Source: Acetobacterium woodii DSM 1030 (lineage in GTDB: Bacteria; Bacillota; Clostridia; Eubacteriales; Eubacteriaceae). From it: DNA of 64,000 bases. The stretch spans positions 2,345,732-2,409,731 of the forward strand of contig NC_016894.1 of assembly GCF_000247605.1 (NCBI RefSeq), given 5' to 3'. Every line of letters starts with the position of its first letter. Position 1 is the stretch's first letter. Below the pieces are notes generated by a model. It ran no database searches and was not told the origin of the DNA. It worked only from the letters and a program-made list of their open reading frames with translations. A program made the translations under genes and the position numbers. Positions 1 through 64,000 of this stretch are shown in pieces.

Positions 1-1
1 G

Positions 2-1072
2 AAACCTCTTTACGAGCGTTTTGGCATTCATATTGATTTTGCCTACCAGACCTTTAAATGGGCCAGTGAAGCCAAGGATAAGGCGGCCGTGCATTGTGTG
101 ATTGTCGGGTTTAGTCAGGCTTATAACGCCAAAGAAAAGTATCTTTATGCGGATGTTATGATTAATCAAGTAACAACGATTAACCCTTATCTGGTTGAAG
201 CGCCGGTTGTTTTTATCGAAAATATAAAGAAGCCAATCTGCAATGTCCCTGAAATGACCACCGGAAACAGACCGGCTGATGGGGGACACCTGCTCATTTC
301 TGATAAAGACTATGATTTGTTTATTGAAAAAGAACCAAAATCAAAGAATTATATCAAGCAATTTGTTGGTGCGGCTGAATTTATCAATAACAAAAAACGC
401 TGGTGTCTCTGGCTTGTAAATGCCTCGCCAACAGAGATTCGAAGTATGCCTCTGGTGAAAGAACGTGTAGAACTCTGCCGGATTGACAGACTGAATGCCC
501 CGGATGCCGGAAGGCAAAAATTGGCAGAGCGTCCGGCATTATTCAGAGAAACAAAAAATCCGAAATCCTACGTATCGGTACCAAGTACATCATCTGAAAA
601 CAGAAGATATATTCCAATCGGGTTTCTTGATGACGAGTACATTCCAAGTAACTCGACAATCATATTGCCCGATGCAACCATCTACGACTTTGGCATCCTG
701 ACGTCCAACGTCCATATGGCCTGGATGCGAACGGTAGCAGGTCGTTTAAAAAGCGATTACCGTTATTCAATTAACATCGTCTACAATAACTTCATCTGGC
801 CAACCCCCACCGACAAACAACAAGACATGATCGAAAAAACCGCCCAGGAGATTCTTAACGCACGGGCCTTATTTCCCGACAGCAGCTTTGCCGATCTCTA
901 TGACGAAACGGTGATGCCCTCAGCCCTGCGCAAAGCCCACCAGTTAAATGACCGAGCGGTGATGGACGCCTACGGTTTTGATAAAAAAATATCCGAGTCC
1001 GAATGCGTGGCCAAACTGATGCGCCTGTATCAGGAAAAAGTCACTGCAGTTGAAAATAAGATAACAAAATAA
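2..1072 (+). CDS. MmeI-like DNA methyltransferase/restriction protein, C-terminal part (5' end outside window)
   Basis: The reading frame is open from base 2, so the gene enters from the left and only about 356 C-terminal residues are visible. The sequence reads like the target-recognition and C-terminal region of MmeI-type (type IIG) or related class I SAM-dependent DNA methyltransferases. It has a conserved YIPIGFL stretch, a NNFIWP motif followed by a helical segment, and an LYDETVMP segment near the C-terminus. These parts choose the DNA target; the methyltransferase NPPY motif and any nuclease domain would lie upstream, off the window. A GTG at 89 could be called a start, but coding sequence clearly continues 5' of it. 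An IS3 element and a CBASS operon follow, which suggests a defence island. Whether it is type IIG, DISARM-like or a solitary methylase cannot be told from this fragment. Confidence 0.75.
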   Translation, partial: KPLYERFGIHIDFAYQTFKWASEAKDKAAVHCVIVGFSQAYNAKEKYLYADVMINQVTTINPYLVEAPVVFIENIKKPICNVPEMTTGNRPADGGHLLISDKDYDLFIEKEPKSKNYIKQFVGAAEFINNKKRWCLWLVNASPTEIRSMPLVKERVELCRIDRLNAPDAGRQKLAERPALFRETKNPKSYVSVPSTSSENRRYIPIGFLDDEYIPSNSTIILPDATIYDFGILTSNVHMAWMRTVAGRLKSDYRYSINIVYNNFIWPTPTDKQQDMIEKTAQEILNARALFPDSSFADLYDETVMPSALRKAHQLNDRAVMDAYGFDKKISESECVAKLMRLYQEKVTAVENKITK

Positions 1073-1201
1073 AACATAAATAGCAATAATTAAAACATCT
1101 GCTAATTCATATTATTTGCGAATATGGATAGGTTACAATAAACTGGACAATAAAATTGTGGGCAGGTAAAATAAAAACAATAAATAAAGGAGACCTGCCA
1201 A

Positions 1202-1486
1202 ATGACCAAAAGACCAAGACGAAGTTTTACCGATGAATTCAAAAACCAGATGGTGCAGTTGTACCTTAACGGAAAACCCCGAAGTGAAATTGTTAAAGAA
1301 TATGATTTAACGGCATCGTCACTTGATAAATGGATCAAACAACATCAGTCTTCAGGCTCGTTCAAAGAAAATGACAACCGCACTGATGAAGAAAATGAAC
1401 TGATCCGCTTGAGAAAAGAAAACCAACGTTTATTAATGGAAAACGACATTTTAAAGCAGGCAGCGCTGATCATAGGACGAAAGTAG
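1202..1486 (+). CDS. IS3-family transposase OrfA (HTH/leucine-zipper protein)
   Basis: A 94-residue protein with an N-terminal helix-turn-helix of the transposase_8 type (RRSFTDEFK opening, then a KPRSEIVKEYDL helix pair). A heptad-rich C-terminus (ENELIRLRKENQRLLMEND) resembles the IS3 leucine zipper used for multimerisation. It binds the IS ends and regulates transposition. The start is supported by AAAGGAG about 10 bases upstream of ATG 1202. The gene ends at TAG 1484-1486, inside the open frame of orfB. A slippery U UUA AAG heptamer at 1450-1456 lies just before the stop and would let ribosomes slip back into orfB to make the OrfAB transposase. Confidence 0.88.
   Translation: MTKRPRRSFTDEFKNQMVQLYLNGKPRSEIVKEYDLTASSLDKWIKQHQSSGSFKENDNRTDEENELIRLRKENQRLLMENDILKQAALIIGRK
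1450..1456 (+). promoter_or_regulatory. Candidate programmed -1 frameshift heptamer (T TTA AAG)
   Basis: In the orfA frame the codons read ATT TTA AAG, giving the X XXY YYZ heptamer T TTA AAG, a recognised -1 slippery type. The orfB frame is open from 1399, so a slip here joins OrfA residues to the DDE domain without a stop. This matches how IS3 elements make their transposase. I did not identify a downstream stimulatory stem-loop or pseudoknot with certainty. Confidence 0.6.
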
Positions 1487-1527
1487 ACGTTATTCGAGCC
1501 AATCAAGACCGCTACTCGGTATCAGCA

Positions 1528-2322
1528 ATGTGCAGAGTCCTGAATATCCCCAAAAGTACCTATTACTACATTTCAAAAAAGACGAATGGAGTCGATCCGA
1601 TTATCGCGGATGTGATTGAAATTTTCAAAATGAGCCGCAAGAATTACGGAACCCGCAAAATCAAACATCAACTTGAAGTCAAAGGGATTGTTGCTTCCCG
1701 AAGACGGATTGGTCGCATTATGCGGGAGAATGGCCTCGTTTCGAATTATACCGTCGCCCAATACAAAGTCCATAAACAACCAGTTAATCAGGATCCAGTC
1801 CCCAATGAAGTGAACCGGGAATTTAATGGACGGGCACCACTGGAAGTGGCGGTCAGTGATCTGACTTATGTTCGGGTTGGTGGAAAATGGAACTATGTTT
1901 GCCTGATCGTTGATCTTTACAATCGGGAAATTATCGGATACAGCGCCGGGCCAAACAAAACCGCACAGCTGGTTTATGAAGCTTTTGCCAGGATCAGATA
2001 CCGGTTGGATCAGATTTCAATTTTCCATACTGACCGGGGAAGTGAATTTAAAAATAATGTGATTGACGATGTTATTGAAACCTTTAATATCAAACGTTCC
2101 TTGAGCAACAAAGGCTGCCCTTATGACAATGCTGTTGCTGAAAGCGCTTTTAAAGTCTTCAAGACAGAATTCGCTAACCAATACGCATTTGACAGATTGG
2201 ATTATTTAAAGCTCATGCTTTCTGATTATGTCAACTGGTACAACAACATTCGAATACACTCGTCATTGGGGTATCTCACACCAGATGCCTATCGAAAATT
2301 AGCCCACAAAAAATCTGTCTAA
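1528..2322 (+). CDS. IS3-family transposase OrfB (DDE integrase core)
   Basis: The catalytic half of the IS3 transposase. An HTH_21-like N-terminus (SRKNYGTRKIKHQL) is followed by an rve/RNase H-fold core. The DDE triad is visible as VSDLTYV (first Asp), FHTDRGSEF (second Asp) and AVAESAFKVFK (Glu). The C-terminal NNIRIHSSLGYLTP stretch is the usual IS3 signature. The frame is -1 relative to orfA and is open from 1399; the ATG at 1528 has no convincing ribosome binding site, so the protein is probably made mainly as an OrfAB fusion through the slippery site at 1450. No internal stop or frameshift is seen. Confidence 0.9.
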   Translation: MCRVLNIPKSTYYYISKKTNGVDPIIADVIEIFKMSRKNYGTRKIKHQLEVKGIVASRRRIGRIMRENGLVSNYTVAQYKVHKQPVNQDPVPNEVNREFNGRAPLEVAVSDLTYVRVGGKWNYVCLIVDLYNREIIGYSAGPNKTAQLVYEAFARIRYRLDQISIFHTDRGSEFKNNVIDDVIETFNIKRSLSNKGCPYDNAVAESAFKVFKTEFANQYAFDRLDYLKLMLSDYVNWYNNIRIHSSLGYLTPDAYRKLAHKKSV

Positions 2323-2351
2323 AAAAGTGTTGACAATCCAATATGAGTATT

Positions 2352-2376
2352 AAAAAGCCATATATATGGCTTTTTT
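2352..2376. terminator. Rho-independent-type hairpin downstream of the IS
   Basis: A symmetrical hairpin (AAAAAGCCATA pairing with TATGGCTTTTT) with a T-run on the plus strand and an A-run on the other side. It can terminate IS transcription before the CBASS operon and would work in both directions. It is AT-rich with a short GC core (GCC/GGC). Confidence 0.6.
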
Positions 2377-2602
2377 TCATTTGTTGAGTTCAGATAAAAA
2401 TCCATCCGCTATATCATTATTCAACCTATCTTCAGCCATTAGGAAACTATTACCTTTTAAAATTACTACAGTTTAAGGCATCATGCTTGCTGAATAGCCT
2501 TAAAATTTATATTTGATACTCATTTGAGAGGGCAAAGTTTCCTTGTTAAGATGATATGAAAATACTTACAACACAACATGTGGTATTGTATTGAAGAATA
2601 CA

Positions 2603-2631
2603 TTGCACATATTGTTTATTTATGCTATGAT
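2603..2631 (+). promoter_or_regulatory. Predicted sigma-A promoter of the CBASS operon
   Basis: TTGCAC (-35, 2603-2608), a 17-base spacer, and TATGAT (-10, 2626-2631). The position is about 40 bases before the first start codon of the operon, and no competing hairpin lies between. Confidence 0.6.
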
Positions 2632-2673
2632 AATTCATGTTAGCTGTAGACATGAATGAATGAAGGAGAAAAA

Positions 2674-3891
2674 ATGCGAAATAAATCTATTGATCTAGAA
2701 ACTCTGGCTGCAAAACTAGATATTTCCCCTACAATGCACAACTATGCTATTGAAAGATACTATGGGATTTCTGAATATTTGAATAATAATGGCATTGAAG
2801 CCATATTTTATCCGCAAGGGTCGTTTCGAACAGGGACGGTAGTTCGCCCTATAGTTGACGGAAAAGAAAGTGACTATGATATAGATGTCGTTTGTGAATT
2901 GGGTAATATCAAAACAAATACCACTGCTGAAAGAACAAAAAAAAGTGTAGGTGATATTCTAAAAAATAGTGAACTTTATCAAAAAAAACTTTTTCCAGAG
3001 CAGGACCGTTGTTGGACTTTGGAATATGCAGAGATTGTTGAGGGTATTGGTTTCACAATGGATGTTGTTCCATGCGTAGGGGAAGATGAAAATCAAATTG
3101 ATTATGTTATAAAAATGGGCATTGATACTGTTTTAGCACAGCAGGCAATAGCTATTACGGAAAGAGTTTCTGCTGGAAAATATCAATGGCAAGCAAGTAA
3201 TCCTAAAGGTTACGGTGAATGGTTTGACAATATTAATAGAAAATTTCTTCAAGTTAATCTTTATGAAAAGAAGAATGAGATTTTTAATGAAAATCGCTCT
3301 TTATTTTCTGTTGAATCAAGTATTGATGATGTCCCTGATTATTACGTCCGTTCAGCCTTACAACGTGTTATACAACTTTTAAAGCGTCATCGCGATTTAT
3401 ATTATGGGCGAATTAAAAATGGTAGTGAACTCAGACCTATTTCGGCAATTATCACAACCCTATGCGCCAAGATATCCAATGAGACTTCTATTACAGATGT
3501 AGAGGGCTTATTGTTTTACGTAGTGAACGGCTTAAAAGAATATACATCACTGATGCAAGGCCAAACACCGATACAACGTTTTAGTGGTGAGATTCGAAAC
3601 TATATAGAAAAACGAGACCAGAAATGGTGGATTCCAAATCCGGTCAGTCCTGATGATAACTATGCAGATACCTGGACAGATGACACTGCTCGTGCTTTTT
3701 TCGCATGGGTTGAAACAGTCACTATAGATTTATCAAATACGTCGGTTGAAAATGAGGCCCGTTATCTAACAGGCTTGAAAACTGCGTTTGGAATGGAATT
3801 TGTTGATAAAGGTCTGAGTTTGGATTCTGCTAATATACCAATAAAGAAGCCCTCATTAGTCATATCTCCGACCAAGCCATATAAAAAATAA
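2674..3891 (+). CDS. CBASS cyclic oligonucleotide synthase (CD-NTase, SMODS family)
   Basis: A 405-residue nucleotidyltransferase that in CBASS defence makes a cyclic di- or trinucleotide alarm signal when a phage is sensed. Visible active-site elements are G49-S50 in the YPQGSFRTGT helix-turn, the D-x-D pair D69/D71 in DYDIDV, and the third acidic residue D130 in FTMDVV. The C-terminal half (KRHRDLYYG, then helices) fits the OAS-like second domain. ATG 2674 is chosen because GAAGGAG lies 7 bases upstream; an in-frame ATG at 2656 lacks this. The gene is first in an operon with an E2-like protein and an S-4TM effector. I cannot assign the clade or the nucleotide product from sequence alone. 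Confidence 0.88.
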   Translation: MRNKSIDLETLAAKLDISPTMHNYAIERYYGISEYLNNNGIEAIFYPQGSFRTGTVVRPIVDGKESDYDIDVVCELGNIKTNTTAERTKKSVGDILKNSELYQKKLFPEQDRCWTLEYAEIVEGIGFTMDVVPCVGEDENQIDYVIKMGIDTVLAQQAIAITERVSAGKYQWQASNPKGYGEWFDNINRKFLQVNLYEKKNEIFNENRSLFSVESSIDDVPDYYVRSALQRVIQLLKRHRDLYYGRIKNGSELRPISAIITTLCAKISNETSITDVEGLLFYVVNGLKEYTSLMQGQTPIQRFSGEIRNYIEKRDQKWWIPNPVSPDDNYADTWTDDTARAFFAWVETVTIDLSNTSVENEARYLTGLKTAFGMEFVDKGLSLDSANIPIKKPSLVISPTKPYKK

Positions 3892-3902
3892 GTGTAAGAA
3901 GA

Positions 3903-4565
3903 ATGAGCGAATTAAGTAAACAGGTTCAAGATGTACTTAAGTTATATCCAGATTTAAGCGCGAAGGACACTAATAATGGTTATTTGATTTCAGGCCGATT
4001 CATTTTGAACTCAGAGTTTTCTGAAATACCTTTGTACGATGAGTATTTTATAGAAATGAATGTATCGCTTAAGTTTCCCACTGTCATTCCAACTGTAAGA
4101 GAAGTCTCTGGTAATATACCCGAAGATTTTGAACACATTTATGAAAATAAGGAACTTTGTCTTGGTGTATCTTGTGATTTATATGATTTTCTAGCGTGTC
4201 GACCATCAATTATAGACTTTCTTAATGGACCTGTTACTAGTTTTTTTTACACAGCATCTTATTTTAAACGGTATAAAACAGTGCCGTATGGTGAGAGATC
4301 ACATGGGATTGAGGGCATAATCGAAGCATATTTAGAGAGATATCAGTTGAGCGATATTATGCAACTCATAACTTTGCTTGCATATGTCGCAGGGATCTAT
4401 AAATATCGTGGTCATATTCTTTGCCCCTGTAACTCAGGAAAAAAATTTAGAAACTGTCATGGTCAAATTGTATTACAAGATCTGACTTCATCAAGGAATG
4501 AAAGATTTAAAAAGGATGCGATTGATATTATTGGGTATTATTTCAACAAAAAAGGAGAAAGATAA
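3903..4565 (+). CDS. E2-like CBASS accessory protein with C-terminal SEC-C zinc motif
   Basis: A 220-residue protein whose first ~110 residues resemble prokaryotic ubiquitin-conjugating (E2) folds. A candidate catalytic cysteine, C86, sits in ENKELCLGVS, the usual ELCLG context. The C-terminal part carries a SEC-C metal-binding motif (C174-x-C176, then C185-H186, in CPCNSGKKFRNCHG). In short type II CBASS systems an E2-only protein conjugates or primes the CD-NTase, without the E1 and JAB partners of full systems; neither partner is present here. The gene lies 11 bases after the CD-NTase and 4 bases before the effector, so all three are probably co-transcribed. The exact E2 subtype is uncertain. 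Confidence 0.72.
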   Translation: MSELSKQVQDVLKLYPDLSAKDTNNGYLISGRFILNSEFSEIPLYDEYFIEMNVSLKFPTVIPTVREVSGNIPEDFEHIYENKELCLGVSCDLYDFLACRPSIIDFLNGPVTSFFYTASYFKRYKTVPYGERSHGIEGIIEAYLERYQLSDIMQLITLLAYVAGIYKYRGHILCPCNSGKKFRNCHGQIVLQDLTSSRNERFKKDAIDIIGYYFNKKGER

Positions 4566-4569
4566 AGAA

Positions 4570-5346
4570 ATGGCTACAATCATTCCGCAAAAAAATGAAT
4601 TTGATCTTTCAGAAAAGTATCATAAGATTTTAGAGAAATGTGAATTAAGTTTTATTTCTTTTTCTATACTGGCAACTTTTGTAAGATTTTTTCCGTTTTA
4701 TCAAAGTAATGTTGAGTATATATTTACAATCCTTACTATTGTGTCTGTTGTAGCTGTGTTTTTCTTTCAACTTAGATTTAAAACCACGTATATGAATGCG
4801 GAAGAAATCAGAAGAGATGGATTGATTGATAATGCGTTTTCTTCAAAAATGGCTGATGTTGAGTCAGATGGATACTATGACACAGATGATGTTGATGAAG
4901 GAATGCGTCGGCTTTTAGCCAATATTCATGAAAATTGTTTTTTCTCTATTCGTGTTACTGGGCCAATGTTAATTAAAGAAGAAAAAAAGAATATCGGATT
5001 TATCATTATCATGGTTATTGCAATACTTTTTAACCTTACCAATTCACAGTTTGTTTTAGCAATGATGCAAATTTTCTTATCAATGAATTTTTGCGGTAAC
5101 TACTTGCGAATAAAAAAATTGCGAGATTCATTAGAAAGGGTTCAGATAGGATGTAAACAGATTTGGGAGGATTGGAATTCTGGATACTTAACTTTACAAT
5201 TACAGGCAAGAGTAATCCGTGAAACAATACGATATGAGAATGCTTTAGCTTATGCATCAATTATGTTTGATCAATCCGCATATGAAACCATGAATATGGA
5301 CGTGACTAAGGACTGGGAGAACATTAAAAAAAGATATAAGATGTAG
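4570..5346 (+). CDS. S-4TM family CBASS effector (pore-forming membrane protein)
   Basis: A 258-residue membrane protein with four predicted hydrophobic helices in two pairs (about residues 27-45, 48-68, 142-157 and 159-177). Between them is a charged segment containing RRDGLIDNAF and GYYDTDD, which resembles the S-4TM family often found beside SMODS nucleotidyltransferases. The expected role is to open pores or collapse the inner membrane when bound by the cyclic nucleotide, killing the infected cell. ATG 4570 follows AAAGGAGA by 7 bases and starts 4 bases after the E2-like gene. The family assignment is from pattern memory, not a search; the number and pairing of helices are seen directly. 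Confidence 0.68.
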   Translation: MATIIPQKNEFDLSEKYHKILEKCELSFISFSILATFVRFFPFYQSNVEYIFTILTIVSVVAVFFFQLRFKTTYMNAEEIRRDGLIDNAFSSKMADVESDGYYDTDDVDEGMRRLLANIHENCFFSIRVTGPMLIKEEKKNIGFIIIMVIAILFNLTNSQFVLAMMQIFLSMNFCGNYLRIKKLRDSLERVQIGCKQIWEDWNSGYLTLQLQARVIRETIRYENALAYASIMFDQSAYETMNMDVTKDWENIKKRYKM

Positions 5347-5440
5347 CGTAAAAAACTATCTGTATGGTGAAACCGAATCCTTATATAAATCGATCTGCAA
5401 AGTTTATGGACAAGATTTCTTTTTAGGAAAAGGTTTGTCA

Positions 5441-6085
5441 ATGCATATTTTATGTTTAATAATTGAATATGTTTTTATAAAATATGGTTCTGATGGTGAA
5501 AATATTGAATTCAACAATATAAATCGAACAACAGTTAACCTAAGAAAAGAAATTGGCAATTGTCTAAATCATACGTTGCTAAACGATAACAAAGAGACCT
5601 TTAAACAATATGCTTTCTATTTGTGGTTGCTATCAAATATTTTCAGGGATCAATCTGGAGAAAACTACAATTCTACATTACCATCCTTCTATATTCACCT
5701 TCTACATCTATTAGATAAAAATTTTTCAACTAAACAAGATTACGAATATTATCAGCATGATACAATCGAGATAGCTTATAATATTATTGAATGTGCTTTG
5801 TATAAAGAATTCCTGCATTTTCTAAGACTAATAGAAGAAAATTATAAAAATGGTGATTTAATTTCTGATATTACAGAACGAACAGTTGATATGATTCAAA
5901 TGCCCTTTGATATTTCATTTTTAGTTTTTATATTTAAAAACACAATTTCTTATGATATTTATCTCTTTGAAAAAGATGAAATAATTGAAAAAGAAGATAT
6001 TTTAATGCTATCTGAAAATTCGGACAAAGAAATCGGAGGATATGATTTAGCAATAAGATATAATACTAAATTTGAATTTGAATAA
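5441..6085 (+). CDS. Unrecognised protein downstream of CBASS, possibly 5'-truncated
   Basis: About 214 residues, AT-rich, with no motif I recognise. It is helical and rich in Ile, Asn, Tyr and acidic residues (FKQYAFYLWLLSNIF, FYIHLLHLLDKNF, an EIIEKEDILML tail), with no obvious signal peptide or membrane segment. ATG 5441 follows AAAAGG by 7 bases; TTG 5435 is an alternative. The same frame stays open upstream to 5306, overlapping the effector gene's end, and reads as plausible protein (KNYLYGETESLYKSICKVYG) but has no ATG, GTG or TTG there. The gene may therefore have lost its 5' end by recombination. It could be a fourth CBASS-associated gene or the remnant of another defence gene. Confidence 0.5.
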   Translation: MHILCLIIEYVFIKYGSDGENIEFNNINRTTVNLRKEIGNCLNHTLLNDNKETFKQYAFYLWLLSNIFRDQSGENYNSTLPSFYIHLLHLLDKNFSTKQDYEYYQHDTIEIAYNIIECALYKEFLHFLRLIEENYKNGDLISDITERTVDMIQMPFDISFLVFIFKNTISYDIYLFEKDEIIEKEDILMLSENSDKEIGGYDLAIRYNTKFEFE

Positions 6086-6300
6086 TATGTACTTTAATTG
6101 TATATTAATAAATTGAATATTAAGTGATATTAATAAAACAATAGTGGGGAATAGGCGATTATAATAGATTCGACAGTTTGATTCATTTTCATTGAAATTT
6201 TAAATGTTCAAAGGATAACTGCACTGAATTTACCAATTAAAATTTAATAAGTTTAATGCACAATTTTTTGTATTTTAATGAACGCTCAAAAATCAAAAAT

Positions 6301-6334
6301 ATTTTGTCGCGAAATGTAAGTTTCGTGACAAAAT
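6301..6334. promoter_or_regulatory. Inverted repeat overlapping the recombinase promoter (candidate operator)
   Basis: The 14-base arms ATTTTGTCGCGAAA and TTTCGTGACAAAAT are complementary with a single G-T mismatch and are separated by 6 bases. The right arm contains the -35 hexamer of the downstream promoter. The position fits a repressor operator. It does not match the LexA, CcpA or Rex consensus as I know them, so the regulator is unknown. It has no T-run and is not a typical terminator. Confidence 0.55.
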
Positions 6335-6353
6335 GGTAATTTTATGTTATAAT
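6325..6353 (+). promoter_or_regulatory. Predicted sigma-A promoter of the tyrosine recombinase
   Basis: GTGACA (-35, 5 of 6 consensus, 6325-6330), a 17-base spacer, and a perfect TATAAT (-10, 6348-6353). The start codon lies about 70 bases downstream. Confidence 0.65.
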
Positions 6354-6431
6354 TAGCTTAAATTAGATCAGTACTTTAAACTTTTTTTCTTGTTTATTTT
6401 AATGTATCAAATTAATTTTAAGGAGTCTCTC

Positions 6432-7418
6432 ATGTCTATTGAAAACAATCTTGCGGATAAAATCATTCCTGATAATAAAATCATCGATGAATTTTTAAAC
6501 TATGTTTTAACCATTAAAGGTTATTCTGAAAAATCAGCACAAGCATATCGTTATGATCTGATCATCTTTTTTCGGTTCATTAAACGTTATTTTGCAATGG
6601 TTCCTCAATCCCTGGATTTTAACGCCATACCAATTGATGACATTTCCATAACTGAATTGAAGTCTATTAATTTAGGAATACTTTATGCGTTCCTTTCATT
6701 TTCCAGTAAAGAACGCCACAACTCAGATTTTGCCAAAAGCCGCAAAGTATCTTCCTTACGCTCTTTCTTTAATTATTTATGTAATAAACAAAAATATTTT
6801 CTTCCAAACCCCGTAACCGAACTTGAAATGCCCAAATTACCCGCCCGTCATGCGCGTTATTTAGAGTGGGACGAAGCGGTAGATCTACTAAAAGGAATTA
6901 ATGGACGACATCAGGAGCGTGATTTTGCAATTGTTACGCTTTTTCTTAATTGCGGAATGCGGCTTTCTGAACTTACCCAAATCAAAATATCGGATATTAA
7001 AAATGATGCCTTAAGAATTATTGGAAAAGGAAATAAAGAACGAACGGTTTTTCTTAATCACGCCTGTTTAAAGGCAATAAACCAATATTTGCTTGTTCGT
7101 CAGGATTCGGACTCCCCTTACCTATTTCTGAGCCAGCAAAATACCCCCATTAGTAATCGGGCCGTTCAGCATCTCGTCAAAAAACACTTAACCAATTGCG
7201 GCTTAAACACTGATGAAATCAGTGTTCATAAACTCAGACATACCGCTGCCACACTAATGTTTCGATATGGTAATGCTGACCTTCGTTCTGTGCAGGAAAT
7301 TCTTGGCCATCAAAATGTTTCAACAACGCAAATATATACGCATGTTAATGAAGAAACACTTAGAGACACCATGAATCAAAATCCTTTAGCGCAATTCGAA
7401 CGAGACGATGATCAATAA
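6432..7418 (+). CDS. Tyrosine recombinase, XerC/XerD type
   Basis: A 328-residue site-specific recombinase with an N-terminal SAM-like core-binding domain (about residues 10-130) and a C-terminal catalytic domain. The catalytic residues are visible: Arg in CGMRLSEL, Lys in IGKGNKERTV, His and Arg in HKLRHTAATL, His in LGHQNVSTT, and the nucleophile Tyr in QIYTHV. Xer enzymes resolve chromosome dimers at dif. ATG 6432 is chosen over the ATG at 6390 because AAGGAG lies 6 bases upstream. It stands directly before lexA with a 90-base gap. The size and lack of an integrase-type N-terminal arm favour a chromosomal Xer role over a phage integrase, although the neighbouring island leaves some doubt. 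Confidence 0.85.
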   Translation: MSIENNLADKIIPDNKIIDEFLNYVLTIKGYSEKSAQAYRYDLIIFFRFIKRYFAMVPQSLDFNAIPIDDISITELKSINLGILYAFLSFSSKERHNSDFAKSRKVSSLRSFFNYLCNKQKYFLPNPVTELEMPKLPARHARYLEWDEAVDLLKGINGRHQERDFAIVTLFLNCGMRLSELTQIKISDIKNDALRIIGKGNKERTVFLNHACLKAINQYLLVRQDSDSPYLFLSQQNTPISNRAVQHLVKKHLTNCGLNTDEISVHKLRHTAATLMFRYGNADLRSVQEILGHQNVSTTQIYTHVNEETLRDTMNQNPLAQFERDDDQ

Positions 7419-7448
7419 CAAGTAAAAAAATTCTGCTTTTCATAAAAA

Positions 7449-7460
7449 GAACTTACGTTT
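7449..7460 (+). promoter_or_regulatory. Candidate LexA (SOS) box in the lexA promoter
   Basis: GAAC-TTAC-GTTT matches the Gram-positive SOS consensus GAAC-N4-GTTC except for the last base. It lies just upstream of a perfect -10 (TATAAT, 7476-7481) and overlaps the expected -35 zone, where a repressor would block RNA polymerase. This fits lexA autorepression. Confidence 0.6.
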
Positions 7461-7508
7461 GCTTTTTTAATATGTTATAATAAAATATAACTATTTGGAG
7501 GAATTCTA

Positions 7509-8150
7509 ATGTATGAGGATTTAAACAGCCGACAATATGCAATACTCAAATTTATTGAAACACAGATGCGTGACAAACGTTATCCCCCATCCGTACGTGA
7601 AATATGTGCCGCTGTTAATTTAAAATCAACTTCTACCGCGCATGCATATTTAAAAAAATTGGAAGAACTTGGTTACATTAAACGGGATTCAACTAAAACC
7701 AGAGCAATTGAAGTCGTTCGATACGACCCTAATGAAAGTATCTCAAACTATTTCGACGAGAAAACTATTGTTTCATTACCCGTGTTAGGATGTGTAACAG
7801 CCGGTGAACCAATTCTAGCAATTGAAAACATCACCGATGTTTTTCCCCTACCACTCGATTTTATTGGGAATGACGCTTCTTTCATTCTTGAAGTCAAAGG
7901 TACCAGTATGATTAATGCCGGAATTCTGGATGGCGATAAAATCGTCGTCAGAAAACAAGAAACGGCAAGAAATAATGAAATTGTTGTCGTGCTAATGCTT
8001 GAAAATAATGAAGCTACTGTAAAACGAATATTTTATGAGAACAGTGTAATTCGACTTCAACCAGAAAATACAACGATGAGTCCAATCTTCTGTAAAGAAG
8101 AAGAAATCAGCATCCTAGGAAAAGTAACCGGTTTAATCCGCAAATTCTAA
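7509..8150 (+). CDS. lexA: LexA repressor
   Basis: A 213-residue SOS repressor. The N-terminal winged helix (about residues 1-65) contains the VREICAAVNLKSTST recognition region. The C-terminal S24-family latent peptidase has its self-cleavage bond at A98-G99 (VTAGEP), catalytic S133 (GTSMINAG) and K172 (ATVKRI). RecA-stimulated self-cleavage relieves repression of DNA-repair genes. ATG 7509 follows GGAGG by 8 bases. A near-consensus SOS box sits in its own promoter. A terminator hairpin follows and separates it from the convergent zapA. Confidence 0.96.
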   Translation: MYEDLNSRQYAILKFIETQMRDKRYPPSVREICAAVNLKSTSTAHAYLKKLEELGYIKRDSTKTRAIEVVRYDPNESISNYFDEKTIVSLPVLGCVTAGEPILAIENITDVFPLPLDFIGNDASFILEVKGTSMINAGILDGDKIVVRKQETARNNEIVVVLMLENNEATVKRIFYENSVIRLQPENTTMSPIFCKEEEISILGKVTGLIRKF

Positions 8151-8178
8151 AAAAAGATGTATAAATACATCTTTTTTT
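8149..8178. terminator. Bidirectional terminator between lexA and zapA
   Basis: The hairpin AAAAAAGATGTAT / ATACATCTTTTTTT lies between two convergent genes and has a T-run on the plus strand and an A-run on its 5' side, so it can serve both. Confidence 0.75.
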
Positions 8179-8187
8179 ATTTTTGAT

Positions 8188-8748
8188 CTAATCAATTTTC
8201 ATTTTGTCTTCAATATTTTTAAAAATATCTTTTTCCATATGATTTTTATTTGCTTTTACCAGCTCAATCTGACTTTCAAAAAGTTGATTTTGTAAATCCA
8301 AAATAGTTTTACGGCTGGTTTCACTTTCAGTTTTACTTTGTCTTAAATGTTCACGATATTGAGCCAACAAATCATTTTTTTCATCCAACTCTTTTTGTAA
8401 CAAGTCTTTTTCTTCAGTTAAGGCTTTATACTTCATTTTTTCTTCATTAAGAATAGTTTTAGTGGATTCAAGTTCTTCTTTCACAAGACTAACTTCACTT
8501 TTTTCCTTAACTTTAGTTTCTTCAAAATTTCGCACTTTTTCTTCCGCATTAAACAGCTTTTCCGTTATATTCATACAACCAAGGATTGCAATACGAATGT
8601 GGTTAGTAAAAGGATTGGCAGTTTTAACACGTTCCAATTCAGTGTTAACATATTCGGAAACATGGCTAATATGTTCTTCGTTTCCTTTCGCTTTTAAATT
8701 AAATTCAGTATCTAATATGCGTAATTCCATTATTGTTTGTTCAGGCAT
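8188..8748 (-). CDS. zapA: Cell division protein ZapA with long coiled-coil tail
   Basis: 186 residues. The first ~85 match ZapA (LRILDTEFNLKAKGNEEHIS, then HIRIAILGCMNITEKLF), which binds FtsZ and stabilises the Z-ring. The remaining ~100 residues are a charged Glu/Lys heptad-rich coiled coil, longer than in the ~85-110-residue model ZapAs; such extensions are common in Firmicute homologues. GGAGG lies 6 bases before the ATG. It sits next to dprA and pheT, as in many clostridia, where zapA lies downstream of pheT. Confidence 0.85.
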   Translation of the reverse strand: MPEQTIMELRILDTEFNLKAKGNEEHISHVSEYVNTELERVKTANPFTNHIRIAILGCMNITEKLFNAEEKVRNFEETKVKEKSEVSLVKEELESTKTILNEEKMKYKALTEEKDLLQKELDEKNDLLAQYREHLRQSKTESETSRKTILDLQNQLFESQIELVKANKNHMEKDIFKNIEDKMKID

Positions 8749-8848
8749 TTTTTCCTCCAGTAATAAATTAAATTCCGTGAGAAATTAAAATTAAGTTATT
8801 TACTCTATTATATGTAATAGTGCTCAAAATTACAATTGATTTGTTTAA

Positions 8849-9742
8849 TTAATAATTTTCCTTGAAATTTTCGATAAGTTTTTTTAGAGCACTATTATCT
8901 AAAATATGATAGGTTATATTTTTTTTATTAAGCATCTCAAAACCATTTTTTGACTCTTTATAAATTGATGGACTTGCATAAATCGTTTTGCGATACTTTT
9001 GACAATACTCCAGAGTATGAATTGTGCCACCTAAAGGAGAAAAGTTAGACACAATTACAAAATGACATGTTGCACTTTGAATCCGATCACGTTCAATAAA
9101 CTTATAGGGTTGAACCTTTTCCTGATGATTATATTCTGTCATCAGGCAACCATTTTGGGATAGGATTTTTTCGGCAAGAAACTGATTTGCATGTGGATAT
9201 ACTGGTGACAACCCTGAAGGTAGAAAAGCAACCGTTTTTCCACCGCCGCTCAAGCAGCCTAGATGGGCCTGAGTATCGCATCCGACCGCTAAACCGCTTA
9301 TTACGACAAAATCATTTTCAGCCAAAGTTTTAGCTGCGTTATAGGCAAAATCAAGTCCTGTCGGTGATGGCTGGCGACTTCCAATAACTGCTGCTCGCTT
9401 CGGGGAATTTAAGCTGTTTAAATCCCCTTGGTAGAATAACAGTATCGGACCATCATTAAAGTTCATCGATTCCGGAAAGTCTTTATCCAAATAAGTTATA
9501 TAATTTATCTTCTTTTGTTCGCAGTCATAAATCAACACATTTGCAAAATCCACCGCTGCACGAATCTCATCTTGCTTAATTTGGTTAGAAATTATTTGAA
9601 ATGTCTGTCCAATTGCCACAATCTCCAGTAATGAGAGACTCTGCGGATCCTGAATCATTTCCAATAAATGTTTGACTTTATGCCGACCTACCCCTTTTAA
9701 GTGCAAAAGCCCAACAATAATATTTTTATAACTATTATTCAT
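8849..9742 (-). CDS. dprA: DNA processing protein DprA/Smf
   Basis: 297 residues containing the Rossmann-like DprA domain (AVIGSRQPSPTG; VISGLAVGCDTQAH; GGGKTVAFLPSG; YPHANQFL), which loads RecA on incoming single-stranded DNA during transformation. A helical segment with an HhH-like LLHLKGVGRHKVKHLL stretch precedes it. The C-terminal winged-helix domain found in longer homologues is short or absent. The start lies 15 bases after the pheT stop and has only a weak ribosome binding site, which suggests translational coupling. Confidence 0.9.
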   Translation of the reverse strand: MNNSYKNIIVGLLHLKGVGRHKVKHLLEMIQDPQSLSLLEIVAIGQTFQIISNQIKQDEIRAAVDFANVLIYDCEQKKINYITYLDKDFPESMNFNDGPILLFYQGDLNSLNSPKRAAVIGSRQPSPTGLDFAYNAAKTLAENDFVVISGLAVGCDTQAHLGCLSGGGKTVAFLPSGLSPVYPHANQFLAEKILSQNGCLMTEYNHQEKVQPYKFIERDRIQSATCHFVIVSNFSPLGGTIHTLEYCQKYRKTIYASPSIYKESKNGFEMLNKKNITYHILDNSALKKLIENFKENY

Positions 9743-9757
9743 ACCGATGTTAAGTAA

Positions 9758-12136
9758 CTATACTCGAAGTTTCGCATTAAAGGTCGTTTTCAACTCGTCA
9801 AGAATACGATCAATTACAGGATTGATGTCATTATCATTGAGTGTTCGTTCATGGTGTCTAAAATTCAATGAATAAGCTAAACTTTTATAACCGTCCGGTA
9901 TCTGACTTCCCGTATAAACATCAAATAACTCTATATTTTCAAGTATATCGCCACTGTTTTTGCGAATAATTCTTTCAATCGCAGCAGCTGGAATGTCTTG
10001 TTCCAATTGAATGGCTAAATCGCGATTTGATCCTGGGAATTTTGGTAAATCAACAAATTTATTATCAATTGCAGCGCCTTTATAAAGCAAATCAAACGAT
10101 AGCTGGCAAACGTAACAACGTTTTGGTAATTCGTAGCTTTTAACAACCATTGGATGAATTTCGCCGATTTCGCCGATTTTATTACCGTTAATAAAAATTT
10201 CTGCCTTTCGTTTAGGATGTAAAAAGTCTGAACCACCAGCAATAAATTCTGGATATTTGATTCCGGAATGTTCTAATAAAAGTTCAACCATCCCTTTTAA
10301 TTCGAAATAATCGTCACCACCATAGGTACTGATTACAAGCATCTTTTCCTCGCGCGGCAGTTCATTTGAATTTTTTGAACGAAGATAAGTATTTGACAAT
10401 TCAAAAAAACGTCCATCGGGATTTTTGCGATTGTAGTTTAGTGAAATAACTTCCAATTGATGTCCAATAAGAGTGGGTCGCATAATACTGTTTTCCGTTC
10501 CTAATGGGTTGATTAATGTAATTAGATTTTTATCAACTTGAGTATTTAATGCCTTAAGGCGTTTTTCGCTAGTGAATGAGGTTGTCAATGTTTCATAATA
10601 CCCTTGACCAACCAAAAGCACTTTAAGGTCATCCGCGTATTTTTGAATCGGAGTTTTTCCCCCAATCATAGTTTCCCCACCCATAATCGTCTTTGGAATA
10701 TTATCATATCCAAAAATTCGGGCGACTTCTTCAGCTAAGTCTTCTCTGAGAACAATGTCCTGACGATAACTTGGCACCTCAGCTGCAATGATCGTATCAC
10801 TTATTTTTTGGACTTTGAAAAATAATTGTGTTAGTATTTTTACCACTTCATCGATTGTCAACGAAATCCCAATAAACGAATTTAGCCAATCAACATCCAG
10901 ATTGACTTTTCTCAATGTTTCAGCCTGAGGATAAACATCAATCATTCCTTCGATAACTTCGCAGGCACCAATCTTTAAAAACAACTGCGTAGCACGTAGG
11001 GCAGCAGTCCGCGCAAGTTCGGGGTCAACACCTTTTTCATAACGTGACGACGCCTCAGTTCTTAAATTAAGCTGTTTTGCCGTTAAACGAACGCTACTTT
11101 TATTAAAATTAGCTGATTCTAAAACAATCAACGTTGTTTTTTCGGTGATTTCAGAATTTTCACCCCCCATTACGCCAGCAACAGCTACCGGTGATTTCCC
11201 GTTAGTAATCATCAACATTGATTCATCAAGCGCACGCTCTTTATTGTCAAGGGTGACGATTTTTTTATCAGTGGTCGTTTTAACAATAATTTCCTTCGAT
11301 CGAAGGCTATCATAATCAAAAGCGTGAAGCGGTTGGCCCAATTCCAACATGACATAATTCGTAACATCAACGATATTGTTAATCGGTCGAACGCCACTGT
11401 TTAATAATTTGACCTGCATCCATAATGGTGAAGCTTCAATTTTTTTGACTTTCAGCATTTTTGCCACATAACGGGGACAGGCTTCATTTTCAATTTTAAC
11501 CGTTAAAAAGTCCTCAATGGTATTATCATTTTCCGTTGCGGTATAAATTTCGTAATCATTTATAGGGAGATCCAAAGTTGCGGCGGCTTCTCTGGCAATG
11601 CCAATGATTGACTGGCAATCTGATCGATTAGCGGTTAATTCGACATCAATAATAACATCATCAAGCCAGAGCAATTTTCTAACATCCATTCCCAAGGGTG
11701 TATCGTCGGGTAAAATAAAGATTCCTTCAGTAATTTCTTTGGAAAATAGATCAGCATTCATTCCCAACTCTTCAATGGAACAAAACATTCCGTAGGATAA
11801 CTGCCCTCTAAAATCATTTGTTCCAATTTTAGTTCCATTAGCTATCACTGCCCCATCAACTGCTACCGGAACAACGGCGCCTTCAAAAACATTTGTCGCC
11901 GCTGTTACAATAATGCGTTCGTCATCGCCCATCGCAACAACACAGATTACTAACTTATCAGCATTCGGATGACGTTCGATTTTAGTAATTCTACCGGTAA
12001 AAATATTTGAAACATTTTCGGAAACAACGGTTAATGTTTCAACTTTTGTGCCCGACATGGTAAGGGCTTCTCCAAAATCATAAGCAGACATCTTAATATC
12101 AACGTACTCTTTTAACCAATTTAGTGAAACTAACAT
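9758..12136 (-). CDS. pheT: Phenylalanyl-tRNA synthetase beta subunit
   Basis: A full-length beta subunit of 792 residues. In order it has an N-terminal EMAP-like tRNA-binding domain (residues ~40-150, ITKIERHPNADKL), the B3/B4 editing domain, the B5 domain, the catalytic-like core, and the C-terminal FDX-ACB anticodon-binding domain (FPGSNRDLAIQL). It joins PheS in an alpha2-beta2 enzyme that charges tRNA-Phe and edits Tyr-tRNA-Phe. It lies 12 bases downstream of pheS in the same transcript, under the Phe T-box. Confidence 0.97.
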   Translation of the reverse strand: MLVSLNWLKEYVDIKMSAYDFGEALTMSGTKVETLTVVSENVSNIFTGRITKIERHPNADKLVICVVAMGDDERIIVTAATNVFEGAVVPVAVDGAVIANGTKIGTNDFRGQLSYGMFCSIEELGMNADLFSKEITEGIFILPDDTPLGMDVRKLLWLDDVIIDVELTANRSDCQSIIGIAREAAATLDLPINDYEIYTATENDNTIEDFLTVKIENEACPRYVAKMLKVKKIEASPLWMQVKLLNSGVRPINNIVDVTNYVMLELGQPLHAFDYDSLRSKEIIVKTTTDKKIVTLDNKERALDESMLMITNGKSPVAVAGVMGGENSEITEKTTLIVLESANFNKSSVRLTAKQLNLRTEASSRYEKGVDPELARTAALRATQLFLKIGACEVIEGMIDVYPQAETLRKVNLDVDWLNSFIGISLTIDEVVKILTQLFFKVQKISDTIIAAEVPSYRQDIVLREDLAEEVARIFGYDNIPKTIMGGETMIGGKTPIQKYADDLKVLLVGQGYYETLTTSFTSEKRLKALNTQVDKNLITLINPLGTENSIMRPTLIGHQLEVISLNYNRKNPDGRFFELSNTYLRSKNSNELPREEKMLVISTYGGDDYFELKGMVELLLEHSGIKYPEFIAGGSDFLHPKRKAEIFINGNKIGEIGEIHPMVVKSYELPKRCYVCQLSFDLLYKGAAIDNKFVDLPKFPGSNRDLAIQLEQDIPAAAIERIIRKNSGDILENIELFDVYTGSQIPDGYKSLAYSLNFRHHERTLNDNDINPVIDRILDELKTTFNAKLRV

Positions 12137-12148
12137 TTATATTTCCCC

Positions 12149-13171
12149 CTATTTAAATTGCGATAAAAACCGCAAGTCGTTTTCAAACAATAAACGTAGA
12201 TCGTTTATTCCATACTTGATCATAGTAATTCGGTCAAGCCCCATACCAAACGCAAAACCACTGTATTCATCGGGGTCAATGCCACAAAAACGCAGAACAT
12301 TCGGGTGAACCATCCCACAGCCAAGAACTTCGATCCAGCCAGTATTACTGCAGACCTTACAACCAACACCGCCACATTTAAAACAGGTTACATCCATTTC
12401 GGCACTGGGTTCGGTAAAATAAAATTGATGTGGTCTGAATTTTGTTTTCGTTTGTTCGCCGAAAAGCTTTTTAGCAAACAAATCTAAGGTACCTTTCAAG
12501 TCACTCATGGTAATGCCCTTATCAATAACTAATCCCTCCATTTGATGGAAAACGGGAGAATGCGTGGCATCAATTTCGTCAAAGCGATAAACTCGACCAG
12601 GTGAGATGATCCGTAGTGGTGGCTTCTGCTCTTGCATAACTCTAATTTGTACGGGTGAAGTTTGAGTTCGCAAAACGATATCTTCCTGGTAATAAAATGT
12701 ATCCTGTAAATCTCTGGCTGAATGTTCCTGAGGTACATTCAAATAGTCAAAATTATACTTAGACCACTCAATTTCCGGTCCTTCAGCAACTGAAAAGCCC
12801 ATTCCCAAAAATACTTCTTTTAACTGATTAATCGTTGTCGTTAGAGGATGTAAATTACCCGCCAGATGTTTTTTTCCCGGAAGTGAAACATCAATGCCTT
12901 CTGTTTCTATCTGCACTTCAATTTCTTTTTTTTCAAGCGCCAATTTTTGATTTGAAATATTATTTTCAATTTCTTCCCTTATTTCATTAGCTAATTTACC
13001 AATAATTGGACGTTCTTCATTGGAAAGTTTTCCCATTCCTTTAAGGACAATGGTTAATTCGCCCTTTTTTCCCAGGTATTTAATTCTGACATTATCAAGT
13101 GATTTTAATTCTTCAATGGCATTGAGATCAGCTAAACAACGATCTCTTAATTGCTTCAGTTCTAATTCCAT
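12149..13171 (-). CDS. pheS: Phenylalanyl-tRNA synthetase alpha subunit
   Basis: 340 residues, the normal size. The N-terminal coiled coil (about 1-90) is followed by the class II catalytic core with motif 2 (TFYYQEDIVLRTQTSPVQ) and motif 3 (FGMGLDRITMIKYGI). A Cys-rich insert (CFKCGGVGCKVC) is typical of many bacterial PheS. It catalyses Phe adenylation and transfer to tRNA-Phe together with PheT. AAAAGGAG precedes the ATG. A T-box leader with a UUC specifier lies upstream. Confidence 0.97.
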   Translation of the reverse strand: MELELKQLRDRCLADLNAIEELKSLDNVRIKYLGKKGELTIVLKGMGKLSNEERPIIGKLANEIREEIENNISNQKLALEKKEIEVQIETEGIDVSLPGKKHLAGNLHPLTTTINQLKEVFLGMGFSVAEGPEIEWSKYNFDYLNVPQEHSARDLQDTFYYQEDIVLRTQTSPVQIRVMQEQKPPLRIISPGRVYRFDEIDATHSPVFHQMEGLVIDKGITMSDLKGTLDLFAKKLFGEQTKTKFRPHQFYFTEPSAEMDVTCFKCGGVGCKVCSNTGWIEVLGCGMVHPNVLRFCGIDPDEYSGFAFGMGLDRITMIKYGINDLRLLFENDLRFLSQFK

Positions 13172-13239
13172 TTTGTCTCCTTTTAAAATAATCTTAAAAT
13201 ATTTATAGCTCTTCTAATATTGTACATAAAAGAATTTGA

Positions 13240-13480
13240 ATAAAAAAATCGCCCTTATGAAAAGGACGAAATAGTTCCGCGGTACCACCTTAGATTAATA
13301 CAGATTTGTATTCACTTAAAATCGTAACGTGATTAACGTTAGAAGCTATTAGTTAATTAAAAAGCACATAACTTTCACTTCTAAAACTCCAGAGGGAACT
13401 TCACTAAACATAAATATAAAATCTCTCAGCCAAGGATTTTTTCTCTGTAAAATTTAATGAGTAGTTACTTTCTCTTTCAT
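13240..13480 (-). promoter_or_regulatory. T-box riboswitch, tRNA-Phe specific, controlling pheST
   Basis: Read on the minus strand, the leader contains the T-box core AGGTGGTACCGCGG (13277-13290). It is followed by a terminator hairpin (CGTCCTTTTCATAAGGGCG plus T-run, about 13242-13268). Stem I closes with AGAG/CTCT, and the triplet just before the 3' strand is UUC (13396-13398), a Phe codon. Uncharged tRNA-Phe should stabilise the antiterminator and switch on pheST. Confidence 0.9.
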
Positions 13481-13509
13481 CGTTGATAAATATTGTTATT
13501 TTTTTGCTG

Positions 13510-14301
13510 TTAGCGATAGTCTTTAACAACATCATACATTATAATTCCCGCTGCGGTAGCAACATTTAAAGATTCGGCACGACCGATCATCGGAATTTTG
13601 AGTAAGATATCACAAACTTGATTCATCTCTTTTGACATTCCTTTTGATTCATTCCCCATCACAATAGCAAAAGAACCCGTGATGGGCTTCCGTTCCCATA
13701 AGGAGCTGCCCTCAAGCGATGTTCCGATAATTGTTACTTTTTCGCTTCTTAACGCCTTTGCATAGTTCAGCAACGAATCAACTTGAAAAACCGGCAGATG
13801 AAACACCGAACCCATAGAGCCTCGGAGTACTTTTTCATTGTAGATATCTGCTGTCTTTAATGAAGTAACAACACAATCAAAACCCGCTGCATCAGCGGTT
13901 CGAATAATCGTTCCGACATTATAAGGGTCTTGTATGTCATCTAATAGAATGTGGCGCTGGAACGTTCTATTTTCGACGGTTAGCTTATTTAAAATACAAA
14001 TAATACCTTCAGGTTGTTGCAACCTGGAAACCGATGATAAAAGTGCTTCCGATAATATTTGAATGCTCACTTCTTTTGATGATAATTGATTTAAGTAATG
14101 ATCGTTTGAACCAGCATTCATCTCAAGCCATTCTTTAGTAACAAAAACTTGTAAAAAATGCTGCTGACTCGTGACGGCTTCCCGAAACAGTTTAGTGCCT
14201 TCAAGACAAAAAACATTTTCACGATCACGGAAAGATTTATTGACTAACTTTCGTAGATATTTAAGTTGTTCATTATTTTTAGAACTAATTTCCTGAAACA
14301 T
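13510..14301 (-). CDS. TrmH/SpoU-family RNA 2'-O-methyltransferase
   Basis: 263 residues. An N-terminal L30e-like RNA-binding domain (about 1-95) is followed by a SPOUT methyltransferase domain with its three motifs: NVGTIIRTADAAGFD, IVMGNESKGM, and SLNVATAAGIIMYD. It methylates a ribose 2'-OH in rRNA or tRNA; the exact target cannot be read from the sequence. It lies upstream of pheST in many Firmicutes, as here. The gap to the K+ uptake gene upstream is only 2 bases, so it may be co-transcribed. Confidence 0.85.
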   Translation of the reverse strand: MFQEISSKNNEQLKYLRKLVNKSFRDRENVFCLEGTKLFREAVTSQQHFLQVFVTKEWLEMNAGSNDHYLNQLSSKEVSIQILSEALLSSVSRLQQPEGIICILNKLTVENRTFQRHILLDDIQDPYNVGTIIRTADAAGFDCVVTSLKTADIYNEKVLRGSMGSVFHLPVFQVDSLLNYAKALRSEKVTIIGTSLEGSSLWERKPITGSFAIVMGNESKGMSKEMNQVCDILLKIPMIGRAESLNVATAAGIIMYDVVKDYR

Positions 14302-14303
14302 TA

Positions 14304-14972
14304 TTAATGATCTTTTCGGGATAATTTATTAATTTCATTAATTGATCGATTTTCGCCCATCACGATCAGTTTATCACCTGAATTAATGACATCCCCGGCA
14401 AGAGGCGATGCATTTAAAACATCAAGCGTACGAATGGCAATGACATTTAGTCCATATGATTCTCTGAGATCCAGCTGTTCCAAGGTTTTACCCTCCCAAA
14501 CATGAAGACTATCAACCTCAACGATAGAATGATCGGTATCTAATTCTAAAATATCAATAAAATCGCCTGAGAATAGATTGTGTGCAACACGTTCGCCCAT
14601 ATCCCGTTCTGGAGAAAAGACTTTTTTAACACCTAGTTTTAATAAAACTTTTTCATGTTGAGCGTTATTTGCTTTCCCATATATTTCACTGATACCTAGC
14701 TCTTGAGCGTTAACAATTCCCATTATACTGCTGTTTATATCTGAAGTAATGGAAACAACGACTGCATCGACATTGCGCAGCCCAATTGATTTTAGGGCAT
14801 TAATATCGGTAACATCCGCTTGAACAGCATAGGTTACGAGATTTGCGATATTTTGAATTTTCTCTTCGTCTTTATCGACAACAACAACATTACAGCCCAA
14901 CTCACTCAGAGTGATGGCTAGTGCTTCACCAAAACGCCCTAAACCAAGGACTGCAAACTGCTTTTCTTTCAA
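14304..14972 (-). CDS. K+ uptake regulatory subunit (KtrA/TrkA, RCK domain protein)
   Basis: 222 residues. An RCK_N Rossmann domain (GLGRFGEALAITL, then VVVVDKD, nucleotide binding) is followed by an RCK_C domain. It forms the cytoplasmic gating ring of the K+ channel-like transporter encoded just upstream. I choose TTG 14972 because GGAGG lies 6 bases before it; the longer frame from 14993 would overlap the upstream gene. The pair is a classical Ktr system needed for osmotic adaptation. Confidence 0.9.
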   Translation of the reverse strand: MKEKQFAVLGLGRFGEALAITLSELGCNVVVVDKDEEKIQNIANLVTYAVQADVTDINALKSIGLRNVDAVVVSITSDINSSIMGIVNAQELGISEIYGKANNAQHEKVLLKLGVKKVFSPERDMGERVAHNLFSGDFIDILELDTDHSIVEVDSLHVWEGKTLEQLDLRESYGLNVIAIRTLDVLNASPLAGDVINSGDKLIVMGENRSINEINKLSRKDH

Positions 14973-14985
14973 TTCTATTCCTCCT

Positions 14986-16362
14986 CTAGCCAATCATAAT
15001 ATTACCTTCTGGTAATTTAAAATTACCAACGTTTTCCCGAGATCGTTTTTCGCTTCGCGAAATTGCATAAGCAACTGTCAAAGGTCCCAATCGACCGACA
15101 AACATCGTAATACTAATAGCTATTTTCCCCGCAATTGATAAATGAGGGGTTAATCCAGTCGTCAATCCAACTGTTCCAAATGCCGAAATCACTTCAAATA
15201 TTACCGTCTCGAAAGATGCATCGGGTTCAGTACATAATAACACAAAAATCATAAAAATGACAATAGCGAAAGCTATTACCAGAACCGAAATGGCGCGTCT
15301 GATGGCCGGTCCTAAAATACTACGCTTAAAGGCTGTCACATCTTTTTTTCCATTAAGTACTGAGGCTACTGTCATCACAATAATTGCAAATGTTGTTGTT
15401 TTTACCCCGCCTCCGGTAGACCCTGGTGAAGCACCGATAAACATAAATAACATTGTTAAAAATAATGAGGGTTTAGTTAAAGCGCTAATATTAATCGTAT
15501 TATAGCCAGCCGTTCTGGGAGTAACCGATTGAAAAAATGCCGCCATCATTTTCCCAGGCAAGGATAAATTTCCCATCGTTTTGGGATTATTATATTCAAA
15601 AATAAAAAAGAGGACAAAGCCACTAATTAATAAAACCCCGGAAACCGTTAGAACGAGCTTCGTGTGCATACTCATTCTTTCAAACTTGCGGATATTGATT
15701 AAATCACTGGTGACTGCAAAACCAAGACCACCAAGAATAATTAAGCCACACATCACAAAATTAACAACAAAATTATCGACATATTTTGTTAAACTTGAAT
15801 AATGACCAAACAAATCAAATCCAGCGTTACAAAAAGCTGAGATTGCATGAAAAAAGCTATATGCCGTGCCTTTCAAAAAGCCATACTCTGGTATAAATAC
15901 AAGTGCAAGAAGCACCGCTCCAATCCCTTCAATAATAATTGAGGAAAAGAAAATATACTTCGTAAACTTTACAATACCGGAGATAGAATCCATATTTACC
16001 GATGATTGAATTAACAAACGGTCTTTTATCGTAATCCTTTTTCCTGCTAAAACAAAGAACATCGTCGTTAATGACATGAACCCTAAACCGCCAATTTGAA
16101 TCAGTAAAATAATCACCGTTTTACCGAATGCCGACCAGAAGGTTCCGGTATCTACTACCACCAGTCCGGTTACACACACCGCTGAAGTTGATGTAAATAA
16201 AGCGTTGATAAAACCCCCGCTTTTTCCTGATTGCGCGGCAATAGGAAGTGAAAGGAGGATTGCTCCGAGTAGAATCACTAAAGCAAAACCATAAATCAGC
16301 ATTTCTGCGGGTGAACGCTGACCAACAAACTTATTGAAATTCCAACGTATTTTTTTTGCCAC
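14986..16362 (-). CDS. K+ uptake transmembrane subunit (KtrB/TrkH family)
   Basis: 458 residues with four repeated membrane-pore-membrane units. The filter-like pore segments are visible (TSTSAVCVTG, SAFCNAGFDLFG, GASPGSTGGGVKT, SAFGTVGLTTG), each with the conserved Gly. It moves K+ with Na+ or H+ coupling across the cell membrane. GTG 16362 is preferred because GGAGA lies 7 bases upstream; the longer ATG-initiated frame from 16410 adds an unlikely N-terminus. It is followed by its RCK partner 13 bases downstream. Confidence 0.9.
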   Translation of the reverse strand: MAKKIRWNFNKFVGQRSPAEMLIYGFALVILLGAILLSLPIAAQSGKSGGFINALFTSTSAVCVTGLVVVDTGTFWSAFGKTVIILLIQIGGLGFMSLTTMFFVLAGKRITIKDRLLIQSSVNMDSISGIVKFTKYIFFSSIIIEGIGAVLLALVFIPEYGFLKGTAYSFFHAISAFCNAGFDLFGHYSSLTKYVDNFVVNFVMCGLIILGGLGFAVTSDLINIRKFERMSMHTKLVLTVSGVLLISGFVLFFIFEYNNPKTMGNLSLPGKMMAAFFQSVTPRTAGYNTINISALTKPSLFLTMLFMFIGASPGSTGGGVKTTTFAIIVMTVASVLNGKKDVTAFKRSILGPAIRRAISVLVIAFAIVIFMIFVLLCTEPDASFETVIFEVISAFGTVGLTTGLTPHLSIAGKIAISITMFVGRLGPLTVAYAISRSEKRSRENVGNFKLPEGNIMIG

Positions 16363-16446
16363 GACACTGTCTCCAATTAAAATATTTAATAACCATACAT
16401 ATTTTAACATTCTACTCTAAAAAAGCAACTACTATAATAAAACAAA

Positions 16447-16487
16447 AAAACTTCCCAAGCAAGGATAATCCGTTGAGAAGTTTTTTC
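16447..16487 (-). terminator. Terminator of infC-rpmI-rplT
   Basis: On the minus strand AAAAAACTTCTCAA pairs with TTGGGAAGTTTTTT around a ~14-base loop, giving a T-run directly after the stem. It lies just after the rplT stop. Confidence 0.75.
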
Positions 16488-16494
16488 AGTACGA

Positions 16495-16848
16495 TTAGTT
16501 CAGGTTTTTCTTTGAAACTTCAACCAAGTCTTTAAAAGCATTAATATCATTCATTGCCAAATCGGCTAAGATTTTACGGTCAATTTCAACACCTGCTTGT
16601 TTTAACCCAAACATGAATTTGCTATAGCTTAAATCATACATTCTGGCTCCAGCATTAATTCGAGTAATCCATAATCTTCTGAAATTTCTTTTCTTTTCTT
16701 TACGTCCAACATATGAAGATCTTTGAGCACGCATAACGGCTTCATTAGCCGATCTATATAACTTACTTTTAGCTCCATAGAAGCCTTTTGCAAGTTTAAG
16801 TACTTTTTTATGTTTCTTTTTGGCGTTAACGCCCTTTTTAATTCGCAT
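16495..16848 (-). CDS. rplT: 50S ribosomal protein L20
   Basis: 117 residues, basic, with the family signature ([23 protein letters not shown] cut to its family start, then [11 protein letters not shown]). It binds 23S rRNA early in 50S assembly and also represses its own operon through the leader RNA in Firmicutes. It is third in infC-rpmI-rplT, with a terminator directly downstream. Confidence 0.97.
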
Positions 16849-16876
16849 TATCTATTCCTCCTATCTTTTAATAATA

Positions 16877-17080
16877 TTATCTTTTTACCATTTTAATCAT
16901 TTTCATAACTACTTTAGCGTCTCCAGCAGCTAAACCAGTAGCTTTTCGAAGATTTCTTTTACGTTTACTGCTTTTTTTGTTCAAAATATGGCGTTTGCCA
17001 GCTTTAGTCCGTTTTATAAAACCTGATTTCTTTATTTTAAAACGCTTTGCAGCACCGCGGTGTGTTTTCATTTTTGGCAT
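16877..17080 (-). CDS. rpmI: 50S ribosomal protein L35
   Basis: 67 residues starting [15 protein letters not shown], the invariant L35 N-terminus. The upstream in-frame ATG (17104) would add eight non-homologous residues and is rejected; GGAGGAGG-like sequence lies just before 17080. It sits between infC and rplT in the standard order. Confidence 0.97.
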
Positions 17081-17187
17081 AACTATTTCCTCCTCCCTAT
17101 ACAAGGTATCATTTATAAAAAACTATATTTGAGAAACTTAATTAAAAGATCTAAGTTTCGGCAACAGATAGTCAATTAACACAATTA

Positions 17188-17709
17188 TTATTTATCTTTT
17201 TTGGGGGCTAAATACATAACCATATTTCTACCTTCAATTTTAGGCGATTTTTCAATCACGGCGATGTCAGAAACACGCTCTGCAAAGTCTAATAAAACTT
17301 GTTTACCCTGCTCTGTATAAGCCATTTCACGACCTCTGAAACGAATAGCGACTTTAACGCGACTACCTTGTTCTAAGAATTTAATGCAATTTTTAATTTT
17401 AACATTAATATCATGCTCTTCAACTCGAACCGACATACGAATTTCTTTAATAACCACAGCTTTTTGATTTTTTTTAGCTTCTTTTAATCGTTGAATTTCT
17501 TCATATCGAAACTTACCGTAGTCAAGAATCTTACAGACCGGTGGTTTAGCATTTGGCGAGACTTTTACTAGATCTAAATTCTTATCATCTGCTAATTGCT
17601 GTGCGTCTCTTGTATTCATGACTCCCAACATTTCACCTGCTTCGTCAATTACACGGACTTCGCGATCACGGATCTCGTTATTAATTTCGTGTTGAACATC
17701 TTTGCTAAT
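17188..17709 (-). CDS. infC: Translation initiation factor IF-3 (probable AUU start)
   Basis: 173 residues: an N-terminal domain (HEINNEIRDREVRVID), a Lys-rich linker, and a C-terminal domain (VKVAIRFRGREMAYTEQGKQ) that binds the 30S platform and rejects wrong start codons. The longer ATG frame from 17778 adds a non-homologous, hydrophobic N-terminus encoded by the leader hairpin, so it is not credible. GGAGG at 17719-17723 lies 9 bases from ATT 17707-17709, giving an ISKDVQHE start, the rare AUU initiation known for infC and used there for autoregulation. An ATT at 17715 is closer than usual to the Shine-Dalgarno sequence. Confidence 0.93.
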   Translation of the reverse strand: MSKDVQHEINNEIRDREVRVIDEAGEMLGVMNTRDAQQLADDKNLDLVKVSPNAKPPVCKILDYGKFRYEEIQRLKEAKKNQKAVVIKEIRMSVRVEEHDINVKIKNCIKFLEQGSRVKVAIRFRGREMAYTEQGKQVLLDFAERVSDIAVIEKSPKIEGRNMVMYLAPKKDK

Positions 17710-17723
17710 AGTAATATACCTCC

Positions 17724-17850
17724 ATATATAAAAATTGCAGGTAGAGACACTCCACCTGCAAAAAATACTAACGAACACTGTTCATCCATATTTACCTATT
17801 TCCCTTAGAAATGAGGTGAGAAGTGTGATTCCTCTACTTTGTTACTTAAA
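17724..17850 (-). promoter_or_regulatory. infC-rpmI-rplT leader (L20 leader candidate) with attenuator hairpin
   Basis: Between the upstream gene and infC the minus strand carries TGCAGGTGGAG-TGT-CTCTACCTGCA followed by a T-run (17736-17760), a good intrinsic terminator ahead of the infC ribosome binding site. A pairable stretch ending in CACACTTCTCACC lies farther upstream. This is the layout of the Firmicute L20 leader, where L20 protein promotes premature termination. The name is by position and shape, not by a covariance search. Confidence 0.6.
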
Positions 17851-17894
17851 TAGTATAAGTTATATTTCTTTCTATGTCAATTGTTTTTTTATTT

Positions 17895-18689
17895 CTAAGA
17901 AAGCAAAGCGCGATCATTTGCAAATTCTTCGCCACTGACTTGGCCAAAACGTTTTAATAACTCGTCAACAGTCAGTTTTTTCTTTTCTTCACCTTTGATG
18001 TCTAAAATTACGCGACCTGAATGCATCATGATCAGTCGATTTCCGTGTTCGATCGCATGTCGCATATTATGCGTTACCATCAACGTTGTCAGATTGCCGT
18101 CTTTAACAAATTGATCACTGAGTTTTAATACTTTGTCCGCAGTTTTTGGATCTAGGGCAGCAGTATGTTCGTCAAGTAACAGCAGCTTTGGTTTTTTTAG
18201 CGTGGCCATCAACAACGTGAGCGCCTGTCGCTGTCCCCCCGAAAGTAATCCTACTTTTGCATTTAAGCGATTTTCAAGACCTAAGTCGAGATGACTCAGA
18301 TATTCTTTATAGATTTCACGTTCTTTTTGGCTAATTCCCCAACTAAGTGAGCGCATTTTTCCACGCCGATATGCTAACGCCAAGTTTTCCTCAATGCCCA
18401 TATTTCCGGCAGTACCCATCATTGGATCCTGGAAAACGCGCCCGATAAAACTTGAACGCTTATATTCCGGCAATTTTGTCACATCCATTCCATTAATCGA
18501 AATCGTCCCACGCTCGACCCCAAATACCCCAGCTACACAGTTAAGCAGTGTCGATTTTCCAGCCCCATTGCCACCAATTAAGGTGACAAAATCGCCTTCT
18601 TCTAGCGTCAAGCTTAAATTAGAAAGTGCAATCTTTTCATTGACCGTTTCTGGATTGAATTTTTTTTCAACATCTTTAATAACTAGCAT
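17895..18689 (-). CDS. ABC transporter ATP-binding protein (TrpZ-like)
   Basis: 264 residues with Walker A (GGNGAGKSTLL), Q-loop, ABC signature (LLSGGQRQALTL), Walker B (LLLLDEHTAALD) and the H-loop (VTHNMRHA). It powers the import system encoded by the two genes upstream. It overlaps the permease stop by one base, so translation is coupled. The set of ATPase, single permease and PF04392-type binding protein is the TrpXYZ layout, usually linked to aromatic amino acid uptake. Confidence 0.85.
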   Translation of the reverse strand: MLVIKDVEKKFNPETVNEKIALSNLSLTLEEGDFVTLIGGNGAGKSTLLNCVAGVFGVERGTISINGMDVTKLPEYKRSSFIGRVFQDPMMGTAGNMGIEENLALAYRRGKMRSLSWGISQKEREIYKEYLSHLDLGLENRLNAKVGLLSGGQRQALTLLMATLKKPKLLLLDEHTAALDPKTADKVLKLSDQFVKDGNLTTLMVTHNMRHAIEHGNRLIMMHSGRVILDIKGEEKKKLTVDELLKRFGQVSGEEFANDRALLS

Positions 18690-19585
18690 TATAAATCACC
18701 CCCTTTAATTGATTTTTTAAAGGGCCGGAGGTATGATTTAAGGATCGGTAGTGATAACGCAATTGCAACTGTAATCGCGGTAAATAATTTTAAATCGTTC
18801 GCAGGCATCCCAAGTTTCAGCACCAGGGCAATAATAATTCGGTAAGTAATCGCTCCTAAAACTAATGAGATCAGGCAATTTAAAAAATTTCGCGTACCAA
18901 AAATTACTTCACCAATAATAACAGATGCTAAACCAATTACAATTGAACCTATTCCCATCTGAATATCAGCAAAACTTTGACTCTGAGCAATTAAAGAGCC
19001 AGAAAGCGCAACAAGTCCATTGCTGATAACCAACCCCAAAATAATCATATTGTTGGTGTTGATACCTTGAGCTCGTGCCATTTGCGGATTATTTCCAGTT
19101 GCGCGAATAGCACATCCGATTTCGGTTCCGAAAAACCAATATAAAAGAGCAACGATGATCATGACACTAATAAATCCGAACAGCATCACCGCATTTGTTG
19201 GATCAAGTCCCAAGTTCTCCAATGATGTGAATACCGTATCAATTCGGAGCAGTGACAAATTTGCTTTTCCCATGATCCGCAAATTTACTGAATAAAGGGC
19301 GATCATTGTTAAGATCCCAGCTAATAACGCTGGAATTTTTAATTTTGTATGAAGAATTCCGGTTACCAGTCCCGCTAACATGCCGCCTACAAATGCCAGC
19401 GCCGTTGCCAAAAAGGGGTTCATCCCATTAAAAATTGAAAAAGCTGCGATAGCAGCTCCCATTGCAATACTTCCTTCTACTGTTAAGTCAGCAATATCGA
19501 GTATTCGGTAGGTGATATAAACGCCAATTGTCATGATCGCCCATAATAGTCCTAGCGATATTGCACCTAATATAATCTGTAACAT
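18689..19585 (-). CDS. ABC transporter permease (TrpY-like)
   Basis: 298 residues with about eight hydrophobic helices of the BPD_transp_2 type found in branched-chain amino acid and TrpXYZ-type importers (GLLWAIMTIGVYITYRILD; GCAIRATGNNPQMARAQG). The second motif is the cytoplasmic coupling loop that docks on the ATPase. It would form the pore as a homodimer. An 89-base gap containing a stem-loop separates it from the binding-protein gene upstream. Confidence 0.85.
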   Translation of the reverse strand: MLQIILGAISLGLLWAIMTIGVYITYRILDIADLTVEGSIAMGAAIAAFSIFNGMNPFLATALAFVGGMLAGLVTGILHTKLKIPALLAGILTMIALYSVNLRIMGKANLSLLRIDTVFTSLENLGLDPTNAVMLFGFISVMIIVALLYWFFGTEIGCAIRATGNNPQMARAQGINTNNMIILGLVISNGLVALSGSLIAQSQSFADIQMGIGSIVIGLASVIIGEVIFGTRNFLNCLISLVLGAITYRIIIALVLKLGMPANDLKLFTAITVAIALSLPILKSYLRPFKKSIKGGDL

Positions 19586-19627
19586 TATTCTGCCTCACTT
19601 CTTATCTAAGGATTATGTTCATTCATA

Positions 19628-19667
19628 GATTTCGCAGGTAACAATGAAAATCATTGTCACCCGCGAA
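19628..19667 (-). other. Intercistronic stem-loop after the binding-protein gene
   Basis: On the minus strand TTCGCGGGTGACAATGA pairs with TCATTGTTACCTGCGAA around a small loop, just after the binding-protein stop. It has no T-run, so it is more likely an mRNA 3'-stabilising or processing element than a full terminator. That would let the binding protein be made in excess of the permease. Confidence 0.5.
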
Positions 19668-19674
19668 AAAATAT

Positions 19675-20667
19675 TTATTTTGTTGTTATTATGTATTGTT
19701 GTAAATCGGCTGGAATCGTTAAGCCAATTTCCTGTGCCACTGAGCCATTGATGGCATAATCAAACTTGGTTGCTGATTCGATTGGCATTGTTGCTGGTTT
19801 TGCTTCACCTTTGATAATTTTTACTGCCATTAAACCAGTTTGGTAGCCTAAGTCAGAATAGTTTATTCCCAACGTTGCTAATCCGCCAGATTCAACCATC
19901 CCAGATTCACCACAGATTACTGGAGTTTTCGATTGGGTTGTAATATTCTCAACCTGAGGCATTGCCGAGGCAAAAACATTATCAGTTGGAATATAGATCG
20001 CATCACATTGGCTGACAATCGATTGAGTCGCTTGTTGAACATCATTTGAGTTGGTAACCGTTACTTCTACATATTTCATCCCCAACTTTTCAATTGCTTC
20101 TTTGGCAATCTTCGCTTGAATTACTGAGTTATCTTCGCTGGAGGTATAAAGTACGCCGACCGTTTTTGCGGTTGGAACTAATTTAACCAGCAGATCAATT
20201 TGTTCACTAATTGGGTTCATATCTGTAGTTCCAGTAACGTTGCCACCCGGTGCTTCATTCGATTTGACTAATCGCGCTGCCACGTAATCGGTTATCGCTG
20301 TCCCAAGAATCGGAATCTCCGTCGTTTTTCCAGCAATTGCCTGTGCTGCTGGCGTTGCGATTGCAAGGACTAGATCAACCTTATTACTCACAAACCGATC
20401 ACTAATTGTTGACAGATTACTTTGATCACCCTGAGCATTTTGAACATCAATCGTGATATTATCGCCATCCGTATAACCATTATCGGCTAAAGCTGAGATA
20501 AAGCCTTCCCGAGCTGCATCAAGTGCCACATGATCTACATATTGCACGATACCAATAGAGACATTCTTACTCTCTTCTTTGGTTGCTGAACTCGTACAAC
20601 CCGCCCCTAATACAACGAGTGTCGTAGCAAACAGAATCGCCATCAATTTCTTTCCATTTTTTTTCAT
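19675..20667 (-). CDS. ABC transporter substrate-binding lipoprotein (TrpX-like, PF04392 type)
   Basis: 330 residues. The N-terminal signal peptide ends in a lipobox (VVLGAGC), so the protein is tethered outside the membrane. The mature part is a two-lobed periplasmic-binding fold (NVSIGIVQYVDHVALDAAREGF; VLYTSSEDNS; PVICGESGMVESGG). GGAGGAAAAG precedes the ATG. A T-box leader with a UAC (Tyr) specifier and a consensus promoter with an inverted-repeat operator lie upstream. Tyrosine or a related aromatic compound is therefore the inferred ligand; the family name implies tryptophan, and the sequence cannot settle it. Confidence 0.85.
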   Translation of the reverse strand: MKKNGKKLMAILFATTLVVLGAGCTSSATKEESKNVSIGIVQYVDHVALDAAREGFISALADNGYTDGDNITIDVQNAQGDQSNLSTISDRFVSNKVDLVLAIATPAAQAIAGKTTEIPILGTAITDYVAARLVKSNEAPGGNVTGTTDMNPISEQIDLLVKLVPTAKTVGVLYTSSEDNSVIQAKIAKEAIEKLGMKYVEVTVTNSNDVQQATQSIVSQCDAIYIPTDNVFASAMPQVENITTQSKTPVICGESGMVESGGLATLGINYSDLGYQTGLMAVKIIKGEAKPATMPIESATKFDYAINGSVAQEIGLTIPADLQQYIITTK

Positions 20668-20794
20668 TTCTTTTCCTCCATTTTTATTTTATTCAATAAA
20701 ACCTAAACAGGTTGAATTGTTAATTCTCAGTTATTTGGGCTATAACGAAAATAAAACTAAACGATACCGAAAACCTATTTGAGGATAACACAAA

Positions 20795-21056
20795 AAAAAT
20801 CGCCACTGTATAACAGGGACGAAAAAAATTCGCGGTACCACCTTGCTTTGATGTTTAAGCATCACACTCTGTAAATAACCTTCGTTACTTATCCATGATA
20901 ACGGTTGGTGTCCGGCACAGCCTACTGAGTATTAACTAACCGTTCGGTGGCAGCTCTCAGGATGTATTCACAATAATTATCTTACTTTCTCACACCAAAC
21001 GAAAGCTCTCTTAAAGATTATCCTATTACTACTTCTTCCTGATCATCACTGTATTG
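20795..21056 (-). promoter_or_regulatory. T-box riboswitch upstream of the TrpXYZ-type transporter; specifier reads UAC (Tyr)
   Basis: The minus strand shows the T-box core AAGGTGGTACCGCG (20831-20844) and a terminator (GTCCCTGTTATACAGTGGCGA, then T8, 20791-20822). Stem I closes with CAGGA/TCCTG, and the triplet just before the 3' strand is UAC, followed by A (20964-20966). The same alignment gives UUC for pheST and ACC for thrS in this window, which supports the reading. The leader points toward the transporter, not thrS, so tyrosine starvation should raise transporter expression. Confidence 0.85.
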
Positions 21057-21062
21057 TTTTTT

Positions 21063-21091
21063 ATTATATTTATCCGAATCGAATTTGTCAA
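21063..21091 (-). promoter_or_regulatory. Consensus promoter of the transporter T-box leader
   Basis: Read on the minus strand it is TTGACA (21086-21091), 17 bases, TATAAT (21063-21068): a perfect match in both hexamers and in spacing. It lies between thrS and the T-box leader, so the transporter has its own promoter. Confidence 0.8.
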
Positions 21092-21115
21092 CTATTATTG
21101 CAAATTCGATTCGGA
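21073..21115. promoter_or_regulatory. Perfect 15-bp inverted repeat overlapping the transporter promoter (candidate operator)
   Basis: TCCGAATCGAATTTG and CAAATTCGATTCGGA are perfectly complementary arms separated by 13 bases. One arm covers the spacer and the end of the -35 box; the other lies upstream of it. No T-run follows on either strand, so it is not a terminator for thrS. It is placed as a repressor operator. The regulator is not identifiable from the window. Confidence 0.6.
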
Positions 21116-21151
21116 ATTTCCAGCGTTTTGTACTCCTGCGATGATTAGAAT

Positions 21152-23068
21152 TTAGTCCAAAGTTAAAGATTTAGTTTTTATTTTTTCAATTAGCTTTTCT
21201 TTCAGATCGGCCAAGCTGATAAGACCAGCATCACCAGTGTCTCGGATTCGAAGTGCCAAATCACCACCTTCTGCTTCCTTTTCCCCAACAACAAGCATAT
21301 AAGGGACTTTTTGCAGCTGTGCTTCCCGAATCCGGTAACCTAATTTTTCGTCGCGTCCATCTACTGAGGCCCGAACGCCAAGGGCAGTCAGTTGATCAGC
21401 TATTCCTTTTGCAAAATCATGATGGGCATCAGCCACGGGGATAATCATAACTTGAACTGGTGCCAACCAAACCGGAAATTTTCCAGCAAAATGTTCAATC
21501 AAAATACCAAAAAAACGTTCAATACTACCTAAAATCGTACGATGAATAATAACCGGACGATGTTTTTCGCCATCCGAACCAATATAATTCAAATCAAAAC
21601 GTTCCGGCATTTGGAAATCTAATTGAATCGTACCACATTGCCATGTTCGTCCTAGGCTATCTTCCAAATGGAAATCAATTTTAGGACCATAAAATGCCCC
21701 ATCGCCAGGGTTAAGACGATAATTGATTTCTTTTTTCTCAAGCGCTTTTCTCAATGCTTCGGTTGCTATTTCCCAAACTTCATCAGATCCAATCGAATTT
21801 TCTGGTTGTGTTGATAATTCAACCTTATAACTGAACCCGAAGATCTTATAAACATCATCCGCTAAATCAATAACTTTGATGACTTCTTCTTGAATTTGCT
21901 CGGGAGTCATAAAAATATGTGCATCGTCCTGAGTAAAAGCACGGACACGCATCAGTCCATGAAGCGCACCATGCAGTTCGTGGCGATGAACCAGACCCAG
22001 TTCTCCCATTTTTAAAGGTAAATCACGATAGGAGTGACCCTTTGTTTTATAAACCAGCATGCCCCCGGGGCAGTTCATTGGTTTAATGGCATATTCACTC
22101 TCATCAATCTCAGTGAAATACATATTTTCTTTATATTTATCCCAATGTCCCGAACGTTTCCATAGATCGTTATTAAGTATAATGGGTGTTTTAATTTCAT
22201 GGTAACCTCGACGTTGGTGTTCTTCTCGCCAAAAGTTTTCCAGCTCGTTTCGAATGATCATACCCTTCGGATGGAAGAAAGGAAATCCGGGACCTTCTTC
22301 ATGTAATGAAAAGAGATCAAGTTCTTTTCCTAATTTACGATGATCTCGTTTTTTAGCTTCTTCGAGTCGAGTCAGGTATTCATCCAACTGACTTTTTTTA
22401 GGGAAGGTAATTCCATAAATACGTTGCAGCATTTTATTTTTTTCATCGCCTCGCCAATAGGCACCAGCGAGACTTAAAAGTTTAATGGCTTTTATGCCAC
22501 TAAGATTTTGAATATGCGGACCCGCACAAAGATCAGAAAATTCACCTTGAGAATAAAAACTGATAATTGCATCTGCCGGGAGATTCTCAATCAGTTCTGC
22601 CTTATAAATTTCGCCTTCTTTAGTAACTTTTTCGAGTGCTTCCTGACGACTAAGTTCATAACGATTAATTTTCAGTCCTTCTTTGACAATTTTCGCCATT
22701 TCTTTTTCGATTTTTTCCATGATTTCAGGGGTAATAATGACATCCAAATCAATATCATAATAAAAACCATTTTCAATCGCGGGACCAATCGCCAGTTTAG
22801 CTTGCGGATAAAGCCGTTTTATCGCCTGCGCAAGCAGATGTGAGCCAGTATGCCAAAACGCATGCTGTCCACCGGCATCTTCAAATTTCAACAAATTCAA
22901 GGTTGAATTTTCATTAATTGGTTGTCGAATATCGACGACTTCACCATTTAACTCGCCCGCCATTGTATTTTTGGCTAAACCTGAGCTGATATCATTGGCA
23001 ACATCAAGAACTGTAATCCCAGGTTCATAATTTTTAATGGACCCGTCTTTTAAAGTAATAGTAATCAT
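21152..23068 (-). CDS. thrS: Threonyl-tRNA synthetase
   Basis: 638 residues, full length: TGS domain (about 1-62), the editing/SAD domain with HTGSHLLAQA, the class II catalytic core with zinc-site Cys in MNCPGGM, motif 2 (VHRHELHGALHGLMRVRAF), and the C-terminal anticodon-binding domain. It charges tRNA-Thr and edits Ser-tRNA-Thr. ATG 23068 is chosen because GGAGG lies 7 bases before it; the longer frame to 23113 is not homologous. A Thr T-box leader and a promoter lie upstream. Confidence 0.97.
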   Translation of the reverse strand: MITITLKDGSIKNYEPGITVLDVANDISSGLAKNTMAGELNGEVVDIRQPINENSTLNLLKFEDAGGQHAFWHTGSHLLAQAIKRLYPQAKLAIGPAIENGFYYDIDLDVIITPEIMEKIEKEMAKIVKEGLKINRYELSRQEALEKVTKEGEIYKAELIENLPADAIISFYSQGEFSDLCAGPHIQNLSGIKAIKLLSLAGAYWRGDEKNKMLQRIYGITFPKKSQLDEYLTRLEEAKKRDHRKLGKELDLFSLHEEGPGFPFFHPKGMIIRNELENFWREEHQRRGYHEIKTPIILNNDLWKRSGHWDKYKENMYFTEIDESEYAIKPMNCPGGMLVYKTKGHSYRDLPLKMGELGLVHRHELHGALHGLMRVRAFTQDDAHIFMTPEQIQEEVIKVIDLADDVYKIFGFSYKVELSTQPENSIGSDEVWEIATEALRKALEKKEINYRLNPGDGAFYGPKIDFHLEDSLGRTWQCGTIQLDFQMPERFDLNYIGSDGEKHRPVIIHRTILGSIERFFGILIEHFAGKFPVWLAPVQVMIIPVADAHHDFAKGIADQLTALGVRASVDGRDEKLGYRIREAQLQKVPYMLVVGEKEAEGGDLALRIRDTGDAGLISLADLKEKLIEKIKTKSLTLD

Positions 23069-23164
23069 AATTTTCCTCCAATATTTTAGCTCGTGCAAAA
23101 TGAGACCGATCAATATCGATGCTTAAAAGCATTCTCATTAGCAATTTGCTTTTTTATATTTAAA

Positions 23165-23440
23165 AACAAAAAAGCCCCTTTGATAAACAAAGGGACGTAT
23201 TAACGCGGTTCCACCCAATTTGATTTATTTACATAAATCCACTTAAGTTCTGAATAACGGCCAGCACCGAAAATCATACTATCACTAAAGTGTACGTAAT
23301 GTTACCCTTTCATGCTCTTCTGATTTTAACTCAAAGGTGGTTTTCAGTTATCGTAAGTATAAGCAATTACAGCCAAGTTGCTTACTCTCTGAAACGTCCA
23401 GATAACCTAATTGTCCTTATCAACGTCTTTTTTATTTTCT
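23165..23440 (-). promoter_or_regulatory. T-box riboswitch, tRNA-Thr specific, controlling thrS
   Basis: Minus-strand reading: T-box core GGGTGGAACCGCG (23204-23217), then the terminator CGTCCCTTTGTTTATCAAAGGGGC with a T-run (about 23168-23197). Stem I closes with AAGG/CCTT, and the triplet before it is ACC (23339-23341), a Thr codon. Confidence 0.9.
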
Positions 23441-23450
23441 ATTGCTCTTA

Positions 23451-23479
23451 AGTATAGTCTTTATATCACAAAGAATCAA
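23451..23479 (-). promoter_or_regulatory. Predicted promoter of the thrS leader
   Basis: On the minus strand TTGATT (23474-23479), 17 bases, TATACT (23451-23456), immediately upstream of the T-box leader. Confidence 0.6.
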
Positions 23480-23508
23480 TACTTTTTATAAAATTTAAGT
23501 TTCCAAAT

Positions 23509-25209
23509 TTAATTCACCACTTGATAACTTTTTTCGGTAAACAATAATAAGCTTGATTTGTTTGTATTGACCGACGTTTTGCCAAAAAATTGTTCCATAA
23601 ATAGTTGTGAAAAATTTTGAAATTTAATTTGATTATAAATTTTCTTAGGTGCGAAATTTATAAAATCACTAAGATAGGTTTCGATATGTCGGGGCTCTTT
23701 TAAAAACTCGAATATCCATTCTTTATTAGGGCTGTTGTCAACCATTCCCGACGGAAGTCTGAGATTACCGTTAGTAAGAAAGTCAAATTTAAGATATTCT
23801 TTAATCAACTGACCTTTTTGATGTTTTTCGCAGAATTCCCCAATAATACCGTAAAGTTGCTCCTTAGACTTCCCCATATCGTAATAACCCTGTTCAGCCC
23901 AATAAAAAGAAAACTGCTCAAAGAAATCAAAAGGTGTATCGAATAAATTCGTTTGAATAATAAAATGCATCGTGTATTTAAAGGCCCCACTATTAAAGTA
24001 ACGATCGACCAACATTTCAATTTGGCGTAGTTGATATAACTCCTTAGCATTAATATATTTATTTGAAATTATTTCATAAGGAGGAAAACTGGTGTATCGA
24101 TAATCATGAATGTCTGCTTCTTTTCGGATTCGGGTACCTTTTAAACATTTCAGAAAGCCTAATTGAAGCATATCCGGAAAAAGGGCAATGACCCGATTAA
24201 ACGATGATTTAAAAACTAAGTAAGTTTCATAAGGTAATCCCGCAATCAGATCCAAATGAATATGGATGTTTTGCGGTTCCAATAGTTTTTTTACATTTTT
24301 TTCAGTTTGAGTCAAGCTGATTTTTCGACCAATGGCTTTCAATGTGATCGGATCAGTACTTTGAATACCAATTTCGAACTGAATAAGTCCTGCCGGTGCG
24401 CTTTTTAAGAGTAAGATCATTTCATCATCGATGAGATCACCTGTCATTTCAAAGTGAAAATTCGTTGTTCCTCCACATTTAATCAAGTATCGAAAGATAT
24501 CTTTTGTCCGGCGAAGGTTGCAATTAAATGTTCGATCAACTAATTTCACCTGTTTAACGCCAGCTTGAATAAAAAAATCCAATTCTTCATAAACCCTCTC
24601 AAGAGGTAGCATATTGACCCCATTATTTACCGAAGAAAGGCAATAAGAACAGGAAAATGGGCACCCGCGCATGGTTTCATAATAAATTATTTTATGCTTT
24701 AAACTTTCCAGATCATTTTGAAAATACGCAAAGGTCAGATTGTTTAAAGCGAGTGGCTTGTCATCAGTATTTTCCCAAACAATACCATTTTCATCACGAA
24801 AGCAAAGACCAGAAATTTCCGCTAAGTTTTGAGGATTATTCATAAATTGTTGCAACTTATTTTCGCCTTCGCCCTGGATAATAAAATCGCAAAATGAATA
24901 GGTTTCCAGCAGTGCTTTCCCATCAAAACTAACTTCCGGACCGCCTAACATAATTTGAACAGTAGGTTTCGCTTTTTTTATGATTTCAGCTAATTTAAAA
25001 ATAATTTCAATATTCCAGATATAGCAAGAAAACCCGATGATCTTCGTATCGATATCCATTAACTGCTGAACAATTCGATGCATGGAGTCATTAATCGACA
25101 TCTCCAGTATTTCAATTTCAAACTCGAGTAGCTGCGCCTTTAAAACACGTACTGCCAGATTAGTATGAATATATTTTGCGTTAATAGCGACTAAGACTAG
25201 ATCTTTCAT
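23509..25209 (-). CDS. B12-binding domain radical SAM protein (DUF4080 type)
   Basis: 566 residues. An N-terminal cobalamin-binding-like Rossmann domain (MKDLVLVAINAKYIHTNLAV; IIGFSCYIWNIE; MLGGPEVSFD) is followed by a radical SAM barrel with the CPFSCSYC cluster motif, which binds [4Fe-4S] and cleaves SAM. The C-terminal part resembles DUF4080. Homologues are frequent in Clostridia and have no firmly known substrate, so I do not assign a reaction. It stands alone between thrS and ychF, with a good GGAGG-like ribosome binding site. Confidence 0.85.
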   Translation of the reverse strand: MKDLVLVAINAKYIHTNLAVRVLKAQLLEFEIEILEMSINDSMHRIVQQLMDIDTKIIGFSCYIWNIEIIFKLAEIIKKAKPTVQIMLGGPEVSFDGKALLETYSFCDFIIQGEGENKLQQFMNNPQNLAEISGLCFRDENGIVWENTDDKPLALNNLTFAYFQNDLESLKHKIIYYETMRGCPFSCSYCLSSVNNGVNMLPLERVYEELDFFIQAGVKQVKLVDRTFNCNLRRTKDIFRYLIKCGGTTNFHFEMTGDLIDDEMILLLKSAPAGLIQFEIGIQSTDPITLKAIGRKISLTQTEKNVKKLLEPQNIHIHLDLIAGLPYETYLVFKSSFNRVIALFPDMLQLGFLKCLKGTRIRKEADIHDYRYTSFPPYEIISNKYINAKELYQLRQIEMLVDRYFNSGAFKYTMHFIIQTNLFDTPFDFFEQFSFYWAEQGYYDMGKSKEQLYGIIGEFCEKHQKGQLIKEYLKFDFLTNGNLRLPSGMVDNSPNKEWIFEFLKEPRHIETYLSDFINFAPKKIYNQIKFQNFSQLFMEQFFGKTSVNTNKSSLLLFTEKSYQVVN

Positions 25210-25373
25210 GACAACCTCCGTTTTTTAGGTGCATCTTATCGTATTTATTTCTAATGTTTAATTAATGTGCTTACTGTATAAATATGCAGATATTGTGCTG
25301 TTAGCAAACCAAAATAAGGACGTTTTTTATAAAGATAAGTCGCTCACCCAACAGTTTAAGGCGCTGTTATAGC

Positions 25374-26471
25374 TTATACGTTAAACCGGAAAAAAGTAAC
25401 ATCGCCATCTTTCATGACATAATCTTTTCCTTCAACACGCGTAACGCCACTTTCTTTTGCTTTGACTTCAGAACCAGCCTCAATTAATTGGTCATAACTT
25501 GTAATTTCAGCTCGGATAAAACCACGCTCGATGTCGCTATGAATCTTTCCTGCGGCTTGCGGTGCTTTAGTTCCGTCCGTAACTGTCCAGGCACGAATTT
25601 CCTGTGGTCCGGCTGTTAAAAATGTGATCAGACCTAAAAGTTTATAGCCAGTTCGAATAACCTGGTCTAAACCCGACTCAGCCAACCCCATGTCTGATAA
25701 AAATTCTGCTTTTTCGGCATCATCGAATTGAGCGATTTCTTCTTCAATTTTTGCGGATATTTTGATAATATCTTTATGATTACCGGAATGATTTTCTAAT
25801 ACCGTCGCTTTTAATCGCGTAACCATTTCGTTATCTTCATGGAGATCATCTTCCGAAACATTAGCAATATAAAGTACCGGTTTAATTGATATCAGTTGAA
25901 TGGTCTGGATAAATTCCCACTCATCAGCTGAAAACTCATCATCATTTGGCATTTTTCCAGTTTCCAGAATTTCTCGAAGACGCATAGCAACTTCGATGTT
26001 TGCTTTTTCTTGGGGATTTGTTTTTGCTAATTTTTTATTTTTTTCAATACGACGATCAAGCATTTCGAGATCTGCAAAAATCAGTTCCATGTTAATGGTT
26101 TCCAGATCATCAATGGGATCAATTTTTCCTTCAACATGCACGACGTTATCATCTTCAAAGCAACGCACCACATGGACAATGGCATCAACCTCACGAATAT
26201 GAGATAAAAATTTATTTCCCAGCCCCTCACCTTTGCTGGCACCTCTGACAAGCCCGGCGATATCCACAAATTCAATACTGGTTGGGATAACCTTTTTTGA
26301 ATTATACATTTTTTCTAAAACCGCTAAACGAAAATCAGGCACCGCAACAACGCCAATATTTGGATCAATTGTACAAAATGGGTAATTGGCTGACTCTGCT
26401 CCAGCTTTAGTTAATGCATTAAAGATTGTGCTTTTTCCAACGTTGGGTAATCCAACGATTCCTATTTTCAT
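25374..26471 (-). CDS. ychF: Redox-regulated ATPase/GTPase YchF (OLA1 family)
   Basis: 365 residues: an Obg-type P-loop domain (GLPNVGKSTIF), switch regions (SIEFVDIAGLVRGASKGEG), and NVSE in place of NKxD, the change that makes this family prefer ATP. A coiled-coil insert and a C-terminal TGS domain (GPQEIRAWTV...EVKAKESG) follow. It binds the ribosome; its precise role is unsettled. It is transcribed on its own. Confidence 0.96.
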   Translation of the reverse strand: MKIGIVGLPNVGKSTIFNALTKAGAESANYPFCTIDPNIGVVAVPDFRLAVLEKMYNSKKVIPTSIEFVDIAGLVRGASKGEGLGNKFLSHIREVDAIVHVVRCFEDDNVVHVEGKIDPIDDLETINMELIFADLEMLDRRIEKNKKLAKTNPQEKANIEVAMRLREILETGKMPNDDEFSADEWEFIQTIQLISIKPVLYIANVSEDDLHEDNEMVTRLKATVLENHSGNHKDIIKISAKIEEEIAQFDDAEKAEFLSDMGLAESGLDQVIRTGYKLLGLITFLTAGPQEIRAWTVTDGTKAPQAAGKIHSDIERGFIRAEITSYDQLIEAGSEVKAKESGVTRVEGKDYVMKDGDVTFFRFNV

Positions 26472-26555
26472 AGTTACCTCTTTCTATTTTTTATTGTTCC
26501 TTACTTGCTAAGCCGAACAATTTTTTTGCAAATTATTTCTCACAACATTCAAAAA

Positions 26556-26597
26556 GGTGGATTTTCAAGATTTCAAAAAATCAAGAAGTGCCACCAT
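26556..26597 (-). terminator. Terminator after rsfS
   Basis: On the minus strand AAATGGTGG pairs with CCACCTTTTT across an AT-rich loop with minor internal pairing, followed by a T-run. It lies about 100 bases after the rsfS stop and would end the rplU-to-rsfS transcript. Confidence 0.5.
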
Positions 26598-26697
26598 TTC
26601 ACATGATAATGAATCGATTGATATGTAATTCAAATTTTTACTTATTTGTTTTGCTTTCAGGATAAAATATAAATAAAGCAATCGTCAAAAAATAGTT

Positions 26698-27042
26698 TTA
26701 ACGACTGACTTCGCTATCTTTCCAAAGCTTTTCCAGGCTATAAAAACCACGCTCTTCAGCATGAAAAATATGAATAATTACATCATAATAATCTAATAGA
26801 ATCCAGCGGCCTTCGCGCTGACCTTCGATACCTTTTGGAAAAATCTCTAACTCCTTGGCTTCATATTCAATATTATCAGCAATCGCTTTGACCTGACGTT
26901 CTGAACTCCCACTTGCAATAACAAAATAGTTAGCTATGGAGGTCATCTCAGTGACATTAATGACTTCAATATCAAAACCATTTTTATTATCGATCCACTC
27001 TTTTATTTTTTGTGCAAATTCTTCTGGAATAATAAAAATCAC
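26698..27042 (-). CDS. rsfS: Ribosomal silencing factor RsfS
   Basis: 114 residues of the RsfS/DUF143 fold (TSIANYFVIASGSSERQVKAI; GRWILLDYYDVIIHIF). It binds uL14 on the 50S subunit and blocks subunit joining when nutrients are scarce. A GTG start follows the yqeK stop directly, so the two are coupled. The nadD-yqeK-rsfS order is conserved in Firmicutes. Confidence 0.95.
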   Translation of the reverse strand: MIFIIPEEFAQKIKEWIDNKNGFDIEVINVTEMTSIANYFVIASGSSERQVKAIADNIEYEAKELEIFPKGIEGQREGRWILLDYYDVIIHIFHAEERGFYSLEKLWKDSEVSR

Positions 27043-27618
27043 TCACTTTCGTTTTTTATTTTTTATAATTAAGTCATTTCTCGCATCAATGGTGCGTTTA
27101 TGAATTAAATCACCCACCGATGCGACATAACAAATACTATTCGTTAAGGCCATAATTGTGGCTAGATCCAAATTAGTATCAGCCATTTTTCGAATATCTT
27201 CAATCCCCGGAAATGACCGATCTTTTTCAATATAGTCAGCCAGATAAATAATTTCATCTAAAGTCGTCATCTCTTTACAACCAGTTGTATGATAACAAAT
27301 CGCATGCAAAATAGCAACATCTTCAACCCCATAGGTCTGTTTGGCTACAATAGCCCCCACTGGACCATGAAGCAACTGCTGATTGTAACGACTTACGCGA
27401 TCGACTTTTAAATGATGTTTTTTTGCATATTGAAGCAACTGCTGATCTGAAAAATATTTAGCGCAATCATGTAATAATGCAGCTAACGACACTTGATCTA
27501 CGTTACATCCATAAATATATGCCAAATTGCTTGCGGCTTCAACCACGTTTTGGGTATGGCGAAAACGTTTTGCCGATAACTTCTTTTTTAAATCTGCTTC
27601 TATTTCAGTCCGATTCAT
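27043..27618 (-). CDS. yqeK: HD-domain hydrolase YqeK (diadenosine tetraphosphatase family)
   Basis: 191 residues with HD-superfamily metal ligands (FRHTQNVVEAA, ALLHDCAKYF, HGPVGAIVA, LADYIEKDRSF). Characterised members cleave Ap4A. ATG 27618 (with GAGG 6 bases upstream) is chosen; the longer frame to 27714 runs far into nadD. It overlaps the nadD stop by 14 bases, which implies coupled translation. Confidence 0.92.
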   Translation of the reverse strand: MNRTEIEADLKKKLSAKRFRHTQNVVEAASNLAYIYGCNVDQVSLAALLHDCAKYFSDQQLLQYAKKHHLKVDRVSRYNQQLLHGPVGAIVAKQTYGVEDVAILHAICYHTTGCKEMTTLDEIIYLADYIEKDRSFPGIEDIRKMADTNLDLATIMALTNSICYVASVGDLIHKRTIDARNDLIIKNKKRK

Positions 27619-28246
27619 TTTCATCCTCAAAAGGTAGCTCTGATAAATAAAGGCCATGCGTATGAATGTAAGCTGCCACCGAATCGGGAAGCAAATAACG
27701 AATCGAGTAACCATTTTTTATCCGGGCTCGAATGTCTGAAGAAGCAATGTCCATTTCTGTTGCATACAGTTTATAAATAGATGCTCCATAAATCTCTTGG
27801 AGCTCCTTAATCCGCATGTCAAGACGTTCGTGACTGTATCCAGGGCGAAATGTGGTAATAAACTTTACCGACTTCAACAATTCGGAAGCACCTTTCCATA
27901 AGGTGATTTCAAACATCAGATCCGCACCAGCAATAAAATAAAAATCGCAATCCGGATAAATTTCTTTGATGATATTAATGGTGTCAATGGTATAAGTAAT
28001 CCCATTTTGATCAATTTCGTGTGTTAATATCTCAAAATAGTCATTACCATTAATCGCCAGTTCGACCATTTTAAGGCGGTGTTTTCTGGTAATTTCATCC
28101 TGCGATAATTTAAAGGGATTATTTCCGGTGGGAATAAACAATACTTTGTCCAATTCATATTGATCTCGGGCTGATTCTGCCAGAAGCAGATGTCCTGTAT
28201 GTATGGGATTAAAAGTTCCTCCCAATAGACCGATTTTTTTCTTCAT
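27605..28246 (-). CDS. nadD: Nicotinate-nucleotide adenylyltransferase
   Basis: 213 residues. The nucleotidyltransferase motif GGTFNPIHTGHL lies at the N-terminus, and SSDIRARIKNG at the C-terminus contacts the ATP phosphates. It converts nicotinate mononucleotide to deamido-NAD in NAD biosynthesis. It lies between yhbY and yqeK in the usual operon. Confidence 0.95.
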   Translation of the reverse strand: MKKKIGLLGGTFNPIHTGHLLLAESARDQYELDKVLFIPTGNNPFKLSQDEITRKHRLKMVELAINGNDYFEILTHEIDQNGITYTIDTINIIKEIYPDCDFYFIAGADLMFEITLWKGASELLKSVKFITTFRPGYSHERLDMRIKELQEIYGASIYKLYATEMDIASSDIRARIKNGYSIRYLLPDSVAAYIHTHGLYLSELPFEDENESD

Positions 28247-28263
28247 CTCAAACCTTTACTTAA

Positions 28264-28626
28264 TTATGAATTACTAAATTTTCGCAAGGGATTTAACGCC
28301 TTCTTTTTTACTCGCTTGATTGGCTTTTGATTTTTGGTTGGTACCTCAATTTTTGTTTTCAGCAGGTTCTTTTTGTATAAAACAAATTTATTCCCAATGG
28401 TACAAACAATGTCCGATTTGGTCGCAGCAGCTAATGCTTGGGCCACATCTTTGACATCCTCCAGCGAGTTATTCTGAACTTTTCCCTTAATCAGCTCTCG
28501 AGCAATGATCGCATCTTTTGTTTGCACAATTACTTGAGGAGTAAGGCCATCTTTACCGATAAAAATGATATCAGGAATATCCATGGCAAGCTTTCTTAAA
28601 TAACTTCTTTGTTTACTTGTTAACAT
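28264..28626 (-). CDS. yhbY: CRM-domain RNA-binding protein YhbY
   Basis: 120 residues with the CRM fold (LTSKQRSYLRKLAMDIPDIIFIGKDGL; GNKFVLYKK) and a basic C-terminal tail. It associates with pre-50S particles in assembly. Its place between obgE and nadD fits the ribosome-assembly theme of this operon. Confidence 0.92.
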   Translation of the reverse strand: MLTSKQRSYLRKLAMDIPDIIFIGKDGLTPQVIVQTKDAIIARELIKGKVQNNSLEDVKDVAQALAAATKSDIVCTIGNKFVLYKKNLLKTKIEVPTKNQKPIKRVKKKALNPLRKFSNS

Positions 28627-28677
28627 TTTTTCTCTACTTTCTACAATGTCAGTATAACATACAATAAATCGTGAAAT

Positions 28678-29961
28678 CTATTTAAAATACTCAAATTCGA
28701 TTTCTTCCAGTTGGACAACATCTTCATCCTGAATTCCCATTCGTTCAAGTTCCTCAAATACACCCTTATCTTTTAAAACACGTTGAAAAAATCCGATAGA
28801 ATCCAAATCTTCAAAGTTAACTGAATTAATAAGACGTTCCAGGAAAGCAGCTTTTACGACAAACAAATGATCAAATTGCTCAATCGTAAATTGCTTTTCT
28901 TTGAAGTCCGGCGTGAAGATCATCTCTTCGGCCGGTTCAAAATCAAAGATTGGTTCAACTTCACCAATTTCATCCAATAACTGAATTGTGCGGCTTAACA
29001 GTTCGTTAAGTCCCTGACCGGTAACGGCCGAAATAACAAAGACTTCATAGCCCAATTTTTCCAATTCAGCTTTTAATTCATCCGTTTCCGTTGGTTCAGA
29101 AAGCAGGTCAACCTTGTTCAAGGCAACGATTTGAACCCGCTTAGCCAATTTTTCGTTGTATTTTTTCAATTCAAAATTGATCTTATTAAAATCATCCAAA
29201 GGTTCCCGACCTTCGCTGCCAGAAGCATCAAGAAGATGGATAAGCAACTTGGTTCGTTCCACATGTCTGAGAAATTGGTCACCCAGGCCAGTTCCTTCAT
29301 GTGCACCTTCAATTAAACCAGGAATATCGGCAATAACAAAAGGATCAAAATTCCGCCATTCAACAACTCCCAGATTGGGAACAATGGTAGTAAAATGATA
29401 ATTGGCGATTTTAGGTTTTGCTTTGGTGATAACCGATAAAAGTGTTGATTTTCCAACGTTGGGAAATCCAATTAGACCCACGTCGGCAAGCAGTTTTAAT
29501 TCAAGAATAACCGTCCGTTCCTGACCTTTAATCCCGCCTTGCGCAAAACGAGGAGCTTGTCGAGTAGATGTAGCAAAATTCATATTTCCACGACCACCTT
29601 GACCACCCTCAGCCACCCGGTATTTTTGTCCGTTTTCCGACAAGTCGCAAATAATTTTTCCAGTTTCTTTATCTTTAATAATAGTTCCAACAGGTACCTT
29701 AATAATTAGATCGTCTCCCGTTTTACCGGTTGATCGACCACCGGTTCCATTTTGACCATTTTCTGCCTTATGTTTTCGTTTATATTTAAATTCCATAAGG
29801 GTTCGAAAGCCATCATCGGCCATAAAGACAATATTGCCGCCATGTCCGCCATTACCGCCATCCGGACCTCCGTTAGGAACATATTTTTCGCGTCGGAAAC
29901 TCATTCCGCCATGTCCGCCATTACCGGCCTTTAAAATAATTTCTGCTTTATCTACAAACAT
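28678..29961 (-). CDS. obgE: GTPase Obg/CgtA
   Basis: 427 residues: a Gly-rich N-terminal Obg fold (about 1-158), a G domain with GFPNVGKSTLL, DIPGLIEGAHEG and NKVD, and a C-terminal OCT domain. It acts in late 50S assembly and stress control. It lies downstream of rplU-prp-rpmA in the standard order; the terminator after rpmA suggests partial uncoupling. Confidence 0.97.
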   Translation of the reverse strand: MFVDKAEIILKAGNGGHGGMSFRREKYVPNGGPDGGNGGHGGNIVFMADDGFRTLMEFKYKRKHKAENGQNGTGGRSTGKTGDDLIIKVPVGTIIKDKETGKIICDLSENGQKYRVAEGGQGGRGNMNFATSTRQAPRFAQGGIKGQERTVILELKLLADVGLIGFPNVGKSTLLSVITKAKPKIANYHFTTIVPNLGVVEWRNFDPFVIADIPGLIEGAHEGTGLGDQFLRHVERTKLLIHLLDASGSEGREPLDDFNKINFELKKYNEKLAKRVQIVALNKVDLLSEPTETDELKAELEKLGYEVFVISAVTGQGLNELLSRTIQLLDEIGEVEPIFDFEPAEEMIFTPDFKEKQFTIEQFDHLFVVKAAFLERLINSVNFEDLDSIGFFQRVLKDKGVFEELERMGIQDEDVVQLEEIEFEYFK

Positions 29962-30001
29962 TACTACCTCACTTTTTTATGGTATTTACCCAAACAACAA
30001 A

Positions 30002-30047
30002 AAATAAAACCTCTTATCTTGTATAAACGAACATAAGAGGTTTTATG
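30002..30047. terminator. Terminator between rpmA and obgE
   Basis: ATAAAACCTCTTAT pairs with ATAAGAGGTTTTAT around an 18-base loop; on the minus strand a T-rich run follows. It would lower obgE transcription relative to the ribosomal protein genes upstream. Confidence 0.7.
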
Positions 30048-30074
30048 GATGTATTATATTTTGTCACTGGAAAA

Positions 30075-30362
30075 CTAGATTGCTTCCCGAGGATAAATAC
30101 TTACTTGCTTTTTATCTCTGCCTTTTCTTTCAAAACGTACGATGCCGTCTTCTAATGCGAATAATGTATCATCACCGCCTTTTCCAACGTTTGTACCAGG
30201 GTGAATTTTTGTTCCTCTTTGACGAACAAGAATATTTCCTGCTAATACGAATTGACCGTCTCCTCTTTTTACTCCAAGACGTTTGGCTTCACTGTCACGA
30301 CCATTTCTTGAACTACCAACCCCTTTTTTATGGGCAAATAGTTGAAGGTTCATTTTTAACAT
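30075..30362 (-). CDS. rpmA: 50S ribosomal protein L27 (with cleavable N-terminus)
   Basis: 95 residues. The N-terminus [21 protein letters not shown] (first nine residues form the extension) carries the Firmicute LQLF-A cleavage site, removed by the protease encoded just upstream. The mature N-terminus reaches the peptidyl transferase centre. ATG 30362 is chosen over 30371, because GGAGG lies 8 bases before it and would be destroyed as leader by the earlier start. Confidence 0.96.
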
Positions 30363-30374
30363 GTTGTTCACCTC

Positions 30375-30707
30375 CTATTTATATACTTCTTCAAACTGGA
30401 TATAATCTCCATAAGCTTCCTTGATCCCCCGGATGCCCAGGAGATAAGTTGAAATGAGTGTATCTGTTTTTATTTTCATTGGACCATCATCGACTTGGGG
30501 AATTAAAAAATGAACATAACCTTCTTCAATCACTTCGTCAAGATCTTTACGACCAATAATTTCGGTGAGTCCGTTTAAGATGCTGATGGTCAAAACCGAA
30601 ACAGCAGCACAAACGATATCCTCGCCATGATCAGCAAAACCGGCATGACCAGATACAATTATCTCAGTTGCTATATTATTCTTACCTTGAATCTTAACTG
30701 AAATCAT
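30375..30707 (-). CDS. prp: Ribosomal-processing cysteine protease Prp
   Basis: 110 residues. The catalytic pair is His in GHAGFADHGEDIVCAAVS and Cys in the same motif (SGHAGFA and DIVCAAVS). It trims the N-terminal extension of L27, encoded next to it, a step required for working ribosomes in Firmicutes. The gene sits between rplU and rpmA, where it is normally found. Confidence 0.94.
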   Translation of the reverse strand: MISVKIQGKNNIATEIIVSGHAGFADHGEDIVCAAVSVLTISILNGLTEIIGRKDLDEVIEEGYVHFLIPQVDDGPMKIKTDTLISTYLLGIRGIKEAYGDYIQFEEVYK

Positions 30708-30713
30708 AAATAC

Positions 30714-31031
30714 CTAGGCTTGAATGCCAGTAATCTTGACTTTCATGAATGGTTGTCGATGACCTTGTTTTTTACGATAATCTTTTTTAGATTTATACTT
30801 GTAAATAATAACCTTAGGTCCTTTGGCAACTTCTAAAATTTCAGCTTTAACAACAGCATTTTCAACCACTGGCGTACCAATGACCATTTCGCCATCTTTG
30901 TTAACTGCTAAAACTTCCGTAAAAGTAATTTCTTTTACATCTTCTTCTGAGAAATTGATTTTTTCAATTTGAATAACATCATTTTCTTGAACGCGGTATT
31001 GTTTACCACCTGTTTTAATAATTGCATACAT
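30714..31031 (-). CDS. rplU: 50S ribosomal protein L21
   Basis: 105 residues beginning MYAIIKTGGKQYRV, the L21 signature, and ending with the KKQGHRQPFMKVKI segment. ATG 31031 follows GGAGG by 8 bases; the longer frame from 31049 is rejected. It is first in rplU-prp-rpmA-obgE. Confidence 0.97.
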   Translation of the reverse strand: MYAIIKTGGKQYRVQENDVIQIEKINFSEEDVKEITFTEVLAVNKDGEMVIGTPVVENAVVKAEILEVAKGPKVIIYKYKSKKDYRKKQGHRQPFMKVKITGIQA

Positions 31032-31037
31032 AATTCT

Positions 31038-31125
31038 ACACCTCCTCATACCAGACTCGCCACAATAGGTGCTTTCGACTTAAAACCTTGTGTGTGCGGC
31101 TACATAACTTTATAAATATTAACAC
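31038..31125 (-). promoter_or_regulatory. L21 leader candidate upstream of rplU
   Basis: The minus strand between about 31125 and the rplU ribosome binding site carries a short structured-looking, GC-richer stretch (GTAGCCGCACACACAAGG, then GTCGAAAGCACCTATTGTGG), whose composition stands out from the AT-rich surroundings. Its position matches the Firmicute L21 leader RNA. The name is by location and resemblance only. Confidence 0.5.
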
Positions 31126-31481
31126 GAAACCTCAATTAAGTCAATTAAAACAATATTATTTTTTCACAATTGTTCTGCTCCATGAAATAAAATAATTCAT
31201 AGCAGATCTTTAATATTTTGGGTATAATTAAATCATAAAACAAATAAAAGTTTCGATTTCTGATAATTAAATTTAACATTCAATTAAAACATTTACAAAA
31301 ATAGCATGTACTATCATAACTGTACTGTTTAAAATTTTTACTATTTATCAACGTCTTTTATAACATAATAACCGATGTGAAAGGCATTGACATCAAATAA
31401 AAATTCCTTTTTTCGGTTTCCTGCAAGTTAATAGCAAAAAAACTTTATAAACGCCCACTATAACGAATATGAGAGGTAACT
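31126..31481. other. Intergenic region between divergent rplU and sortase genes
   Basis: AT-rich and without ORFs. A TATAAT at about 31222 and a TATAAC at about 31358 (plus strand) are possible -10 boxes for the sortase gene. I see no RNA gene or repeat. Confidence 0.4.
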
Positions 31482-32201
31482 ATGAAACTTCGCAGTAATA
31501 TAACTAAAACAAAATTAATTGCGAGTGTTATTTTAATTTTAATGGCACTCACTTTTGGCATCTATAATTATTATCCTACTTTTAGTAATTCAATTGAAAA
31601 AGATAAAATAATTGCGGTAGCAAAAGAAAATAAACTTGATACTCAAGATCGGGTCGACTTTAGTGGACTTTTGGCACTCAATTCACAAACTGTTGGGTGG
31701 GTACAAATCGATGGAACGCCATTAGAATATCCGGTTGTTCAAACCGATAACAACGATCATTATTTGTCCTTCAATTTTTTAAATAACGAATCGTTTGAAG
31801 GTGCTATTTTCCAAGACTATCTCTGTGATACGATAAATACTCGCAATCATATTCTCTATGGCCACTATATGTCGGATGAATCAATGTTTGGCAGTTTATG
31901 GAATTACCAGGACAAGTCTTATTATGAACACCATCCGGTGATTCAATTTGACCAACCTGGTAACCCCGGCGATTGGGAAATATTCTCAGTTTACGTTACC
32001 GAAGCGGATTATGATTATCGCCAACCCAAATTTAGTAGTGATACTGATTTTTTGAATTACATGAGTCGTTTAAAAAAACGTTCTTTATATGACACTGGCG
32101 TTGACATTTCACCGTCCGATGAAGTTCTAACCTTATCTACCTGTATCTATACTTTTGATAATGCCAGGCTTGCCGTACATGCTCGTAAAATAAAAAAATA
32201 A
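31482..32201 (+). CDS. Class B sortase
   Basis: 239 residues. An N-terminal uncleaved signal anchor (about residues 10-28, LIASVILILMALTFGIYNYY) precedes a sortase barrel. The catalytic residues are visible: His in ILYGHYMSDESMFG, Cys in TLSTC, and Arg in NARLAVHARK. The sequence and spacing fit class B (SrtB), which attaches proteins with an NPQTN-like or related sorting signal to peptidoglycan. No substrate protein with a cell-wall sorting signal is encoded nearby, so its target lies elsewhere. Confidence 0.88.
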   Translation: MKLRSNITKTKLIASVILILMALTFGIYNYYPTFSNSIEKDKIIAVAKENKLDTQDRVDFSGLLALNSQTVGWVQIDGTPLEYPVVQTDNNDHYLSFNFLNNESFEGAIFQDYLCDTINTRNHILYGHYMSDESMFGSLWNYQDKSYYEHHPVIQFDQPGNPGDWEIFSVYVTEADYDYRQPKFSSDTDFLNYMSRLKKRSLYDTGVDISPSDEVLTLSTCIYTFDNARLAVHARKIKK

Positions 32202-32252
32202 AAAAAAGTGTCTGTAAACATTTTGTATTACACCGTTTACAGACACTTTTTA
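32199..32252. terminator. Bidirectional terminator between sortase and symporter genes
   Basis: AAAAAGTGTCTGTAAAC pairs with GTTTACAGACACTTTTT around an ~18-base loop between two convergent genes, with an A-run on one side and a T-run on the other. Confidence 0.85.
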
Positions 32253-32260
32253 ATTAGCTG

Positions 32261-33697
32261 TTACTCATTTTCGACAATCGCCTTTTTTTCTAACCGTCTT
32301 GATTCTCGTTCCGGCTTAATAATCTTTTCTTCATAATCGAAACACTCTTTGGCAATCACATTACTTAACACCAATAAAGAAATTAAATTAGGAATAGCCA
32401 TCAAACCATTCATGGTATCTGAAAAATCCCATACAATTTGAAGTGCCGTAGTAGCGCCAATAAAAGTTACGATACTAAATATAAAGCGATAGGCTTTTAT
32501 TGCAATCGGTGCTTTAATTAAGTATTCCAACGACTTTTCGCCATAATATTCCCATCCTAAAATGGTTGAGAAGGCAAACAGCATAATTCCAATCGTCACC
32601 AGATATCCGCCGATTGGACCTAACACTGATTCAAATGAAGCAATCGTTAAATCCGCACCACTTAATAACTTACCCGATTCAGTAACGGTGCCGAGAACAC
32701 CGGAAGAAGCAATAACTAACCCAGTAACCGTACAAACCACAAGGGTATCAAAAAAAGTACCGGTCATGTTAATATATCCTTGTCGTGACGGATGATCCGT
32801 TTTAGCTGCCGCAGCGGCAATTGGTGCCGAACCTAAACCAGCTTCATTGGAAAATACGCCTCGGGCGACACCCCAACGCATTGCGCTAAGCATACTGGCA
32901 ATAACCGTTCCGCCCACACCACCTGCAATCGCGGTTGGTGAAAACGCCATCGTAAAGATTTGAGCAATTCCCGCGGGTATATTTTGAAAATTAATAATAA
33001 TAACCAGAATTCCGCCAAGAAAATAAAAAACAGCCATAAATGGGACAATTACACCACAAACCCGGCCAATACTTTTGATCCCACCTAACAGGACAACTAA
33101 AGCAAGAATTGTAATAACCGCGCCGGTAATCCAAGTCGGAATACCAAAGGTTCCTAGTACCGCTCCTGAAATTGAATTCGCTTGTGTCATATTACCAATT
33201 CCAAACGATGCAATTACGGCAAATCCTGAAAACAAAACAGCTAATATTGAACCAATCGTCTTGTTCTTGAATCCGTTTTTCATGGCATACATTGGACCTC
33301 CAGCCATTTCACCTTCAACATTCGTTTCTCGGTACTTAACCGCTAAAACACTTTCCCCATATTTGGTAGATAGACCAAACAATGCACTAATCCACATCCA
33401 AACTAAAGCCCCAGGACCGCCAAGAACCATAGCTGTTGCAACGCCGACGATATTACCTGTACCGATAGTTGCTGCTAAAGCAGTCATCAAGGATTGGAAA
33501 GGTGAAATATCACCACTCGAATCTTTTTTTGATGGATCCGGTTTTGCAAAAACCGATTTCAATGCGTAGCCTAAATTCCGCCATGGCAAAAATTTCAGAC
33601 GGATCGTCAAAAAAATTCCCGTCCCCATAAGCAAAGCCAGCATTATAGGGCCCCACACAAAATTGTTGACAGCTGCAATAATTTCCGAAAAATTCAT
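32261..33697 (-). CDS. Sodium:alanine (glycine) symporter, AgcS family
   Basis: 478 residues with about 11 hydrophobic helices. The AgcS signatures are visible (AATIGTGNIVGVATA, GGPGALVWMWISALFG, KYGESVLAVKYRE). It imports alanine or glycine with Na+. It stands alone between a terminator on one side and the ORF-free region at 33.7-34.5 kb on the other. I looked for a glycine riboswitch upstream and saw none. Confidence 0.93.
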   Translation of the reverse strand: MNFSEIIAAVNNFVWGPIMLALLMGTGIFLTIRLKFLPWRNLGYALKSVFAKPDPSKKDSSGDISPFQSLMTALAATIGTGNIVGVATAMVLGGPGALVWMWISALFGLSTKYGESVLAVKYRETNVEGEMAGGPMYAMKNGFKNKTIGSILAVLFSGFAVIASFGIGNMTQANSISGAVLGTFGIPTWITGAVITILALVVLLGGIKSIGRVCGVIVPFMAVFYFLGGILVIIINFQNIPAGIAQIFTMAFSPTAIAGGVGGTVIASMLSAMRWGVARGVFSNEAGLGSAPIAAAAAKTDHPSRQGYINMTGTFFDTLVVCTVTGLVIASSGVLGTVTESGKLLSGADLTIASFESVLGPIGGYLVTIGIMLFAFSTILGWEYYGEKSLEYLIKAPIAIKAYRFIFSIVTFIGATTALQIVWDFSDTMNGLMAIPNLISLLVLSNVIAKECFDYEEKIIKPERESRRLEKKAIVENE

Positions 33698-33970
33698 TTT
33701 AACCCCCTAAAAAAAAAGAATGGGATCATTCTATCATTTTTCCAGGCACTTCTCAATAAAGAATTAACCTAAGCGCGTCGATAACAAATATTTATCGTTA
33801 ATTAATACTTAATTGATCTACAAGAGTTAAATATTGTCATTTTTTTACTCTGAAGAAAATTCCACTCAAATTAAATTTTCAGATTCATTTTAAATAAATT
33901 GCCCGCGAACAACTTTTTTAAATTTATAAGTCGTAATTCAATCTCAATTTTGTCAATTTCAAAAAGCAAC

Positions 33971-34490
33971 AAAAAAAGCTAAAGCCGATTCCACATTTAT
34001 ATGTAAAATCGGCTTCAGCTTTCAATCTCAGATGTCATTTCTTTTGGACTCACCCCTTTCGATTTATCAAAAATTCAAGTTTCAACTTTTCTAAAGCATA
34101 AAACACTTAACTTCTAAAAAAAAATTTTTCATATTATTTTTCTTTAATAAATTACTGCCTCATCAATAGTAGACGATTCTCTTTGATCCATTATTTGTAT
34201 GTATGGTGGCATCTTGATTTAAATATATCGATGCTCATACCCATATGTAAATACCGATCTCTAATTAATCTCACTATGTTTGAATTTACAGCCTACCTCA
34301 TTACTTTCTGGCAAATTGTTAATTTAACAAGAGGTAGTAGTCGATAGAATAGATTTATCTCACTGGTATCATCACAGATCTTCATTTTTGAAAATACCTG
34401 TTACTCTAGATTCTATCGGCAGTTAAGGTTTAATTAACTTTTTACGATCAAATCATTCAATCTAGAAAAAGTTGAACTAACTTTTGATTT
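33971..34490 (-). ncRNA. Candidate ~520-nt non-coding RNA (unknown)
   Basis: A promoter-like element at 34497-34524 points into an ORF-free stretch that ends in a 21-pair terminator hairpin with T7. Within it several pairings are visible on the minus strand: CGATAGAAT with ATTCTATCG (about 34407 and 34335), GGTAT with ATACC inside that, and CTACCTC with GAGGTAG around TTGTTAA/TTAACAA (about 34331-34295). The longest peptides are very short (for example MKNFFLEVKCFML) with poor ribosome binding sites. It does not show the hallmarks of tmRNA, RNase P RNA, 6S or SRP RNA. It may be a new structured RNA, a small regulatory RNA, or a decayed gene. Confidence 0.4.
33972..34020 (-). terminator. Very strong terminator hairpin
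   Basis: On the minus strand AAGCTGAAGCCGATT pairs with AATCGGCTTTAGCTT without a gap (one G-T pair). The stem extends through ACAT/ATGT to a 4-base loop, about 21 pairs, followed by T7. The T-run is only on this strand, so it acts on minus-strand transcripts coming from 34.5 kb. Confidence 0.85.
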
Positions 34491-34496
34491 AAGTAA

Positions 34497-34524
34497 ATTA
34501 TAACACGATATTTATAAAAGTAAA
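34497..34524 (-). promoter_or_regulatory. Predicted promoter of the candidate ncRNA
   Basis: Minus strand: TTTACT (34519-34524), 16 bases, then TATAAT (34497-34502) with an upstream TG one base away (extended -10). The expected transcript start is near 34490. Confidence 0.55.
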
Positions 34525-34561
34525 GCTTTTTTTGAAAACGTTTTTAGTATTCTGGAAAGCT

Positions 34562-35245
34562 TTAAGAATCGGCGTTTAGAAGCAATTTCTCTCGATGAAT
34601 CCTCGTTGTTGGATCGATCAAAAAAATAACGCCATTTTGATTATTAATACTCTCAATAATCTGTTCTGGTTTGACACACTGTTGATCAATATACAGTAGC
34701 GTCATTTTGAGATTAAGCTTTTCTTCTTCATCGTCTTCAATTACTAAAAGTGATTCAATAAATGGGCGAATATCTTTTTCTACAAATTTCCCTTTTTTAT
34801 TTCTTTTTTGGATTAAAATTTGAGGAAGTGCTAAAAATGATTCAATCGTTTTTGTCGCTTTTTCTATCTCAATTCCTGGGGCTAGATTAAGCTCTAACCG
34901 ATAAACACTTTTTCGCAAAGAAGCCGAAAGTGACTCAACCTCAGCTGGACAAACCATTGCTGAAATTATCTCCAGGCCCTTTGGTAAAACTTGATTCATC
35001 GAATTTATAAATTCATCAACATCAATATCTTTAGATACAATCACTTCTCCATATTCGCCATCACTTGTTAAACCCACAGACATTGCTAATGCGAACGACA
35101 TTTTAGGATGCGGATTAAACCCCTGTGAATATTCAACCGGAATATCAGCGCGCCGAAAAGCACGCTGAAAAAGACGTTGTTGATCTAAATGTGATAAAAA
35201 GCGTAATCGCTTCGTTCGCTTAAATTGATATTGAATCTTAACCAT
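34562..35245 (-). CDS. TIGR03936/DUF2344 family protein (radical SAM partner)
   Basis: 227 residues with the family opening (YQFKRTKRLRFLSHLD, then EYSQGFNPHPKMSFA). In many bacteria this domain is fused to, or encoded beside, the B12-radical SAM protein present upstream. The two genes overlap by 8 bases here, which suggests a functional complex. The reaction is unknown. Confidence 0.88.
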   Translation of the reverse strand: MVKIQYQFKRTKRLRFLSHLDQQRLFQRAFRRADIPVEYSQGFNPHPKMSFALAMSVGLTSDGEYGEVIVSKDIDVDEFINSMNQVLPKGLEIISAMVCPAEVESLSASLRKSVYRLELNLAPGIEIEKATKTIESFLALPQILIQKRNKKGKFVEKDIRPFIESLLVIEDDEEEKLNLKMTLLYIDQQCVKPEQIIESINNQNGVIFLIDPTTRIHREKLLLNADS

Positions 35246-37085
35246 TGCACTTCCAACCTTTCTTGAATTCCATGATTCCGCAGTTCGAACAATTTTCCGG
35301 ACAAAAGGGAGTAGTTAACGCTGATTCCGCTTTTAAAGCCTCGGCAATAAGATATTTTTTAGTAACTCCGGTATCAATGAAATCCCATGGTAGAATTTCT
35401 GTGTAACTTCTTTTTCTGAGCGCGTAAAAATCCGGATCAACACCCGCTTCAGAAAAAGCTTCCATCCATTTTCCAAAATCAAAAAATTCGCCCCATCCAT
35501 CAAACCGGCATCCTTTTTTATGAGCGATTTCAAGGACTTCACATAATCGGCGATCGCCCCTTGCAAAAACAGCCTCTAAAAAACTAACGCCACTATCATG
35601 CCAACTATAAGAAATCTTGCGATCTTTGATACTCATTTTTAAATGCCGCTGTTTATCCTTAAACAACTCCTGCGAATTTTGTCCCATCCATTGGAATGGA
35701 GTAAAGGCTTTCGGTACAAATGAGGAAGTACTCAAAACCACTTTCAAACTTTTATTACGCAAACTGCGATCAATTTTTAAATATTCACCAACCACTTTTT
35801 GACCTAAATCAGCAATTCCTTCGATGTCTTCCATGGTTTCCCCTGGCAAGCCAATCATAAAATACAATTTTACGTGACCCCAACCTTTTTCGAAAGCAAG
35901 ATGAACTGTATCTAAAAGATTTTTCTCAGTTACGCCTTTATTGATGACGTCGCGCATTCGTTGTGTTCCGGCTTCTGGCGCGAGGGTTAAACCGGTTTTT
36001 CGGACCTTTTGAATTTCTTCCAGCATATCAATGCTCAATGAATCAATACGTAACGAAGGGAGCGAAATACTGACTTTCTGATCTTCATACTCATTAACGA
36101 GGTTTTTAATTAGCAGTTCAATTTCACTGTAATCTCCAGAACTAAGAGACGATAATGAAACTTCATCATATCCCGTCACTTTAATAAGCGCTTTAATTTT
36201 TTCCTGTATGGTTGCCGGCGCTTTTTCACGAGTCGGACGATAAATCATACCGGCCTGACAAAAACGACAGCCCCGTCCACATCCTCTAAAAATCTCATAG
36301 CTAATACGATCATGAACCGTTTCCGTGTATGAGACAACAATTTTGTCGGGAAAATAGGCATTATCTAAATCTTCAATAAATCGTTTTCGAATCGTTTTCG
36401 AGGCCTCTTTAACAATCGGTTTAAATGCGCTAATTACGCCTGAGCTTTCATCATAGGTAACTTCATACAAAGATGGTACATAAACCCCTTCGATACCAGC
36501 AACACTGATTAAAAACTCCTGGCGATTACCATTGGTCTTTTGCCATTGTCGATAGTTTTCCATAATCTCTAAAATCACTAATTCGCCTTCGCCAATAACA
36601 AAAATGTCAATAAAATCTGACAGCGGTTCAGGATTATACGCACAAGGTCCGCCAGCAATAATAAAAGGATCTGTTTCTCTCCGCTGACTAGTTCTAAGAG
36701 GAATTTGTCCTAATTCCAGCATATTTAAAATATTACTGAAACTCATTTCATATTGCAAAGTAAATCCAACAAAATCGTATTGATATAATGGCATCATCGA
36801 TTCTAATCCATACAACGGCAATTGGTGTAGTCGAAGCTGTTCTTCCATATCTACCCAGGGCGCAAATACACGCTCACACCAAATGTCTTTTTCTTCGTTT
36901 AGCAGGCCATATAAAATCTTCATTCCCAAGTGAGACATGCCCACCTCATAAGTATCCGGAAATGCAAAAGCAAAACGAACCATATCTTCGTTAGGTGTTT
37001 TATGAACCGCATTTACTTCATTCCCCAAGTAAGTGATTGGTTTTGTAACAAGCGGCAAAATATTTTCTTCAATAAAATTATTCAT
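35238..37085 (-). CDS. TIGR03960 family B12-binding radical SAM protein
   Basis: 615 residues. An N-terminal cobalamin-binding-like domain (FPDTYEVGMSHLGMKILYG) is followed by a radical SAM core with FRGCGRGCRFCQAG and by C-terminal Cys residues (FCPENCSNCGIM) that may bind a second cluster. The family is widespread in anaerobes, often near rplU-rpmA-obg, but has no proven reaction. It overlaps the DUF2344 partner gene. Confidence 0.88.
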   Translation of the reverse strand: MNNFIEENILPLVTKPITYLGNEVNAVHKTPNEDMVRFAFAFPDTYEVGMSHLGMKILYGLLNEEKDIWCERVFAPWVDMEEQLRLHQLPLYGLESMMPLYQYDFVGFTLQYEMSFSNILNMLELGQIPLRTSQRRETDPFIIAGGPCAYNPEPLSDFIDIFVIGEGELVILEIMENYRQWQKTNGNRQEFLISVAGIEGVYVPSLYEVTYDESSGVISAFKPIVKEASKTIRKRFIEDLDNAYFPDKIVVSYTETVHDRISYEIFRGCGRGCRFCQAGMIYRPTREKAPATIQEKIKALIKVTGYDEVSLSSLSSGDYSEIELLIKNLVNEYEDQKVSISLPSLRIDSLSIDMLEEIQKVRKTGLTLAPEAGTQRMRDVINKGVTEKNLLDTVHLAFEKGWGHVKLYFMIGLPGETMEDIEGIADLGQKVVGEYLKIDRSLRNKSLKVVLSTSSFVPKAFTPFQWMGQNSQELFKDKQRHLKMSIKDRKISYSWHDSGVSFLEAVFARGDRRLCEVLEIAHKKGCRFDGWGEFFDFGKWMEAFSEAGVDPDFYALRKRSYTEILPWDFIDTGVTKKYLIAEALKAESALTTPFCPENCSNCGIMEFKKGWKCNG

Positions 37086-37206
37086 TCAATTCCTCATAGT
37101 TATATTTATTTATAAAGCTAATTTACATATCTTACATGATTCCTCAAAACTTGTATAGTCATAAATTGCAAATTAGCCTTTTTTGCAATGACGCCGTAAC
37201 AATAGT

Positions 37207-37238
37207 AAAAAAGGCATAGTCTTATGCCCGATTTTTTA
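37207..37238 (-). terminator. Terminator after the EamA-type gene
   Basis: On the minus strand GGGCATAAGACTATGCC is followed by a T-run, about 20 bases after the stop of the transporter gene. Confidence 0.75.
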
Positions 37239-37256
37239 AGATGATTTTGTGGCAAG

Positions 37257-37688
37257 TTATCGGTTTATAAAAACCAAGCCCGCCAAACACAGAAATATTC
37301 CGATCAGTTGATTTGTAGTAAGAATTTCTTTATAGCATAATAAACCAATTGGAATTAGGATGATCGCTAATAAAATATTAGCGACAACGGAACCAATACT
37401 GATGTTCCATCCTAATCGATAAGCCGTAATATATCCAAATTCCAACGCTACCACAGCAATTCCCAAAGCAAAACTTGTCCAATTTAAGCGTTTAAAGGCA
37501 TCAACAATTCCTTCATTCAGGCCATTAGCCAACATTAAAAAAAACGTTAGTAAAGCAGCAACCAGATAGGTCACCATTAGTGATAAAAAAGGATTAACTG
37601 ATTCCGGCGTTGATTTTGTACAAATGTTGTAAAATACATTAGCGATAACAATTAAAATAATTGGCAAATAGTATGATAACTCCTTCAA
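37257..37688 (-). CDS. Small EamA/DMT-family transporter
   Basis: 143 residues with four or five hydrophobic helices and a loop containing YRLGWNISIGSVVANI and CYKEILTTNQLIGI, features of half-size EamA (drug/metabolite transporter) proteins. These must dimerise to form a pore. The substrate is unknown. It is followed by its own terminator, and the kinase gene lies 43 bases upstream. Confidence 0.75.
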   Translation of the reverse strand: MKELSYYLPIILIVIANVFYNICTKSTPESVNPFLSLMVTYLVAALLTFFLMLANGLNEGIVDAFKRLNWTSFALGIAVVALEFGYITAYRLGWNISIGSVVANILLAIILIPIGLLCYKEILTTNQLIGIFLCLAGLVFINR

Positions 37689-37730
37689 AGGTTTTGATAC
37701 TCCTCATTTTTAAATTTTACACGATCTCCC

Positions 37731-38462
37731 TCAGATTAAATTATTGTTCAAAAATGCGGCATTAAAATCGTGCTTTAATTCGTTAATATTTTGATACGGT
37801 GTTTCAATATAAAGCATCCTTTTAAGCACTATTTTTTCGTTGTCGTTCAAACGCAATTGATCAATTAAAAAATCATCTGAACTCGGCATGATCTCGTGAC
37901 ACATCGCCGAAAGACGCATAAAAACGTCCCCGATTCCCCAGAAGTCTGGATTAAACCGCTTATTAAATTGCGGTATGAATCGGGCCGATCCAAAATCAAT
38001 CAGAGCAAGCTTGCTACCAGTCCATAAAATATTTGACACTTTAAGATCGCGATGACTAATCTTTAATCCATATAAATAATCTACTATCTCAATTAACTGG
38101 GTTAAAATCGCAATAATTTCCTCTTTTTTAAATTCATGATCACTGTCTATTAAAGCTTCCAGATCGTTACCAGTCATTTTTTCTAATATTAATCCATAAA
38201 AACCGTCTTGATCAAAATCCGCAATTACCTCTGGAATAGCCGGGTGATCAACCATCTTAAGCCATTTTCCCTCCCAGACAAGTTTTTCTTTTCGGCGTTT
38301 GACATCATTGGCATGATATAGTTTTAATACATAGTTGCCGCTATTACCAGATATTTCATAACAAGTTCCAAAACGTCCTTGCCCAATACGTTGTTTTAAG
38401 CGGAATCCCCAATATGAAAGTGCCCCTTCTAACGAAATTACTTTCTTACCATTCGATTTCAT
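37731..38462 (-). CDS. Serine/threonine protein kinase, single-domain
   Basis: About 243 residues with most kinase motifs: Gly loop (IGQGRFGTCYEI), VLKLYH Lys, HRDLKVSN catalytic loop, and LIDFGSARF (DFG). There is no transmembrane segment or PASTA domain, unlike PrkC, so it is a soluble Hanks-type kinase. ATG 38462 overlaps the ABC ATPase stop by 17 bases; ATG 38483 is also possible and neither has a strong ribosome binding site. The overlap suggests coupled translation and a joint function with the ATPase, which I cannot specify. Confidence 0.8.
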   Translation of the reverse strand: MKSNGKKVISLEGALSYWGFRLKQRIGQGRFGTCYEISGNSGNYVLKLYHANDVKRRKEKLVWEGKWLKMVDHPAIPEVIADFDQDGFYGLILEKMTGNDLEALIDSDHEFKKEEIIAILTQLIEIVDYLYGLKISHRDLKVSNILWTGSKLALIDFGSARFIPQFNKRFNPDFWGIGDVFMRLSAMCHEIMPSSDDFLIDQLRLNDNEKIVLKRMLYIETPYQNINELKHDFNAAFLNNNLI

Positions 38463-39150
38463 CAACTGACAAGGGTTTTTCATTAAGATAACTTTTCTGT
38501 ACCTGACCATTTTTCATAATAATAACTTTATCCGCCATCGGTGTAATTGCCTGATTATGGGTAATTAGAATCACCGTCATATTTTCTTTACGACTCGTTT
38601 CTTGTAGTAATTTCAAAATATTCTTGCCTGTATTATAATCCAAAGCCCCTGTTGGTTCATCACAAAGCAAAAGTTTAGGACGCTTTGCCAGTGCTCTGGC
38701 TATGGCAACCCGCTGTTGTTCTCCACCCGAAAGTTGTGATGGAAAATTTGCCAACCGCTCTTCAAGGCCAACACTTTTTAACACCATTTCGGCGTCTTTT
38801 GGATCACGACAAATTTGCGTAGCCAGTTCCACATTCTCAACCGCAGTTAAGTTTTGAACGAGATTGTAAAATTGAAAAACGAATCCCGTATCATAACGTC
38901 GATATTCAGCCAATTCTTTTCGCGTCAGAGCGGCTACATTTTTTTTGCCAACAATAACCTCTCCCTCATCACAGCTATCCATTCCGCCCAGAATATTAAG
39001 AACTGTTGTTTTACCAGCGCCACTGGGCCCAACAACTACCGCAAATTGTCCTTCATCAATGAAGAAATTGATGCCATTTGCCGCATTAATCGTTACTTCT
39101 CCCATATGATACCGTTTGTACACATCTTTAAATTCAATAAAATGTTTCAT
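38446..39150 (-). CDS. ABC transporter ATP-binding protein (MacB/LolD type) without adjacent permease
   Basis: 234 residues with Walker A ([12 protein letters not shown]), Q-loop, signature ([15 protein letters not shown]), Walker B ([13 protein letters not shown]) and H-loop (LITHNQ), closest in type to the LolD/MacB group. These ATPases normally pair with an FtsX-like permease, but the next genes are a protein kinase and an EamA transporter. It may serve a permease encoded elsewhere. ATG 39150 is preferred, with a GAAGGA-type site upstream; ATG 39195 is possible. Confidence 0.85.
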
Positions 39151-39248
39151 TTCTCGTAGTCCTTCATGTTTAATATTTTCATTAATTTTATTCATCTTCT
39201 AAGTATAAAGAAAAAATAGCATGAAATCTATATTAATGTAAAAAAAGA

Positions 39249-40490
39249 TTAGCCAATTGTAACATTCTCCTGATTTAACTGCTCACTTTTAATCCCCAAA
39301 ATATAATTAAAAAACATTGCTATCGCCGCAAAGACCATAATAGCAATAAATGTTGAACTATAGTCGCCATCCGATTTTTGCAATAAAATGCTAGAAATAA
39401 TCGGGCCAATGATAGCTGCTGGAACTAATAAAAAATTAGATAAGCTGAAATTTAACGGATAGTTTTTCGAACCAAAACTGGAGTTAATGACGACCGATGA
39501 TAAAGCTGGAACCCCGCCATATGTAACACCGACAGATAAAAGACCAACAAATATTAAAATAACACTATTAAGTATTGCACCGAAAAATAAAAAGGCTCCG
39601 GCAATGAATAAAAGGACTGTATTTGCCCACATTGTCTTATTTCTTCCAACTTTATCAAATAATGATCCCATGAGCACACGTCCACCACCATTAAATACCG
39701 AAACCAGTAAACCTAATTGTGCCGGAGCCCCAAACGCAACAGCAATGGTAGCCGCACTCCCAATAATTAATAGGCCGGATGCAGTAATCATGATTCCCCA
39801 GAAAAAATAAAACCAAAACACGCCAGTTTTTAGCATTTCCATGGCCGTGTACTCTTTTTTCAAGTTTGTTTGTTCTGCCACCATTGTTTCATTTTTATTT
39901 ACGATAATTGGTTTTTTAATAAAGAATGAACCTAATGTCAGGATCACGCCAGCCATAATAGCCAAATAAAAAAAAGTTTCCAGTACTCCAAAATTATCAA
40001 TCATGGCACTAATCATCGTTCCTAGGATCAGACCTCCCAAACCAAAGCCCATCAATAAAATACCTGATGCTAATCCGGCTTTTTCTGAAAACCATGGAAC
40101 AACAGCACTAATAATAGCATTATATCCCATCCCTACGCCTGTTCCGCAAAGCACACCATAAAAAATATAGAGCATCATCAAACTTTGTTCGGGCTGCAAT
40201 GGATCAATTTTTGAAACCCCTAAAAACCCGACCAGTAATAAGACCGCAGTCATCAATACAATGAATTGATTTTTTATAATTCTGTTTAATTGTCCCGCAA
40301 TAAAACCACCTAAGCAAAAGAAGATAATCGAAATGGTAAAATTAAGTGATAAATCTGTTATTGACCATGTTTCAAAAACTTTACTCAGTGGACTTCTAAA
40401 AATCGACCATGCATATAGCACCCCTAAAAACATCAACATAATCGTTCCTACGCCAAGATATAACCATCGTTTCACACTGCCATTTTTCAT
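39249..40490 (-). CDS. OFA-family major facilitator (oxalate/formate antiporter type)
   Basis: 413 residues with 12 hydrophobic helices and the OFA motifs ([56 protein letters not shown]). Family members exchange oxalate/formate or other small carboxylates, but most are uncharacterised, so the substrate is open. It is monocistronic and divergent from the DUF445 gene. Confidence 0.85.
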
Positions 40491-40609
40491 TGTTTCCCTT
40501 TTCCCTCATAAAATTAAAATTTCTAATTATTGTATCAGCTAGTTGGAAAATAAACAATAATTATCCACGATTAACGGATAAAATTTCATTTTTTTATATT
40601 TACCAGTAC

Positions 40610-40638
40610 TGGACAGTTTCTTATAAAAAGATTACAAT
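40610..40638 (+). promoter_or_regulatory. Predicted promoter of the DUF445 gene
   Basis: TGGACA (40610-40615), 17 bases, TACAAT (40633-40638), 30 bases before the start codon; five of six consensus bases match in each hexamer. Confidence 0.6.
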
Positions 40639-40668
40639 ACTGTATAGATCGCAACAAGGAGGAACAAA

Positions 40669-41565
40669 ATGAACTTATCTTTTTTCATCGGCCCTATTTT
40701 GGGTGGATTTATCGGGCTCATCACAAATGGTATTGCCATCCGGATGTTATTTCGACCGCTAAAAGCAGTTAAAATTTTCGGAAAAACCTTGCCTTTCACC
40801 CCTGGGTTAATTCCCAAAGAAAAACCACGAATTGCCAAATCATTAGGTGATGTTGTTGCTAACAATTTACTTAATCAAGAGGTCATAAAAAATGGACTTT
40901 TATCTCCGGAAATGGATGCGAAAATCACCGTTGCCATCAATGGCTTGATCGCCAAAAAAAGCACCAGTGAAGATACTTTACAAGATCTTCTTTTTTCTTT
41001 TTCAGGCGAAGATCCTGGCAAAAAAGCTATCGATGATGTCACCAATAAAGTGGTGAGTTTTTCATATGACCGGATGATAAAAATGGAATTGGGCCCACTC
41101 TTATCCGAAATCGCAATCACCGAGATTATCAATAATCTCCAAGGTTCAATGTTTGCCATGTTAATTAACGATAATCTCATCAATTCTGCAAAGGTAAAGA
41201 TGTCCGAAATTATTGAGCGCATGGTCATTGAAAAAGGTAAAGATGTTTTAGCAAATATCGTAAAAAAAGAGCGTAACAGTCTACTGAATAAAAAGCTATG
41301 TGATCTTTACACTGAAAATAAAGATCGCCTTCCGCAACTGATCTCATGGCTGCTTCAGACCTATCATCAGCTTATTGAAAAAAACATCGGGACCTTAATT
41401 CATGCCTTGGATTTATCACAGCTAGTTGAAAACCAAATCAATAGCTATGATGTTCTAACTTTCGAAAAAATGATTTTTGAAATCATGCGTAAAGAACTTA
41501 ATGCTATTGTTCTGTTGGGCGGGCTATTAGGGTGTCTCATGGGCTTGATTATGTCGTTTGTTTGA
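40669..41565 (+). CDS. DUF445 family membrane protein (YheB-like)
   Basis: 298 residues. It starts with a hydrophobic helix (FIGPILGGFIGLITNGIAIRMLF, first 20 residues of the domain) followed by RPLKAVKIFGKTLPFTPGLIP, the hallmark of DUF445, and ends with a second hydrophobic helix. The region between is helical and soluble. The function is unknown; Bacillus YheB is a relative. AAGGAGG lies 7 bases before ATG 40669. ilvE follows on the same strand 81 bases later. Confidence 0.85.
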   Translation: MNLSFFIGPILGGFIGLITNGIAIRMLFRPLKAVKIFGKTLPFTPGLIPKEKPRIAKSLGDVVANNLLNQEVIKNGLLSPEMDAKITVAINGLIAKKSTSEDTLQDLLFSFSGEDPGKKAIDDVTNKVVSFSYDRMIKMELGPLLSEIAITEIINNLQGSMFAMLINDNLINSAKVKMSEIIERMVIEKGKDVLANIVKKERNSLLNKKLCDLYTENKDRLPQLISWLLQTYHQLIEKNIGTLIHALDLSQLVENQINSYDVLTFEKMIFEIMRKELNAIVLLGGLLGCLMGLIMSFV

Positions 41566-41646
41566 ATCCTACCCAAACCTATCAAGCTTATCAGTTCGTG
41601 AGCGGTTTTAGCGATAACTATTTTATTAAATGACAAGGAGTTAAAA

Positions 41647-42669
41647 ATGGATAAAAAAACAGAATTAAATTGGGAAGAACTCGGTTTTGACTATATAAAA
41701 ACTGACTATCGATATTTGTCGTACTGGAACAACGGGAGTTGGGATGAGGGTCTTTTAACAAAAGACAACGTATTAAAACTCGGAGAAGCATCACCATGTC
41801 TCCACTATGGTCAGCAATGCTTTGAAGGTTTAAAGGCTTATCAAACGAAAAATGGCGACATTCAATTTTTTCGGATTGATCAAAATGCCAAACGGATGCA
41901 AGACTCGTGCAAAAGACTCCTGATGCCAATAATTCCTGAAGAAACCTTCATTAATGCCTGCATTGATGTTGTTAAAGCTAATCTCGCTTATATACCGCCC
42001 TATGGAACCGGTGGCTCTCTTTATCTTCGTCCGATGATGATTGGGATCGGAAATAGTATTGCCGTTAAACCAGCAAGTGAGTATCTCTTTACCGTTTTCT
42101 GCATGCCAGTAGGGGCCTATTTTAAAGGCGGTATGACGCCCGTTAATTTTATGGTGTCTGATTATGATCGGGCTGCCAGTAATGGAACGGGTCAGCAAAA
42201 AGTCGGTGGAAATTATGCCGCCTCAATGATCGCTCATGAGATTGCTGAAAAAAAGGGATTTGCGGACTGTATTTATTTAGATCCGATCACCCATACAAAA
42301 ATAGAAGAGGTTGGCGCAGCTAATTTTTTTGGAATCACTAAAGATAATCGCTTTATTACTCCGAATTCAAATTCAATTCTCCCCAGTATAACAAAATATT
42401 CATTATTACATTTAGCTGAGCATTTTCTAAAAATGGAGACCTCAGAAGAAGATGTTTATATCGACGAGCTGGATTTATTTGCAGAAGCCGGGGCTTGCGG
42501 CACAGCCGCGGTAATTACCCCCATTGGTGGTATTTTTCACCACCATCGACTACATGTTTTTTACAGTGAAACGGAAGTTGGACCAGTAACGAAAAAACTT
42601 TATGAAACCCTAACAGCCATTCAACTCGGCGATCTCGCCGGGCCATCTGGTTGGATTTACAAAATTTAG
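41647..42669 (+). CDS. ilvE: Branched-chain amino acid aminotransferase
   Basis: 340 residues, class IV PLP-dependent fold. The PLP-binding Lys is in QQKVGGNYAAS; substrate-side motifs YGQQCFEGLKAY and GAAVITPIGG-like (GTAAVITPIGG) are present. It transfers the amino group from Glu to the keto acids of Leu, Ile and Val, the last step of their synthesis. ACAAGGAG precedes the ATG. A terminator follows. Confidence 0.95.
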   Translation: MDKKTELNWEELGFDYIKTDYRYLSYWNNGSWDEGLLTKDNVLKLGEASPCLHYGQQCFEGLKAYQTKNGDIQFFRIDQNAKRMQDSCKRLLMPIIPEETFINACIDVVKANLAYIPPYGTGGSLYLRPMMIGIGNSIAVKPASEYLFTVFCMPVGAYFKGGMTPVNFMVSDYDRAASNGTGQQKVGGNYAASMIAHEIAEKKGFADCIYLDPITHTKIEEVGAANFFGITKDNRFITPNSNSILPSITKYSLLHLAEHFLKMETSEEDVYIDELDLFAEAGACGTAAVITPIGGIFHHHRLHVFYSETEVGPVTKKLYETLTAIQLGDLAGPSGWIYKI

Positions 42670-42690
42670 AGAATTCTATCTTTACTCTAA

Positions 42691-42733
42691 ATAATAAAAC
42701 TACGGGATTTTCACAAGCTCCCGTAGTTTTATT
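42691..42733 (+). terminator. Terminator after ilvE
   Basis: ATAAAACTACGGGA pairs with TCCCGTAGTTTTAT, followed by T-rich sequence; it lies 22 bases after the stop. Confidence 0.8.
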
Positions 42734-42812
42734 ATCGCGATGCGCCGTTTTAAATTTTCAGATAAACCGGATTAGATTATTTTTGATTTTTTAACGCTAC
42801 CTTACTCGTCTG

Positions 42813-43382
42813 TTATCTTTTTTTCTTCTTTCTTACCGAATAACCAAAAGTACCGCATTTTTCGCCTAAACCAAAATATTCGCCGTGAACATAGGCAAGA
42901 AGCTCAGCTTGATCCAGATGTAGTTTTCCATTATCATCAAGCAGTTTTGCCTCAACGTTAACCGTCAGAATTTCTGCCATAAAAAGGACATGCGTCCCTA
43001 ACGGTATAATATTTTTAACTTGACACTCTAAGCTTAACGGACTTGCTGTCAACATTGGACAACTAATAGACTCACCATCCGTACATTCTAAATTCATTTT
43101 TTCAAACTTATTCACATCTCGGCCAGATTTCACCCCGCAAAAATCAACGGCCTTAACCATTGCCACGGTTGTTAAATTAATCGTGAATTCCTTTGTTTCC
43201 GAAATAATTTCATATGACAATCGACTCGGCTTGAGCGAAATATAGGTCATTGGCGGTCTGCTATTTAATACTCCCGTCCAACCAATTGTTAATACATTAA
43301 TTTTATCATGCTGCCCGCATGTAACCAAAACTGGCGGCACTGGGGCAAGTAAAACGCTTCTTGGCCATTTTATTTTACTCAT
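42813..43382 (-). CDS. Flavin reductase family protein (FMN-binding)
   Basis: 189 residues of the flavoredoxin/flavin-reductase-like fold (PVPPVLVTCGQHDKINVLTIGWTG; FTINLTTVAMVKAVDFCGVKSGRDV). It is expected to bind FMN and reduce flavin, ferric chelates or another acceptor. ATG 43382 is preferred, with AAAGGAA upstream; the frame to 43445 adds a non-homologous tail. It is monocistronic. Confidence 0.85.
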   Translation of the reverse strand: MSKIKWPRSVLLAPVPPVLVTCGQHDKINVLTIGWTGVLNSRPPMTYISLKPSRLSYEIISETKEFTINLTTVAMVKAVDFCGVKSGRDVNKFEKMNLECTDGESISCPMLTASPLSLECQVKNIIPLGTHVLFMAEILTVNVEAKLLDDNGKLHLDQAELLAYVHGEYFGLGEKCGTFGYSVRKKKKR

Positions 43383-43570
43383 TATTTTTTCCTTTTCGTT
43401 TATTTTGATAAATATTATAACATCTTTATGCTTCATATATAACACGGTAATAAAACATCTATGCGAAATATCGTATTAAAGAAAATACTATCAGAAACAC
43501 TTTTTTCTTGCAATCTTCAACTCAAATAGGATAGTATTACTATGATAACATAACATTGAACAGGAGAACT

Positions 43571-43753
43571 ATGAAAACAGAATTATTATTTATCGTAAAG
43601 CGCTTATGTGATCTTGAAGAAGAATTCGTAGATCTAACCGAAGAAGAAAAAGAAATTGTTGTAACAACTGCTGAAAACATGACCGGAGATCTTACTTTTC
43701 TTTTAGACGCACTCGAAGATTATTGTCTTAACAGTTTTGATGATGAAGATTAG
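43571..43753 (+). CDS. Small acidic hypothetical protein
   Basis: 60 residues, very acidic (LEEEFVDLTEEEKEIVVTTAEN; FDDED end), probably two or three helices. AGGAG lies 7 bases before ATG 43571. It has no motif I know. It could be a small regulatory or binding protein and is not clearly linked to its neighbours. Confidence 0.6.
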   Translation: MKTELLFIVKRLCDLEEEFVDLTEEEKEIVVTTAENMTGDLTFLLDALEDYCLNSFDDED

Positions 43754-43848
43754 TTAAACATTTACCGCTCAATCCGTAAGCAATTTTATAATAAAACTGG
43801 ACTTTATTTTTTTAAATTAAATCATCTAATCTGAATTGGAGGTTTGTC

Positions 43849-44316
43849 ATGAGACGAGCAAACAGAGAAGTAAAAAACAAATCTGAACTGATCAAAATTA
43901 TTGAAAGCTGTAAAACATGCCGGATGGGAATGATTGACGATGGAAAACCTTATGTTGTTCCATTAAATTTTGGTTATAAAATTGTTGATTCGGTCATTAC
44001 AATTTATCTACATAGTGCTAAAGAAGGCCGAAAGGTTGAAGTTTTAACCAGAAACAACACCGTTTGTATCGAAATGGATCAGATGAGCGAACTCATCACC
44101 GGTAAAAATGGCTGTGACTACAGCTGTTATTTTGAGAGTTTTATTGGTGAAGGACAAGCTGTTATTCTTGAAAATGTGGAAGCAAAAATAGATGCTTTAA
44201 ACGCTATTATGAAACATCAAACAGGAAAAGATGATTTTTCATATGATCTTCGCGTTTTAGATAAAACCTTAATCATCGCTATTGAATTAAATCACTATAC
44301 CGGAAAGCGGCACTAA
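43849..44316 (+). CDS. Pyridoxamine 5'-phosphate oxidase-family flavoprotein (NimA-like)
   Basis: 155 residues with the split-barrel FMN-binding fold (CRMGMIDDGKPYVVPLNFGYK; IYLHSAKEGRKVEVL) found in 5-nitroimidazole-resistance and related proteins. It probably binds FMN and reduces a small molecule. GGAGG lies 8 bases before the ATG. Terminator-like repeats follow. Confidence 0.85.
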   Translation: MRRANREVKNKSELIKIIESCKTCRMGMIDDGKPYVVPLNFGYKIVDSVITIYLHSAKEGRKVEVLTRNNTVCIEMDQMSELITGKNGCDYSCYFESFIGEGQAVILENVEAKIDALNAIMKHQTGKDDFSYDLRVLDKTLIIAIELNHYTGKRH

Positions 44317-44372
44317 AAAGCCGCCGCTATGTCACATCTTATATTATGCTGAATAAATTAGGCTCGCATTTA

Positions 44373-44402
44373 AACCCGGTATTATTTAAATACCGGGCTT
44401 CC
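44373..44402. terminator. Hairpin between the NimA-like gene and alsD
   Basis: AAACCCGGTAT and ATACCGGGCTT form a GC-rich stem between two convergent genes. The T-tract on either side is short, so efficiency is uncertain. Confidence 0.55.
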
Positions 44403-44418
44403 TATTTCCTGCTTAATT

Positions 44419-45210
44419 TTATTTTTCAACTGCGTCAATTTCACTGTTGAGATCATTTACTACCCCATCTGAATTGGTCGGAGATATTATCATATTAAAA
44501 CCGTCTGTTACATCCATAAAAGCTTTCGCATCGTCGAATCTTACATCCAGCAGATGTCCACCTTTGCTCCGGTCATCGGAAATAAAATGAAAATGATATC
44601 CCGGGACATTTACTCCACCAATGTATTCAGGACACCACAATCCAATTAAAGTTCCTGAAATATTATCATAATTAAAAACTGTTTGATTTTTCACTGCTTC
44701 TGAAAGAACCGGATAAGGTTTTTCCTGACGCGGCACTGAACGAGCCTTGATGGTATTAAAAGTTCCATCAATTCTAAATATGTAAAATGAATTTTTATCT
44801 TCGATAAGCTGATCCAATTCCTGTTCTAACATATCTAAACTAGCAACATTACTTAACGATTTTGTTACATCTTGATCAAAATAAGTTACCGCCGCAAATG
44901 GCGTTTTGTCTGAGTCTGGCACTTCGACAACTGCTCCGCTGGATTCAATCTTATATACCTTATTGTCAATCATAATCAATTCCCCATCCAGAGCATTAAA
45001 AGTTCCAATACCTACATTTCCATGTCGTTTTAATTCACTAAAGGTCATAAAACCATCATAATTACCTGCTAATAGCGAATTAATAGTAGAAACTTGAAAG
45101 AGCGTTTCCTCTTTTGATGCGGTCACATCATTTTTAGTAGAATTAGAACATCCTAAAAGAAACACTGCACAAACAGCAGCCACAATTAACACCTTTAATT
45201 TTTTCTTCAT
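44419..45210 (-). CDS. alsD: Alpha-acetolactate decarboxylase, lipoprotein form
   Basis: 263 residues. The N-terminal signal peptide ends in a lipobox (FLLGC, Cys about 21), so the enzyme is predicted on the outer face of the membrane. The ALDC domain follows (FQVSTINSLLAGNYDGFMTF; HGNVGIGTFNALDGELI; GYHFHFISDDRSKGGHLLD), with the zinc-binding His residues and downstream Glu. It makes acetoin from acetolactate. Most known ALDCs are cytoplasmic, though a secreted Brevibacillus enzyme exists. No acetolactate synthase gene is adjacent. Confidence 0.88.
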   Translation of the reverse strand: MKKKLKVLIVAAVCAVFLLGCSNSTKNDVTASKEETLFQVSTINSLLAGNYDGFMTFSELKRHGNVGIGTFNALDGELIMIDNKVYKIESSGAVVEVPDSDKTPFAAVTYFDQDVTKSLSNVASLDMLEQELDQLIEDKNSFYIFRIDGTFNTIKARSVPRQEKPYPVLSEAVKNQTVFNYDNISGTLIGLWCPEYIGGVNVPGYHFHFISDDRSKGGHLLDVRFDDAKAFMDVTDGFNMIISPTNSDGVVNDLNSEIDAVEK

Positions 45211-45345
45211 AAATACTCCTTGTCTTTTAGTTTTAATCTATCTTAATTCCAAATCAATTGTTATCGGTTTATTCATTTTTAACGATTCCATTCCTAACTT
45301 ATTTTATGCTGTCTTTTAATCGCAACAAAAAAATTAGATGATGAT

Positions 45346-46974
45346 CTAATCTATATAAAATTCAACGCGGTTACGTCCGCTTTCTTTGGCCTTATAAAGC
45401 GCGGTATCCGCCCTTGAAACAATGCTATCAGGAGATAAATCTTTTCTATATGTCGAAACCCCGATACTAATAGTCACCTGACCGACACTATCAAAGTGAT
45501 TTTTTTCAACCAAAGATCTTATCTTTTCTGCTAAGTCAACCCCAACATCCAAGGTGGTTTGGGGAAAAATTATTAGAAATTCTTCGCCCCCCCAACGACC
45601 AACAATATCATTAGCACGGACATTTTTGTGAAAAATTGATACCAGTTCAACCAGCACCCGATCGCCAACTTGATGCCCATATGTGTCATTAACTCGTTTA
45701 AAATGATCAATATCCAAAATTAGAATTGTAAATGGTATTGACGCCTGTTTTGACAAATCAAGTTGTTCTTCCAATGTTTCATCTAGTTTTAAACGATTAT
45801 AGCTTTGCGTCAATTTATCAGTAATCGATAATCTCAAAATTTCTTCTTCCATTACTTTACGATCTGAAATATCCCTTGTTACTCCTAACATCCCGATAAA
45901 TCGTTCATCTTCTTTGTATATACCAGAAACTGTTGTTTCAGTCCAGACCGTTGTTCCGTCTTTACATGGCTGTTCTAATTCACCCCTAAACACTTGAAAT
46001 GGAAGTCCCGCTTGCACTGACTGGATCGCGCGTTCTAATCCTTTATGAAGATAGATTAGAGAACCGGGACATAACACTTCTTCTTGCGACTGAGCCATGA
46101 CTTCCTCAACTGTATATCCTCGAAGTTTTTGAACGGACGGACTGATATAAGTGAAATTCCCCTGCAAGTCCATTGTCCAGATCACATCTTCAGCATTATC
46201 AGCAAGGAGGCGATGTCGTTCTTCACTCTCCAATAGTTTTTTTTCAATTATTTTTTTTTCAGTAACATCACGAATAACACTTAAAATATGCGGAGTCCCT
46301 TTTATATTGAGTATTCTTGATGAAATCAGCCCTATTTTTTTCTCTCTAATTTTATTATACAAATGAAGTTCAAAGTTTTCAACAAACCCATCCTTTTGTA
46401 ACTTATCAAGAAATATTTTTCGTTCTTCCAAATCAACGTACAAATCAGTAATCTTAATCGACATCCCTTCTAATTCTTCATTCGTAAATTTTGTGTCTTC
46501 AAGAAAGGCTTGATTATATGCTATCAAATATTCTCCATTAAAACTGGTAATAATAGTAGGATCAGGGATCGTATTAAAGATCATTTCTAAATGTTCCTGA
46601 GTTTCTTTAATTTCGAGAATCGACGACTCTATTTTTTTTGTCATATTATTAAAAGCTTCAGAAAATTCGCCTAAATAATGGATATTTTGCGAGAAATCGC
46701 CTGCTGCAATCGCCTTGGTTTTCCATGTTAAACTCCTCAAAGAAGCTTGTAAATTTTTCAAAGATCCAATAACATAACCGTACCCTTTAATATCGTATGA
46801 AAGGTTCCCGCGCCCTAGTTCTGTTATAACATTGCGTATTGTTTTCAAAGTATCCTTTAAGTTGGAAAAGTCTTTATCATTATTTAGATTTGATGGAATG
46901 TCTTGAGTGATTTTAACATCGTTAAGCAAACTCTTGAAATACTCTAATAATAACTGGTTGTCCTCACTTAGCAT
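45346..46974 (-). CDS. PAS-domain diguanylate cyclase
   Basis: 542 residues: a helical N-terminus with a HAMP-like stretch (about 60-120), two PAS domains (about 130-250 and 255-375, including FTYISPSVQKLRGYTVEEV), and a GGDEF domain with intact GGEEF and an upstream RxxD I-site (RAND, five residues before). It should make cyclic di-GMP and be product-inhibited. No transmembrane segment is seen. ATG 46974 starts 7 bases after the V4R gene; the longer frame would overlap that gene by 68 bases. Confidence 0.88.
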   Translation of the reverse strand: MLSEDNQLLLEYFKSLLNDVKITQDIPSNLNNDKDFSNLKDTLKTIRNVITELGRGNLSYDIKGYGYVIGSLKNLQASLRSLTWKTKAIAAGDFSQNIHYLGEFSEAFNNMTKKIESSILEIKETQEHLEMIFNTIPDPTIITSFNGEYLIAYNQAFLEDTKFTNEELEGMSIKITDLYVDLEERKIFLDKLQKDGFVENFELHLYNKIREKKIGLISSRILNIKGTPHILSVIRDVTEKKIIEKKLLESEERHRLLADNAEDVIWTMDLQGNFTYISPSVQKLRGYTVEEVMAQSQEEVLCPGSLIYLHKGLERAIQSVQAGLPFQVFRGELEQPCKDGTTVWTETTVSGIYKEDERFIGMLGVTRDISDRKVMEEEILRLSITDKLTQSYNRLKLDETLEEQLDLSKQASIPFTILILDIDHFKRVNDTYGHQVGDRVLVELVSIFHKNVRANDIVGRWGGEEFLIIFPQTTLDVGVDLAEKIRSLVEKNHFDSVGQVTISIGVSTYRKDLSPDSIVSRADTALYKAKESGRNRVEFYID

Positions 46975-46981
46975 TTTATAG

Positions 46982-47506
46982 TCAAATCCCTTCGTTTGAA
47001 ACTTTGGCACTAAATCTACATGTCCGGTCTCCGGTACACCAACAATCAATTTCTTTTACATCAAATGGCATTCCCGAAAAGCCTTCCAATAATGAAGAAA
47101 TAAATCCTTCGTCATAAGTACAGATCTCATAACCAGTTTCTGGCAACCCAGAACAATCTAAATCTTCTGATACTGTCAAAACAAGTTCTCCCTTTTCCAT
47201 ATCAGCTTCTTCAACTCGTAATATCCCCATTCCCAATTCTTCTAAGACATTTTGAAGTTGACTTATAAAACTATTAAGATCATTGTTTTTTTCAATCATA
47301 TGAGCATAAAACTCTTTTCCGGCCAGCTTTCCGGCTTCATAAAATATTCGATTTGTTTGTTCCCAACCAACATGTTGTTCGATAATGTCGCGAAAAGTGA
47401 ATTGCATCAATCGGTACACTTCAATCCGTGTCATATTTCCCATATTGGGACGTCCTTTCTCAATATCTCCCAATAAATCCCATGAAAATTCGTATTTTCT
47501 TTCCAT
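46982..47506 (-). CDS. V4R (4-vinyl reductase) domain sensor protein
   Basis: 174 residues. The C-terminal half is a V4R domain (MPFDVKEIDCWCTGDRTCRF), a small-molecule-binding, Cys-rich fold found in signalling proteins. The N-terminal half is helical (LMQFTFRDIIEQHVGWEQTNRIFYEAGKL). It lies directly upstream of the diguanylate cyclase and is the natural candidate for its sensory partner. GGAG lies 7 bases before the ATG. Confidence 0.8.
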   Translation of the reverse strand: MERKYEFSWDLLGDIEKGRPNMGNMTRIEVYRLMQFTFRDIIEQHVGWEQTNRIFYEAGKLAGKEFYAHMIEKNNDLNSFISQLQNVLEELGMGILRVEEADMEKGELVLTVSEDLDCSGLPETGYEICTYDEGFISSLLEGFSGMPFDVKEIDCWCTGDRTCRFSAKVSNEGI

Positions 47507-47776
47507 CTTTATCTCCTCCAGTTTATGGCGTTTTTAATTTCAACTTTTTGCCTTGTTAGTCAGATACATCTCTTATAATAAGTAAACATTTTACCATGCT
47601 GGGCTGGGATATTGTCAAGATAATTAAAAGAATTATCCATTTTTACTAAAATATATTTTTATAAATTCAACTTTTTTTAAATCTTGGACTATCAAATTGA
47701 TAACATATTATGCTAAAAAATTAACCAATCTTTATATGCTATCCGAAACAATCACATCAAATCTATAAAAACAACC

Positions 47777-47805
47777 TTGACAAATTATGAAGCGCAATGT
47801 AGAAT
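47777..47805 (+). promoter_or_regulatory. Predicted promoter of the MarR-MATE operon
   Basis: A perfect TTGACA (47777-47782), 17 bases, TAGAAT (47800-47805). The expected transcript start falls at or next to ATG 47813. A 10-bp palindrome TAGCATGCTA covers that start codon and could bind the MarR protein. Confidence 0.65.
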
Positions 47806-47812
47806 ACATAGC

Positions 47813-48268
47813 ATGCTAAGTAATGAAAACAAAATCAAAAATGATTCTTTTATTTTTGGAAGAATCATCAAACAACTCAATAATATCATGGATATTCGAT
47901 TCAATCGAATATTAAAACAATGGGATCTCACCGCTTCACAATTTTATGTGATTGTCTATCTTTTAGATAATCAAGCAACAGAGGTCAACCAAAAAAACTT
48001 AGAGGATGTTTTCCATCTAAAAGGCCCCACAGTTACTGGAATTGTTAACCGTCTTGTTGAAAAGAATTTCATCATCCGCCATACCAACTGTCATGACCGA
48101 CGAGTCAATTATCTTGTCCTTACTGAAAAAGGGCGTGAACTTGAGCCCATCATTTTTTTTGAAATTGATAGACTTGAAAAAGAAACGCTTCAAGGAATTA
48201 CTAACGAACAGATCGACTTATTAGATGGAATACTGAATCAGATATTACAGAATATAATGGATGACTAG
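47813..48268 (+). CDS. MarR-family transcriptional regulator (possibly leaderless)
   Basis: 151 residues with the winged helix (LDNQATEVNQKNLEDVFHLKGPTVTGIVNRLVEKNFI; RRVNYLVLTEKGREL). MarR proteins typically repress an adjacent efflux gene, here MATE, 85 bases downstream. A TTG at 47777 cannot be the start because it is the -35 box. ATG 47813 is then the first credible start, with no ribosome binding site and the transcript start almost on it, suggesting a leaderless mRNA. A later ATG at about 47888 would lose the first helix. Confidence 0.82.
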   Translation: MLSNENKIKNDSFIFGRIIKQLNNIMDIRFNRILKQWDLTASQFYVIVYLLDNQATEVNQKNLEDVFHLKGPTVTGIVNRLVEKNFIIRHTNCHDRRVNYLVLTEKGRELEPIIFFEIDRLEKETLQGITNEQIDLLDGILNQILQNIMDD

Positions 48269-48353
48269 TTTTTAAATGCTCGAATCTACTTTATCCATTA
48301 ATATTTTTGATTTATTCTTAGCTTCACAAAAAAGCTCGAAAGGAATTTATTAA

Positions 48354-49739
48354 ATGAAAAACGAATTATTTGAAAAATATTCAGTTCCTAAGGCAGTGTT
48401 AACCTTAGCTATTCCAACGATGCTAAGTATGTTGGTTACAATTGTCTATAACATGGCTGATATATTTTTCGTAGGCCAAACTGGAGATGCTAACCAAGTT
48501 GCGGCCGTCACACTAACCATGCCAATCTTTTTTCTGTTAATGGCATTTGGGAGTATTTTTGGGATTGGCGGCGGTTCTTATATTTCTCGTCTACTGGGTA
48601 AACGTAAAATTGAAGAGATTAAACATACGTCATCCTTTAGTTTTTATGGCTGTATTTTTCTTGGGATCCTTGGGATGATCGGTTTTCTTCTATTTATGGA
48701 GCCAATTCTACTTTTGGCTGGAGCCAGCACCAATACCTTGGGATTTGCAATGGGTTATTTGACCGTGATTGCTTATGGTGCCATTGCTATTTGTCTACAA
48801 AATGCCCTCGCTCAGATTGTCCGTTCTGTTGGCGCTGCCAATGAATCGATGATTGGTATGATGATGGGAACCATTATTAACATTATCCTTGACCCTATCA
48901 TGATTCTTTCACTTAACATGGGAGTTGTCGGGGCGGCATGGGCAACCGTTATCGGAAATACCTGTGCAGTTATTTATTTCATCTATATTATTGTCAAAAA
49001 AAATGACGTTTTATCAATCTCTTTAGGCGATTTTAAATTTGAAAAAGATATTGTCAAAAATACCTTTGCGATAGGGATCCCCGCCTCAATAAACAATGTT
49101 TTAATGAGTTTTTCGATGATGATTCTCAATAGTTATGCATCCGCTTATGGTGATAATATCATTGCCGCATTAGGTATTTCCGGACGTGTTTTTTCAGTAG
49201 TTGTTATGCTGGCATTAGGTTTAGCAATGGGAATTCAGCCCTTTGTCGGTTACAATTATGCCCAAAAAAATTATAAACGCATGAATGATGCAATTAAGTT
49301 TGCGGCCCTTATTGGCATCACCATGGGATTCGTTGTCATGGTGATAACACTTGCTTTCTCCGCTCAACTCGTCGCGCTTTTTATCAATGATCCATCTGTG
49401 ATCGAAATTGGCGCATATATTTTGGTTATTCAGGTCTTGGTTAGTCCTATTCTGGGCCTTCAATTTATTGTTACTACTGTTTATCAATCCCTGGGGAAGG
49501 TAATTCCCTCTTTAATTTTAACGGTTTGTCGCCAAGGTCTAGTTTTTATTCCCGTTTTAGTTATTGGCTCCTCTTTATTTCAACTACAAGGTATTATCTG
49601 GGCCCAACCTATTGCCGACATTTTTTCCGTTATACTCGCTGTTTCAATGTATTTCTTTACCTACCGAAAATTAAAAAACAGCCAAGTCGAAAACATATCC
49701 ATTTCGCTTGAAGACAGTATAATTAAAAATAACAACTAG
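48354..49739 (+). CDS. MATE-family multidrug efflux transporter
   Basis: 461 residues, 12 hydrophobic helices in two homologous halves. Family stretches are PTMLSMLVTIVYNMADIFFVGQ and IGGGSYISRLLG in the first half, GIPASINNVLMSFSMMILNSY in the second. It exports cationic drugs using Na+ or H+. It follows the marR gene, which probably controls it. AAAGGAA precedes the ATG. Confidence 0.92.
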   Translation: MKNELFEKYSVPKAVLTLAIPTMLSMLVTIVYNMADIFFVGQTGDANQVAAVTLTMPIFFLLMAFGSIFGIGGGSYISRLLGKRKIEEIKHTSSFSFYGCIFLGILGMIGFLLFMEPILLLAGASTNTLGFAMGYLTVIAYGAIAICLQNALAQIVRSVGAANESMIGMMMGTIINIILDPIMILSLNMGVVGAAWATVIGNTCAVIYFIYIIVKKNDVLSISLGDFKFEKDIVKNTFAIGIPASINNVLMSFSMMILNSYASAYGDNIIAALGISGRVFSVVVMLALGLAMGIQPFVGYNYAQKNYKRMNDAIKFAALIGITMGFVVMVITLAFSAQLVALFINDPSVIEIGAYILVIQVLVSPILGLQFIVTTVYQSLGKVIPSLILTVCRQGLVFIPVLVIGSSLFQLQGIIWAQPIADIFSVILAVSMYFFTYRKLKNSQVENISISLEDSIIKNNN

Positions 49740-49853
49740 TTTGACTAAACTATATTTGATATAATTCATAGTAACATCATCGGTTGAAAAACTGACTTGA
49801 TGTTACTATTTTTAAATTGTTGATTATATAATATTTTGAAGGAGACTTTATCC

Positions 49854-50501
49854 ATGCAAAACAAACAAATTATCTCAGCAGGTGCATTTTCTAGCTGGTT
49901 AAAAGAGGTCCGACATTCATTAATGACCGAGGAAGGCATCAACGTTAATTGCGGCGACTGTAACGCCTGTTGCACATCCTCTTATTTTATTCATATCCAA
50001 CCACAGGAAACTAAAACCCTTGCCAAAATTAATAAACAATTGCTATTCCCGGCACCTGGGTTACCAAAGGGAAATGTTCTGATGGGTTATGACGAGAATG
50101 GCAACTGTCCTATGTTGCTTAATAATCGTTGTTCAATCTATAAAAATCGGGCAATTACTTGTCGGAATTACGATTGCCGGGTATTTACAGCGGCCGGAAT
50201 CGACCCTGGCGACAGTGATAAATCTTTAATAAAAAAACGAACGGACCGATGGCAGTTTGAATACCCAACAGCAACAGATTTACAAGAACATCTAGCCGTT
50301 AAAAACGCTGCTCACTTTATAAAAAACCATGCTCATTGCTTTCCTAACGGTGCCATTCCACAAACTCCTTCACAACTCGCTATCTTGGCCTTAAAGGTTT
50401 ATACTGTTTTTCTTCTCGATGATGTTTCTTCGAAAAAAATATCAGACTCAAAAATCGCACAACTTATTGTTGAAACAAATGATTTATTTGAAAATCAATG
50501 A
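49854..50501 (+). CDS. YkgJ-family cysteine cluster protein
   Basis: 215 residues with two Cys clusters (CGDCNACC, then CPMLLNNRCSIYKNRAITCRNYDC), the pattern of UPF0153/YkgJ proteins, predicted to bind iron or zinc. The function is unknown. ATG 49854 follows AAGGAG by 8 bases; the TTG at 49836 overlaps that Shine-Dalgarno and is rejected. Confidence 0.85.
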   Translation: MQNKQIISAGAFSSWLKEVRHSLMTEEGINVNCGDCNACCTSSYFIHIQPQETKTLAKINKQLLFPAPGLPKGNVLMGYDENGNCPMLLNNRCSIYKNRAITCRNYDCRVFTAAGIDPGDSDKSLIKKRTDRWQFEYPTATDLQEHLAVKNAAHFIKNHAHCFPNGAIPQTPSQLAILALKVYTVFLLDDVSSKKISDSKIAQLIVETNDLFENQ

Positions 50502-50526
50502 AAGCAAGAAAAATGAGAAACAGCTT

Positions 50527-52134
50527 TTAAACGGTTATCTTTGTACTCTCTTCCCGCTTTTTTAACCAATGTTCTGTGTGGAGCATACCAATGTTTGTAA
50601 TCATAACATTACTTGCTGTAGCTGGGTAATCCATAAATATAGCAATTGTCACAGCAAGTGCTAATCCCTCAAGAGGAATACCTAATAAATTATAAACAAT
50701 GGTAAAAATAAACGCTCCCATTCCTGGGGAAGGCGGTACAGCAACAGATAGAATCATACATAAAACAACTACCGGAATCATCTCTGCTATGGTAAAATTG
50801 ATGCCATAGATTTGACCGACAAACGGTGATGTTAAAATTAAGAGTGGAATGGCATCTTGTTTGTTAAATAATACTCCAACCGGAATTGAAAAATAAACGA
50901 CAGAATCTCTTATTTTCTGTTTGCTTAAAGCAGTTGCCGTGTGACTGGCAAAGGCAGCACTTGAACTGGCCGTAGACATCGCAACAAGCAAAAAAGGCGC
51001 CGCCGTTTTTAAATAAGCTAGCGGAGAGATCTTCTCGATAATAGCAACCGACGCCAGAAGAATTAAGTTTATAATCAGATAAGAGCCTAAAATCAACATG
51101 ATTAATCGAAAGGCCCCCAGTAACGCAATACCTTCCCCAGATACCATCATGTTTAAGATACTGATAAATACCACCAATGGCATCAATGCACACACAGCAT
51201 CAAGAATAGTTGAAAAAATCAAATTACTTTCGGTAATAATTTTAGTTATCGACGGAAACCGCCCATTTAAAGTTAACATAACGACCCCGCTAACAACAGC
51301 TAAAAACATAATCTGAAGGGTGTTTCCATCCAAAAATGGCTGGATGATATTTGTTGGGATAATTCCAAAAATCATCGTGCCGATTTGTTGCCATAGGTCA
51401 CCACTTACATTCTGGGTTTGAGTGGAAGCTTCACTAAGAAGAAATATTTGAGCAACCAGCAAAGAAACGGCTGATGTAACGAGAATAATGGTTATCGTCC
51501 AAGTTAATAGCATCCGGAAGATTTTTTTCATTTGAGCTAAGTTATCCATATTAAAAATACTTCCGATTGCTGAAAAAAACAAAACTGGAATGACAATGGC
51601 ATTTAGGAATCCAAAAAAAGTACTGCTAATCGGAGTAAGAATCATCGTTCCAAACATTTTTCCTAATGCCGGTGCGGCCGCTAGGAAAATGAGACCACAT
51701 AATATCGCACTCACAAAAGCAATCGCTGTTGTTAATGCTGGATTAAGTGGTTTTTGTTTTAACGTATATGATATATTATTACCTTTTTCATAAGAATAAG
51801 TAACTGAAGATAATCCAATTAATATATCCTGACCAATTCGACTAAATTCCAACTCCTGATCCTCAGATAGCTCTGATGCAGTGAGTGGATTCTTTGGTTC
51901 GCTACGATAATTAAGTGTTAAGGTAATGGTCTTAAATCTTTTTTTAATTGATAATTCGAAAGTTTCATTCTGCTTAGCCTCTTTTAGCCAATACACAATC
52001 GTTTCTTCCACAAAAAGCTGTGCTCGTATGCTATCTGATTTTGGACATTTATAATTTTGTAGCATTTCCTGAACAAATTCATTCGCTTCGTCAAGACTGG
52101 ATAAGCTTAATAACAAAGTCTTTTTTTGTTCCAT
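50527..52134 (-). CDS. Dicarboxylate/amino acid:cation symporter (DAACS) with extra N-terminal soluble domain
   Basis: 535 residues. Residues about 140-525 are a standard DAACS/SDF carrier with eight helices, a serine-rich hairpin (SSSAAF) and the GVLFNKQDAIP-like segment; it moves dicarboxylates or acidic amino acids with Na+ or H+. Residues 1-135 form a soluble domain absent in GltP or DctA, with LFVEETIVYWLKEAK and a beta-rich part, faintly like an HATPase (RsbW-like) fold. The extra domain may regulate the carrier. The start has AAGGAGG upstream. Confidence 0.85.
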   Translation of the reverse strand: MEQKKTLLLSLSSLDEANEFVQEMLQNYKCPKSDSIRAQLFVEETIVYWLKEAKQNETFELSIKKRFKTITLTLNYRSEPKNPLTASELSEDQELEFSRIGQDILIGLSSVTYSYEKGNNISYTLKQKPLNPALTTAIAFVSAILCGLIFLAAAPALGKMFGTMILTPISSTFFGFLNAIVIPVLFFSAIGSIFNMDNLAQMKKIFRMLLTWTITIILVTSAVSLLVAQIFLLSEASTQTQNVSGDLWQQIGTMIFGIIPTNIIQPFLDGNTLQIMFLAVVSGVVMLTLNGRFPSITKIITESNLIFSTILDAVCALMPLVVFISILNMMVSGEGIALLGAFRLIMLILGSYLIINLILLASVAIIEKISPLAYLKTAAPFLLVAMSTASSSAAFASHTATALSKQKIRDSVVYFSIPVGVLFNKQDAIPLLILTSPFVGQIYGINFTIAEMIPVVVLCMILSVAVPPSPGMGAFIFTIVYNLLGIPLEGLALAVTIAIFMDYPATASNVMITNIGMLHTEHWLKKREESTKITV

Positions 52135-52345
52135 GGTTCCTCCTTAAGTTGTTTTATTCTTATGACTATCTGATTAAGAACCATGTATTTTGATTTCAAC
52201 CTACTTAATAAATTAGTAGCAGTTGATTCAATCTTTGCAAAATAAAAACCGTTCTGTCAAATCGTATTTTAATGATATTGATGTAATAATACTTATGATC
52301 AATATACAAATGAATTAATTACATGGCCTAAGATTATCTCTACTA

Positions 52346-52780
52346 TTATAACACTTGCTTCATCCTTCCGTCATCATAATTTAATTGCCAACTGACACCA
52401 AATTTATCAATAAGAGAACCATAATATTTACTCCAGAACGTTTCTTGAAGTTCCGTTTCAACGATCCCGCCTTCTTTTAGTTTAAAATATAAAATTTTTA
52501 TTTCATCAAGATCGTCACTTACAATAATTAAGGTTATCTTATCGCTTTGAGTATTCGAATCATCCGGTGGAATATCCGAAAGCATTACCTTTGTATCTTT
52601 GCGCTTTTTCTCATCATTTATCAAAAATGCATCCGTATTATCAGATTTATTACACACATGTTCTGAAACTGTTTCGCCAAACAAAATTATTTCGGTTTTA
52701 TCGGTACCAAATACATCTGCATAAAACTCTACAGCCCCCCGACAATTTTCATTAAAACTAACATAAGGTTGTATCTGCAT
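52346..52780 (-). CDS. VOC-family protein (PhnB-like)
   Basis: 144 residues of the glyoxalase/VOC fold of the PhnB/3-demethylubiquinone methyltransferase-like group (PYVSFNENCRGAVEFYADVFG; SDDLDEIKILYFKLKEGG; YGSLIDKFGVSWQLN). The function is not assignable; members often bind a metal or small ligand. Its -TGGGA- type ribosome binding site is a GGAG about 6 bases before the ATG. Confidence 0.85.
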   Translation of the reverse strand: MQIQPYVSFNENCRGAVEFYADVFGTDKTEIILFGETVSEHVCNKSDNTDAFLINDEKKRKDTKVMLSDIPPDDSNTQSDKITLIIVSDDLDEIKILYFKLKEGGIVETELQETFWSKYYGSLIDKFGVSWQLNYDDGRMKQVL

Positions 52781-53096
52781 TTTTACACTCCTTTTGTATT
52801 TATTATGTGCTTCAATTAAAATTTAGATATTTAAAACCTACTATTTTTAATCAATTTTACTGAATGACAGCATGATATTTTACTATTTAACCTTTTATAA
52901 TAATTCTAAACAGTTACGGGTAAATTTTTTCACTTTTTCTGTAAAATAAATTGACCAATTAAGAATCTGCTGTTATTGTTATAATGGATTTATATAACTA
53001 ACTTAAGTCAATTCCCATTTTTAGGATTGGTAATTTATCGTTTTACTGTCAACTAATTACTAATTTCAAAACCTAAGTTCAAGAAAGAGGTATTTT
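52781..53096. other. Intergenic region before the Na+/Ca2+ exchanger gene
   Basis: AT-rich and gene-free. An extended -10 (TGTTATAAT, 52978-52985 region) is the likeliest promoter of the downstream gene. No repeat or RNA structure stands out. Confidence 0.45.
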
Positions 53097-54053
53097 TTGA
53101 GTGTTATTTTTTTAATTGTCGGACTCATTCTGTTAGTAAAAGGAGCCGACTATTTTGTCGATGGTTCCTCCTCCATTGCTAAAAGACTTAATATTCCCAG
53201 CATCGTTATTGGTTTAACTTTAGTCGCATTTGGTACAAGTGCCCCTGAATTAGCGGTCAGTATTTCTGGCTCAATTAACGAAGCTAATGGCATTGTTTTT
53301 GGAAACGTTGTCGGTTCAAACATTGTTAATATTCTTTTTATTTTAGGACTCTCTGCCTTTATAACACCAATTAACATTAAAACAAAAACCATTTTTAAAG
53401 AAATGCCTTTTGCCATTTTAACTACAATTGCAATGATGCTCATGGTAATGGATGGATTAATAAATGGTGATCCAGTTAGTACTATTTCTCGATCTGAAGG
53501 ATGGATTCTGCTATTGTTCTTCGCCATTTATCTCTATTCGATGGTCGAAATTACAATTAGTGATAATGAAGAATCGCAAGAACAAATCCCTATCATGCCA
53601 ATCGCCAAAAGTATTTTTTTCACCATCAGTGGTCTTATTGCCATAATTTGGGGAGCCGATTTAGTTGTTAAAGGGGCAATTGAAATTGCTACGATTATGG
53701 GTTTATCTGAAACAGTCATCGGTTTAACAATTGTAGCAATAGGAACGTCACTACCCGAACTGATTACATCAGTAATGGCGGCAAAGAAAGGGGAAAATGA
53801 TATTGCAGTTGGAAATATTGTTGGGTCCTGCATTTTTAATGTCCTGCTTGTGCTCGGAATTTCCGGCGTGATTTACCCGATTAATATTAGTCCTGAAAAC
53901 TATAGTGATCTCTGGATATTACTTGTCTCAATGCTGATTGTTGTTCCCATGATGTATACCTCAAAAAAAATCAGCCGCTGCGAAGGTATCTTAATGATAT
54001 TCGGTTATGTCGGCTACACTGCCTTTATTATCGCTCGAACAGCACTGAGTTAG
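53097..54053 (+). CDS. Calcium/sodium antiporter (YrbG/CaCA family)
   Basis: 318 residues, ten hydrophobic helices in two inverted repeats, each with the alpha motif: GTSAPELAVS in the first and GTSLPELITS in the second; their Glu residues bind the cations. It exchanges Na+ for Ca2+. TTG 53097 is the start, with AAGAGG 6 bases upstream. A terminator follows. Confidence 0.92.
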   Translation: MSVIFLIVGLILLVKGADYFVDGSSSIAKRLNIPSIVIGLTLVAFGTSAPELAVSISGSINEANGIVFGNVVGSNIVNILFILGLSAFITPINIKTKTIFKEMPFAILTTIAMMLMVMDGLINGDPVSTISRSEGWILLLFFAIYLYSMVEITISDNEESQEQIPIMPIAKSIFFTISGLIAIIWGADLVVKGAIEIATIMGLSETVIGLTIVAIGTSLPELITSVMAAKKGENDIAVGNIVGSCIFNVLLVLGISGVIYPINISPENYSDLWILLVSMLIVVPMMYTSKKISRCEGILMIFGYVGYTAFIIARTALS

Positions 54054-54103
54054 AGACCAACAATTCAATTTTCACTGTGAATATTTTTTAATTTGGACGC
54101 AAA

Positions 54104-54155
54104 AAAGAACTGTTTCTTTATCAGTTGATTCTGATTTAGACAGTTCCGCATTTTA
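54104..54155. terminator. Hairpin between the exchanger and EAL-HDOD genes
   Basis: GAACTGT pairs with ACAGTTC, with an inner TATCAG/CTGATT pair, between two convergent genes. A T-rich stretch follows on the plus strand. Confidence 0.6.
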
Positions 54156-54176
54156 TTATTATTAAATTAGCTACAC

Positions 54177-55385
54177 TTAGGTGATATTTAAAATGACATC
54201 ATTCGCCCATTTAATAGCCTCTCGATAAGCATGATAGATAGAATAATCTTCAATATTTAATGTTTCCGAAATGGCCTCAACAACAGGCCAGTTTCCTTGT
54301 TCATAAGAAATCATTAATTCGTAAATAGGAAATAATATACCCTCACCGTGAATGAGCGCATCTAATATGGATTGCGGTAATGAGACCTCCGAAAGCACTT
54401 CAGACATTGGCTGATCCATAATTGCATCTAGCGTACTAAATAAGCCCATTACCGCCGATTCATGCTCTAACGACAGCATTTTCGCCCGTTTGGCAAGAGA
54501 CTCCGCAAAACGAGTACGAATAAGTGATATTTTGATAAGTTCTTTCGGTTTATCTTTCCCCAAATCATGGATCATTAAAATACTGATCCATCGTTCAAAT
54601 TCCCTAAGTCCGATATAACTAAGAGCAAATTTAATGGAACTGATCAGCTCACTTCCAGCTCGAAAACTAGCTAATCTTAATAATCGATAAGATAGTGTAA
54701 CATCCTGTTCAATGAGATCCGCCAGCAAATCAAAGGACGGTTCGTCTTTATTAATCTCAGCCATTAGACGCAGGTATTGAATTTGTGATGGTGAGGTATT
54801 AAATGATCGTCCCGCAATACTGGGTTTACTGAAAAAATAGCCTTGAAATAGTTTAAAGCCCATTTCTTTGGCTTTTAAAAACTCTTCAAGGGTTTCAACT
54901 TTTTCTGCCAGCAAGATCTTTCCCTGTGCAATTCCAGTAGCAATATCAGAAACAATCGTATCAAGAGGAGTAACCATGATGTCATATTTAATAATATCCG
55001 CCAATGGCGTAAGTGGATAAGTTTGATAAGTTTGGGCAAAATCGTCTAAAGCAATGCTATATCCATTTTTTTTGATATCTGTTAATCGGTCAACAAGATG
55101 ACTGCTTACTTCAATATTCTCGAGCATTTCAACGATCATTCGCTCTGGTTTAATTAATTCAAGTGCATTAGAATGAATAAATATTTCATCAAAATTAATA
55201 AAGGCTATCTTATCTTCAATAAGGCTGTCAAGACCGGATTCAAACAAGCCTGTAATGACCATCGCCGTTGCTCCTTGAGATGAAATCCCTCCAAATTGGG
55301 TTGAGTTGCTATTGAGCCGAAAGAGCAGCTCATATCCATAGACTTCAAGCTCGTTATTAAAAATAGGCTGCCTTGCGATAAACAT
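54177..55385 (-). CDS. EAL-HDOD signalling protein (YuxH-like), copy 1
   Basis: 402 residues: an EAL-like domain (about 1-200) and an HDOD domain (about 205-390). The EAL signature is degenerate (YGYELLFR instead of EALLR), with NFDEIFI, ALDDF and QGYFFSKP retained, so hydrolysis of cyclic di-GMP is doubtful and ligand binding is more likely. ATG 55385 follows GGAGGTC. It is one of two adjacent paralogues; the other lies upstream on the same strand. Confidence 0.88.
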   Translation of the reverse strand: MFIARQPIFNNELEVYGYELLFRLNSNSTQFGGISSQGATAMVITGLFESGLDSLIEDKIAFINFDEIFIHSNALELIKPERMIVEMLENIEVSSHLVDRLTDIKKNGYSIALDDFAQTYQTYPLTPLADIIKYDIMVTPLDTIVSDIATGIAQGKILLAEKVETLEEFLKAKEMGFKLFQGYFFSKPSIAGRSFNTSPSQIQYLRLMAEINKDEPSFDLLADLIEQDVTLSYRLLRLASFRAGSELISSIKFALSYIGLREFERWISILMIHDLGKDKPKELIKISLIRTRFAESLAKRAKMLSLEHESAVMGLFSTLDAIMDQPMSEVLSEVSLPQSILDALIHGEGILFPIYELMISYEQGNWPVVEAISETLNIEDYSIYHAYREAIKWANDVILNIT

Positions 55386-55551
55386 AGGACCTCCAGAGTA
55401 ATCTTCATCTTTACTTTGTAATGATATGATCATAATTAACAATGGTATAATCATATCATTTTGTTTCATTTAATACAAGATTTTTGCATAATTAATTTTT
55501 TATTTTTAAATTATTTCGATAACCATAACCAATCAATTTATACTTATGACC

Positions 55552-56763
55552 TCAAGAAATACTTAAAAGAACTTCATTTGCCCATTGTATTGCTTTCCGA
55601 TAATCATGATAGAGAATATGCTCTTCAATATTTAATTCCTGCGAAACTCGAGAGGTTGTTTTCCAGTCGCCTTTTTCATAAGCCAACATCAATTGATAAA
55701 TAGGATATAAAAATCCCCTTTCTTTAAGCAGGGCATCGTAAATTGAGGGTGGTATACTAATTCCTTTGAGCGCATCATCCATCGATTGATCTAAAATACC
55801 ATCTAATACACTAAATAACCCCATCATCGACGCTTCGTGTTGCGAAGAAACTGTCATATTAGCGCGTCTCGCTAATGATTCTGCAAAGCGACTACGAATA
55901 ATAGATATTTTCATCAGTTCAAGGGGTTTGTCTTTTACCAGATCATGTAACATTAAAATATTAAGCCAACGTTCGATCTTATTAAGACCAATATAGGTCA
56001 AAGCAAATTGTATTGAAGTTACAAAATCGTGTTTTGCTCGAACGCTGGCCATTCGAACAACCTGATAGGCCAAAGTAACATCCTGCTGAATAAGATCAGC
56101 CAAAACATTATAGGAAGGATCTTCTTTTTTTAACTCTGAAATTAATAGAAAATATTGATTTTTTGTAAGTGATTTACTGGCAGAATAACCCGCAATAATG
56201 GGTTTACTGAAAAAATAACCTTGAAAAAGAGAAAAACCCATATTCTTGGCTTGTCTAAATTCATTTTGAGTTTCCACCTTTTCTGCTAAAAGAATCTTAC
56301 CCTGTTTGATCGCTAATATGACGTCATTTTTAATTGTTTCCAGAGGTGTTATCATCAAATCATATTTAATGATATCCGCTAACGAAGTTAAAGGATAACT
56401 TTGATAGTCTTCTTCAAAATCGTCTAAAGCAATTTTATAACCTTTCTCTTTGATTATTTTCAAACGTTCCAATAAAATATCATTAATTTTGATTTTTTCA
56501 AGCATTTCCACGACTAATCGGTCAGGTTTGATCAACTCTATAGCGTTGGAATGAATAAATATTTCATCGAAATTAATAAAAGCTAACTTATCTTCTACAA
56601 TATTTTCAATCCCAGATTCAAATAATCCCGTAATAACGGCAGCCGTCGCACCTCTGGATGAAACGCCGCCAAATTGATTGGAGTGATGTGTCAGACGAAA
56701 AAGCAACTCATATCCATATACTTCCAACTGCTCATTAAAAATTGGTTGTCTGGCTATAAACAC
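55552..56763 (-). CDS. EAL-HDOD signalling protein (YuxH-like), copy 2
   Basis: 403 residues with the same domain order and degenerate YGYELLFR motif as copy 1. The two share long identical runs (AFINFDEIFIHSNA; GKILLAEKVET; GFxLFQGYFFSKP), so they arose by tandem duplication. GTG 56763 is the start, with GGGAGGAG 5 bases upstream; it aligns with ATG of copy 1. Retention of both suggests they have diverged in ligand or partner. Confidence 0.88.
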   Translation of the reverse strand: MFIARQPIFNEQLEVYGYELLFRLTHHSNQFGGVSSRGATAAVITGLFESGIENIVEDKLAFINFDEIFIHSNAIELIKPDRLVVEMLEKIKINDILLERLKIIKEKGYKIALDDFEEDYQSYPLTSLADIIKYDLMITPLETIKNDVILAIKQGKILLAEKVETQNEFRQAKNMGFSLFQGYFFSKPIIAGYSASKSLTKNQYFLLISELKKEDPSYNVLADLIQQDVTLAYQVVRMASVRAKHDFVTSIQFALTYIGLNKIERWLNILMLHDLVKDKPLELMKISIIRSRFAESLARRANMTVSSQHEASMMGLFSVLDGILDQSMDDALKGISIPPSIYDALLKERGFLYPIYQLMLAYEKGDWKTTSRVSQELNIEEHILYHDYRKAIQWANEVLLSIS

Positions 56764-57050
56764 CTTATCTCCTCCCTTTTGATCGATCAATAGGCAATTG
56801 CAAAGTGCCGTGAGCTTTGTGTTCAGTTTCGCACAAAACAACTTCTACACGGTACGACGGACAGTTCGATGTTTTTTAATTTTGCACTTACCTAGCTTGA
56901 TCAACAACGAATAAAATGAACGCGACCTTTAAATTAATTTCATCATAGCACTATCATAAATATTAAACAAGTTATAAATTGAAATTCAATTTACGTGATT
57001 GATAAGAATAATCCAGATAAATTCTAACATCGGATTTCATTGTAATTATT

Positions 57051-57680
57051 TTATTTTTTTTCAGGTTTTCCATACAAAAATTTACCTTTAAATGTCAACT
57101 TGCCGTTAGCGTTATAGGAGCGTCCTTCCCCATGCCAGACGCCATTCAAAAAATCTCCATCATATTTTAATTGACCATTTTCATAATATTCCTTACAATG
57201 TCCTGAAGGTACTGAAAGATCTTTTGTGTTTTCCTGACTACTTGGAACTCGTGTAAAATTCCCTTCACATTTAAGCCGTCCATTAACATCGAAAATTCTC
57301 CCCTGACCCGAAGCATAACCATTTTTAAAAGTTCCGATGTATTTCAGTTTACCATTTTCTTCATATAGCTTTCCTTGTCCTGACGATACGCCTGCAACAA
57401 AATTTCCTTCATATTTTAAATTACCATTTTCATAATATTCTTTACCATTACCTACTTGTATGGCATTCACAAAAATACCTTCTGAAATCAGCTTGTTGTT
57501 AATAAACCGTTGCCCAAGAAAACGATTCCCGGCTATGTAATGTCCTACTATGTACCCATCTTTACAAAAGATTTTTATTTGTTGATGATCTACTTGATTT
57601 TTATTGTTTTGTTGAGAGCTTAAATAGAACCAGATTCCAATTCCCAAAATAATAATTACAACTAATATTACACTTATCAC
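57051..57680 (-). CDS. MORN-repeat membrane-anchored protein
   Basis: 209 residues: an N-terminal helix (about 2-20, SVILVVIIILGIGIWFYL) and about six MORN_2-type repeats (YENGNLKYEGNF; EENGKLKYIGTF; DVNGRLKCEGNF; YENGQLKYDGDF; NANGKLTFKGKF). Such repeats form extended beta sheets and bind proteins or lipids. The function is unknown. The repeats are 21-24 residues apart and best preserved in the YEG-type positions. Confidence 0.82.
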   Translation of the reverse strand: MISVILVVIIILGIGIWFYLSSQQNNKNQVDHQQIKIFCKDGYIVGHYIAGNRFLGQRFINNKLISEGIFVNAIQVGNGKEYYENGNLKYEGNFVAGVSSGQGKLYEENGKLKYIGTFKNGYASGQGRIFDVNGRLKCEGNFTRVPSSQENTKDLSVPSGHCKEYYENGQLKYDGDFLNGVWHGEGRSYNANGKLTFKGKFLYGKPEKK

Positions 57681-57820
57681 GGTATCCCTCGCTTAATTCA
57701 GTAACTTTTATAACCAACTTGAAGTACCTTTTAGGATTAAACAGTTCGGCCTAAAAATTTTTCATATTTTAAAATTTCAGAAATTTAATTCATTCATTTA
57801 ACTGTAATCTCAAACGAACC

Positions 57821-57849
57821 TTGATTTTATCCCAAATTAGAGATATAAT
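57821..57849 (+). promoter_or_regulatory. Predicted promoter of the bacteriohemerythrin gene
   Basis: TTGATT (57821-57826), 17 bases, TATAAT (57844-57849); the start codon lies about 60 bases downstream. Confidence 0.65.
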
Positions 57850-57911
57850 TTTTATATCACTTTTATTAGTGATCAAACGTTAATACTTAGACTCACAGGA
57901 GGATTTTTAAC

Positions 57912-58313
57912 ATGGCTATAGTATGGACCCCTGATTTATCTGTTGGTGTCAATAACATTGATGCTCAACATCAACAATTATTTAAAAAAGCGGATGAGCT
58001 TTTTGAAGCCGGAAAAAACGGCAAATCTAAAGAAGTCATCGGACAGTTACTGAATTTTTTGGATACCTACACGCAACAGCACTTTAAGGACGAAGAAACT
58101 TATATGGCAAGTATCAAATACCCCGAATTACCGGCACAGCAAGCTGCTCATAAAGCTTTTGTGAGCGAATTGACAAAGCTTAAAAATGAATTCGAAAAAT
58201 CAGGTGGTAATATCTGTGTCATAATCAATGCCAACCAAATGGTTGTTGATTGGTTAACTAAACATATATCCGGAATGGATAAAAAAATTGGTAATTACGC
58301 TAAAACCTTATAA
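57912..58313 (+). CDS. Bacteriohemerythrin
   Basis: 133 residues with the di-iron ligand pattern (NNIDAQHQQLF; HFKDEETYM; HKAFVSEL; WLTKHISGMD). It binds O2 reversibly; in anaerobes it may scavenge or sense oxygen. GGAGG lies 8 bases before the ATG. A strong terminator follows. Confidence 0.95.
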   Translation: MAIVWTPDLSVGVNNIDAQHQQLFKKADELFEAGKNGKSKEVIGQLLNFLDTYTQQHFKDEETYMASIKYPELPAQQAAHKAFVSELTKLKNEFEKSGGNICVIINANQMVVDWLTKHISGMDKKIGNYAKTL

Positions 58314-58317
58314 AACA

Positions 58318-58359
58318 AAAGCAACAGTCATCCAAGTATCCGGTGGCTGTTGCTTTTAT
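58318..58359 (+). terminator. Terminator after the hemerythrin gene
   Basis: AAAGCAACAGTCA pairs with TGGCTGTTGCTTTT around a short loop, with a T-run after the stem. Confidence 0.8.
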
Positions 58360-58389
58360 AATTGCTGACGGTATCTAAACAACGAAAAA

Positions 58390-58929
58390 TTAAATAATAC
58401 TATTCGCCGGATTTTCGTTTGTCTTTGGCTTTTGTGTTTGAGCTTGTTGTCCAACCGATTCAGTCTCATCCTGTCTGTTTTTCATTTCAGTATTATATGC
58501 AACTGTCGTAATTTTCCCCGCTAAAACTAAACCTTTTAATTCCGAATTAGTATAACCAGCCAATTGATAACTGGAAATAGCTTTATCTTCGACATCTTTA
58601 TCCCCCGATGTCTGAGAGTTATCGTCTTTTATTTCAATTGAGTCATCAAATTCATCATTAGCAAGTTTAGCTGGTTTTTGATCAATTGTGGAATTCAGTT
58701 GCTGAGTATCACTATTTACTACCGCATTTTCGCTTTTGCTACGATATCCAACATATTCACGACTGAGTTCCATCGTATCATATTTGTAATAACTGTTAGC
58801 TGCATCATCTGCCGCATTCTGACCATAAATACTATCCGAAGTAGGTTTTACTGTGACCTCATCAATTCTTTTCGAAAGTGAAGAAGTAGACCCTTGAAGT
58901 TCAACAGAATTTAAACTTATTGCATCCAT
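58390..58929 (-). CDS. Hypothetical acidic, low-complexity protein
   Basis: About 179 residues, Ser/Asp/Asn/Gln-rich and probably disordered in the middle, with a short helix-prone stretch (YTNSELKGLVLAGKITTVAYNTEM). The N-terminal SLNSVELQGSTSSLS and the YYKYDTMELS motif look like protein-interaction segments. No signal peptide or membrane helix. ATG 58929 follows AAGGAG by 7 bases. I do not recognise the family. Confidence 0.6.
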   Translation of the reverse strand: MDAISLNSVELQGSTSSLSKRIDEVTVKPTSDSIYGQNAADDAANSYYKYDTMELSREYVGYRSKSENAVVNSDTQQLNSTIDQKPAKLANDEFDDSIEIKDDNSQTSGDKDVEDKAISSYQLAGYTNSELKGLVLAGKITTVAYNTEMKNRQDETESVGQQAQTQKPKTNENPANSII

Positions 58930-59103
58930 AACCAAGCTCCTTTCTAAATTAGTTTTAATAACTGTATCTATGCAAATTAAAGCATCTTAAGTTATTTGAT
59001 AATCGCTATTGTTATTATATCATATTCCCTAAAACATTTCATATAAATTTTCAAGTAAAGCGTAAAAACAAATCATTTTGATCCCAATTCAAATCTAAGT
59101 AAA

Positions 59104-59136
59104 AAAACACTCCGACGAGACAGAGTGTTTTTTTTG
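59104..59136 (-). terminator. Terminator after dhaM
   Basis: On the minus strand AACACTC and GAGTGTT arms enclose a short loop, with a T-run after; it lies about 20 bases after the dhaM stop. Confidence 0.75.
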
Positions 59137-59150
59137 ATGCTATTTAGGGA

Positions 59151-59534
59151 TTAAAATTTCTTATATGTTTTTGCATTAGCAAGTACTTCCATCACTTCTT
59201 CAAGTGATGATCCGATTGATGCTTCAACTGAACTAAACACGGCACCTTCAACGATGGGAGAATCAACAATTTTTACCTTGCTACTATCATCAAGCATTTC
59301 GATCGCCATTTCAGAACTCATCACAGCACTGCCAAGGTCAACCAAAATGACGACCCCATCACCCTGTTGAACGGTTTCAATTGCGGTAAGGATCTTAGAA
59401 ACATCAGTACCAATGCTACCGTCTTCCATGCCGCCAGCGGCAGCAATCTTTACATCTGGTGCCATTTGCTTCGAAAGTTCAACTGCCCCTTCAGCAATTT
59501 TTTGACTATGTGATACTACTACTATTCCTACCAT
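59151..59534 (-). CDS. dhaM: PTS-dependent dihydroxyacetone kinase, phosphotransferase subunit DhaM
   Basis: 127 residues, the EIIA-Man-like domain only, with active-site His in VVVSHSQKIAEG and GGMEDGSIGTDV. It carries phosphate from HPr to DhaL-ADP. The HPr-like and EI-like extensions of the enteric protein are absent, as in other Firmicutes. It is last in dhaK-dhaL-dhaM, 3 bases after dhaL. Confidence 0.92.
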   Translation of the reverse strand: MVGIVVVSHSQKIAEGAVELSKQMAPDVKIAAAGGMEDGSIGTDVSKILTAIETVQQGDGVVILVDLGSAVMSSEMAIEMLDDSSKVKIVDSPIVEGAVFSSVEASIGSSLEEVMEVLANAKTYKKF

Positions 59535-59537
59535 GAA

Positions 59538-60176
59538 TCAATTACCCGCCTTTAAAGCAACTTCTTTTGCTGCCTGAAATACATAAGCCATCGATGTTGC
59601 ACCAGGATCTTGATGCCCAAGACTACGTTCACCTAAGTAACTGGCTCGACCTTTAGTAGCAATAATTGTTTTTGTGTATTCAACACCTTCCCAAGCAGCT
59701 TGTTCAGCATCAACCAAAGCTTCCGTCATTGTTTTTCCATTAGCAATGCTGGTTTTGATCGCATCAATTGCCGGGATCATACTATCTAAAATAGTTTTTT
59801 CGCCTTTTACAGCCTTTCCCCGATACTGAATCCCTCCAACCGCTTCATCAAATGCCAAAATAATGTCTTCATTCGATAAGGTTTCTTTTCCTTTTACAGC
59901 AGCACTAGCTTTCATAAAAGCGGTTCCGTAAAGTGGCCCGGAAGCACCACCAACCGTTGAAACCAACGTCATTCCAACATTCTTTAAAATATCATCAATA
60001 TTTTTTTCTTCAACTGCCGGTAGTTTTTCGATAACTGCTTTGAACCCTCGGCTCATATTGATACCATGATCACCATCACCGATGGCTTGGTCTAAATCGG
60101 TCAATTCTTGTCGATGTTCTGCCATTTTATCCGCATAAACCCGGATAAAATCCAGTACTTCTGCCTTTGTTGCCAT
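59538..60176 (-). CDS. dhaL: Dihydroxyacetone kinase subunit DhaL
   Basis: 212 residues; the ADP/Mg-binding Asp cluster is in LDQAIGDGDHGINMSRG, with GGASGPLYGTAFMKA downstream. DhaL keeps a bound ADP that is rephosphorylated by DhaM and passes phosphate to dihydroxyacetone on DhaK. It is the middle gene of the operon. The start has a GGAA site upstream. Confidence 0.95.
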   Translation of the reverse strand: MATKAEVLDFIRVYADKMAEHRQELTDLDQAIGDGDHGINMSRGFKAVIEKLPAVEEKNIDDILKNVGMTLVSTVGGASGPLYGTAFMKASAAVKGKETLSNEDIILAFDEAVGGIQYRGKAVKGEKTILDSMIPAIDAIKTSIANGKTMTEALVDAEQAAWEGVEYTKTIIATKGRASYLGERSLGHQDPGATSMAYVFQAAKEVALKAGN

Positions 60177-60221
60177 TCCTGTTCCTCATTTCTTCTCTAA
60201 ATATCTAAATTCGTTTTGTTT

Positions 60222-61217
60222 TTAATATATTTTAAAACCGATCGTGTCAGCTGGTGCTAGTAATAAATCTTTTAATTCAGCGTCAAGTTTTAGTAGCGTA
60301 ATTGATGCCCCGGCCATATCAATAGAGGTCATATAATCGCCAACAAATGTTTTAACGACTTTAATGCCTTTATCAGCTAATATTTGCTGAACTCGCCGAT
60401 TAAGAATATAAAGCTCCATCGGTGGTGTTGCACCCGCACCATTAACCATTACTGCTACTTCATCTCCCGCACCAGGATTCATATCTTTTAAAATACGTTC
60501 CATTAGATAATCAACGATTTCATCAGCAGTTTGAATTGGCTTTCTTTCGGTTCCCGGTTCCCCATGAATACCGATACCCAATTCCATCTCATCTTCGGAT
60601 AATTCGAAACCAGGTTTACCAGCAGCGGGCACAGTACATGGTTTTAAGGCAACGCCCATGGTGTGAATATTAGCAATAACTTTTTCGGCAGTCGCTTTTA
60701 CGTCCTCCAAACTGGCCCCAGTTTCTGCTTTGGCTCCAGCAATTTTATGTACAAATACCGTTCCTGCAACGCCACGGCGGCCAGTCGTATAAAGGCTATC
60801 TTCAACTGCAACATCATCATTCGTTACGACATTAGCTACCTTGATCCCTTCCGCTTCAGCAAGCTCCGCTGCCATTTCAAAATTCATAATATCACCGGTA
60901 TAATTTTTAATAACTAATAACACACCTTCTCCGGCATCAACTGCTTTAATCGCTTCAAAAACCTGATCAGGCGTAGGCGACGTAAATACCGAACCGGCAA
61001 CAGCACCATCTAACATGCCTTTGCCTACAAATCCGCCATGAGAAGGTTCATGTCCGCTTCCGCCGCCGCTTACCAAGGCTACTTTGCCAACTTTTTTATC
61101 TGCTCTCACGAGCACGTCAAAACCATCTAATCGAGTTACATATTCGGGATGTGCCAGAACTATACCTTCCAGCATTTCATTTTCCACATTTTCTACATCA
61201 TTAATAAATTTTTTCAT
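60222..61217 (-). CDS. dhaK: Dihydroxyacetone kinase subunit DhaK
   Basis: 331 residues. The dihydroxyacetone-binding site residues are visible: SGGGSGHEPSHGGFVGKGM (the His that positions substrate) and ELGIGIHGEPG (the His that binds it covalently). It makes dihydroxyacetone phosphate using phosphate from PEP through the PTS, linking glycerol-type substrates to glycolysis. ATG 61217 follows GGAGG by 7 bases. Confidence 0.96.
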   Translation of the reverse strand: MKKFINDVENVENEMLEGIVLAHPEYVTRLDGFDVLVRADKKVGKVALVSGGGSGHEPSHGGFVGKGMLDGAVAGSVFTSPTPDQVFEAIKAVDAGEGVLLVIKNYTGDIMNFEMAAELAEAEGIKVANVVTNDDVAVEDSLYTTGRRGVAGTVFVHKIAGAKAETGASLEDVKATAEKVIANIHTMGVALKPCTVPAAGKPGFELSEDEMELGIGIHGEPGTERKPIQTADEIVDYLMERILKDMNPGAGDEVAVMVNGAGATPPMELYILNRRVQQILADKGIKVVKTFVGDYMTSIDMAGASITLLKLDAELKDLLLAPADTIGFKIY

Positions 61218-61456
61218 AAGACTTCCTCCTATAAATATTATTAGTATCTTCAAACATACTATAATAGTTTATACCCATTTGAAAGGTAAAAAAACGATAT
61301 CAATTAGTTTTATTTAGCTGTGAAAAATTCATTTGATTACGCAAACACCAAATAAGTACAAAATATCGTACAGATAATCTCATTATCGTTATTTATACAA
61401 TAATAAAGATGTTTTTTTTTATCTCAAAATAACTTTGAGCCATTTTCTCACGGTGC

Positions 61457-62242
61457 TTAAATGATTGCCGCTTTCATCGATTTAACATATGCTGATAAAA
61501 TCTCAGCAGCATCTTCTCCATGTTGAGCAATCAATTTTACAATCGCACTACCAACGATAACGCCATCGGCAATTATGGCAATTTCGCTGGCCTGTTCCGG
61601 TGTCGATATTCCAAATCCGACCGCCACCGGGGTTTCAGTAACCTCACGAACATCAGCAATAATCGCTTTGAGGTCGGTTTTAATTTCAGTCCGAACACCG
61701 GTAACGCCCATCGACGAAACAAGGTAAATAAACCCTGTGGCGTCTTTGGCCAGCATCTGAATTCGATCTTGTGAAGTCGGAGCAATTAAAGTAATCACAT
61801 CTACTTGATAAGCGTTCGCAATCTCCAGCACCTCTCCTTTTTCTTCATATGGCAGGTCCGGAATAATGATTCCATTAATTCCTGATTCCTGACAGGTTTT
61901 GAAAAAACGTTCAACGCCATAAACAAAGATCGGATTCATATAGGTTAAAAAGACCAGCGCAATATCAGACTTTTGACGAACCCGTTTTACCATCTCAAAT
62001 ACCTTATCCGTTGTAGCACCAGCATTTAAGGCACGACTATTAGCCAATTCAATCACTGGCCCCTCAGCGACCGGATCAGAAAAAGGAATGCCAATTTCGA
62101 TCAGATCCGCTCCAGCTCGATCCATCGCCAGAATAAATTCTTCGGTTTTATCCAAAGATGGATCGCCGGCAGTCAAAAAAGCAATAAAGGCTTTTTGATT
62201 ATTAAATATTTGTGTTATTTTATTTTTTGGTCGATTATTCAT
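61457..62242 (-). CDS. trpA: Tryptophan synthase alpha subunit
   Basis: 261 residues; catalytic Glu in [16 protein letters not shown] and Asp in [12 protein letters not shown], phosphate loop [10 protein letters not shown]. It cleaves indole-3-glycerol phosphate to indole, channelled to TrpB. ATG 62242 follows AAAGGAG and overlaps the trpB stop by 8 bases; the frame to 62323 is unrelated. Confidence 0.96.
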
Positions 62243-63419
62243 AAATTTGTTCTCCTTTATAACGGGCAATAGCGGCGACATCTTTATCTCCCCGTCCCGA
62301 AACATTAACCATAATAATTTCATCTTTGTTCATTTTAGGAGCTAACACCATGGCGTAGGCAATGGCATGAGCCGATTCGATGGCCGGAATAATCCCCTCG
62401 GTTCGCGACAAATATTCAAAAGCGGCTACTGCTTCATCATCGGTGATGGGAATATATTCCGCTCGTTTAGTATCATGAAGATTAGCGTGTTCCGGTCCGA
62501 TTCCAGGATAATCAAGTCCTGCCGAAATTGAATAAACCGGAGCAATCTGGCCATATTCGTCCTGACAGAAATATGATTTCATGCCATGAAAAATTCCGAG
62601 GGTACCATTTGCGATAGTTGCGGCGTTTTGGACCGTATCAACCCCTTTTCCGGCCGCTTCACAGCCAATCAGGCGCACCTCTTTATCGGGGATAAAATGA
62701 TAGAAAGCACCAATGGCATTGCTGCCGCCACCAACACAGGCAATCACGGCACTTGGCAGTTTACCTTCTTTGGTCAGAATCTGTTCGCGGGCTTCCTTAC
62801 TGATGATACTTTGGAAGTCACGAACCATTTCTGGAAATGGATGCGGCCCCATCACCGAACCTAACACATAGTGGGTATCATCAACCCGCGTCGTCCATTC
62901 TCTGAAGGTTTCGTTAACCGCATCTTTTAATGTCATTGTCCCGGAAGTCACGACATGGACTTTGGCGCCTAATAACTCCATTCTAAAAACATTAAGAGCC
63001 TGACGGTCAGTATCCTCTTTGCCCATGAATATTTCACACTCAAAACCCATCAAGGCGGCAGCCGTAGCGGTGGCAACACCATGTTGTCCAGCTCCAGTTT
63101 CGGCAATAAGGCGGGTTTTTCCCATTTTTTTGGCCAATAATGCTTGACCTAAAACATTATTAATCTTATGTGACCCAGTATGATTTAAATCTTCCCGTTT
63201 AAGATAAATTTTTGCCCCCCCAAGATCGGCGGTCATTTTTTCGGCAAAATATAACCGTGATGGTCGGCCAGCATATTCATTTAAAAGTTCGGTTAATTCA
63301 TCCTGAAAATCTTTATCATTTTTATAATAGGCATAGGCTTTTTCAACTTCAATAATTGCATTCATTAACGTTTCTGGTGTAAATTGACCACCATGGATTC
63401 CATATTTTCCTTTAGTCAT
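62235..63419 (-). CDS. trpB: Tryptophan synthase beta subunit
   Basis: 394 residues; PLP Lys in [17 protein letters not shown] phosphate cup, [10 protein letters not shown]. It joins indole and serine to make tryptophan. GGAG lies 7 bases before ATG 63419, which overlaps the trpF stop by 8 bases. The order trpF-trpB-trpA is the tail of a normal trp operon. Confidence 0.97.
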
Positions 63420-64000
63420 TGCTCATTCTCCTAATTTTTTGAATAATATTTACGATTTTGTTCCGATCTTTTTTGCCATCTGATTCAACGCCACTGCTGA
63501 TATCGACACAATAGGGATTAACTTTGGCAATCGCTATTTTGACATTATCGATATTAAGGCCACCAGCCAGAAAAAAACTGCCCTGAAAGTCGTTAATCAG
63601 ATCCCAATTAAAAGCTTGTCCTGAACCACCGTATTGACCAGGATCATAAGTGTCAAATAAGTGATAATCAGCAGCGGTTTTGCGGATATCATTTTTGTTC
63701 TGAATCCGCATCGCCTGAATAATCGGGCAGGCGGTTTGTTCTCTAATCCGACGAATAGTCATCTCATCCTCATCACCATGGAGCTGAATCATCTCGATGA
63801 CACCCTGATTGACAAGCTCAATTATTTCAGCAACAGGCTGATTAACAAAAACGCCGACTGCCTTAATGTCAGGATTTAACGAATTTTTTAAAGTTTTGGC
63901 CAGATCGCTACTTACTTGTCGTTTACTGTTTGCAAAAACAAACCCAATAAAATCTGGTTTTGCTTCATTTACTGCTTCAATATCAGCTATTCGGGATAAA
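63412..64000 (-). CDS. trpF: Phosphoribosylanthranilate isomerase (5' end outside window)
   Basis: About 196 C-terminal residues are visible, and the frame stays open to the right edge. Features are [10 protein letters not shown] and [13 protein letters not shown] near the 5' edge, VGVFVNQ, IQLHGDE and [12 protein letters not shown] (Cys and Asp catalytic positions lie off the edge or in this region). It converts phosphoribosylanthranilate to its carboxyphenylaminodeoxyribulose form. ATG 63792 is an internal Met, not the start. Confidence 0.93.

Follow-up and report, generated by a model that had tools for sequence, protein, structure and literature searches.

The Acetobacterium woodii genome carries a minus-strand stretch, flanked by a DUF2344 gene (with a radical SAM gene before it) and a sodium:alanine symporter gene, that raises the question of which RNA it encodes and what that RNA might do. 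The window analysed here is a stretch of 64,000 nucleotides (nt; G000:C1:2345732-2409731) of this one-contig genome of 4,044,777 bases, and unprefixed positions below refer to it. A prediction from the sequence alone had proposed an ORF-free transcription unit for an undescribed RNA, with an extended -10 promoter, two long-range pairings and a 21-pair terminator, and had named an Rfam search and an alignment with relatives as checks. Our analysis points to a family of large structured RNAs that carry a seven-codon mini-ORF close to the 3′ end. Its features in the window are as follows.

33971-34490, minus strand: whole RNA, about 520 nt; start near 34490 placed from the -10 box, end at the T tract (promoter and terminator positions)
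34497-34524, minus strand: putative extended -10 promoter, TTTACT-N16-TATAAT, the -10 box preceded by TG; conserved in copies
34465-34489, minus strand: predicted closing helix (P1/P2), 5′ strand, pairing with 34066-34091; covariation
34342-34418, minus strand: hairpin of the original prediction, CGATAGAAT (34418-34410) with ATTCTATCG (34350-34342); in the predicted fold, covariation in relatives
34293-34337, minus strand: hairpin of the original prediction, CTACCTC (34337-34331) with GAGGTAG (34299-34293); in the predicted fold of the window copy, relatives give no support
34183-34261, minus strand: internal module, GAUCGGUAUU...AUAUGG, variable stem, CCAU...AAUAAUGGAUC; motif in 27 of 99 full-length copies
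34066-34091, minus strand: predicted closing helix, 3′ strand, pairing with 34465-34489; covariation
34050-34059, minus strand: Shine-Dalgarno-like AAAGGGGTGA; similar word in relatives
34015-34038, minus strand: putative seven-codon mini-ORF ATGACATCTGAGATTGAAAGCTGA (MTSEIES, stop); length conserved across the family
33971-34020, minus strand: predicted intrinsic terminator with T7 tail and the stop codon inside its 5′ arm; compensatory change in 10 of 18 stem pairs

Boundaries of the predicted transcription unit

The candidate promoter comprises TTTACT (34524-34519), a 16-nt spacer and TGTTATAAT (34505-34497) on the minus strand. These hexamers prove little by themselves, because promoter-like matches in the region are at chance level (3, with 5.6 expected from shuffles), and it is conservation that makes the case: a search recovered an extended -10 promoter of the form TTTACT-spacer-TGnTATAAT and the RNA start, with variations, ahead of 99 of the 109 family copies, and in the window at the very place predicted. 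Two of these 99 matches are weak (E values of 0.004 and 0.009), and the one for L087:4805 is the promoter of the upstream neighbouring copy.

At the 3′ end, the predicted fold of the 524-nt RNA contains a hairpin of 23 pairs with a 4-nt loop and a T7 tail; the region holds three terminator-like sites, nested in this one hairpin, where shuffles give 0.2. The very stable minus-strand terminator with T7 that had been predicted is present, with 23 rather than 21 pairs. Between 34562 and 33697 there is no minus-strand ORF of at least 40 amino acids, which bears out the description as ORF-free for long frames, although a conserved seven-codon ORF at 34038-34015 had been missed.

Comparison with catalogued RNAs

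Rfam 15 contains no match at gathering score in the RNA region or in eight related loci. Permissive E-values returned 17 matches, all below gathering, which we discarded; many were to microRNA and snoRNA models, often placed on the terminator hairpin. The RNA is neither 6S RNA nor raiA RNA, for which the sole matches in the genome lie elsewhere (RF00013 at C1:1517012-1517191 and RF03072 at C1:3277070-3277272, respectively). A CsrA sponge of the CsrB/RsmZ type was considered and dropped, as 268 GGA were counted in 55 bodies and 307 were expected from shuffled sequences, which is no enrichment. Three T-box leaders (RF00230) are found on the minus strand of the window, at 13259-13489, 20812-21055 and 23188-23432.

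The proposal of an undescribed RNA is thus supported by the Rfam result together with the conservation and structure of the family described below. We recognised no description of the RNA in the titles and abstract openings of the open-licence literature, and the transcription start site tables and Ribo-seq data for A. woodii (excerpts of PMC8407422) may already contain it.

Distribution of the family

The A. woodii genome has four copies of the RNA. A DNA search gave matches in 18 of 19 genomes of the genus, one to eight per genome and in pieces rather than as whole copies. A covariance model of the 3′ domain (R1, built from 32 sequences) likewise matched 18 of 19 genus genomes with one to nine matches each, or one to eight copies per matching genome once opposite-strand terminator matches are excluded, and it extended to 28 of 40 genomes and six of nine genera of the family. 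A later model, R2 (91 matches), reached 30 of 67 genomes of the order, the only ones outside the family being G059 and G045, both weak. Among 391 genomes searched at the class level, the seven with matches are six of the family and G059. The G045 match was rejected by eye because it falls within the end of a protein gene. The G059 locus reads as a real diverged member outside the family, judging by its layout: AAAGGAAAAG is followed by ATG ACT AGT GAG ATT AAA AAC TAG and a terminator, and the fold has z = -5.3. Its ends show CCUGGGU...ACCCAG complementarity by eye, a pairing absent from the predicted minimum-energy fold.

In total, 121 model matches over 95 loci reduced to 115 unique ones and to 109 copies after six opposite-strand matches to the palindromic terminator were dropped. 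A pattern scan of named contigs, strict enough to miss many copies, returned nine records, eight from Acetobacterium and one from 'Firmicutes bacterium HGW-Firmicutes-4'. Ten copies have no promoter match (L117:8030, L134, L135, L123:1885, L113:391, L127:1806, L136, L114:1727, L122:1904 and L137). Most of them look decayed, since seven of the ten also have no seven- or eight-codon ORF; the remaining three keep a seven-codon ORF.

Some copies lie close together. In L024, two RNA copies (C1:2713157-2713303 and C1:2715470-2715617) lie 2.3 kb from each other and enclose a 450-aa ORF, and some other genomes have a similar pair, that of L041 enclosing a shorter ORF of another kind. L087:4805-5298, a locus of genus g4 within the family, holds two ORF-terminator modules (MVIEQHC and MKPESER) on one strand, about 360 nt from each other, and one shared upstream promoter was found, with no second.

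A closing helix supported by covariation

The window RNA has a predicted fold with z = -6.9, and none of 100 shuffled sequences was equally stable. The start of the RNA, AATCAAAGATCAAC with variations, can pair with GAUUUUUGAU close to the 3′ end, and this predicted helix between the 5′ end and the 3′ part closes the RNA body into one domain. Over 99 copies, the mean duplex energy of the closing strands is -21.3 kcal/mol when they are matched, -16.4 when swapped between copies and -10.8 when shuffled; the 5′ strand of the window copy gives -26.4 kcal/mol with its own 3′ strand and averages -15.5 with the 3′ strands of the 99 copies. The end of the helix could be placed in 89 of 99 copies, where it lies 22-35 nt upstream of the ATG, and in 69 of those 89 it lies 26-28 nt upstream.

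Covariation was assessed in an alignment of 56 of the 67 non-redundant copies, drawn from the 90 of 99 that are under 760 nt; the 11 left out are the most diverged or have an uncertain 5′ end, and their omission favours pairing. For 51 named pairs, 88.8% of cells are standard pairs and 29 pairs have double changes, in comparison with 16.3 in shuffles and 16-20 in slid controls, values that none of the 500 shuffles and none of the slid controls matched. Taken by themselves, the 27 long-range pairs are 85.2% paired and include 16 with double changes (9.9 in shuffles); 3 of 500 shuffles reached their count of further pair types, and none reached the other measures. The weakest long-range helix is the innermost, at 56.9% paired.

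The two pairings listed in the original prediction both appear in the predicted fold of the window copy and fared differently in the same 56 relatives. The first covaries, with 74.6% of cells paired and 25 double-change cells where shuffles give 11.2. The second, in a region poorly aligned across these copies, does not covary, being 44.9% paired and not above shuffles or slid controls. Overall, the alignment that had been called for reveals a conserved and structured family, which does not look like a decayed protein gene, the outcome named beforehand as one that would speak against an RNA.

A mini-ORF of nearly fixed length

Between the closing helix and the terminator of the window copy lies the putative mini-ORF ATG ACA TCT GAG ATT GAA AGC TGA, at positions 2379746-2379769 of the contig. 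The number of sense codons is seven in 99 of the 109 copies, eight in three, nine in one and ten in one, and five copies have no such ORF. Where there is a promoter match, 96 of 99 copies have seven codons and the other three have eight; the mini-ORF is absent solely among promoter-less copies. Two of the eight-codon ORFs have GAA GAG in place of the usual single Glu codon, and the third belongs to a distant genus. In 64 distinct sequences the stop is TGA 26 times, TAG 20 times and TAA 18 times, and never TGG (Fisher p = 3e-6).

The length of this predicted ORF is conserved more than its sequence. For codons 2-6, pN/pS is 0.62 in frame and 1.24 and 0.84 in the shifted frames. Codon 4 (Glu) stands at 0.07 and codons 2, 3, 5 and 6 at 0.89, 0.79, 1.16 and 0.74; codon 7 (2.99), whose last base is at the terminator stem, was for that reason not pooled. 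The peptide may nevertheless matter, as Glu4 and, less strictly, Thr2 are conserved. Of the 67 genomes of the order, 20 contain a strict pattern, approximately M-T-[ST]-E-I followed by two free codons and a stop; 18 of these 20 belong to the genus, and the controls gave 8 hits in total. Pattern sites at G010:C1:3887764, G011:C180:17428 and G029:C35:28080 are not model matches and were taken as chance.

Of the 99 seven-codon copies, 97 have a Shine-Dalgarno-like word from a defined list ahead of the ATG, and in 79 of the 99 the distance is 11-12 nt. Initiation may be weak, as the spacing reported for certain Eubacterium limosum gene clusters is shorter, 7-9 nt (excerpts of PMC5651825). From -22 to +17 around the ATG, the RNA is predicted to be modestly more open than the body (mean unpaired 0.51, compared with 0.44), as holds for 41 of 55 copies. 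A GUCC/GGAC hairpin around the start codon, seen by eye in the MTTEILD subtype, was not seen in the others and was set aside.

Variable bodies between fixed ends

The bodies of paralogues differ greatly in length and sequence, while the ends are fixed; the distance from RNA start to mini-ORF ranges from 185 to 1029 nt. Body folds have z values from -0.8 to -7.9 (22 of 24 tested copies; shuffled controls). Twenty-seven of 99 copies share the internal module GAUCGGUAUU...AAUGGAUC, and its consensus fold, from 26 copies, has compensatory change in 3 of 14 pairs.

In copies from other genera of the family (L084, L086, L087, L088 and L096), a hairpin like ACUUAUAGCAUAUAGAGACUUAAGU recurs in the body by eye, twice in L088; the stem seems to covary, and no GAUCGGUAUU module turned up in the copies concerned. 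In L027, L033 and L023 the RNA is long, at about 1.1 kb, with a middle part roughly 500-600 nt longer than in relatives beside the same genes.

An apparently standalone gene

Gene neighbours were taken as simple ORFs of at least 70 codons rather than curated genes. The downstream ORFs are of many kinds among the copies, and 68 of 107 are co-directional with the RNA, the same ratio as for upstream ORFs (69 of 108). Such per-copy counts are unreliable because copies at orthologous places are not independent. When the copies are grouped into 45 neighbour clusters, the downstream ORF is co-directional in 25 of the 43 clusters with a majority (p = 0.36). As downstream genes point either way, the RNA looks like a standalone gene, without the consistent position 5′ of a co-directional gene that a cis-acting leader would have.

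A candidate ribosome-anchored RNA

As judged from sequence, the RNA family is a multi-copy one of predicted closed, covarying molecules with a promoter and an ORF of near-fixed length. An ORF that is almost always seven codons long and has a Shine-Dalgarno-like word, on a folded RNA, suggests an RNA built to hold a ribosome. Fixed ORF length with a loose sequence also matches the microcin C precursor gene, and it is on this likeness that we propose a ribosome-anchored structured RNA working like Escherichia coli mccA. We consider this reading the most likely one, with a probability of roughly 0.4, and we infer transcription, translation and ribosome retention alike. The helix joining the 5′ end to a segment some 27 nt upstream of the mini-ORF would close the body, leaving a putative ribosome docking site, formed by the Shine-Dalgarno-like stretch and the seven-codon ORF, between helix and terminator. 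A ribosome would load at this 3′ end and translate the mini-ORF repeatedly without leaving, the structured RNA would thereby stay attached to it, and the retained ribosome would perhaps shield the 3′ end or aid termination. A bolder version, which we consider somewhat doubtful, would make this a new RNA class in which a ribosome is held on the 3′ seven-codon ORF for docking and recycling, with the peptide as a by-product, and paralogue-specific bodies act in cis on the ribosome so held, for instance by modifying, storing or positioning it.

Two other readings, each of which we think unlikely, give the mini-ORF a different part. It could be a heptapeptide gene, the structured part of the RNA being a large mRNA leader and the formylated seven-residue product, a signal or a modified-peptide precursor with varying last residues, being what matters. 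The almost invariant Glu4 would fit, as would the variation of the C-terminal residues between copies and the diverged G059 member from another family of the order, whose ORF reads MTSEIKN and uses a serine codon of the other kind (AGT rather than TCN). Constraint on the peptide is weak overall, however, no constant partner gene stands beside the copies in the simple ORF tables, and only 17 of 99 peptides have the Asn end of microcin C precursors; a peptide gene would also leave unexplained the closing helix around bodies that place the ORF so variably far from the start. Alternatively, the bodies might pair in trans with different mRNAs, the mini-ORF of such a dual-function RNA merely stabilising it. 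Several copies per genome, with bodies that vary so greatly between fixed ends, are what this would lead one to expect, but those bodies fold tightly and some of them share the internal module.

Two further readings fare worse. That the copies are a selfish or neutral repeat spread by transposition seems very improbable: they are dispersed, and some have neither promoter match nor ORF, but many keep their neighbours across species (13 lie beside the same ORF kind, cluster 0), the promoter, helices and ORF are conserved, and neither blastn of phage and plasmid records nor two exact patterns run on viral contigs gave a match, searches whose reach is near relatives. We give least credence, and very little at all, to a cis-acting leader or attenuator in which read-through into the following gene would depend on whether the mini-ORF is translated. 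The stop codon inside the terminator arm would suit it, and the next gene in the window, the sodium:alanine symporter gene, is co-directional, as are most downstream ORFs counted per copy; against this stand the orientation by neighbour cluster, the equal ratio for upstream ORFs and the variety of downstream ORFs.

The ribosome-anchored reading is quickly testable, as A. woodii, a gas fermenter, is in culture and public dRNA-seq and Ribo-seq data exist for it (ENA PRJEB33460, reference CP002987; excerpts of PMC8407422). The family adds an apparently uncatalogued large structured RNA to the acetogens. Should the ORF be a ribosome anchor, the RNA would recruit and keep a ribosome without making protein and would provide a natural test of why seven-codon ORFs are special; should ribosome retention hold, it would represent a new RNA class.

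Comparison with known RNAs

The nearest parallel is mccA of the E. coli microcin C operon, which likewise has a seven-codon ORF with a Shine-Dalgarno sequence and a terminator, and whose length counts for more than its sequence (excerpts of PMC6495379, as for the rest of this paragraph). Microcin C precursors conserve length, not sequence. ORFs of two to eight codons can be retranslated without ribosome release; in vitro, about 71 rounds of translation were obtained for 7 codons, 30 for 11 and 6 for 15, and in mccA ribosome binding induces termination. This retention on seven codons was demonstrated in vitro in an E. coli system, not in Clostridia.

The family described here has the same arrangement, a seven-codon ORF with a Shine-Dalgarno-like word before it and a terminator after it, with long Shine-Dalgarno spacing. 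It differs in that mccA requires a C-terminal Asn, whereas 17 of 99 copies end so and the window copy ends in Ser, and in that no constant neighbour was seen in the simple ORF tables, where flanking genes vary from copy to copy. A microcin C precursor gene has the adenylyltransferase gene mccB next to it; the genes next to the window copy are the DUF2344, radical SAM and sodium:alanine symporter genes. We know of no large structured RNA at mccA.

The dual-function small RNAs RNAIII, SgrS and SR1 are likewise RNAs of regulatory type with a small ORF. Their ORFs encode proteins of about 26-43 residues, whereas the ORF here has seven codons and a nearly fixed length. OLE, ROOL, GOLLD and raiA are, like this RNA, long, strongly folded standalone RNAs of unclear function; the RNA described here differs from them in having no Rfam match and in carrying a conserved mini-ORF, which none of the four is known to have. 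Each part of the RNA has a known counterpart, and it is the combination of a large folded RNA with an ORF held at nearly exactly seven codons that, to our knowledge, had not been seen before.
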